Shown: positions 1 through 40,374 of the stretch, in pieces | Layout of the letters: every line of letters begins with the position of its first letter | Position numbering within the stretch: position 1 is the first letter of the stretch | Assembly: GCA_002457305.1 (NCBI GenBank) | Contig: NTKG01000006.1 | Location: forward strand, 1 to 40,374 | Length of the DNA: 40,374 nt | Source: Bacteroidetes bacterium MED-G21 | GTDB lineage: Bacteria; Bacteroidota; Bacteroidia; Flavobacteriales; UBA7430 | Direction of reading: 5' to 3' | Notes under the pieces: model-generated | Seen by the model: only the letters and a program-made list of their open reading frames with translations | The model's database searches: none | Told to the model about the DNA's origin: nothing | Program-made: the position numbers and the translations under genes

Positions 1-1190
1 AAAGTATCAAACTCTAAATAGATAATATTAGTGCAACCTGGAACAGCGAGAATATTACAAGAGCCATTATCAACAGAAGCCCCAGGATCATAATTAAGAT
101 AGCTACTGTCTGTACAACCTAATAGATTTATACAGTCTGGTGAATTGGAAGTATTTGCATTTGGATCGTATTCAAAATAATTTTGATCAGTACATCCCCA
201 AACTAAAGGGGTTATACACGATCCGTCGTCTTCGGAAGCATCAATTGGGGTGTCTAAAGTGATTACACCGAAATTATCTATAGTATGGTCATAATACTCA
301 GCATATAGAAAATTAGTACAGCCAGAAATTAACTCATTACCATAACAATTATAACCAGCTGGTGCATACTCACAAGTACTATCATCAAATTCTGCATTTG
401 GTTCATAATTACAGGCTACTGAGTCTGTACATCCACTAAGTTCTAATTCATCGCAAGTACCATCATCATCTATGTCGCTGAGACAAGCACCATAACAATC
501 GTAAAAGTTATCTGGATATTCGCAGGTTCCATCATTAACATTTTTAAGGCTATCATAATTACACGCATTTTGATCAGTACATCCTGAGTTCATTTCATTT
601 AAACACAATGACTCGTCACCTTGCTCATAATTGGGAAAATTATTTAGATCTATCTCGTATAAGCCAGGACTAATTTCATTATGATACCAAAATTCAATAA
701 ATGTAGGATCAGTACAGCCAATCGATGGATACTCACATGAGCCATCGTCTACTGATGCGTTTATATTATAATTATTTGCGAATTCATCTGTACATCCAGA
801 AATTAATGGATCAGGCACATTGACATTGACTGATTGATTATCCCAATCAGAGTTTAAATAAGGCCAACTGAGGCAATCCAAATTGAAAATTTCAGAATTA
901 TCTAAAGAAATATTTATAAAATTGCTATAACTATTACCACAATATATTCCATTTCCGGCATCATCGGATATTTCAACTAAATAGTCACCAGGATCTAGAC
1001 AATATGACTCTGACCAATACGGACCCCACATATCCCAACTATCTATTAAATTGCCATCTGATGAAATACTTACAGTATTTTGATTACTACTATTCCAATC
1101 ACCATTAGTAGAAATCTGTAAAGTGACACATTGACCGAAGCTTGCAATGGGAACACATAAAATAACAACAAGAAGTTTATATAAATTCAT
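1..1190 (-). CDS. Secreted protein with multiple GCTD...DDGSC cysteine/Asp-rich repeats (3' end truncated by the window edge)
   Basis: Manual minus-strand translation from ATG at 1190 (MNLYKLLVVILCVPIASFGQCVTLQISTNGDWNSSNQNTVSIS...) is open to position 1. It has a signal peptide and about 8 GCTD/GCTN repeats. Missing from the ORF track because it runs off the edge. Confidence 0.85.
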   Translation of the reverse strand, partial: MNLYKLLVVILCVPIASFGQCVTLQISTNGDWNSSNQNTVSISSDGNLIDSWDMWGPYWSESYCLDPGDYLVEISDDAGNGIYCGNSYSNFINISLDNSEIFNLDCLSWPYLNSDWDNQSVNVNVPDPLISGCTDEFANNYNINASVDDGSCEYPSIGCTDPTFIEFWYHNEISPGLYEIDLNNFPNYEQGDESLCLNEMNSGCTDQNACNYDSLKNVNDGTCEYPDNFYDCYGACLSDIDDDGTCDELELSGCTDSVACNYEPNAEFDDSTCEYAPAGYNCYGNELISGCTNFLYAEYYDHTIDNFGVITLDTPIDASEDDGSCITPLVWGCTDQNYFEYDPNANTSNSPDCINLLGCTDSSYLNYDPGASVDNGSCNILAVPGCTNIIYLEFDT

Positions 1191-1216
1191 TTCAGGGGGG
1201 ACTGAACTTTTAAGGT

Positions 1217-2848
1217 CTAATTAATAAGTCTTTTTTCTACCGAGCCATCAGAGTAAAGGAAAATAACTGTAGAGCCTTTAGCTGAATCGTTAAGCTCTAT
1301 TTCTTGCCCAAGTAAGTTTACAGTTTTAACAAGACTTCTTATGTCGTTAGGATGAAGCTCAACAGGCATGTCTAGAACCCACTGAGGTACAGTAGGGGTA
1401 AGTTCTATTCTTTGTCCACCAGTATCTGGGTACATAAATCCGTCAATAGCTTGTGTTACTTTAATTTGGTAGCCTTGCCCTGGAATAAGATTACCAATAC
1501 CATTAAAACTAAATTCTGGCCAGTAAACATCAGCAGCATTGTTTTTAACAATATCTATGTAATCAACAATTTCTAAAAATGTCGCTACGGCATCTTGTTC
1601 ACGATCTAAGGTGTACCCAATAAGGTTCCAACCTGCAATTATATCTATAGAAATTGGAGATGAATAGTTTGCAATAGAATCTTCAAGGTTTACAATTTGT
1701 GCAAGATAGTTAGCTTCTTGCTCAGCATATGCTGCTGCTGCTGCTTGGGCATCTGAAGCACATTGTGCATTCGCTGCATCTAATTCATTACCTAATTCGT
1801 TAAAAGCTTCTTGCCAGGTTGTTTCACACGCCCCTTCAAGTTGACAGGCGGCATCTGCGCTATACTGCACATAATGATCATCGGTACATCCAGGGGTTCC
1901 TTCACATGTTCCATCGTCTTCTTCAGCATCAGGGTTGAAGTTACAAAAGGCTGGATCCATACATCCGTATATGGTAAGGTCAAAATTAATTTCAGTAAAT
2001 GTTAGGAAGGAATTTGCAACGTACCCTTCAAAATCAGGAACAGATTCAAAAGCAATAACGTAGTTTTGGTTTGTTAAAATTGCAAATGTAGGAACCTGTC
2101 CTTCTAACAAACCATCAATAGGGTCAGTTATGGCATCGTCTCCCCATAATGCAACGGTAAAAAATCCATCAGATCCGTTGTCCATTCCTTGAATTTCGCT
2201 TGTGCTTATACATTCTGGAATGCCATCTTGGTCAAAATCGAAAAATGTACCTATTGTGCCACCTTGAAATAGGTTAATTGAAGGGACATTCATTCCAACA
2301 ATCATGCTATTGTCTGTTTGTGAAACCGGATTAAACGATTCTGGTGTAAGATCTAGGTTGTATATTGTTGTGGAACAAGAACCATTGTCTACATCTGCTA
2401 GATAGCCTTGCGTGTGGTATTCTAAAAATTCATCATCGGTACATCCAGAAAGTGTAATGTAGTTTGTAACTGTAAGAGCGTTGGTGATATAGCCGTTAAA
2501 ATTTGCTACTTCTGCAATTGAAACCACTCGTCCATCTGTTTTTAATATTGCGAAAGAAGGCACCTCTCCGTCTTGTAGGCCATCTATTTCTGGTGTTCCT
2601 GTGTCATTACCCCATATCGCCATTGTGAAAAATCCATATTCAATAATTTCTAGTCCAATACATGTACCTTCAGCATTAAAAGCTGCTATAGATCCTCCAA
2701 TGAAATCATCTAACTGATCTGTGCTCACACCAAGAGTCATGTTAGAGCCAGTGTTTATAGGTGTGTAAAATTGATCTGCACTGGTAATTTGTGCTATAGC
2801 GCTGTCTGCAATAAATAATGTGAGTAATAAAGAGAATAAATTTTTCAT
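1217..2848 (-). CDS. Secreted modular surface protein: two 'IGG..AF...WG-D' modules, GCTD/DDGSC repeats, Ala-rich coiled coil, one GWNLIGY module, T9SS type A-like C-terminal tail
   Basis: ORF of 543 aa with signal peptide. The C-terminus VKTVNLLGQEIELNDSAKGSTVIFLYSDGSVEKRLIN resembles Por/T9SS type A sorting domains. Confidence 0.85.
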   Translation of the reverse strand: MKNLFSLLLTLFIADSAIAQITSADQFYTPINTGSNMTLGVSTDQLDDFIGGSIAAFNAEGTCIGLEIIEYGFFTMAIWGNDTGTPEIDGLQDGEVPSFAILKTDGRVVSIAEVANFNGYITNALTVTNYITLSGCTDDEFLEYHTQGYLADVDNGSCSTTIYNLDLTPESFNPVSQTDNSMIVGMNVPSINLFQGGTIGTFFDFDQDGIPECISTSEIQGMDNGSDGFFTVALWGDDAITDPIDGLLEGQVPTFAILTNQNYVIAFESVPDFEGYVANSFLTFTEINFDLTIYGCMDPAFCNFNPDAEEDDGTCEGTPGCTDDHYVQYSADAACQLEGACETTWQEAFNELGNELDAANAQCASDAQAAAAAYAEQEANYLAQIVNLEDSIANYSSPISIDIIAGWNLIGYTLDREQDAVATFLEIVDYIDIVKNNAADVYWPEFSFNGIGNLIPGQGYQIKVTQAIDGFMYPDTGGQRIELTPTVPQWVLDMPVELHPNDIRSLVKTVNLLGQEIELNDSAKGSTVIFLYSDGSVEKRLIN

Positions 2849-2939
2849 TTTTAAAGGTTTTTTTTGGGAGTTCTTAAAATTTAGGCAAAAATGATGCCGT
2901 TAATAAAATCGATTTTACATGGATTATCTTAAACTTGAT

Positions 2940-4169
2940 TTAATAATTTATGTTGTTAGGTAAAAAGTGTAGAAGCGTATTTTCTTCTACCTTAACTTGA
3001 TATCCTTTTCCAGGCTCCATATTACCAATTCCATTAAAGTTCCATGAAGGAATTAGTACGTCACCATGTTCATCTTTTGCTAAAATAAGGTTATTACAAA
3101 GTATAAGTTCATTTAAAACTAAATCTGCGAGAGCTGGTTGGTTTCTTAAATAACCAATCATATTCCATCCAGCATTTAATACAAGAGGATTAGTTTCTGG
3201 TTCTATATACTCAACATTTAATGAGAGTGATGTAGCATTAGATGTTTTTATTTGGTAAGCTTCTCCAAGTTCTATTTCTCCAACACCATTATAATTATAT
3301 TCAGATAAATACACTGCTCCATAATTATCTTTTGCCATAATCACATCAGATGAGATCGGGTTTAAGATGTTATCAAGGTTCATGTTTGGAGTTAATCCAT
3401 AAATAGAAAAAATAGACCATCCTAGCGGGAGGTTTACGTCTTGGGTAATTATGTTATTTGAATCTACACAATGCGGATAAATTCCAAGAAGTTCTTCAAA
3501 AATTTCTGAATAGTCACCAACACATTCAATGTTGTTATTGAAGATGTTTAATGGGTTGTTGTAAAGTAATCCTAAATTACTTGGTAAATCTGGAAGTGAT
3601 GTTAATTGGTTATAACTACAGTTAATATGAGCAAGGTTTTCAGGTAAATAGGGAAGTGAAGTAATGTTGTTAAAACTACAATCGATGTGTGTTAAGTTAT
3701 AAGGAATATTGGGTAGTGAATAAAGTGAGTTAACTGCGCAATAAAGTTGTTTTAAGTTTGAAGGTAAGTCAGGTAAAATGATAATTTGATTGTAACTACA
3801 GTCTATAAATTCAAGAGTATTTGGTAGTGATTCTATTGTATTTAAATTTATGCAATGACTTGTATTTAGTGTAATTAAATTAGGAGGAAGTTCAGGTAAT
3901 TGAGTAAGTTGATTATAGCTGCAATTTAACGCTGTTAAATTTTCAAAATAATGTATGCCATCTAAATTATTTATTTCTGAAGAAGAACAATCAATAGATG
4001 TAATGTTAGAACAGAGATTGATATCCAACAAAGAGTCGTTAATGAATATTTCAGAGTGGTTTTCTTGAAGAAAAGTTCTAAAATTTAAATCATTTACCTC
4101 AAAGGTTCCTTCTTGTGCAATACAAGAAAAAACAATGGAGAGGGACACTATGAAGAGTTTCATTTTCAT
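2940..4169 (-). CDS. Secreted leucine-rich-repeat protein (LPxLPxNLxxLxCSxNxL repeats) with two C-terminal GWS/GWN modules
   Basis: ORF of 409 aa with signal peptide. Tandem repeats such as LPDLPSNLKQLYCAVNSLYSLPNIPYNLTHIDCSFNNITSLPYLPENLAHINCSYNQLTSLPDLPSNL. Confidence 0.85.
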   Translation of the reverse strand: MKMKLFIVSLSIVFSCIAQEGTFEVNDLNFRTFLQENHSEIFINDSLLDINLCSNITSIDCSSSEINNLDGIHYFENLTALNCSYNQLTQLPELPPNLITLNTSHCINLNTIESLPNTLEFIDCSYNQIIILPDLPSNLKQLYCAVNSLYSLPNIPYNLTHIDCSFNNITSLPYLPENLAHINCSYNQLTSLPDLPSNLGLLYNNPLNIFNNNIECVGDYSEIFEELLGIYPHCVDSNNIITQDVNLPLGWSIFSIYGLTPNMNLDNILNPISSDVIMAKDNYGAVYLSEYNYNGVGEIELGEAYQIKTSNATSLSLNVEYIEPETNPLVLNAGWNMIGYLRNQPALADLVLNELILCNNLILAKDEHGDVLIPSWNFNGIGNMEPGKGYQVKVEENTLLHFLPNNINY

Positions 4170-4265
4170 GTAAAAACAAATTTAATAAATTATACTTAAA
4201 TAAATTCATATTACTTAAGCTTAACAAATAAAAATTTACGTCGAAATGAATCGTTAGGTATGAAT

Positions 4266-5873
4266 TTATTTAATTGTTTTTAGCAATTGAATACTTACTG
4301 TTGTTTTTTGATTGTCGGGAAATTTAAAGGAGTATTTAGGAATTGGCGCGAGTCCAGCATGTTTTGCAGCATTTATAAAACAAGAATGTTCTATAATATA
4401 TTGGTCGGTATATCCATGGGTAGCATCGTAAGCAGTGGCAAGTGTTTTTCCTATATTAGATGTTGCGACTTTCGGTTTAATGGAATGCAGTTCCACAATT
4501 AAAAGACCAAATTTTTTAAGGTAGGGTGCCCACGATTTTAAGTGATTGTTAAGGTTTTGGAATAGTTCATTGTTTGGTATTCTTCTGCCTCGATATGCAA
4601 AAGCCCCTTCTGATTTAGTTGTTAATTCTGTTTTACTTGGTTTTTTATAGATACGATTGTGATCTAAAAATGTTCTTGTATTTAGTAAATCTCCTAATTT
4701 TATGCCGTGTTTTTCAAATAGCATTTTATTTAGATTTTCGGGGTCACTAATATCTCCAAATACGACTTCTGCAGATATTTTTTCTTCGGTCATTTTTTTT
4801 CGAGTGGCTATTCGAGCTTTTTTGTTATAGTCTGCACCAACAATAAGTAGTGGGTGTTTTGATAATATTTTTCCTCTTGCAGTTTTTTTACAGATGACAT
4901 CATATACATGATGAATAAAAGTTCCATCGCCACAACCAACATCAATAATGCCTTTAGGTTGTTGATTTATTGGTTTGTTAAAGATTTCGATAATTATTTC
5001 ATCAATTTTTTTGAAGTATGTGCCATGTGCGCCACCACTTCCCCATACATTCATGTATCTATAAACATGGCTTTCATCTCCTTCAGCAGTTTTTTCCCAA
5101 ATTAAATTTGGATCGCCTATGAGTAAGGTTTCTAATTGCGCAAAAGTTGGAAGATAAGATACAGTAACACCATATGCACTTGCCCTTTTTGCATAGAAGA
5201 TACCTTTGTCATTAAACCGTATTTCTGAATTTGTTTTGTTAATGAAATTTAGATGTTCAAAAATGTTAACAATCAAATTAAATGTACTTTTTTTTATGCC
5301 TAGATTTTTAGCCGAAAGAATAGAGTTTTCATTAAGGTCTTGTAATTTATTATTAATACCCAGGCCTACCATAATTGGGCCTAAGAGAATACCTTCCATG
5401 TGGAATGCCATTCTTGTTTTTAATTCGCTATTATCATCATTTTTGAACTCTATTAGTTGGTTCCAAGCCTCTTCTAATGCATCTATATTTAATGAATCAG
5501 ACATTAGATTCTTAGGTCGAATGGTGTAAGATTGAATTAGACTGTAAAAGATTTTGTAGTGTTTTACAAGTTCGAGTGCTTGAGCTCCTGTATTTGTTAG
5601 CTCCAAGGATATCTCATCATGTTCATTATTAGTTTTTCTATCAAGGTACCCCTGAGAAGCTAAAATCCTAAGTGCCACATTTAAGTATCCTTCATTGGTT
5701 TTAGTAATCTTTTGAAGATTACTAAGACTCCATTTATTTTTTTTTAAGAAATGTGAAAGTATATTGAGTTTATGAAGTGCGTAAATTGAAGGTATTAAAG
5801 CCCAACCATCTAGATGGAGGAATATTCTTTTTCTAATTTCTACTCTTTCTTGTTTATTTAAAATTCCTGTCAT
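4266..5873 (-). CDS. Class I SAM-dependent methyltransferase with N-terminal winged-helix-like region
   Basis: Motif I IIDVGCGDGTFIHHVYD, acidic loop LIVGADYNKKA, VVFGDISDPENL and NTRTFLDHNR. 535 aa, large for a stand-alone methyltransferase. Confidence 0.75.
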   Translation of the reverse strand: MTGILNKQERVEIRKRIFLHLDGWALIPSIYALHKLNILSHFLKKNKWSLSNLQKITKTNEGYLNVALRILASQGYLDRKTNNEHDEISLELTNTGAQALELVKHYKIFYSLIQSYTIRPKNLMSDSLNIDALEEAWNQLIEFKNDDNSELKTRMAFHMEGILLGPIMVGLGINNKLQDLNENSILSAKNLGIKKSTFNLIVNIFEHLNFINKTNSEIRFNDKGIFYAKRASAYGVTVSYLPTFAQLETLLIGDPNLIWEKTAEGDESHVYRYMNVWGSGGAHGTYFKKIDEIIIEIFNKPINQQPKGIIDVGCGDGTFIHHVYDVICKKTARGKILSKHPLLIVGADYNKKARIATRKKMTEEKISAEVVFGDISDPENLNKMLFEKHGIKLGDLLNTRTFLDHNRIYKKPSKTELTTKSEGAFAYRGRRIPNNELFQNLNNHLKSWAPYLKKFGLLIVELHSIKPKVATSNIGKTLATAYDATHGYTDQYIIEHSCFINAAKHAGLAPIPKYSFKFPDNQKTTVSIQLLKTIK

Positions 5874-5955
5874 ATTAATCTAGGGAGTTTTATTTAACTA
5901 GTTTGGGTTTGTTAATTAATAACCCCTAATATATTCATTAAAGGTTGAAGCGTTA

Positions 5956-7263
5956 TTATTTTTTTCTAAAATAAATCCTAATAGGAATCCCATGAAGATT
6001 GTATGTATCTCTTAGTTTATTTTCTATAAAACGTTTGTATGGATCTTTAACGTATTGTGGAAGATTGCAAAAGAATGCAAATGATGGAACTTTTGTAGGT
6101 ATTTGGGTAATGTACTTGATTTTAACGTATTTCCCTTTGTAAGAAGGTGGAGGTGTGTTTTCTGTAATAGGCAAGAAGCTATTGTTTAATTCTGAAGTAG
6201 AAATTTTTGTGTTTTTTCTATTGTACACTTCTACAGCCATTTCTACTGCTTTAAAAATTCGCTGTTTGGTAGTCGCTGAAATGAAAATGATAGGGTAATC
6301 TGTAAATGGTGCAGTTTTAGTAAGAATCATTTTTCGGTAATGCTCCATAGTCATTGTTTCCTTATTTTCTACAAGGTCCCATTTGTTTACCAGAACAACA
6401 ATGCCTTTGTTGTTCTTTTCTGCTAAATGAAAAATGTTAAGGTCTTGAGCGTCAAACCCAATAGTGGCATCAACCATAACAATACAAACGTCACTGTGTT
6501 CAATAGCTCTAATGGTTCTCATAACGGAGTAAAACTCAAGATTTTCATGAACCTTAGCTTTTTTTCTAAGTCCTGCAGTATCTACAAGTGTAAATTCATG
6601 ACCAAATTGATTGTAGTGAGTGTCTATAGAGTCACGTGTGGTTCCCGCAATGCTGGTGACGATGTTTTTGTTTTTTCCCATCAAGGCATTAACTAGGGAT
6701 GATTTGCCCGCATTAGGTCGTCCAACAATAGCAAATTTTGGCAATTCGTCAGATTCTGGTTCGTCTTCTTTTGAGAAACAATTAACAACAGCATCTAGGA
6801 GATCTCCGGTTCCGCTTCCATTAATTGATGAAATGGGGAAGTATTCGCCTAGTCCAAGGTTGTAAAATTCCATAGCATCATCCATTCTCATGGCATTATC
6901 TACTTTGTTTACAGCAATAAAAACTGGTTTATTTGCTTTGCGCAGAATTTGGGCAACATCCATGTCTAGATCTGTTGTTCCGGTTTCAACATCAACCACA
7001 AAAATGATACAGTCAGATTCTTCTACAGCAATTTTAACTTGTTTTCTGATTTCAGCTTCAAAAATATCTTCAGATCCTGTTATGTAGCCTCCAGTATCAA
7101 TTACAGTAAAATCTCTACCATTCCAATCGGAGATGCCGTAATGACGGTCTCGTGTTACACCACTTACAGAATCAACAATGGCTTGGCGACGTTGCGTAAG
7201 TCGGTTAAAAAGGGTTGACTTCCCTACATTTGGACGGCCAACAATAGCTACAATATTTCTCAT
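5956..7263 (-). CDS. der: Ribosome biogenesis GTPase Der (EngA)
   Basis: Two GTPase domains ([12 protein letters not shown] and [12 protein letters not shown]), [22 protein letters not shown]-terminal KH-like domain. Confidence 0.97.
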
Positions 7264-7271
7264 TTTTTGGT

Positions 7272-8162
7272 TTATGTGAAGTATCCGAAGCGCTTTAAAT
7301 CTTGCTCATTATCGCGCCAGTTCTTCGTTACTTTAACAAATAGTTTTATAAATATTTTCTTTCCGAAAAAAGTTTCTAAGTCTTTTCGAGCCTGTGTCCC
7401 CACTTTTTTGAGTGCTTTTCCTTGATGACCAATGATAATTCCTTTTTGAGTTTCACGTGCTACATTTATGATGGCTTCTATCCGAATAATTTCATCTTCT
7501 TCTTTAAATGTTTCAATAACAACCTCAACAGAATAAGGGATTTCCTTTTGGTAATTTAGTAAGATTTTTTCTCGAATAATTTCAGAAACAAAAAACCGTT
7601 CGGGTTTATCAGTTAAGGCATCGGTAGGAAAGTATGGAGTTCCGTTGGGAAGCATAGCTGTTATTTCCGACATAATTTTGTCAACGCCAAAACCTTCAAT
7701 AGCAGAAATGGGTATTATTTTAGCTTTGGGTAATTGAGATTCCCAATGGTTCATAGCTTTTTCTACACCTTCTTGATTTGATTTATCAATTTTATTAATG
7801 AGTAATAAAATCGGTATATCTGTGTTTTTTAGGCGTTCAAAAAAGCTGCTGTCTTTTAAAGATTTCTCACCTATTTCTACCATGTAAAGAAATACGTCTG
7901 CATCTTGAAATGCAGAACGAACAAACTTCATCATACTAGATTGAAGATTGTAGTTTGGTTGAATGATTCCAGGCGTGTCAGAAAATACAATTTGATAATT
8001 TTCGTCATTAACAATTCCAAGGATTCGATGTCGGGTTGTTTGTGCTTTTGATGTAATAATTGATAATCTTTCACCAATGAGTTTGTTCATTAGGGTAGAT
8101 TTTCCAACATTTGGATTTCCAATGATGTTTACAAAACCAGATTTGTAATCCTTTTTTTCCAT
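7272..8162 (-). CDS. era: GTPase Era
   Basis: [21 protein letters not shown] and C-terminal KH domain ([15 protein letters not shown]). 8-bp gap to der. Confidence 0.97.
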
Positions 8163-8170
8163 TTCTTTCG

Positions 8171-8178
8171 CAAAGATA
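8171..8178 (-). promoter_or_regulatory. Candidate Bacteroidota -7 box (TATCTTTG) for era
   Basis: CAAAGATA on + is TAnnTTTG on -, 8 nt upstream of the era ATG. No clear -33 TTG identified. Confidence 0.4.
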
Positions 8179-8304
8179 CAATAAATATGCCCCTGTAAAT
8201 GATTATTTCAGTAGACTTGTAACGCTTTGTTTTGTGCTTTAATGCTTATTACTATTGATTGTAGTGCTTCAAATAAAAAAGATTAAAAAATTGAGTTGTA
8301 ATGC

Positions 8305-8336
8305 TTGTTTTCTCTAAGGACTTTGTCTTATATTTG
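8305..8336 (+). promoter_or_regulatory. Bacteroidota-type promoter for tRNA-fMet: TTG-N21-TATATTTG
   Basis: TTG at 8305-8307, TATATTTG (TAnnTTTG) at 8329-8336, directly upstream of the tRNA. Confidence 0.6.
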
Positions 8337-8339
8337 CAT

Positions 8340-8412
<73 letters not shown>

Positions 8413-8420
8413 CTAAATTT

Positions 8421-8457
8421 AAACCTCTATGAATCAAGTGTTTGTAGAGGTTTTTTT
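8421..8457 (+). terminator. Rho-independent terminator after tRNA-fMet
   Basis: Inverted repeat AAACCTCTA...TAGAGGTTT followed by a T tract. Confidence 0.8.
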
Positions 8458-8562
8458 ATTCATTTCACCTTTTCCAATACTCTTGAGAAGACTTTATTTA
8501 TTTAAAGTTAAATTTGGCATATTATTTGAGATTTTTACACCGTAATTTTTTTTTAAAATAAT

Positions 8563-10521
8563 TTGATAAAACAACTGTCATATTTTTGTTTGGGTTTTTG
8601 TCTATTGATGGTTTTATTTAGTACTTCAAATTCATTAACTTTTTCTGATGGCTCTCCTGCTGGATATACTGGGTCTCCGGGTGATGATTTGAACACATGT
8701 GTTTTATGCCATAGCGTAAGTCCGTCTGCATCTATATCACCTTATTCCTATAGTTTAACTACAGATATTAATGAGTATTATATTCCTGGCAATTTGTATC
8801 ATATTATAATTGACGTTTTAGGACCTGGAATTGATAAGTTTGGATTTCAAACCTGTTTTGAAAATGAGGAAGGCCAAAAAGTAGGAGAAATTATTTTAGC
8901 TGATTCTATTCAGACAAAACTTATTTCTAACGGAAATTACATCACCCATACCTCTAATGGAATTGATCGTTCAGGTTTGGGTTCAAAGTCATGGGATTTT
9001 TACTGGAGGGCCCCATTAACTGTTCAAGGTAAAATATCAGTTTACTCTTCAGTATTACTATCAGGTGACAGCATTATGGTTTTATCTGAATCTGAATCTT
9101 TTTCAGAGCCTATATTAGGTTGTTTAGATCCTGATGCCTCTAATTTTAACGAACAAGTAACTGCAGACGATGGTTCTTGTATATATGAATTCTTTTCATC
9201 TGCTTCTTTTTTAAGTCTATCATTTGATTCCTTAACTATTAATGGTGATATTTTAAATCAAGAATTATTGGTAAATTTTAGTGTTCATAACAACTCAGAT
9301 TCAAATTTAGACGTATATGTACTTAGAAATATACTTTCGGATAATGTGCCTGAAAATTGGTTTTGTTGGAGTGATGTTTGTTACCTTCCTAATACAGATG
9401 TTAGTTCCTTCAGTTCAGTAATTCAATCAGGGTCATATTCAAATGGATTTAGCGCCCATTTAGTTCCAGAAATGTATGGTGGAGTTTATGATATTGAGTA
9501 TTGCTTTTTTTCAGACATGAATTATAGTGATAGTATTTGTGCAACCGTTCACTATGTTGTTGAAGGAGATATTCCTGGGTGTACCAATATAAATGCACTA
9601 AATTTTGATGAGAATGCTAATATTGATAATGGTACTTGTGTTTTATATCCAACACCAGATTGGGATTTTTCTTATAGTTCTTCAACTTCTCACTCTATTT
9701 TGATTTCTACTGAGACAGAAATTAAAATAAATGATGATTCAATTAGTCCTGGCGACTTGATTGGTCTTTTTTATGAGACATTAGAAGGTTTTGTATGCGT
9801 TGCATATTATGAATGGCAGAATCAAAATGTTAATTTTATAGCACCAAATTCTAATGATCTTTTTGAAGAAGGTTTCCTTGTAGATACAGGTTTTGTATGG
9901 AGAGTTTGGGATGCATCTTCAGGTACTGTTTGGCCCATGGAAGTTTTATACAACTCTAATTTTTCTTCTACTGCATGGTTTGAAGAAAATGGACAAAGTG
10001 GGATCATATCAATGCAAAATATTAATCCTATTACATTGCAGCAAATAGATTTTCCTCTTGGTTGGTCAATGTTTTCTTCTCATATTATTACTGAAGACAT
10101 GGATGTTATTACATTTATTGAGCCCATTAGTGATAATGTTATTATTGTTAAAAACGGCGATGGTGCAGCTTACCTTGTAGAGTATCAATTTAATGCTATT
10201 GGAGATTTAGAAGTGGGTCAAGGTTATGTTGTTAAGACCTCGCAAGCATGTAGTATGTCTGTAGAAGGCGTTTTTGCTAAAGGAGAATTTCATCCAATTT
10301 TATTAGGATTTGGTTGGAATATGATTGGTTATTTAAGAGAAGAACCCGAGTCTGTTGAAGTTATTTTTAATGATCTTGTTGATCAAGGTGTTATTAGATT
10401 AGTGAAAGATCACTACGGTAATATTTACTTGCCAGAGTGGTCATTTAATGCCATTGGTAATATGGAGCCAGGTCGTGGATATCAGGTAAAAACTTTTGAA
10501 GCGAGTGTCCTTCAGTATTAA
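8563..10521 (+). CDS. Secreted modular protein: choice-of-anchor-V-like N-terminus with CxxCH, GCLD/GCTN...DDGSC repeats, GD-IG-F module, two C-terminal GWS/GWN modules
   Basis: 652-aa ORF with TTG start. SDGSPAGYTGSPGDDLNTCVLCHS, GCLDPDASNFNEQVTADDGSC and ...NFNAIGNMEPGRGYQVK at the extreme C-terminus. Confidence 0.8.
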   Translation: MIKQLSYFCLGFCLLMVLFSTSNSLTFSDGSPAGYTGSPGDDLNTCVLCHSVSPSASISPYSYSLTTDINEYYIPGNLYHIIIDVLGPGIDKFGFQTCFENEEGQKVGEIILADSIQTKLISNGNYITHTSNGIDRSGLGSKSWDFYWRAPLTVQGKISVYSSVLLSGDSIMVLSESESFSEPILGCLDPDASNFNEQVTADDGSCIYEFFSSASFLSLSFDSLTINGDILNQELLVNFSVHNNSDSNLDVYVLRNILSDNVPENWFCWSDVCYLPNTDVSSFSSVIQSGSYSNGFSAHLVPEMYGGVYDIEYCFFSDMNYSDSICATVHYVVEGDIPGCTNINALNFDENANIDNGTCVLYPTPDWDFSYSSSTSHSILISTETEIKINDDSISPGDLIGLFYETLEGFVCVAYYEWQNQNVNFIAPNSNDLFEEGFLVDTGFVWRVWDASSGTVWPMEVLYNSNFSSTAWFEENGQSGIISMQNINPITLQQIDFPLGWSMFSSHIITEDMDVITFIEPISDNVIIVKNGDGAAYLVEYQFNAIGDLEVGQGYVVKTSQACSMSVEGVFAKGEFHPILLGFGWNMIGYLREEPESVEVIFNDLVDQGVIRLVKDHYGNIYLPEWSFNAIGNMEPGRGYQVKTFEASVLQY

Positions 10522-10546
10522 TAACATAAGATTTTGAATACATTAG

Positions 10547-10554
10547 TATTTTTG
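10547..10554 (+). promoter_or_regulatory. Candidate -7 box TATTTTTG upstream of the lipoprotein gene
   Basis: TAnnTTTG match 25 nt upstream of the 10580 ATG. No -33 at ideal spacing. Confidence 0.3.
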
Positions 10555-10579
10555 TAAATTCGCAATAAAATAAAATATT

Positions 10580-11107
10580 ATGAAAAAATTGTTATTTAGC
10601 CTTTTTGTCAGTTCTATTTTTGTTAGTTGTACTCAGGATTTAGGAAATCTTTCGAGCATAAGTACAGAAGATGTTAAAATGAATAATAACTATGAGTTGG
10701 CGCTAAAGCAACAAACATATACAGCTAATTCACTTGAGGCTTGTGTTGATTTAGCTCTTAATAAAGTTCCGAATTCCGTTTTTTTGAAAAATGCCAAAGT
10801 GACTTCTAAAGGAAAAAAAGTAACAATTGTTGCTGATGTATGGTCATTAGCAAAAAAACGACCAGAAAAAAATCCTGAGTTAAGTTTAAATAAGTACAAA
10901 AAAAACAAGGGTCAAACCTCTAAAGATAAAATTAAGCTTAAAGAAGGTATGAAGGTTGCTTGGAGTCACCCTAAAGCTGGTGAGGGTATGGGCGTTATTT
11001 CTAAAATACTTGGTATGATGGCTTCAATTGATAAGGTTGTTGGTCCGGATGGAAAACCAGGCAAACCAGTAAGACTTCCAGTTTCTGTTTTGAAACCAGT
11101 CAAATAA
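10580..11107 (+). CDS. Hypothetical lipoprotein
   Basis: MKKLLFSLFVSSIFVSC lipobox. 175 aa, Lys-rich, no recognised domain. Confidence 0.75.
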   Translation: MKKLLFSLFVSSIFVSCTQDLGNLSSISTEDVKMNNNYELALKQQTYTANSLEACVDLALNKVPNSVFLKNAKVTSKGKKVTIVADVWSLAKKRPEKNPELSLNKYKKNKGQTSKDKIKLKEGMKVAWSHPKAGEGMGVISKILGMMASIDKVVGPDGKPGKPVRLPVSVLKPVK

Positions 11108-11118
11108 AATAAATATTT

Positions 11119-11143
11119 AAGCCGCTTTTTAGCGGCTTTTTTT
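11119..11143. terminator. Bidirectional terminator between convergent genes
   Basis: AAGCCGCT-TTTT-AGCGGCTT followed by T tract on +, A-rich flank usable on -. Confidence 0.8.
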
Positions 11144-11164
11144 ATTATATTTTATAATAACAAT

Positions 11165-11818
11165 TTAGCAGCTTGCTATTATTGTTTCGCCTCCTTTTAC
11201 AACATCGTTAATCTTGATGTTAATTTTTGCATCTAAGGGTAAGAATAAATCAACTCGAGAACCAAACTTAATAAAACCCATATCATGACCCTGATAGCAA
11301 TGATCATCTTTATTAGCGTATAATATAATTCGTTTGGCAACAGCACCAGCAATTTGTCTTAATAATATCGGACCTGTTTTTTTATTTTCAACCACAACTG
11401 TTGTTCTTTCATTTTCGATTGAAGATTTAGGATGCCATGCTACTAAGAATTTCCCAGCATGATACTTTGTAAATTTAACTTTTCCAGAAATAGGATATCG
11501 GTTTACATGAACGTTAAATGGCGACATAAAAATAGATACTTGAATTCTCTTGTCTTTAAAGTATTCATGTTCGATAGTTTCTTCAAGTACAACTATTTTT
11601 CCATCTGCTGGTGCGATGATATGATTAGAGTTGACAGGTGTCATTCTCTTAGGATTTCTAAAAAACTGTAAGATAAGAATGGTAAATACTAACGAAGTAA
11701 AAGCTAGAAGTTTTACGATTAGATTAGCTCCATCAAAAACATACCATGCAATGGCATTAATACTAAGTAATGAGATGGATACATTTATAATTATCTTAAA
11801 TCCTTCTTTATGAAACAT
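11165..11818 (-). CDS. psd: Phosphatidylserine decarboxylase family proenzyme
   Basis: PADGK, MSPFNVHVNRYP, HPKSSIENERT, and C-terminal FGSRVDLFLP self-cleavage region. Confidence 0.93.
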   Translation of the reverse strand: MFHKEGFKIIINVSISLLSINAIAWYVFDGANLIVKLLAFTSLVFTILILQFFRNPKRMTPVNSNHIIAPADGKIVVLEETIEHEYFKDKRIQVSIFMSPFNVHVNRYPISGKVKFTKYHAGKFLVAWHPKSSIENERTTVVVENKKTGPILLRQIAGAVAKRIILYANKDDHCYQGHDMGFIKFGSRVDLFLPLDAKINIKINDVVKGGETIIASC

Positions 11819-11828
11819 AAATAGTTTT

Positions 11829-12632
11829 TTAATAATTAAGGATAGGCTTTAAATAATTTAAGTAAATATGAAATACAGGAAAACATAGAAGTATGGAGTC
11901 AAAGCGGTCCAAAATACCGCCATGTCCTGGTAATATTTTCCCTGAATCCTTAATTTTAGATTCACGTTTTAACATGGATTGGAATAAGTCTCCTAATGTA
12001 GAGGTAATAGCTGTAATTGCTCCTAAAATCATCCATTCAATACTTGATAATTTAAATCCATTAAGAGATAAAATATAACCCGTTAATATAGTTAATATGA
12101 TGGCGCCAATAAAACCTTCCCAAGTTTTATTTGGTGATATTCTTTCAAATAATTTATGTCTTCCAAATAATTTCCCGCAAACAAAAGCCCAAGAATCAGA
12201 AGACCAAATTAAGATGAGTAAACCAAATAGTATTTTGTAATTATAAATTTCATTTTCAAAACAACCAATAGGAATTACTAAAGATAAAGGGATGAAGATA
12301 TAAATAACACTAAACAAAGTTCCACCCGCAAGTATTATGGTATTTTTTCGTGTATGGAATAGTAAACTAATAAAGTAAATACATAATTCTAGAAATAAAA
12401 TAAATTTAATTTCACTGTAGATTATGGCCAAATATGAAGTGATGCCTAATATTATTGTAGGCCAGGTTTGGAAATCTATATTTTGTTTTTGGAATATTTT
12501 TTTAAGCTCTATTGTTGCTAATATTGCAACTAGTAAAAATAATACTAATGCAGAAATTGCTTGCATGATTACGAACAATAGTAATGTCACGTAGGCAGTA
12601 CCGGTAAGTATTCGTTTCATTACATCACTCAT
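11829..12632 (-). CDS. cdsA: Phosphatidate cytidylyltransferase
   Basis: Polytopic membrane protein. SDSWAFVCGKLFGRH, SPNKTWEGFIGA and KDSGKILPGHGGILDRFDS signature. Confidence 0.96.
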   Translation of the reverse strand: MSDVMKRILTGTAYVTLLLFVIMQAISALVLFLLVAILATIELKKIFQKQNIDFQTWPTIILGITSYLAIIYSEIKFILFLELCIYFISLLFHTRKNTIILAGGTLFSVIYIFIPLSLVIPIGCFENEIYNYKILFGLLILIWSSDSWAFVCGKLFGRHKLFERISPNKTWEGFIGAIILTILTGYILSLNGFKLSSIEWMILGAITAITSTLGDLFQSMLKRESKIKDSGKILPGHGGILDRFDSILLCFPVFHIYLNYLKPILNY

Positions 12633-13258
12633 CTGTGTTCTTTATAGTCTTCAATAAGGAAAATGTGTAAATCTTTGGCTCTGTCACTATCGCTCATTGT
12701 TGTAATAGATTCTTTTGTACGAATTGTAGTCACCAAAGAAGGTCTTGATTTACCATATTTGTTTTGAATACCTCTTAATCCTTCACTTATATTTTTAACA
12801 ATTTGAGAGGTGTATGCAATAATAATCATTGCTTCTGGGAGATGTTCAATTTTAAGATTTTTAGTTTGTTCTCCAGAAACCATTACAGAACCGTTAAAAG
12901 CAATTAAAAACTCACAAGTATTAATACTTGAGTCTGCTATTTTGTAATCTGTTTCAAATGATAATTTTGTAGGCTCTAGTAGTTCTTTAAGTTTGTCATT
13001 ACTACAATAAGGGAATTCCCATTTACTTTCTTGAAGTAATTGTTTCAAGTGGTAATAAAATTCTTCGATATTGTCGCAATAGAAAAATTTACCCCCATTA
13101 TTTGTGAATACTTTAGCAAAAGTTACATCTGCTGGATCATTAGGATTAGGTGTAAATTTTTCTTGCTCTTCCTGTTCCTCTTTATCTAGATTGGCTGATT
13201 GTTCAGCTAAAGAGGGTATTACTTTTGTAATAAATTTGTTAAACAGGTTTTTCTTCAT
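12629..13258 (-). CDS. LUD (LutC/YkgG-like) domain protein
   Basis: DSSINTCEFLIAFNGSVMVSGEQ and IIAYTSQIVKNISEGL. Overlaps the ftsH 3' end by 20 bp. Confidence 0.75.
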   Translation of the reverse strand: MKKNLFNKFITKVIPSLAEQSANLDKEEQEEQEKFTPNPNDPADVTFAKVFTNNGGKFFYCDNIEEFYYHLKQLLQESKWEFPYCSNDKLKELLEPTKLSFETDYKIADSSINTCEFLIAFNGSVMVSGEQTKNLKIEHLPEAMIIIAYTSQIVKNISEGLRGIQNKYGKSRPSLVTTIRTKESITTMSDSDRAKDLHIFLIEDYKEHR

Positions 13259-15296
13259 TGTTTAATGCTTGCTCTTTAATCTCAATTTTTTTATCGATAT
13301 TACTAGGGTTTAAAGTCACTTTTTCATCTTTATCCCACTGCCGCTTTCCGAAAATGGTTTCAAGATCTTCTTTAAAAATAACCTCTTTGTTTAAAAGTTC
13401 TTGTGCTAATTTAGTTAAAGAATTTTTATTTTTCTCTAATACTTTAAGTGCTTTTTGATAGGCAACTTCAGTCAACTCTTTAACTTCCTCGTCAATTGTA
13501 CGAGCTGTTTGTTCACTGTAGGGTTTGTTAAATCCTGAATTTTGACCTGAAGAATCGTAATAAGAAATGTTTCCTATTTTATCACTTAAGCCATAAACAG
13601 TAACCATTGCTGTAGCTTGACGTGTCACTTTTTCTAAATCGCTTAATGCTCCTGTAGACACTTTTCCAAAAATAATTTGTTCTGCTGCTCTACCACCTAA
13701 TGCGGCACACATTTCATCCATCATTTGTTCTTTGGTCGTAATTTGCCGTTCTTCTGGAAGATACCATGCGGCACCAAGTGATTTTCCTCGAGGAACAATA
13801 GTAACTTTTACTAAAGGTGCAGCGTGTTCGAGCATCCAACTTACCGTGGCATGACCAGCTTCGTGAAAAGCGATGACTTCACGTTCATTTTTTGAAATGA
13901 TTTTATTTTTCTTTTCTAGTCCTCCAATAATACGATCTACTGCGTCGAGAAAGTCTTGTTTTTCAACAAACTTTTTATCGTTTCGAGCTGCAATAAGTGC
14001 TGCTTCGTTACACATGTTTGCGATGTCTGCTCCAGAGAACCCCGGTGTTTGTTTCGCTAAGAAGTTAAGGTCTAATTCTTTATCTATTTTTAAAGGTTTG
14101 AGGTGGACTTCAAAGATTTCTTTTCGCTCGTTAAGTTCTGGTAAATCAACATAAATTTGTCGATCAAACCGTCCTGCTCGAACCAGGGCTCTGTCTAAAA
14201 TGTCAGCTCTGTTTGTAGCTGCTACAACAATAACATGATCATTAGTCCCAAAACCATCCATTTCTGTAAGAAGCTGATTTAGTGTGTTTTCTCGCTCGTC
14301 ATTAGATCCTGTCATTTGATTCTTACCACGAGCCCTTCCAATAGCATCAATTTCATCGATAAAGATGATGGCAGGTGCTTTATCTTTTGCCTTTTTAAAT
14401 AAATCTCTAACTCTAGAGGCACCAACTCCTACAAACATTTCAACAAAATCTGATCCTGATAACGAAAAGAAAGGCACTTGAGCTTCACCTGCTACCGCTT
14501 TAGCTAAAAGAGTTTTTCCTGTTCCAGGGGGTCCCACGAGTAATGCACCTCGTGGAATTTTACCCCCGAGTTTTGTGTATTTTTCTGGGTTCTTAAGGAA
14601 GTTTACTATTTCTTGTACCTCTTCTTTAGCTCCTTCTAAACCAGCGACGTCATTGAAAGTAGTTTTAACTTCAGATTCTTTGTCATAGAGTTGTGCCTGT
14701 GATTTTCCGATATTGAAAATTTGTGAACCAGGTCCACCTCCAGCTCCGCCACCACTCATTCTTTTCATAAAGAAAAGCCAAATAAAAATTAAGAATATGA
14801 ATGGCATCCATGCCCAAAAGCTGTCCCAAATACTTTGTTCGTTATTGTAAAATATTTGCGCCCATTCATTTTTGGTGAAACGAAAATTTTCTTGTGCTTC
14901 ATCAAGTCGATCTCTAAATTCTTGAGAGGTTCCAATTTTAAGAAAATAGTGAGGTCCTCTGTTTATGCCATCTCCAAAAAGAGGTTTTCGAACGGCTTCA
15001 TGACGATGTTCAGAAAGCGATTCTTCCTTGATAAAGATTCGTGCAATGTTTTTGTTTTGGATGATTTCAATTTTTTCAACATCCTTATTTTTAATGTAAT
15101 CGTAAATTAATGTTTGTTCATTTGTTTCAACACTTAATGATCCTATTTCATTAGTGAAGAGCATTGAAATCATGAAAAAAGCAATAATTCCATAAATCCA
15201 ATATAGATTGAATTTTGGCATTTGATTTTTTCTCTTTTGAGGTTTTTTACGCGCTTTTTTTGGCGTTTTTTTATTTGTTTTTTGTGTTTTTGCCAT
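13239..15296 (-). CDS. ftsH: ATP-dependent zinc metalloprotease FtsH
   Basis: [33 protein letters not shown] region, HEAGH zinc motif. Confidence 0.98.
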
Positions 15297-15298
15297 TA

Positions 15299-15670
15299 TT
15301 AAATTGCTTTAATTTTTGTTATTTCAGCATCTCCCCATAATTCTTCTAATGCATAAAATTCTCTCGTAGGCGTTTGGAATACATGAGCGACTACATTCAC
15401 ATAATCCATTAATATCCACTCGGCAGTTTCAGTTCCTTCTTTGTGCCAAGCTTTATCGCCTAAAACTTCAAGTGTTTCTTTTTGAATTGAATCAGCAATT
15501 GCATTTACTTGTGTGTTGGAGTTTGCGTTGCTAATAACAAAAAAGTCGCATACTGCATTGTTTAAATTCCTTAAATCTATCACCGTAACATTTTCGGCTT
15601 TTTTTTCCTGCATGCCTCTAACAATTACATCTACAAGGCTTTTAATTTTTAAACTTTCGTTTTCTTTCAT
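15299..15670 (-). CDS. rsfS: Ribosome silencing factor RsfS
   Basis: VIDLRNLNNAVCDFFVISNANSNTQVNAIADSI...EWILMDYVNVVAHVF. Confidence 0.95.
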   Translation of the reverse strand: MKENESLKIKSLVDVIVRGMQEKKAENVTVIDLRNLNNAVCDFFVISNANSNTQVNAIADSIQKETLEVLGDKAWHKEGTETAEWILMDYVNVVAHVFQTPTREFYALEELWGDAEITKIKAI

Positions 15671-15692
15671 TTAGTAATCACTATTTAGTCAG

Positions 15693-15700
15693 CAAAAATA
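15693..15700 (-). promoter_or_regulatory. Candidate -7 box (TATTTTTG) for the rsfS-ftsH-LUD-cdsA-psd operon
   Basis: CAAAAATA on + is TAnnTTTG on -, 22 nt upstream of the rsfS ATG. Confidence 0.35.
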
Positions 15701-15787
15701 ATGCTTTTAAACGGATTATAATTCTCATAAAGGTAGTAAATTACGCTAAGTTTACTCAATCGTAATTATATCCTTTTCTTTTTATTA

Positions 15788-16543
15788 ATGGATACACTTT
15801 TTGTTGGAAAAAATTGCTTTAAGTTAGATGAAATAAGCTCTACCAATGATTGGTTGATGACACGTATATCAAATCAAAAATTTCATGAAGGTACAGTGGT
15901 TTTTGCATCAGCACAAACTAATGGTAAGGGGCAGCGTGGCTCTCAATGGTTTTCTCAGCCTTATAAATCTTTAACATTCAGTGTGTTATTAAAGCCAAGC
16001 TTTTTGTCGCCAATACATGCTTTTGATTTAAGTATTTGTGTTGCATTAGCATTGTCCGATAGTTTAAATAAATTGCGCTCAGGGTTTAAAATTAAGTGGC
16101 CTAATGACATTTATTTTGAAGATAAAAAGATTGCAGGTGTTCTTATAGAAAATCAGATGAATCGATCTGTATATCAGAATGCAGTAATAGGCATAGGCTT
16201 GAATGTTAATGAACTTCATTTCGATGAATTGTCTAATGCGATTTCGCTTAAACAGATTATAGGCATAGAATTTCCAGTAGAAAAGGTGATGGAACATATT
16301 TGTGAGAGTTTGGAAGCTCGTTATTTAATGCTTCGTTCAGGTTATTTTAAGGATTTAAAGAATGCTTATATGTCTAATCTTTATGGTCTTAATCAATTAC
16401 AATCTTTCATGGTTGATAATAAAAAATTGAATGGTAAAATTATTGATGTGCTTCGCAACGGGTTTTTACAAATCGAATTAATTGATGGTAAAATCCGTGA
16501 TTATGATATCAAAGAAATTAAGTTTTTAAGTATAGTTCATTAG
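15788..16543 (+). CDS. birA: Biotin--[acetyl-CoA-carboxylase] ligase
   Basis: SSTNDWL, GKGQRGSQWFSQPYKSLTFS, KWPNDIYFEDKKIAGVLIE. Confidence 0.94.
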   Translation: MDTLFVGKNCFKLDEISSTNDWLMTRISNQKFHEGTVVFASAQTNGKGQRGSQWFSQPYKSLTFSVLLKPSFLSPIHAFDLSICVALALSDSLNKLRSGFKIKWPNDIYFEDKKIAGVLIENQMNRSVYQNAVIGIGLNVNELHFDELSNAISLKQIIGIEFPVEKVMEHICESLEARYLMLRSGYFKDLKNAYMSNLYGLNQLQSFMVDNKKLNGKIIDVLRNGFLQIELIDGKIRDYDIKEIKFLSIVH

Positions 16544-16998
16544 TTATAACAAGCAATGTAAGCATTTAATGAACTTGCAATAAGTAACCAAATAAGATAA
16601 GGGAATAGTAATAGTGTTTTTGTTTTAAGGTCCTTCCAAAAGTAGATAAATAAGTATGTAATAAGCGATGTTAATAAACAGATTTCAATTAGTCCAAGAA
16701 TAATCAGTTGTAATTCAAAGAAAATTGGATTCCATGCAACGTTAAGTATCCATTGAATACTGTATAGTAATATGATTTTTTTGGTGTTGCTATTTATTTT
16801 AATCAGATAAGCCATGTATACCGAATAACAAACCATTATTGAAGTCCATGCTGCACCAAATACCCAACCGGCAGGAGTCCATGGTGCTTTATTGAGATTT
16901 TGATACCAATCAGATGAAGCACCACCATCTGTAAAGAAGCTTCCTATGGCAAGAGCTCCAAAGTTGAGTAAAAGAAATAAAATGATGTTTTTGAACAT
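16540..16998 (-). CDS. TspO/MBR family protein
   Basis: Five-TM protein. WYQNLNKAPWTPAGWVFGAAWTSIMVCYSVYMAYL, WNVAWNPIFF. Confidence 0.92.
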   Translation of the reverse strand: MFKNIILFLLLNFGALAIGSFFTDGGASSDWYQNLNKAPWTPAGWVFGAAWTSIMVCYSVYMAYLIKINSNTKKIILLYSIQWILNVAWNPIFFELQLIILGLIEICLLTSLITYLFIYFWKDLKTKTLLLFPYLIWLLIASSLNAYIACYN

Positions 16999-17007
16999 AA
17001 TTGATTT

Positions 17008-17739
17008 TTATTTTAAAGATAATTTGATCAGGTTTTCATAATGAGGGATGCATTGTTTGAGAAGAGGCTTAATAGCTTCAGGAAATGGTTCTTTTTTTGC
17101 TTTATATTTTTTAAATCCGGCAGATTTGTGAATGTTCTCATACCAATATTTTGACCATATTCCATCTTCAATACGTCCGCCCATTTTCCACTTTAGCATA
17201 TTTTCTTTAAAAGGAATTTCCAGTAAGCCACACAAGTGATTTAATGCTAATTTTGGGTTAATTAAAATTGTTTTAGAGTCCACAATTATGGGCTTGATGT
17301 TCATGTAATTTAGGTCATTAACTAATTCTGTGTGTGCAGCATAACCGACATCTTTTAGGTTTGGGTTTTCAATTACTTTTGCATACGATGGGAGCATTTC
17401 TACAGGATCTCTTGTGAGTATGATGTGAGTCATATTTTGCATGAACGATCGATCAAGATTTAACAAGTGGTGCGTCATATTCTTAAAAAAAACGACAGGT
17501 TTTTTATGAAACCCCAACATCATTTCAATGACTTTCGTTCCATTATTTTCCATTGAGTTCAATATTTCTTTTGTTCCAGGATGGTATTCTTTTGCGTTTG
17601 AGTTTTTAAGATAATGAGCGTATAAAGGCTCATCGTAAACTATAGTGTCGCTTCGTTGAGCAAAAGAATACATCAGTGCAGTAGAGATGTTTCGAGGGCC
17701 AGACCAAAGACAAATTCGCTTTATATTATCCTCTTGCAT
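17008..17739 (-). CDS. Sulfotransferase-like P-loop protein
   Basis: ICLWSGPRNISTALMYSFAQRSDTIVYDEPLYAHYL and HIILTRDPVEMLPSYAKV. Confidence 0.8.
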   Translation of the reverse strand: MQEDNIKRICLWSGPRNISTALMYSFAQRSDTIVYDEPLYAHYLKNSNAKEYHPGTKEILNSMENNGTKVIEMMLGFHKKPVVFFKNMTHHLLNLDRSFMQNMTHIILTRDPVEMLPSYAKVIENPNLKDVGYAAHTELVNDLNYMNIKPIIVDSKTILINPKLALNHLCGLLEIPFKENMLKWKMGGRIEDGIWSKYWYENIHKSAGFKKYKAKKEPFPEAIKPLLKQCIPHYENLIKLSLK

Positions 17740-18661
17740 TGGCTTTTTTTTGAGTTATTTCTTCTTCAATCAATTGTTCGTATAAATGATTTAATTTTCT
17801 CGATATTTTTCCGAATTTCCCTTTACCAATGATTCTTCCGTCTATTTTAATTACAGGTGTTATACCTCCAAAGCTGCCTGTAACAAATGCTTCGTCTGCT
17901 GCATAAACATCAAAAAGAGAAAAGTTTTTTTGTTTACAAGGGATCTTTTTGTTTTCACAGATTGATATGATTTTACCTCGCGTAATTCCGTTCATACAAT
18001 ATTGGCCTGTTGAAGTCCATACTTCGTCGTCTTTAATGATGAAAAAATTAGTTGCATTGCAGGTAGATACAAATCCATGTATGTCAAGCATTAGTGCTTC
18101 ATCTGCACCTGCCTCTATCGCTTGAATGAGCGCTTGAACTTCATGTAGTTTACTGTGGCAATTTAATCTTGGATCTAGGTAATCTGGTGAGCCTCTTCTT
18201 ATGGTGCTTGTAAACAAGGTAATTCCTTTTTGTTTTGTTTGAGGTGAGGCTTTTTTGTGCTCTGCTATGATTACAATATTTGGACCACTAATTGTGAGTC
18301 TAGGGTCTTGAGAGGGTGTTTTTTTTATCCCACGAGTAATCATTACGCGAACGTGAACATCGTCATGCATTTGATTACATTGTATGGTGTCCCATATGTG
18401 ATTTGTTAATTCTTCTTTACTAAAAGGAAGATGGATGTGAGCCGATATGGCAGTTTGCCACAATCGTTTAAGATGTAAATCAAGGAATACAAGTACGCCC
18501 TTATGTAATCTGAGTGCTTCCCAAACACCATCTCCGACTAAATAGCCACTATCAAATACTGATATTTTGGCATCTTTTCGTGCTATTAGTTCACCATTTA
18601 TGAAAATCTTTACAGTTTCATTTCTGGGGTCATCTAATGCATTATGCGTTCCTTGAATCAT
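17726..18661 (-). CDS. Class IV aminotransferase (branched-chain/D-amino acid aminotransferase-like, PLP)
   Basis: FDSGYLVGDGVWEALR, YLDPRLNCHSKLHEVQALIQA, FVTGSFGGITPVIKIDGRIIGKGK. Confidence 0.9.
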   Translation of the reverse strand: MIQGTHNALDDPRNETVKIFINGELIARKDAKISVFDSGYLVGDGVWEALRLHKGVLVFLDLHLKRLWQTAISAHIHLPFSKEELTNHIWDTIQCNQMHDDVHVRVMITRGIKKTPSQDPRLTISGPNIVIIAEHKKASPQTKQKGITLFTSTIRRGSPDYLDPRLNCHSKLHEVQALIQAIEAGADEALMLDIHGFVSTCNATNFFIIKDDEVWTSTGQYCMNGITRGKIISICENKKIPCKQKNFSLFDVYAADEAFVTGSFGGITPVIKIDGRIIGKGKFGKISRKLNHLYEQLIEEEITQKKANARG

Positions 18662-18773
18662 ATTCTTTTAGGTCAAAAAGTAGAAAACCACTATTTTGTT
18701 TAAAAATAAAATTTCAATTTAGAGAAAGTTTAACGCAATCAAAAACGAGTTGTATTAGATTTTTGAGCTTATT

Positions 18774-19409
18774 CTACCATTTGTCGGGTGCAATGCGCCA
18801 TTTTTTGAGGGTGTCAATTTCTTTGTTAGAGACATAGCCAGTATCCATAGCTTGTTCAATAAGGTTGTCGTAGTTACTTAGGGTAACCAAATCGCATTTG
18901 GCATTTTTGAAGTTTTCAACAGAAAGGTCGAAGCCATAAGTGAAGATGGCAGCCATACCTTTTACGTTACATCCTACTTCTTCGAGTGCTTTAACTGCTT
19001 TTAAAGAACTGCCTCCTGTACTAATTAAGTCTTCTATAACAACAACATTTTGACCATTTTCAAGATACCCTTCAATTTGGTTTTTTCGTCCATGTGTTTT
19101 AGGTTCAGGACGAACATACACAAAGGGTAGCCCGAGTTCTTGAGCAACAAGAATGCCATGTGGTATTGCGCCTGTAGCAACACCAGCAATGACATCTGGT
19201 TTTCCAAAACTTTTTGTAACAGCATGAGCAAGTTGTTCTCGAATATAGGTTCGAGTAGCGTGGTGAGAAAGCGTAATGCGATTGTCACAGTATATTGGAG
19301 AGTTCCATCCAGAAGCCCAAGTAAAAGGATTGTTAGGTTGTAATTTTATTGCTTTAATTTGCAATAGAAATTCGGCGGTTTTTTTCGCTGTATCCTTGTT
19401 TAAAATCAT
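18774..19409 (-). CDS. pyrE: Orotate phosphoribosyltransferase
   Basis: FTWASGWNSPIYCDNR, GVATGAIPHGILVA, VVVIEDLISTGGSSLKA. Confidence 0.96.
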   Translation of the reverse strand: MILNKDTAKKTAEFLLQIKAIKLQPNNPFTWASGWNSPIYCDNRITLSHHATRTYIREQLAHAVTKSFGKPDVIAGVATGAIPHGILVAQELGLPFVYVRPEPKTHGRKNQIEGYLENGQNVVVIEDLISTGGSSLKAVKALEEVGCNVKGMAAIFTYGFDLSVENFKNAKCDLVTLSNYDNLIEQAMDTGYVSNKEIDTLKKWRIAPDKW

Positions 19410-19413
19410 CCAG

Positions 19414-19421
19414 CAAATGTA
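19414..19421 (-). promoter_or_regulatory. Candidate -7 box (TACATTTG) for pyrE, overlapping the NUDIX start codon
   Basis: CAAATGTA on + is TAnnTTTG on -; 4 nt separate it from the pyrE ATG. Confidence 0.35.
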
Positions 19422-20043
19422 TAGAATTTTTATAAACGATAGCGTATTAATTTTAAGGAGTTTTGAATCTATTTTAGAAGTTGATGAGCAGTCTGAAATT
19501 CAAAGTTATTCATCTGGTTCTTGTATGAATATCGCTATAAGTAAAGTTCAAAATGGGCTTTGTAAATCTTTAATTTTACAAGGGGATGATGTTGAACATA
19601 TGTGGCGCGATTTCTGTTCTCATTATAAATTAATTGAGGCTGCCGGTGGGGTAGTCGTCAATTCGAAAAGTGAAGTTTTGTGGATACTAAGAAACGGTAA
19701 GTGGGATTTACCCAAAGGTAAGGTTGAATTTGGTGAAAAAGTTGAAGATGCTGCCGTACGGGAGGTAGAGGAGGAGTGTGCTGTTCGAGGTATTAATCGG
19801 GGAGCACTTTTAGGAGTAACGTATCATACTTATTCATACAAGAGTGAATCAATTCTTAAAAAAACTTATTGGTATGCAATGACTTGTTCTGAAGAACAAG
19901 TTCTCAAGCCTCAATTAGAAGAAGGTATTACCGAAGTAGTTTGGGCAGATAAGACGAAACATCTTTCGTGTGTATCAAATACTTATACCTCTATAGTTGA
20001 ACTCCTGAAGCAAGAAAAGGTTGTGCATTACCTTTGTTTTTGA
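19417..20043 (+). CDS. NUDIX hydrolase with N-terminal extension domain (start moved from 19276 in the ORF track to 19417)
   Basis: NUDIX box region GKVEFGEKVEDAAVREVEEECAVRG. In-frame ATG at 19417 (MYRIFINDSVLILRSFE) avoids the overlap with pyrE. Confidence 0.9.
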   Translation: MYRIFINDSVLILRSFESILEVDEQSEIQSYSSGSCMNIAISKVQNGLCKSLILQGDDVEHMWRDFCSHYKLIEAAGGVVVNSKSEVLWILRNGKWDLPKGKVEFGEKVEDAAVREVEEECAVRGINRGALLGVTYHTYSYKSESILKKTYWYAMTCSEEQVLKPQLEEGITEVVWADKTKHLSCVSNTYTSIVELLKQEKVVHYLCF

Positions 20044-20449
20044 TAATATCTCTTACTATGGTAGAAGAAATAGCAGCCCATTCTGGATGGGTATTTAAAT
20101 ATATGGTTTCAATACTTGGATCCATAGCTTGATTCATCATCGCAATGCTTTTTTCATATTCGTAATCATTGGAATTTCGGAGTCCTCTTAATATGAATTT
20201 TGCTTGGTGTTTTTTACAAGCGCCTATGGTTAATCCTTTGTAGTTTATTACTTCAACTGAAGGACAGTCTAAAAAGGTTTTTTCAATCCAATTTTGTTTT
20301 TGCTCTAGAGGGAACATTTCATTTTTTGAACTGTTTACACCAATAGCGACTATAATTTTGTCAAACATTGGAAGAGCTCTTCGAACAATGTCTTCGTGTC
20401 CTTTAGTGATGGGGTCAAATGAACCAGGGAAAAATGCGATTCGTCTCAT
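19991..20449 (-). CDS. coaD: Phosphopantetheine adenylyltransferase
   Basis: AFFPGSFDPITKGHEDIVRRA, RGLRNSNDYEYE, SSTIVRDI. Confidence 0.97.
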   Translation of the reverse strand: MRRIAFFPGSFDPITKGHEDIVRRALPMFDKIIVAIGVNSSKNEMFPLEQKQNWIEKTFLDCPSVEVINYKGLTIGACKKHQAKFILRGLRNSNDYEYEKSIAMMNQAMDPSIETIYLNTHPEWAAISSTIVRDIIKNKGNAQPFLASGVQL

Positions 20450-20522
20450 GTTTTACTATTGAGACTGCAAGTTAAAGAATAATTAGGAGACAGGATTCAG
20501 GAGGTGATAAATAATCTAATTT

Positions 20523-21074
20523 TTACTTATCATCATTATTCATCCATTCAAAAAAACTAAAGTTGACATTTCCATATCGTCTTGTGTTTTTAAAAAAAGA
20601 GTGTTTAGAGAAATCTTTCATTTTAGAATGTTCTAGAATTAGAACACCTTCTTGAGAAAGAAGCTTTTTATCAAAAACGGATGCTATAACTTCATTTAAA
20701 TTGGTTAATTCATATGGAGGGTCAGCAAATATTATGTCATGTTCCCTATTGTGTTGACCCAGAAATTCAAATACATCTGCTTGAATAGTTAAAATGGCAT
20801 CAAAATTCAATTCTTGAGCAGTTTGTTGAATGAAACGAATACAGTTATGGTTTTTATCTACACAAAATATTTCTTCTGAACCTCGAGATGCAAATTCATA
20901 TGCAATATTACCTGTACCACTGAATAAGTCAAGCACTCTAATTTCGTCAAAATAGTAACGATTGTTTAGGATGTTAAAGAGCCCTTCTTTTGCCATATCA
21001 GTTGTTGGACGAACTGGCAGATTCTTTGGTGCGATAATTCTTTTACTTTTATGGGAGCCACTTATGATACGCAT
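20523..21074 (-). CDS. rsmD: 16S rRNA (guanine(966)-N(2))-methyltransferase RsmD
   Basis: MRIISGSHKSKRI, VRPTTDMAKEGLFNIL, VLDLFSGTGNIAYEFASRG, IIFADPPYE. Confidence 0.95.
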   Translation of the reverse strand: MRIISGSHKSKRIIAPKNLPVRPTTDMAKEGLFNILNNRYYFDEIRVLDLFSGTGNIAYEFASRGSEEIFCVDKNHNCIRFIQQTAQELNFDAILTIQADVFEFLGQHNREHDIIFADPPYELTNLNEVIASVFDKKLLSQEGVLILEHSKMKDFSKHSFFKNTRRYGNVNFSFFEWMNNDDK

Positions 21075-21838
21075 AGGTGCTGGTTGAGTAGTTTGTAATA
21101 GAAGTGCTCTTTTGTCTGGTCGAAAACAAAGCTGTAGTTGTAGTTTGGATTTCTTTTTGTGAAGCTAATATTTCGTATGTACCTATAAAGTAATTTATAA
21201 ACTTCAGAATCTTCTTCAATTTCACCAGAGATTGTAATAGGGGTTTGATCTGGGTTAAGCTGAAGTTGTTCGTATGTGAAGAGTAGATAGTAAATCAGGT
21301 CTTCAGCAGTTTTGTATGAAAAGCTGTTGAAGAATTTAAGGTGTTTACTTTCTAATATAGTGATATCAAACGATTTGTTTTGTATTGATATGTATACTCT
21401 TTCACCTTCTTGAAGTTTAAATTGGTGGATAAGGCTTTCGATTAGAATACTGCTGTCGTGTTTCCACAAAATATTTTTAAAATGTTTATTCAAACAACGC
21501 TCTAATTCTTCAGGAATAAAGTATGAGTTGAATGCTTGAATTGCTTGAATCCAATCTCTTGTTTCTGTTTCATTTTGCAAAAGTAGATGATTGAAAGCTA
21601 AAATTTCTTTCCCATTTTCTTCCTCGTATAGCGCTTTTGGTGTAAGCGTATTTATAGTATGAGCAATACCAACAGATGTTGAAACGAAATTTTGTTGAAG
21701 CAGTTCCTTTTTGTTAACTATCAGGTCAATTTGTTCAGACAGATCGCTGTATGAGATTATGTTTTGAATGTCGTAGTGTTCAAGTGCAATATATTTTTGC
21801 TCTTGAAGGTTGAGTATGGCATAAGAAAATCCATCCAA
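21062..21838 (-). CDS. DUF3822-family protein (possible actin-like ATPase fold)
   Basis: Family recognised from sequence style and from adjacency to rsmD, typical of Bacteroidota. 13-bp overlap with rsmD. Confidence 0.7.
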   Translation of the reverse strand: MDGFSYAILNLQEQKYIALEHYDIQNIISYSDLSEQIDLIVNKKELLQQNFVSTSVGIAHTINTLTPKALYEEENGKEILAFNHLLLQNETETRDWIQAIQAFNSYFIPEELERCLNKHFKNILWKHDSSILIESLIHQFKLQEGERVYISIQNKSFDITILESKHLKFFNSFSYKTAEDLIYYLLFTYEQLQLNPDQTPITISGEIEEDSEVYKLLYRYIRNISFTKRNPNYNYSFVFDQTKEHFYYKLLNQHLCVS

Positions 21839-21920
21839 GTTAACTTGGATGGATAAGTGACATGATTTTGCTTTGTTAAGCTCTAAATTAGGGTCGATAT
21901 GGCTAATTGTAGCTTCTATT

Positions 21921-22511
21921 TTACTCCCAATTTCCGTTAATCTTTGCAGAAGTCATTGAGCCCACTGTAAGGTCTTTAGATGCATTTTTCACTAAATCTT
22001 CATCTAATCCTTTAAGATATTCTTCTTTAGGCGCTTTTGCTTCGAATACCTGAATAGAGAGGCTTCCCGATTTTATTTTTCCTGCTCTAAGCTCTAATTC
22101 AGTGCCTTGTGTATGTGGAATAAGACGCAAGTTTTGTATGTTGTAATTTTCTCCAAAAATAGAGTCTTTGATACTAGCAAAGCCTAAAGTGTCTATGTAA
22201 GTAGTATCTTTAAGTTGGTATTCTCTATATAATTTGTTATAAAATTTCAGCTCTTCATCACGACGTTGTACAATGGTAAATAAACCAGTATCGATTAAGG
22301 GAATTAATTCATCAAAATTTGAAGCGTAATATCTGTTTACTTCTTTAAAAGCTAATTGCGCCTTTCGAACATCTTTAAGTCTTTCAATAACGTCAGCAGA
22401 GCGTCTATTTTTTTCTTTATTGAATCTTATTGGATTCATAATAACAGAGTAGAGTGCATAGCTTAACCCAATAACTAAAATCCAAAGTCCAATGCGAATA
22501 CGTTTTTCCAT
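21921..22511 (-). CDS. Conserved hypothetical protein with N-terminal TM helix
   Basis: MEKRIRIGLWILVIGLSYALYSVIMNPI TM helix followed by VIERLKDVRKAQLAFKEVNRYYASNFDELIPLI. Confidence 0.7.
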   Translation of the reverse strand: MEKRIRIGLWILVIGLSYALYSVIMNPIRFNKEKNRRSADVIERLKDVRKAQLAFKEVNRYYASNFDELIPLIDTGLFTIVQRRDEELKFYNKLYREYQLKDTTYIDTLGFASIKDSIFGENYNIQNLRLIPHTQGTELELRAGKIKSGSLSIQVFEAKAPKEEYLKGLDEDLVKNASKDLTVGSMTSAKINGNWE

Positions 22512-22587
22512 CTTTTATTTTGATCTTTATAATAGTGGCAAATCTACAATTTTTTTGCTTTAATCTCATTTTTTTTCGTAGTACTGA

Positions 22588-24030
22588 ATGTATATCTTTG
22601 ACGCTTTGACTTCAGGTATAAAAATAAAGGAACTTCAAGGAGATTTATTACGTAATTTTCCTCATCAAGCCACTAAAGATCAAATCAAATTGATTAGTGA
22701 GGTTGCCGGTTTTTTGTTGGATAAAGATCCGCATCAACTTTTTGTGCTAAAAGGTTATGCAGGTACAGGTAAGACATCTCTTATTCAATCTATAATTCGA
22801 TCTCTATTAAAATACAATCGCAAGTCGGTTTTACTCGCACCAACCGGAAGAGCAGCAAAAGTGATTAGTTCATACACAAAGCGAAAAGCTTATACCATTC
22901 ATAAGCATATATATTATCCCAAGGTAAAGTCTGGAAGTCTTCATTTTGAACTCCAAAAGAATAAAGCAAGTAATACCATTTATATTGTAGATGAAGCGTC
23001 AATGATTGGAAATCAAACTGATTCTGCTTTTGGTGGTAGTGCTCTGTTAGATGATTTAATTCGATTTTCTGATCAGGGACTAAATTGTAAAGTGCTTTTA
23101 ATTGGAGATGTTGCTCAGCTTCCACCTGTTGGTTTGTCGGTAAGCCCTGCTTTAGTTCCCGAAGAATTGAAAATGCGTTATTTTAAAGAGGTTTTTCAAG
23201 TGGAATTAAAGGAGGTGGTACGTCAAGCTCAAGAGTCTGGCATTCTGAGTAATGCAACAGTATTAAGGCAGCTTTTAGAGCTCGATCAAGTTGAATATTC
23301 TCCGGTTTTTGATCTTTATCCAGATGTTGTTAGGTTGATAGAGAAGAACGACCTTGAAGACGCATTAAATTCAGCTTATTCAGATCATTCTATGGAAGAT
23401 TCTGTTGTTGTTTTGCGTTCAAATAAACGGGCAAATATTTACAATCAGCAAATCCGTAATCGGATTCTATGGTATGAAGATGAAATTACTTCCGGAGACC
23501 ATTTGATGGTGGTAAAGAATAATTACTTTGCTTTACCAAAAGAATCAAAAGCGGGGTTCATTGCAAATGGAGATCAGATTGTTATAAAACGTATTTTAAG
23601 AATTCAAGAACGCCATGGTTTTCGTTTTGCAAAAGCTGAAGTTAATTTAGTAGATTATCCAGATGAGCCAGAATTTGAGACTTATTTACTTTTAGATGCC
23701 ATCTATGTTGATCGACCCTCAATGACCTACGAAGATGGCAATAGATTGTATAAATCTGTAGAACAAGAGTATGCGCATATAAAGACCAAGTATAAACGTT
23801 TTCAGGCTATAAAGGCAGATCCTTATTTTAATGCGCTTCAGGTAAAGTTTGCTTATGCTATTACCTGTCATAAGGCGCAAGGAGGTCAATGGAAAAATAT
23901 TTTTATAGAACAGGGCTATTTGCCTGATAATACTGTTGATAAAGAGTATTTAAGATGGCTTTATACAGCTTTTACTAGAGCTATAGATAAAGTTTATTTA
24001 ATAGGATTTAAACCAAATTTTTTTAAATGA
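22588..24030 (+). CDS. RecD2/UvrD-like ATP-dependent DNA helicase
   Basis: Walker A GYAGTGKTSLIQ, Walker B IVDEASMIG, C-terminal YAITCHKAQGGQWKNIFIE...YTAFTRA. Confidence 0.9.
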   Translation: MYIFDALTSGIKIKELQGDLLRNFPHQATKDQIKLISEVAGFLLDKDPHQLFVLKGYAGTGKTSLIQSIIRSLLKYNRKSVLLAPTGRAAKVISSYTKRKAYTIHKHIYYPKVKSGSLHFELQKNKASNTIYIVDEASMIGNQTDSAFGGSALLDDLIRFSDQGLNCKVLLIGDVAQLPPVGLSVSPALVPEELKMRYFKEVFQVELKEVVRQAQESGILSNATVLRQLLELDQVEYSPVFDLYPDVVRLIEKNDLEDALNSAYSDHSMEDSVVVLRSNKRANIYNQQIRNRILWYEDEITSGDHLMVVKNNYFALPKESKAGFIANGDQIVIKRILRIQERHGFRFAKAEVNLVDYPDEPEFETYLLLDAIYVDRPSMTYEDGNRLYKSVEQEYAHIKTKYKRFQAIKADPYFNALQVKFAYAITCHKAQGGQWKNIFIEQGYLPDNTVDKEYLRWLYTAFTRAIDKVYLIGFKPNFFK

Positions 24031-24581
24031 AAAAATTGTTGAGTAAATTATTTCTTAAGATTATGGGTTGGAAGTTAGTGGGTGAGGTTCCAAAAGAGGT
24101 TAAAAAAGCCGTAATGGTTTGTGCCCCTCATACTTCCAATTGGGACTTCCCTCTTGCTTTAGCGTCCTTTGCCATAGCAAATTTAAAAGTGAATTATTTT
24201 ATAAAAAAAAGTTGGTTTTTTTTTCCTATGAATTATTTCTTTAAAGCTACTGGAGGTGTGCCAGTAGATCGTTCTAAAAATTATGGTTTGGTAGATTCTA
24301 TGACTTTATTGCTTAAAGAAAGTGATGAAATGATTGTTGTAGTTCCTGCTGAAGGAACACGTTCATGGGTGCCAAAGTGGAAGACCGGATTTTATCATAT
24401 TGCAAAGGCTGCTGAGGTTCCAATTATTTTCGGTTTTGTAGATTTCAAAAATAAGGAGGTTGGTTTTGGTCCATTGTTTAATGTTACTGGAGATTTTTTT
24501 AAAGATATGACCAAAATACAAGCATTTTTTGAAAATAAGAGTGGGAAATTTCCTGAGAAATATAACAATAAAATCTTTTAA
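24027..24581 (+). CDS. 1-acyl-sn-glycerol-3-phosphate (lysophospholipid) acyltransferase family
   Basis: CAPHTSNWDFPLA, GGVPVDRS, VVPAEGTRS motifs. 4-bp overlap with the helicase. Confidence 0.85.
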   Translation: MKKLLSKLFLKIMGWKLVGEVPKEVKKAVMVCAPHTSNWDFPLALASFAIANLKVNYFIKKSWFFFPMNYFFKATGGVPVDRSKNYGLVDSMTLLLKESDEMIVVVPAEGTRSWVPKWKTGFYHIAKAAEVPIIFGFVDFKNKEVGFGPLFNVTGDFFKDMTKIQAFFENKSGKFPEKYNNKIF

Positions 24582-24636
24582 ATTATTTGAAACTTATTTT
24601 TATTTGAACTAATTCTAAATAAATATTAAAATTATG

Positions 24637-24667
24637 TTGGTTTGTAAAAATTTAACTTATAATTTTG
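24637..24667 (+). promoter_or_regulatory. Bacteroidota-type promoter (TTG-N20-TAATTTTG) upstream of the iron-locus lipoprotein
   Basis: TTG at 24637-24639, TAATTTTG at 24660-24667, ATG at 24706. Confidence 0.55.
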
Positions 24668-24705
24668 CGCCGTAGTTTAAAATAAGTCTAAATAAAAATT
24701 AAAAA

Positions 24706-26055
24706 ATGAAAATTTTCAAACTAACTTCATTGTTAATTGCTTTTACAACAATTACTTTTATTAGTTCTTGTGATAAAGATGATGATGTAATGGGTTGTAC
24801 TGATCTTGCAGCAACAAATTATAATGCTTCAGCGACTGAAGATGATGGTTCTTGTACGTATGATGCAAGCGCTGCACCAAAAACTTATAACTTCTCTAAT
24901 GCAAGTTATGGTGGTCAGACAGATCGAATTTATATGTTAAAAGAATTAGAGACTTACTTGAAAACAGTAAGCGACGGTGCTGTAATCGATGCAGCAATAG
25001 CAAAATCTATGTATGCTAATGAAGGATACAATTGGACTTCTGATTATTTTGCCACTAATGGTCAGCCAAAAAAGCAACTTAAAAGTAAAACTGCTACTGA
25101 TGATCAAGCTAATATTGAAGCTCTGATTGATGAATTAGCTGCTCTTTCTGCTGCTGCTGTCTCTGATGATGATTTGTATATTGAGTCAGTTTTGGGTAAT
25201 TTTGGAGTAACAAGTTGTTCAGGTGTTATAGGTTACCTTGATACGGAGTATGGTTACTCTCAAGAAGAGTCTTGTTCATGGGATGGCGGAGGTTCACCAA
25301 TGTTTAATTTTGGTGGAATGAGTATTGGTGATTATTGTCCTGCTTCTTGCGATCCTGATGCAGTTACTTTAACTGGTAGTTATATGTTTGATGAAAATGG
25401 ATTTGAGCCAGTACAGTTAATTGTTAAAGGAATCATGGGTTCATGTTTTTACTACCAAGGAACATCTGTTTATTTAAGTCCAGCTAAAATGGATGTTGAA
25501 AATGACTTAGATGCTTTAACAGTTGATACAGATTACACAACCATGCAACATCACTTTGATGAGTCCTTTGATTACTTAGGTGCACCAATCGATATGTCAA
25601 TAGCTAATCCTGACGATGGTAATTATTGGGGTAAATATGCTAAGAAAACTACAGGTGGAGGTTTATCTACAATTGATAATTTAATGCAAGATGGTTTCAT
25701 TGCAGGTCGTCATGCCATAAATAATATGGATTATGATGCTCGTGATCAGGCTATTACTACTATTCAGAATGAATGGGAAATGATTCCTGTAGCTTCAGCA
25801 TTATATTATTTAAATTCTTCAGCTGATGCTATTGCAGATGCTGCTGTTAGAAATCATGCTTTGTCTGAAGCGATTGCATTTATGTCGGCACTTAAATGGA
25901 ATTCTAGATCAAGTGTGATTACTGATCCTTCACAAGTTGATGATATGATCGCTATGTTAGGAGATGATTTAAATCTCATTACTGCTACCGACATTGCAAA
26001 TACAAGAGATGCGCTTGCTGCCGCATATGGCATTACAAATGCTTCAGATTTTTAA
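24706..26055 (+). CDS. DUF4856-family lipoprotein with one N-terminal GCTD...DDGSC repeat
   Basis: Lipobox ...FISSC, MGCTDLAATNYNASATEDDGSC, then YNFSNASYGGQTDRIYMLKELETYLKT. Confidence 0.8.
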   Translation: MKIFKLTSLLIAFTTITFISSCDKDDDVMGCTDLAATNYNASATEDDGSCTYDASAAPKTYNFSNASYGGQTDRIYMLKELETYLKTVSDGAVIDAAIAKSMYANEGYNWTSDYFATNGQPKKQLKSKTATDDQANIEALIDELAALSAAAVSDDDLYIESVLGNFGVTSCSGVIGYLDTEYGYSQEESCSWDGGGSPMFNFGGMSIGDYCPASCDPDAVTLTGSYMFDENGFEPVQLIVKGIMGSCFYYQGTSVYLSPAKMDVENDLDALTVDTDYTTMQHHFDESFDYLGAPIDMSIANPDDGNYWGKYAKKTTGGGLSTIDNLMQDGFIAGRHAINNMDYDARDQAITTIQNEWEMIPVASALYYLNSSADAIADAAVRNHALSEAIAFMSALKWNSRSSVITDPSQVDDMIAMLGDDLNLITATDIANTRDALAAAYGITNASDF

Positions 26056-26074
26056 TAATAACTTAAATTACACT

Positions 26075-26104
26075 AAGCCACCTGTGAGAGCAGGTGGCTT
26101 TTTT
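26075..26104 (+). terminator. Intercistronic terminator/attenuator hairpin
   Basis: AAGCCACCTG-TGAGAG-CAGGTGGCTT, perfect 10-bp stem plus TTTT. The next ATG is 5 nt from the end of the T tract. Confidence 0.85.
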
Positions 26105-26108
26105 AGAT

Positions 26109-27206
26109 ATGAAAACACTTAAATCATTCACAATTTTTCTTTTAGCTGTTACTTCATTCGTATCCTGTGGTCCAGATGCCATTGAAGAAGTTGAATTTTC
26201 AGATTTGTTTCAGAATGTCGCTGATAATATTATTGTACCTCGCTACAGTAATTTTGATAATGCTCTTTCTGATTTGAATTTAGAGTTAAACAATTTTAAT
26301 AATTCAGAATTATCAAGTCTTGAATCGCTTCAGCAAAAGTTTATTGATACTTATCTTTCTTGGCAGACAGTTTCAGCATTTGAATTTGGCCCTGCAGGTG
26401 AGATAAGCGTTTTGTTAAGATCAAATATTAATAACTTTCCTACCGATGAATCTAGAATAGAGTCTAATATTCAAAATAACGATTACAATTTAGATGTAGC
26501 TTCTAATTACAGTGCTAAAGGACTTCCAGCATTAGACTATATACTTTTTCATGCTTCTCAGGATGAACTTCTAATGGAGCTAGCAGATGAATCTAGAGTA
26601 AATTATATGAAAGACTGTGTTTCTAATATGAAATCTAGAGTAGACTATGTCGTAAATGCTTGGGATGCATATAGAAATGTTTTTGTGGGCTCAGAGGGTA
26701 ATGATCAAAACAGTTCACTGAGCTTGTTTTTTAATTATTTCCTTTATGACTATGAGCAAATTAAGCGAAATAAATTTGCCTTGCCAGCAGGTTTTGCAAC
26801 AGAATATGGTATTCCTATATCTATGGATACGTCCAAAGTAGAAGGGCTTTATAGTGCTACATCTTTGGAATTAATCTCTGCTAATTTAAGAGCATTAGAA
26901 GACCTTTATTTGGGAGTAGGAGAAAATGGTGTTGATGGTATTGGAATTTATGAGATGTTAAAAGAATATAATGCTGTTTCTACAGTTGTGGAAGGGGATT
27001 TATCTGAAGCTATAGCAAATCAGTTTGTTATTTGTAAAGAACTGGTAAATGAATTTTCTAATGATTTACCTTATGAAATTATAAACAATATTTCTCAGGT
27101 TCAAGAAACATCAAATGAACTTCAAAAAATGGTGCCTATGATTAAAAATGACATGCGATCTTATTTTTCTGTCACTGTTACATTAGGCGATTCGGATGGT
27201 GATTAA
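26109..27206 (+). CDS. Imelysin-family lipoprotein (start moved from 26094 to 26109)
   Basis: MKTLKSFTIFLLAVTSFVSC lipobox, WQTVSAFEFGPAGE, GLPALDYILFH. Confidence 0.88.
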   Translation: MKTLKSFTIFLLAVTSFVSCGPDAIEEVEFSDLFQNVADNIIVPRYSNFDNALSDLNLELNNFNNSELSSLESLQQKFIDTYLSWQTVSAFEFGPAGEISVLLRSNINNFPTDESRIESNIQNNDYNLDVASNYSAKGLPALDYILFHASQDELLMELADESRVNYMKDCVSNMKSRVDYVVNAWDAYRNVFVGSEGNDQNSSLSLFFNYFLYDYEQIKRNKFALPAGFATEYGIPISMDTSKVEGLYSATSLELISANLRALEDLYLGVGENGVDGIGIYEMLKEYNAVSTVVEGDLSEAIANQFVICKELVNEFSNDLPYEIINNISQVQETSNELQKMVPMIKNDMRSYFSVTVTLGDSDGD

Positions 27207-28563
27207 TTCAAATTTTAATATTTCAAAAATAAGTCAATGGAGTTATGCTGAAACAAGTATAGCTCCATTGGTTGTTTTTCGTATTATTTTTGGGTTGATG
27301 ATGTTTGTTGGAATTCTTCGTTTTTGGCTTAAAGGCTGGATTCATGATTTCTTTATTCAACCGGATCATTTTTTTCATTACTTCGGGTTTGAATGGGTCA
27401 AACCTATGGGAGAGTTTGGAATGTACACCATATTTGGTCTTTTATTAATCTCTTCATTATCCATAGCTTTAGGGCTTTTTTATAGAGCATCGAGTATTCT
27501 GTTTTTTGTTCTTTTCACCTACGTTGAGCTTATTGATGTTACTAATTATCTAAATCATTATTATTTTATTAGTCTGGTTTCTTTTTTAATGTGTTTTCTG
27601 CCGGCCAATCGTTCTTTCTCTCTAGATATATGGAACAATCATGAAAAGATTCTTAAAAGTATTCCGAATTGGACCATAGGGATTCTTAAATTTCAATTGG
27701 GTTTGGTTTATTTTTTTTCAGGTATTGCCAAGTTAAATTATGACTGGTTGTTTGATGCTATGCCTATGAGTATATGGTTGCAAGCAAAAATGCATTGGCC
27801 AATATTAGGAAGCCTTTTTACCGAAAAATGGATGGCTTACAGCTGTAGTTGGGCAGCTTGTATTTTTGATCTTACAGTCGCCTTTTTTCTTCTTTCTAAG
27901 CGGTATAGACCAATAGCTTATTTTGTTTTGGTGATTTTTCATGTCATTACTGGTTTGATGTTTCCAATTGGGATGTTCCCTTGGATCATGATCTTGGCAA
28001 CATTGATCTTTTTCTCACCAGATTTTCATGAGAAAATTATTGCTTTTATACGTTTGATATTTAATTTGAAACAAGCAACTTCATCAGGCCACAATTCATT
28101 AGCTTTGGCTGGTTTTAAAAAGAAGTTTTTAACAGGCTTTTTATTGACTTATGTGTTCTTTCAAATGCTGTTTCCTTTTCGCTATTTGCTTTATCCTGGA
28201 GATTTGTTTTGGACTGAGCAAGGCTATCGGTTCAGTTGGCGTGTGATGCTGATAGAGAAAGCAGGTACTGCATTTTTTTATGTTACCGATCCTGAGACGG
28301 GAAATAGAGGTGAGGTAAATAATTGTGATTTTTTAACGCCCAATCAAGAAAAAATGATGGCCACACAGCCGGATTTGATTTTGCAGTATGCACACATCAT
28401 AAAAGAAGAGGTTGAATCTAGGGACTTAAAGAATCCTATTATTAATGCAGAGGTCTATGTGACTTTAAATGGTTCTCGAAGTAAACTTTTTATTGATCCA
28501 GAAGTTGATTTAACGACATTACAAGACAATTTTAAACCTAAAGATTGGATCTTAGACAATTAA
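27196..28563 (+). CDS. HTTM-domain membrane protein, vitamin-K-dependent gamma-carboxylase homologue
   Basis: Multiple TMs, YLNHYYFISLVSFLMCFLPANRSFSLD, LGLVYFFSGIAKLNYDWL, and GGCX-like FRYLLYPGDLFWTEQGYRFSWRVMLIEKAG. Confidence 0.88.
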   Translation: MVINSNFNISKISQWSYAETSIAPLVVFRIIFGLMMFVGILRFWLKGWIHDFFIQPDHFFHYFGFEWVKPMGEFGMYTIFGLLLISSLSIALGLFYRASSILFFVLFTYVELIDVTNYLNHYYFISLVSFLMCFLPANRSFSLDIWNNHEKILKSIPNWTIGILKFQLGLVYFFSGIAKLNYDWLFDAMPMSIWLQAKMHWPILGSLFTEKWMAYSCSWAACIFDLTVAFFLLSKRYRPIAYFVLVIFHVITGLMFPIGMFPWIMILATLIFFSPDFHEKIIAFIRLIFNLKQATSSGHNSLALAGFKKKFLTGFLLTYVFFQMLFPFRYLLYPGDLFWTEQGYRFSWRVMLIEKAGTAFFYVTDPETGNRGEVNNCDFLTPNQEKMMATQPDLILQYAHIIKEEVESRDLKNPIINAEVYVTLNGSRSKLFIDPEVDLTTLQDNFKPKDWILDN

Positions 28564-28564
28564 T

Positions 28565-30985
28565 ATGCTCGGATTGAGATCTTTATATATCATCTTATTT
28601 TGTTGCGTTTTTACAGCGCAAGCACAGCATGTATTTAAAGGAGCTGTAGTGGATGCACTAAGCTCAGTTTCCATTCCAAATGCACATGTTAAATTGAATG
28701 ATAGTTATGGTGTTGTGAGTGATGAGAATGGCCGATTTGAACTTTCTGGACTTTCCTCGGGAACTTATCTTTTAGAAGTTTCATGTGTCGGATTTAAAGG
28801 GTTTAAAAAGCAAATTAATTTAACTAAAAAAGTGCTCTATTTTGATGTCGTTTTACAGCCTAATGTATTGGAGCTTTCTCAAGTAGATGTTCTGGGGCAA
28901 AATGAAAGATTGACAAACATCACCCGTCTGCGTTCTATTGAGGGAACGGCGATCTATGCGTCGAAGAAAAATGAAGTCATATTAATGGAGTCCACGTTAG
29001 CAAACAAAGCTACCAATAATTCTCGACAGGTCTATGCTAAAGTTCCTGGATTAAATATCTGGGAGAGTGACGGTTTGGGTCTTCAGCTGGAAATTGGGGC
29101 GCGAGGCTTGAGTCCACATCGCACTTCTAATTTTAACACGCGGCAAAACGGTTATGACATTAGTGCCGATGCCTTGGGTTACCCTGAATCTTACTACACG
29201 CCTCCATCAGAGGCAATTCAAAAGATTGAAATTGTTCGAGGAGCTGCTTCCTTGCAGTACGGAACACAGTTTGGAGGTTTGTTGAATTTTAGACTAAAAA
29301 AAGGTGTAAATAAACCGTTAGAAATTATCGCTAGACAGACTTTAGGTTCCTTCAAATTACAAAATACCTTTGTGAGTTTAGGCGGATCAAAAGGGAAATG
29401 GAATTATTACAGTTTTTATCAAAAAAAATCCAGAAATGGTTGGCGTCCGAATTCAAATTCGGAGGCTCAAACGGCATTTTCATCTGTTCAATATCAGGCT
29501 AATGACCACTTAGGTTTTGGCTTAGAATTTACGCATATGGATTATCTAGCGCAGCAACCTGGAGGGCTTGATGATGCTACTTTTTTATCGAAACCAGATA
29601 CCTCATTACGAGCTAGAAATTGGTTTCGAGTTAACTGGAATATAGCTGCGTTTACTGTGGACTATAAATTCAATGAAAGAACTAAATTAAATTCCAGAAC
29701 ATTTGGGCTTTGGTCAAGCCGAGATGCTTTGGGTGTTTTAGATCATATTGATTGGCCGGAAACAGGACAACAACGTGATTTGTTACTTGCTAAATTTAAT
29801 AATTTTGGTAATGAAACAAGGCTTATACGTCGCTATTTAATAGGTGAATCAGAATCCGTTTTTTTGGGAGGCATTCGATGGTATCGAGGGTTCACTGTTA
29901 AAGAACAAGGACTGGCTGACTCTGGTTCAAATGCAAATTTTTCTTTTGAAAATAAACTAGATCATTACGGTTCATATTTTGAGTTTCCGAGCCTAAATAA
30001 GGCTGTTTTTGTAGAAAATTTAGTGCGTGTAAACGATTGTATTTCTATAACGCCAGGCTTCAGGTACGATCGAATTGTAACCGAGTCTGATGGTTTTTTT
30101 CATGCTTTGGTTAACGACAGTTTGTATTACACAAACAACTGCAAAAAGTTAGAGAGAGGTATTTTTCTTGCTGGATTAGGTGCCAGTTATAAATGCTTTG
30201 TAGGAGGTGAAACATATGCCAATTTTTCTCAAAATTACAGAGCCATAAATTTTAACGACATGCAGGTGATTAATTCTAATATTGTGATTGATCCTGATCT
30301 TGAAGACGAGAAAGGTTTTAACATAGACTTGGGTTTAAGAGGAATGGCATGGGGTGTATTAGAATATGATTTAAGTGTCTTTTATTTAAATTATTCCAAT
30401 CGAATAGCGTATTTGTCGAAATATTATACAGAAGACACAGCACCTACACCTGGACTTTTATATACAAGTTACCGATTTAGTACCAATATTGGCGATTCTA
30501 AAACTTTGGGAATTGAATCGTATGTGTCATGGAATGTCTTTAAATCTTTCACTGACATTGAAACACAAGCTTTAAATCTCTTTTTGAATACATCATTTCA
30601 GAAAGGTACTTATGTGCGGTCTGATGAGCCTTCGATTAAAGGAAAAAGATTAGAGTACAATCCAGATATGAATTTAAAATTTGGGCTACAATACCAATAC
30701 AAAAGTTTTGCGAGTTCTTTGCTCTATTCGTATACGAGTAGTCAATTTGCAGATGCACAAAATACCATAAGTCCTACTCAAAATGCCTTGTTTGGTGAAA
30801 TACCTTCTTATTCAGTACTCGATTTGTCTACCAAGTATGAAAAAGAGCGTTTTATAATTGAAGCAGGGGTTAATAATTTACTCGACCGTTCTTATTTTAC
30901 TCGCCGAGCAACAGGGTATCCGGGCCCTGGAATTATACCTTCGGATAAAAGGAATTATTATTTAAGTTTACAATTCAAAATATAA
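28565..30985 (+). CDS. TonB-dependent outer-membrane receptor (FecA-like) with N-terminal carboxypeptidase-regulatory-like domain
   Basis: FKGAVVDALSSVSIPNAHVKLNDSYGVVSDENGRFELSGL; plug region ARGLSPHRTSNFNTRQNGYDISADALGYPESYYTPP...IEIVRGAASLQYGTQFGGLLNF; C-terminal NYYLSLQFKI. Confidence 0.93.
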   Translation: MLGLRSLYIILFCCVFTAQAQHVFKGAVVDALSSVSIPNAHVKLNDSYGVVSDENGRFELSGLSSGTYLLEVSCVGFKGFKKQINLTKKVLYFDVVLQPNVLELSQVDVLGQNERLTNITRLRSIEGTAIYASKKNEVILMESTLANKATNNSRQVYAKVPGLNIWESDGLGLQLEIGARGLSPHRTSNFNTRQNGYDISADALGYPESYYTPPSEAIQKIEIVRGAASLQYGTQFGGLLNFRLKKGVNKPLEIIARQTLGSFKLQNTFVSLGGSKGKWNYYSFYQKKSRNGWRPNSNSEAQTAFSSVQYQANDHLGFGLEFTHMDYLAQQPGGLDDATFLSKPDTSLRARNWFRVNWNIAAFTVDYKFNERTKLNSRTFGLWSSRDALGVLDHIDWPETGQQRDLLLAKFNNFGNETRLIRRYLIGESESVFLGGIRWYRGFTVKEQGLADSGSNANFSFENKLDHYGSYFEFPSLNKAVFVENLVRVNDCISITPGFRYDRIVTESDGFFHALVNDSLYYTNNCKKLERGIFLAGLGASYKCFVGGETYANFSQNYRAINFNDMQVINSNIVIDPDLEDEKGFNIDLGLRGMAWGVLEYDLSVFYLNYSNRIAYLSKYYTEDTAPTPGLLYTSYRFSTNIGDSKTLGIESYVSWNVFKSFTDIETQALNLFLNTSFQKGTYVRSDEPSIKGKRLEYNPDMNLKFGLQYQYKSFASSLLYSYTSSQFADAQNTISPTQNALFGEIPSYSVLDLSTKYEKERFIIEAGVNNLLDRSYFTRRATGYPGPGIIPSDKRNYYLSLQFKI

Positions 30986-31017
30986 CCATTCGTGAAGCTT
31001 GTAAATTTTAAGTAATA

Positions 31018-31025
31018 TAATTTTG
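31018..31025 (+). promoter_or_regulatory. Candidate -7 box TAATTTTG upstream of the ABC transporter operon
   Basis: TAnnTTTG match 28 nt upstream of ATG 31054, identical octamer to the one before the DUF4856 gene. Confidence 0.4.
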
Positions 31026-31053
31026 AATATTAATTAAAACCTAAAAAAAAGTA

Positions 31054-32082
31054 ATGAAAAAGTTAATTTACATAACAGCTGTCATTCTATTATTTAGCAG
31101 CTGTTCTAATAACACAAAAACATCAAATGAAGTTAATCTTTACAGTCAGCGTCATTATGATGTAGATAAGATGCTTTTTGAGCGATTTGAAGAGCTTACG
31201 GGAGTAAAGGTGAATGTAGTTAAAGCCAATGCTGATGAGCTGCTAGAGCGTTTAAAAAATGAAGGCGAAAATAGCCCTGCGGATTTATTTGTTTCAGTAG
31301 ACGCAGGAAAACTTCATAAAGCAACTGAGCTTGGCCTACTACAAAAAATATCTAATTCATCTATTTTAGACAATATTTCTGATGATTTGGAAGATAAGAA
31401 TGGTTATTGGGTTCCTATGACTTACAGATCGAGAATTTTAGTTTATAGTAAAGAAAGGGTAAAAGCCAATGAATTATCTACTTATAGTGATTTGATTGAT
31501 GAAAAGTGGAAGAATCGAATTTTAGTGCGCTCTTCTTCCAATGCATATAACCAAGCCTTATTGTCTTCTATAGTAGCTAATAAAGGTTCTGAAGCGGCTT
31601 CTGAATGGGCAAGTAAATTGGTTTCTAATTTCGCTAGAGACCCTAAAGGAAGTGATCGAGATCAAGTTAAAGCTATCGCGGCAGGGCAAGGTGATGTAGC
31701 TATTGTGAATTCCTATTATATTGGTCTGTTATTAAGTTCGGATGATGAAGAGCAATTTAAAGCTGGGGAGGCTGTAGGTGTATTTTTCCCAAATCAAGGA
31801 GAGGGTGAAAGTGGGGCTCATATCAATATTTCGGGTATTGGTTTAACACAGCATGCTAAAAATAAAGAAAATGCACTTAAACTTATTGAGTTTTTAACTG
31901 GTGTTGAGGCACAAACAACTTATTCAAACACGAGTTTTGAATATGCGGTTAATCCTAATGCTAAACACTCTGATATTGTTAGTATTTGGGGAGATTTTAG
32001 AAGAGATACATTGGATTTAAATCTTCTAGGTGTTCATCGTGCTAAAGCAATTGAGATTTTTGATAATTCGGGTTGGAAGTAA
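31054..32082 (+). CDS. Fe(3+) ABC transporter substrate-binding lipoprotein (FutA/IdiA/FbpA-like)
   Basis: Lipobox LLFSSC; NLYSQRHYDVDKMLFERFEELTGVKVNVVKANADELLERLKNEGENSPADLFVSVDAGKL. Confidence 0.92.
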   Translation: MKKLIYITAVILLFSSCSNNTKTSNEVNLYSQRHYDVDKMLFERFEELTGVKVNVVKANADELLERLKNEGENSPADLFVSVDAGKLHKATELGLLQKISNSSILDNISDDLEDKNGYWVPMTYRSRILVYSKERVKANELSTYSDLIDEKWKNRILVRSSSNAYNQALLSSIVANKGSEAASEWASKLVSNFARDPKGSDRDQVKAIAAGQGDVAIVNSYYIGLLLSSDDEEQFKAGEAVGVFFPNQGEGESGAHINISGIGLTQHAKNKENALKLIEFLTGVEAQTTYSNTSFEYAVNPNAKHSDIVSIWGDFRRDTLDLNLLGVHRAKAIEIFDNSGWK

Positions 32083-33695
32083 GACGTAAATTTGTTCAAA
32101 TTGAACATAAGAAGTGGGTTTTAGCAAGCTTAATCGTAGGCTTGCTATTACTACTTCCTATGTTTTTTTTATTTACCAAGCTTTTTCAGGTCCCTAGTTT
32201 TGACTTTTTTTATTTGTGGGACACGCTTTTGCTTGATTACAGTTTCAATACTTTTTATCTGATTTTAATTACAAGTGTATTTGCCATTATTTTTGGTGTT
32301 ATGCCCGCTTGGTTTGTAAGTAATTATGATTTTAAATTTCGAAACTTTTTCGATTTAGTGCTGTATTTACCTTTGGCCATTCCAACGTATATCATGTCAT
32401 TTACATACAGTGATTTATTGAGTTATACGGGCCCTTTACAGTTCTTTTTAAGAAAAAACTTACCTGATGTTGCACCTTATTTTAATAACGATTATTTGCA
32501 AATTGAAGTGTTGGGTGTTCTTTTAGGATTAGCTTTGTATCCATATGTTTATACGGCATTAAGAGTTTCATTTAGTTTGATAGGTTCATCTTATATTGAT
32601 GTCGCTAAAAATTTAGGTCTTTCTGATGTGAAAATGTTTTTTAAAGTTGTTTTACCACTTTCTAAACCCGCTTTATTTTCAGGTCTTTTTTTAGTAGTTA
32701 TGGAAGTTTTAAATGAATACGGTGCTGTAAAGTATTTTGGAGTGAATACTTATACTGCTGGTATATTTAGAGCTTGGTTTTCTATGGGTAGTGAAAATAC
32801 AGCCATTCAGCTTGCATGCCTGTTGATTTTATTGGTTGGATTTATTTTAATTCTTGAGCGAATGACTCAAAAGCAGTCTAAATTTTATTACCAAACCAAC
32901 ACCAAACAAAAGCCTTTAACAATACCTAAATTATCAACTCGATTTGCCATTTACATGAGTTGTTCTGTGCCTTTCTTTCTTGGGTTTCTAATTCCTTTAA
33001 TTTACATATTAAACAACAGTATACAGCAGTTTATGATGGTCGATTTCAGTCGTTTATTTACTCTCAGTTTTAATTCAATTAAAGTCTCGTTTATCGCTTC
33101 AGTATTCATCATATTAATAGCTTTATTCTTTTTGTATGTTGAGAAAATTTCGAAACTTAAGCTCAATACCACAATAACTAATATAACTTCCTTGGGTTAT
33201 GTGATACCTGGAGCAGTGATTGGTTTGGCTGTTATTCTTCTTTTTACACAATTCCCATTATTTAATAATCATTTGCTCGTTGGATCATTTTTCGTTCTAA
33301 TATATGCATATGTTTTTCGCTTTTTAGCTGTGGGTAAGTCGCCTATAAAATCTAGTTTAGATAAGCAGCCGAAAGCCTTTGAAGATACCTCAAAGGTGTT
33401 GGGTGTAAGTTCTTTTAAGGCTCTAAGAACCATTCATTTGCCATTAAATAAAATGGCCTTAGTTATCGCTTTTATTGTTACTTTTATTGATCTTTTAAAA
33501 GAGCTTCCTATTACTTTAATTTTAAGACCTTTTAATTTCGATACCTTAGCAACACAGACCTATGAATTTGCTGTAGAAGAAATGCTTAAAGCATCCAGCA
33601 TCTATTCTTTAATGATTATTGTTATCGGAAGTGTTTTGTTAATTTTACTTAAGTATATTACAAACAAACAAATACATGCATTTAGAAGTTTCTAA
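32073..33695 (+). CDS. Iron ABC transporter permease (FbpB/FutB-like, duplicated permease domain)
   Basis: About 12 TM helices, two EAA-like loops (DVAKNLGLSDVKMFFKVVLPLSKPAL; DTSKVLGVSSFKALRTIHLPLNK). Confidence 0.93.
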   Translation: MEVRRKFVQIEHKKWVLASLIVGLLLLLPMFFLFTKLFQVPSFDFFYLWDTLLLDYSFNTFYLILITSVFAIIFGVMPAWFVSNYDFKFRNFFDLVLYLPLAIPTYIMSFTYSDLLSYTGPLQFFLRKNLPDVAPYFNNDYLQIEVLGVLLGLALYPYVYTALRVSFSLIGSSYIDVAKNLGLSDVKMFFKVVLPLSKPALFSGLFLVVMEVLNEYGAVKYFGVNTYTAGIFRAWFSMGSENTAIQLACLLILLVGFILILERMTQKQSKFYYQTNTKQKPLTIPKLSTRFAIYMSCSVPFFLGFLIPLIYILNNSIQQFMMVDFSRLFTLSFNSIKVSFIASVFIILIALFFLYVEKISKLKLNTTITNITSLGYVIPGAVIGLAVILLFTQFPLFNNHLLVGSFFVLIYAYVFRFLAVGKSPIKSSLDKQPKAFEDTSKVLGVSSFKALRTIHLPLNKMALVIAFIVTFIDLLKELPITLILRPFNFDTLATQTYEFAVEEMLKASSIYSLMIIVIGSVLLILLKYITNKQIHAFRSF

Positions 33696-34614
33696 TCTAA
33701 CTAAATATTACAGTAAGTCTTCACCGGTAATTCAATCCATTGATTTTAGTGTAGGTAAAGGGGAGATAATTTCTTTTATTGGCGATAGTGGGGAGGGTAA
33801 GACAACGTTTCTGAAGTGTATTTCTGGTCTGGAAAAAATAAATTCTGGTCGAATTGTACTTAATGATAGGGTACTTAATGATCATGATACATTTGTTAAA
33901 GCCCAGGATCGGAAAATAGGTTTCGTTTTTCAGAATTCACCGTTATTCCCTCATCTTAATGTAAAAGATAATGTGCTTTTTAATTTAGAACACATAGATT
34001 CAGATAAGGTTAATGATATATTAGAATTAACTAAGTTGACACTCTTGCTCAATAGGTATCCACATCAACTATCTGGTGGAGAGCAGCAAAGAGCTTGTAT
34101 TGCTCGTGCATTAGTTCGTGAGCCAGATTTGTTATTACTCGATGAGCCATTTAGTAATCTTCATTCGGAAATTAAGAATGCCATTCGAGATGAGATTTAT
34201 AGAATTATTAAAGCCACAAATACAACGACTATATTAGTGACTCATGATGTTAGTGACTCTCTTCATATTTCAGATAAAATTTTAGTATTTAAATCAGGAG
34301 TCATTCAGCAATACGATACACCATTTCATCTTTACAATGAGCCAAGTAATTATTATTGTGCCAAGATATTAGGGTCTATAAATAAGTACTATGCTGATAA
34401 TAAAACTTTTTATATTCGTCCTGAAAATATAAATATTGTTGCTAAATCTATACATAAGTTAACAGTAGAATCGTCTCATTTTAAGGGTAAAGAGTATCAA
34501 ATTACAGCAAAGTATCAAGATGAATCATGGACATTGTATAGTCCTTTACCTTATAAGCTTCAGGATGTTATTTATGTTGATTTTGATGAAGAAAAATGTA
34601 TCGATCTTTGTTAA
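33676..34614 (+). CDS. Iron ABC transporter ATP-binding protein (FbpC/FutC-like)
   Basis: GDSGEGKTT Walker A, LSGGEQQRACIARAL signature, LLLDEPFSNL Walker B. Confidence 0.94.
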   Translation: MHLEVSNLTKYYSKSSPVIQSIDFSVGKGEIISFIGDSGEGKTTFLKCISGLEKINSGRIVLNDRVLNDHDTFVKAQDRKIGFVFQNSPLFPHLNVKDNVLFNLEHIDSDKVNDILELTKLTLLLNRYPHQLSGGEQQRACIARALVREPDLLLLDEPFSNLHSEIKNAIRDEIYRIIKATNTTTILVTHDVSDSLHISDKILVFKSGVIQQYDTPFHLYNEPSNYYCAKILGSINKYYADNKTFYIRPENINIVAKSIHKLTVESSHFKGKEYQITAKYQDESWTLYSPLPYKLQDVIYVDFDEEKCIDLC

Positions 34615-34626
34615 GCGCTATTTATT

Positions 34627-35028
34627 TTAGCCCCAAATAAATTTTACATCTCGAATCATAGAGTCTGATAGAGATTTGTCTACAGGGCAAGTCAATGCAG
34701 CTTTTTCAAGAATATTTTTAGTTTTTTCATCAGCCGAAAGTGGAATATTAATAACAATGATGACCTGGGCTATTCTCCGCGGACCAGAAGCCATGATTTT
34801 TTTTACTTCTGCGGAGGCACCTTCAATATTGATGTTCATTTCATCTGCTTTAATGCCCATAATTGTAAGCATACACGAAGCTAATGCTGTTGCAACCAGA
34901 TCGGTTGGTGAAAAGGCTTCTCCTTTTCCTTTATTGTCTGTGGGTGCATCTGTAATAATTGTGTTTCCAGAGCGAATATGTGTGGCCTCAGTCCTTAGAG
35001 CGCCTTTATAAATTACTTTTGATGTCAT
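34627..35028 (-). CDS. OsmC family protein
   Basis: FSPTDLVATALASCMLTIMGIKADE and ALTCPVDKSLS. Confidence 0.93.
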   Translation of the reverse strand: MTSKVIYKGALRTEATHIRSGNTIITDAPTDNKGKGEAFSPTDLVATALASCMLTIMGIKADEMNINIEGASAEVKKIMASGPRRIAQVIIVINIPLSADEKTKNILEKAALTCPVDKSLSDSMIRDVKFIWG

Positions 35029-35053
35029 TTTTCTGTTTGCTTAACTTTAATGA

Positions 35054-35061
35054 CAAAGGTA
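35054..35061 (-). promoter_or_regulatory. Candidate -7 box (TACCTTTG) for the OsmC gene
   Basis: CAAAGGTA on + is TAnnTTTG on -, 25 nt upstream of the ATG. Confidence 0.35.
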
Positions 35062-35144
35062 CAAAATACCTGTAAAGCTTGATATTTGTTGAGTGGATGA
35101 TGTGTACATATGGCATATTCGCGACAATTTGACAGGAAAAATCT

Positions 35145-35160
35145 AATGGCATAAGAATTG
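35145..35160 (+). promoter_or_regulatory. Candidate sigma-54-like -24/-12 element upstream of htpG
   Basis: TGGCATAAGAATTGAC resembles TGGCAC-N5-TTGC (TGGCAt-N5-TTGa). Confidence 0.4.
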
Positions 35161-35174
35161 ACTAATGTTAGTCA
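35159..35174. promoter_or_regulatory. 16-bp perfect palindrome TGACTAATGTTAGTCA upstream of htpG
   Basis: TGACTAA-TG-TTAGTCA inverted repeat, 32 bp before the htpG ATG. Confidence 0.5.
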
Positions 35175-35206
35175 GATTTTTAAAATTAAAATAATAAATT
35201 AAGCTT

Positions 35207-37087
35207 ATGGCTACAGGAAAAATTAAAGTGACAACGGAAAATATATTTCCGATCATTAAAAAGTTTTTGTATTCGGATCACGAGATCTTCTTGAGAGAAT
35301 TGGTGTCGAATGCTGTTGATGCGACTTCTAAGTTAAAAGCCCTCTCCTCATTGGGAGAAGTGAAAGGAGATGTTGGTGCTCCATTAGTTGAGGTTAAGGT
35401 TGATAAAAAAGCAAAGACAATTACGATTTCTGACAATGGTATTGGTATGACTTCTGAAGAGGTCAAGAAATACATCAATCAGGTTGCTTTTTCAGGTGCA
35501 GAAGAGTTCGTAAAGAAGTACGATGATAAATTAGATGATGCGGGGATTATAGGTCATTTTGGTCTTGGCTTTTATTCTGCTTTTATGGTGGCAGAGAATG
35601 TGGAAATATTCACAAAATCTTATCAAGATGAGCCTGCCGTTAAGTGGTCGTGTGATGGTTCGCCTAAATTTAAATTAAACGAAACGGATAAAGAAACCCG
35701 AGGTACAGATATCGTTCTTCATATTGCTGAGGACTCAGTTGAGTTTTTAGAAGATGCGCGAATTTCTGAATTACTTAATAAGTATTGTAAATTCTTACCG
35801 GTTGAAATTAAGTTTGGGACAAAGGAAATTACCAATAAAGAAGGTGAAGGAGATGATGCAAAAGAGGTAAAGGAGACAGTAGATAATATTATTAACAATC
35901 CTACTCCTGCATGGACAAAGTCGCCTTCAAGTCTTAAAGATGATGATTACAAGTCATTCCATAGAGAGTTGTATCCAATGAACTTTGAGGAGCCATTGTT
36001 TCATATTCACTTAAATGTAGATTATCCGTTCAATTTAACTGGGATTTTATATTTCCCAAAGTTGAAACAGAATGTAGATATGAACAAAAACAGAATACAA
36101 TTGTATTGTAATCAAGTTTTTGTGACAGACTCGGTAGAAGGAATTGTACCTGAATTTTTAACCATGTTACAAGGTGTAATCGATTCTCCAGACATTCCAC
36201 TTAACGTTTCTCGTTCTTATTTACAATCTGATGCCAATGTGAAGAAGATTTCTTCTCACATTACAAAGAAGGTTGCTGATAAATTAAATGAGATGTTTAA
36301 GGGAGATAGAAAAGCTTTTGAAGAGAAGTGGGAAGACATGAAGGTTATTGTTGAATACGGAATGCTTACCGAGAAAAAATTCTTTGACAAGGCCGAAAAG
36401 TTTGCTTTATATCAAAATGTTGATGGTGCATATTCTACTTGGGCAGAGTATCTTGACAAGATTAAGGTAAATCAAGTAGATAAAGACGGTAAAACGGTTG
36501 TTCTGTATACAAACGATAAAGAAGCTCAACACAGTTATATAACTGAAGCTAAAGAGAAATCTTATGATGTTTTGGTGTTGGATGGACCTATAGTTAGTCA
36601 TCTGATTCAAAAATTGGAAACTGAAAAGGAGAATATTTCTTTTGTTCGAGTGGATGCGGACGCTATGGATAAATTAATTCAGAAAGGTGAAGAGATTCCT
36701 TCAGTTTTGTCTGAGGCTGATGAAACGTCTCTAAAAGAAACGATTGAAGGGGTTTTACCTAAAGAGCAGTATACGGTTCAATTTGAAAGCATGAGCCCTA
36801 CGTCTTCTCCTTTTACGATTACACAATCAGAATTTATGCGTCGAATGAAAGAGATGAGTGCTACTGGAGGTGGTGGAATGTTCGGAATGAATAATATGCC
36901 TGAAATTTACAATCTTGTGGTAAATGGAAACCATCCTTTGGTGTCTAAAGTCATAGGGGAAAAAGATGCAGATGCACAGAAAACCATGTTAAAAGAAGCA
37001 ACTGATCTTGCCAAGCTTTCACAAGGTTTGTTAAAAGGTGAGGAGCTTACTTTATTTATCAAAAATCGTTATAAAGATTTGGTGTAA
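35207..37087 (+). CDS. htpG: Molecular chaperone HtpG (Hsp90)
   Basis: FLRELVSNAVDATSKL, ISDNGIGMT, GHFGLGFYSAFMVA. Confidence 0.98.
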   Translation: MATGKIKVTTENIFPIIKKFLYSDHEIFLRELVSNAVDATSKLKALSSLGEVKGDVGAPLVEVKVDKKAKTITISDNGIGMTSEEVKKYINQVAFSGAEEFVKKYDDKLDDAGIIGHFGLGFYSAFMVAENVEIFTKSYQDEPAVKWSCDGSPKFKLNETDKETRGTDIVLHIAEDSVEFLEDARISELLNKYCKFLPVEIKFGTKEITNKEGEGDDAKEVKETVDNIINNPTPAWTKSPSSLKDDDYKSFHRELYPMNFEEPLFHIHLNVDYPFNLTGILYFPKLKQNVDMNKNRIQLYCNQVFVTDSVEGIVPEFLTMLQGVIDSPDIPLNVSRSYLQSDANVKKISSHITKKVADKLNEMFKGDRKAFEEKWEDMKVIVEYGMLTEKKFFDKAEKFALYQNVDGAYSTWAEYLDKIKVNQVDKDGKTVVLYTNDKEAQHSYITEAKEKSYDVLVLDGPIVSHLIQKLETEKENISFVRVDADAMDKLIQKGEEIPSVLSEADETSLKETIEGVLPKEQYTVQFESMSPTSSPFTITQSEFMRRMKEMSATGGGGMFGMNNMPEIYNLVVNGNHPLVSKVIGEKDADAQKTMLKEATDLAKLSQGLLKGEELTLFIKNRYKDLV

Positions 37088-37103
37088 ATATAAAATCTTG
37101 TTT

Positions 37104-37141
37104 TAATTAAAGGCTTTATCGAAAGATAAAGCCTTTAATTA
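37104..37141. terminator. Bidirectional terminator between htpG and mnmA, 17-bp perfect stem with GAAA loop
   Basis: TAATTAAAGGCTTTATC-GAAA-GATAAAGCCTTTAATTA. Confidence 0.85.
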
Positions 37142-37168
37142 TGTAGTATTGCCAATGGTCAATAGCTA

Positions 37169-38362
37169 TTAGGATATAATTCCTGAACCTAAAAGTTCAT
37201 CATCTGAATACCATACCACAAATTGACCAGGTGCAATTCCTCTTTGGTCATGCTCAAAAATGATGTATAAACCGTCTTCTTTTTGGTGAAGCGTGGCTTG
37301 TTCTAATGGTTGCCTGTATCGTATTCGAGATTTTACATCTAATGTTTCTCCAGTGTTTAATTTGAGGTCATCGCGAACCCAATGAATGTCTGAGTTAGGG
37401 ACTTTTAGTGCGGGTCGGAATAATCCTTTGTGATTTGTTCCTTGACCTACATATATAGTGTTATTTTTTGTGTCTGTGTCAATCACAAACAGGGGTTCTA
37501 CTTTTCCTCCCACATTAATGCCTTTACGTTGACCGATAGTGAAGTAATGTGCACCGTTATGTTGGCCTACTTTTTCACCTACTTCAGGCGTGTAAATATA
37601 ATGCTGGCTTAAGCCTTGTAGTGCTTCGAGTGAAGTGTTGCCTTTGTTAAATTCTTTGTTGGCCTGGAAAAGAGGGTGTTCTTGATCAATTTCAATAATG
37701 TCTCCTTTTTTTGGTTTTAATTGCTGTTGCAGAAATTCAGGGAGTTTTACCTTACCTATAAAACAAAGACCTTGGGAGTCTTTTTTTTCTGCTGTGCTTA
37801 ATCCGGCTTCAGAGGCAATTTTTCTTACTTCAGATTTTTCTAAATGACCAATAGGGAAGAGGGCTTTAGAAAGTTGTTCTTGATTTAACTGACAAAGAAA
37901 ATAACTTTGATCTTTATTTTTATCAAGTCCCGCTTTTAGTTGAAAAATTTCTTTTCCATTTAGATTAATAATTTCCTTTCTACAGTAATGACCGGTTGCA
38001 ACATAATCCGCATTTAGTTGCATGGCAGCTTTTAAGAATATATCGAATTTTATTTCGCGATTACATAAAATATCAGGATTTGGCGTTCTTCCTTTTTGGT
38101 ATTCTGCAAACATATAGTCTACAATACGTTCTTTGTATTCTTTACTTAAGTCAATGGTTTGGTAAGGAATGTTAAGAGTTTCAGCAACAGACATCGCGTC
38201 CGAACTGTCTTCTATCCATGGGCATTCATTTGAGATGGTAACTGATGTGTCGTGCCAGTTTTTCATAAACAGACCAATCACTTCATAACCTTCTTGTTGC
38301 AATAAATAGGCGGCAACGCTAGAGTCGACTCCACCGGAGAGGCCAACCACAACTCTTTTCAT
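37169..38362 (-). CDS. mnmA: tRNA-specific 2-thiouridylase MnmA (start moved from 38377 to Met at 38362)
   Basis: [54 protein letters not shown]. Confidence 0.95.
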
Positions 38363-38378
38363 ATTATAAGGTTTCATA

Positions 38379-38386
38379 CAAAGATA
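38379..38386 (-). promoter_or_regulatory. Candidate -7 box (TATCTTTG) for mnmA
   Basis: CAAAGATA on + is TAnnTTTG on -. Confidence 0.4.
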
Positions 38387-38401
38387 ATAATAGCAATGAG
38401 A

Positions 38402-39718
38402 TTATTCTTCTTCAATGTAGAAGTTTATAGAGGCACTTTTATCCATGTTTGAGCGCATAATATGTGTTTTATTATAGCCCTCGTATTGAATGTTTATAGC
38501 TGTTGTGTTTGGAGGGATTTCTCCTAAGTTTTCGGCAAAGAAAACCAATTCATTGACTTGGTTTTTTGTTAATTCTATATCTAATGAATGTTTTTCTTTA
38601 GCGATTTCATAATTACGCAAGATCCATTTCCCATTAAGGCTTAAAGAGACTCGGTCTCCATCTACACGTTCGTTATCCCATACTGAAAGGATTAGTTTTT
38701 TTGAGCTTACAGTAATTACTTTTTGGACTTCTACATCTCTTTTTTGAAGTGAAAGAGGTTTTATTCCAGATCCGCCTTTAACCTGCATTAATCTGTGTCT
38801 TCCTTCCTCACTGGAGCTGATCATAAATTCATTGTAATCATTTGTTAAATAGGTGTTTACAAGTTGAATGTTCTCGTCAAGTTCTCGTTCTAGGTCAATG
38901 TTTTTTAAGTCAAATAATAGTGCTTTTTCCTTATAATATCCTGTAAGTAAAACTTTGCTGTATTGGTTGATTGAAAGTTCGTGAAAATTATTTTTTGCAC
39001 GCAATTCACGAATCATTTTTTGTTGGTTCAAATTCCAAAAATTAACGATTCCATTTTGACTCCAGGTCATTAATATTTCAGGTGAATAATACATGGATTT
39101 TACAAACCTACTAGAGTATTCATTTTTGATTTCAAAATCAGTCTTTTTTTCGTTATTTAAATCGATTATTTTTATCGAATAATTATCCGTAATTACAAGT
39201 TTTTTATTTATTTTATTTAAGCTTGCATCATATACTGTAAAAGGGTTTTTGTAAAATATAGAATCTTTTTCAGGATAGAAAAAATCTTTGTGAAATATAG
39301 TTCCATTTTCATCTCCAATTAACACAGAATTTTCATCGTAAAAAATAGCAAAACTGGGGGTGTTTTTAATGTCAAAATTAACGAGTGTATCTTGACCAGA
39401 AAAACTCCAAATTTTAACTTTTTTATCATCGCTAGAAAAGGTTAAAAAATACTCTCCATTTTCTGAAAATTCAATTCTGTTAATTTTTCCGAAATGTGCT
39501 TTTATTGAACTGATTAATGCTTTGTTTGGAATGTCCCAGTAATTTATGTAACCTGAAAAGTCGCCACTTAGAAGAATTTCTTCTTGTGGTGTGAAGGTAA
39601 TTATTTCAGATTTTTGACTGTTACCAACAAAGGATTTTATGAGCTCAACTTCTTGAGCCTTAGAGCTTAAGAATATTGATATGAATATTGGTATTAATAT
39701 TTTATTTGCTTTCTTCAA
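38402..39718 (-). CDS. WD40-repeat protein with Bacteroidota-type C-terminal 'DNERVDGDRVSLSLNGKW...ENLGEIPPNTTAI' domain
   Basis: Signal peptide, GYINYWDIPNKALISSIKAHFGKINRIEFSENGEYFLTFSSDDKKVKIWSF. Confidence 0.8.
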   Translation of the reverse strand: MKKANKILIPIFISIFLSSKAQEVELIKSFVGNSQKSEIITFTPQEEILLSGDFSGYINYWDIPNKALISSIKAHFGKINRIEFSENGEYFLTFSSDDKKVKIWSFSGQDTLVNFDIKNTPSFAIFYDENSVLIGDENGTIFHKDFFYPEKDSIFYKNPFTVYDASLNKINKKLVITDNYSIKIIDLNNEKKTDFEIKNEYSSRFVKSMYYSPEILMTWSQNGIVNFWNLNQQKMIRELRAKNNFHELSINQYSKVLLTGYYKEKALLFDLKNIDLERELDENIQLVNTYLTNDYNEFMISSSEEGRHRLMQVKGGSGIKPLSLQKRDVEVQKVITVSSKKLILSVWDNERVDGDRVSLSLNGKWILRNYEIAKEKHSLDIELTKNQVNELVFFAENLGEIPPNTTAINIQYEGYNKTHIMRSNMDKSASINFYIEEE

Positions 39719-39913
39719 TTTTTAGTTTTGAGCTTGCTAAGCTACTACTTTTTGCAAATTATTTTGTAATTATTTTTCAGTACAAATTATGTTAAATTAC
39801 TACAAATAAAGATCTAATTATGTAGATTGTTTATTTATGCTAATTTTTCTACTAAATTTTGCGATAAATTCCTTATATTAGCAGACTAATAAAATAATTA
39901 TATCCCCGGGATT

Positions 39914-40374
39914 ATGAAAAGGATTTATTGTTGCCCCTTTCTTTTGATATTTCTTTGCTTTATTCTAAGCTTAGAATCAGCAGTTTACGCTCAAAATTCC
40001 ATTGACTTTTCGTTCGAAAAGACAGGTCCAAATCACTCTGTTCTAGTTTTACCAGTATGGCATCCTGTGATTAAAGAATTGCAACAAATGGACTCAATAC
40101 CTGCAGATATGGTTCTGGGTTTTCATGGAGATTCTTTAGCTACAGGTGATAAGGTAGGTGTTTTTTATATTGACAATAAAGAAAATTTCAAGTGTGCAGG
40201 TTCATTAGACTGGAAATCTAACGACTTTAATATGTTACCAGTTTGGGGGCAGTACCCTCCAGGAACAGATAATGGCATGGAAATTGGGGAAAGAATGATA
40301 TGGATGGCTCAAAAAAATGACGATTCTATTTATCAAATCGAAGCTACTTACCAAAAGCCTTTAATGGCTATTTA
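39914..40374 (+). CDS. Secreted protein with GDKVGVFY...CAGSLDW module (3' end truncated by the window edge)
   Basis: Manual translation from ATG 39914: MKRIYCCPFLLIFLCFILSLESAVYAQNSIDFSFEKTGPNHSVLVLPVWHPVIKEL..., open to the end. Confidence 0.8.
   Translation, partial: MKRIYCCPFLLIFLCFILSLESAVYAQNSIDFSFEKTGPNHSVLVLPVWHPVIKELQQMDSIPADMVLGFHGDSLATGDKVGVFYIDNKENFKCAGSLDWKSNDFNMLPVWGQYPPGTDNGMEIGERMIWMAQKNDDSIYQIEATYQKPLMAI

Follow-up and report, generated by a model that had tools for sequence, protein, structure and literature searches.

To our knowledge, no physiological substrate is known for any bacterial vitamin K-dependent carboxylase (VKGC). Leptospira carries one of the bacterial homologues, and a 2005 report by Rishavy is said to describe an altered activity of this protein, suggesting a role other than carboxylation. 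Leptospira also possesses an iron-regulated operon with the order imelysin, di-haem oxidoreductase (DHOR), imelysin. A related arrangement in Proteobacteria runs ICMP, di-haem oxidoreductase, IPPA and then DUF1513. This IPPA operon functions in Fur-regulated iron uptake, and its imelysin family has PDB entry 3pf0 as structural type (PMC3143127). In Riemerella anatipestifer, the gene table of PMC5609570 lists RAYM_09779-09794 among the Fur-regulated genes as a TonB receptor, a vitamin K-dependent gamma-carboxylase, an imelysin and a hypothetical protein. This gene content matches that of the locus studied here, the fourth gene being annotated there as hypothetical. Beyond the Riemerella table, no description of a VKGC-imelysin pairing was found in the limited collection of literature that we searched.

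The window analysed here is a stretch of 40,374 nucleotides from Bacteroidetes bacterium MED-G21. Its iron-type operon, already recognised as such in the initial annotation, comprises Fur-box-like sites, an imelysin, a TonB receptor and a downstream ABC importer, and the gene order DUF4856-imelysin-VKGC-TonB receptor was confirmed (Table 1).

Table 1. Coordinates of the VKGC operon and of its features in the window.
Feature	Position	Strand	Details
Fur-box-like site 1	24602..24620	-	ATTTAGAATTAGTTCAAAT; 3 mismatches to Riemerella Fur 19-mer (PMC5609570)
Fur-box-like site 2	24675..24693	-	ATTTAGACTTATTTTAAAC; 3 mismatches to Riemerella Fur 19-mer (PMC5609570)
DUF4856 lipoprotein (Cys22)	24706..26055	+	GCTD..DDGSC stretch behind lipobox; Pfam PF16148 E 8e-34
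Imelysin (Peptidase_M75) lipoprotein (Cys20), IPPA type	26109..27206	+	Pfam E 3e-26
Imelysin C-terminal DSDGD tail, aa 361-365	27189..27203	+	disordered in model, pLDDT 45
VKGC (GGCX homologue)	27196..28563	+	455 aa; ATG start, TAA stop
HTTM transmembrane domain, VKGC aa 17-276	27244..28023	+	Pfam PF05090 E 2.7e-80
VKGC N120-H121	27553..27558	+	= GGCX N159-H160, Glu-pocket residues; invariant 96/96 VKGCs
VKGC K179	27730..27732	+	= GGCX K218, catalytic base; invariant 96/96 VKGCs
VKGC lumenal domain, presumably periplasmic here, aa 309-454	28120..28557	+	Pfam PF22777 (VKGC_lumenal_dom) E 2e-54
TonB-dependent receptor, carboxypeptidase-regulatory-like N-terminus	28565..30985	+	
ABC importer, whole	31054..34614	+	68 bp behind TonB receptor
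ABC importer, binding protein	31054-32082	+	
ABC importer, fused permease	32073-33695	+	
ABC importer, ATPase	33676-34614	+	

There is strong evidence that the product of 27196-28563 is a true member of the VKGC/GGCX family, and apparently a working one. The HTTM and lumenal domains score 270 and 184 bits, respectively, against curated Pfam cut-offs of 27.7. The only sequence match in the PDB is human GGCX (VKGC 20-451 vs GGCX 59-501, E 5e-42, 24% identity). An AlphaFold2 model of the protein (pLDDT 94.8) returned GGCX entries, which include 9bur, 9bvk and 9wfc, as all of its 16 best Foldseek matches, with a TM-score of up to 0.86 (by query). The GGCX-like segment FRYLLYPGDLFWTEQGYRFSWRVMLIEKAG pointed out earlier is indeed present and aligns with the TM9/linker region of GGCX. 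The description "full-length" suits the bacterial form only, as the match ends at residue 501 of 758 and the C-terminal ~250 amino acids of GGCX, with the second half of the propeptide-binding domain (PBD-2) and the arch, are missing.

Active-site positions were mapped through an alignment of the VKGC with GGCX, with the residues and their human roles (including those of N159-H160) taken from a cryo-EM study of GGCX (PMC12589487). The catalytic Lys, which the initial annotation had proposed to inspect, and the other catalytic residues are retained. Besides the residues in Table 1, the aromatic residues W184, F248, F256, F261 and W348 correspond to GGCX W223, F286, F294, F299 and W399, and Y344, S347 and M351 correspond to Y395, S398 and M402. 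Among 96 full-length VKGCs, N120, H121, K179, F248, F261 and W348 show no variation. By contrast, the features that set animal-type GGCX apart (complete propeptide-binding and arch domains, K217 and Y425) are not present in this protein. The position of K217, which couples substrate binding in GGCX (PMC12589487), is Ala in 91 of the 96 VKGCs including this one, and Y425 of the propeptide exosite is replaced by Val. Substrate recognition would therefore differ from that of GGCX. Three further residues of GGCX, N158, N290 and M401, are Leu, Thr and Val in the clade of imelysin-associated VKGCs to which this protein belongs. The chemistry thus looks intact in view of the invariant catalytic set, but recognition and pocket look remodelled.

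N158, N290 and M401 are kept in a second VKGC clade (L146-L149, L151-L156), whose genes lie after a ribF-like gene and mostly before a serS-like gene, both named by inspection of their sequences. No obvious exported partner was seen there.

The genes of the operon are tightly packed, in agreement with the initial annotation. The VKGC gene opens at 27196, within the imelysin gene that ends at 27206, an overlap of 11 nt, and its own stop lies 1 nt before the ATG of the TonB receptor at 28565. Scored with the Riemerella Fur 19-mer as consensus (PMC5609570), the whole window contains three matches vs 0.25 expected. Two of these sequence-predicted sites fall in the 124-bp gap before DUF4856, and comparable boxes precede DUF4856 in 30 of 43 upstream regions of relatives. 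With its two predicted promoter sites the operon qualifies as putatively Fur-regulated. The ABC importer is not found at the matching position in related loci, and its substrate-family scores are below all curated cut-offs.

The exported protein to which the VKGC is tightly and widely linked is the imelysin of the iron operon. An imelysin adjoins the VKGC or lies one gene off in 75 of the 80 related loci compared, which span about seven phyla. Going by their labels, the loci belong to Bacteroidota, Chloroflexota, Myxococcota, Verrucomicrobiota, SAR324, Thermoanaerobaculia and Trueperaceae; as many stem from metagenome-assembled genomes, individual placements may err. Three of the five loci with no neighbouring imelysin begin at or near a contig edge. 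The other two, L032 and L062, do not, and their genomes encode an IPPA-type imelysin elsewhere. One layout is that of the present locus, and in another a GxHxxE imelysin, a DHOR, an imelysin and the VKGC follow each other. In L043, L044, L048 and L053 the VKGC and imelysin genes are convergent. Imelysin and VKGC are constant across the loci, whereas DUF4856 and the TonB receptor vary. DUF4856, once considered as a possible substrate, is thus not the general partner, being absent from the loci examined in Chloroflexota, Verrucomicrobiota, SAR324 and Deinococcota, which retain imelysin.

The pairing extends to whole genomes. A full-length VKGC occurs in 57 of 248 Bacteroidota genomes. Imelysins that match the partner profile to its end were found in 49 of the 248, all of which have a VKGC (49/49), and in none of the 191 genomes with no VKGC, counts that ignore phylogeny. 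A tree of VKGCs groups those accompanied by imelysin in a single clade (SH-aLRT 97) and separates them from the others. The genomic pairing of VKGC with IPPA imelysin is therefore strongly supported, and the adjacency in about seven phyla suggests that imelysin is the likely client. Four VKGC copies lie on plasmids; a search of viral contigs and phages found none.

Just upstream of VKGCs of a third clade, two lipoprotein genes (L158:5207-5929 and L159:5220-5933) encode products ending in poly-Asp (11-13 D). We considered them as independent proof of a VKGC client, a use that is weakened by relatives with Asp-rich tails, which are widespread in the family and also occur away from VKGC.

The partner imelysin differs from canonical members of its family. 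Its model (pLDDT 92.8) has 3pf0 as the best fold match, and the His of the GxHxxE motif is replaced by Pro (G138-L-P140-A-L-D143). This His is found in 0 of 101 VKGC-associated imelysins vs 34 of 34 other aligned imelysins. Conservation is high in the C-terminal tail, where D365 is present in 101/101, D363 in 100/101 and D361 in 94/101 of the VKGC-associated proteins. The eight closest imelysins from genomes with no VKGC keep GxHxxE and have no such tail. The Asp/Glu content of the imelysin is not distinctive.

The tail appeared at first sight as a VKGC-specific tag, and in the 248 Bacteroidota genomes this held, but a control with structure 3pf0 (ending TDGD) and 10 Proteobacterial IPPA relatives broke it. 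The latter likewise lack the GxHxxE His and end in DGD, with no VKGC near. The gene after IPPA encodes DUF1513 in seven of these 10 loci; two records carry no annotation at that place, and one has neither DUF1513 nor VKGC. DUF1513 was not found in any VKGC locus. We therefore take DGD as a mark of IPPA imelysins, with VKGC and DUF1513 as alternative companions. Only the Asp at -5 (D361), which distinguishes DxDGD from xDGD, stays associated with VKGC (93 of 101 vs 0 of 10 in the Proteobacterial set), and this only suggestively because lineage may confound the comparison. Conservation merely through the overlapping VKGC start codon is ruled out, as the tail persists in convergent and spaced loci. 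Nor does it seem to be a general sorting tag, since additional DxDGD-stop matches in proteins other than imelysin are about as frequent as background (36 genomes with and 36 without VKGC, counted by eye). In L261-L264, L268, L269 and L271, the Proteobacterial loci with DUF1513 after IPPA, the slot of the VKGC is occupied by this unrelated protein.

The results lend no support to a vitamin K cycle of the vertebrate kind. VKOR, for which co-occurrence with VKGC had been anticipated, shows no association with it (12 of 57 genomes with VKGC vs 47 of the 191 others), so that epoxide would have to be recycled by other means. VKOR was not found in this genome, which is 72.6% complete. MenB-like matches are below the cut-off, and MenD was not found in this genome or a congener, both about 71-73% complete. 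In L092, L093 and L193, DCC1-like thiol-disulfide (DUF393) genes are transcribed divergently from the VKGC and might supply reductant in the absence of VKOR.

On this sequence evidence we lean, with modest confidence, towards a menaquinol-dependent carboxylase that would modify its partner IPPA imelysin in iron uptake. Carboxylation by this VKGC is plausible. The initial annotation had favoured Gla formation on Glu of an exported partner, and the retention of all catalytic residues suits a metal site of this kind, whether on imelysin, on DUF4856 or on a further lipoprotein encoded with them. Candidate residues are E245 (93/101) and E216 (89/101) of imelysin and the conserved E234, E286 and E388 of DUF4856. 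Yet no Glu of the VKGC-linked imelysin is invariant, E245 is just as conserved in the GxHxxE imelysins of genomes that lack VKGC (8/8), and both E245 and E216 sit in well-ordered regions of the model. Many VKGC loci have no DUF4856, and the Leu, Thr and Val replacements of this clade affect residues that the ribF-serS group keeps. Classic Gla formation thus appears unlikely, if worth keeping in mind. A more specific form of the carboxylase reading is that Asp of the DxDGD tail would become beta-carboxyaspartate and supply a chelating metal site to an imelysin devoid of the His of its family; in Proteobacteria, DUF1513 would act on this tail through other chemistry. In its favour, few residues of imelysin are as well conserved as the tail Asp, the additional Asp at -5 accompanies VKGC but is missing from the Proteobacterial set, and the three substrate/quinone-pocket positions are changed solely in this VKGC clade. 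A literature search on beta-carboxyaspartate returned nothing relevant, and we regard this version as rather improbable.

The VKGC might also have been repurposed to use quinol and O2 for epoxidation or another oxidation, or for quinone chemistry such as ferric reduction, with no carboxylation of protein. Such a change would fit a protein that keeps the K218-type base and the quinone pocket and has lost the C-terminal ~250 amino acids along with K217 and the propeptide exosite. It would also fit the DHOR co-encoded in the second layout, the DUF1513 in the VKGC slot of Proteobacteria and the activity reported for Leptospira. The N159-H160 pair, which holds the substrate Glu in GGCX, would however have no obvious use if there were no carboxylate substrate, and it is invariant in 96/96 VKGCs; we consider repurposing doubtful. 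That VKGC and imelysin are neighbours merely through an old iron operon, the client being elsewhere in the cell, is less probable still, and we judge it very unlikely. Two other VKGC clades do manage with no imelysin, one flanked by ribF-like and serS-like genes in Flavobacteriaceae-type genomes and the other beside poly-Asp lipoproteins, but the coupling in Bacteroidota is genome-wide (49/49) and the adjacency survives across phyla while other operon genes change.

For the favoured carboxylase of imelysin, the following scheme is proposed. Iron starvation would relieve Fur repression and the operon would be expressed. The VKGC would be an inner-membrane enzyme whose active site faces the periplasm and, driven by menaquinol, O2 and CO2, would modify carboxylate side chains of imelysin during export. 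Together with the TonB receptor, the modified imelysin would then take part in acquiring iron. Among the candidate residues, those of the flexible, Asp-rich DxDGD C-terminus are the easiest to reach and the best conserved, and Glu elsewhere in imelysin might serve as well. The genomic partner of this VKGC is imelysin and not a Gla protein as for human GGCX, and a partner kept across phyla narrows the question of what bacterial GGCX homologues do to one protein. If the proposal is true, vitamin K chemistry would be linked to bacterial iron uptake.
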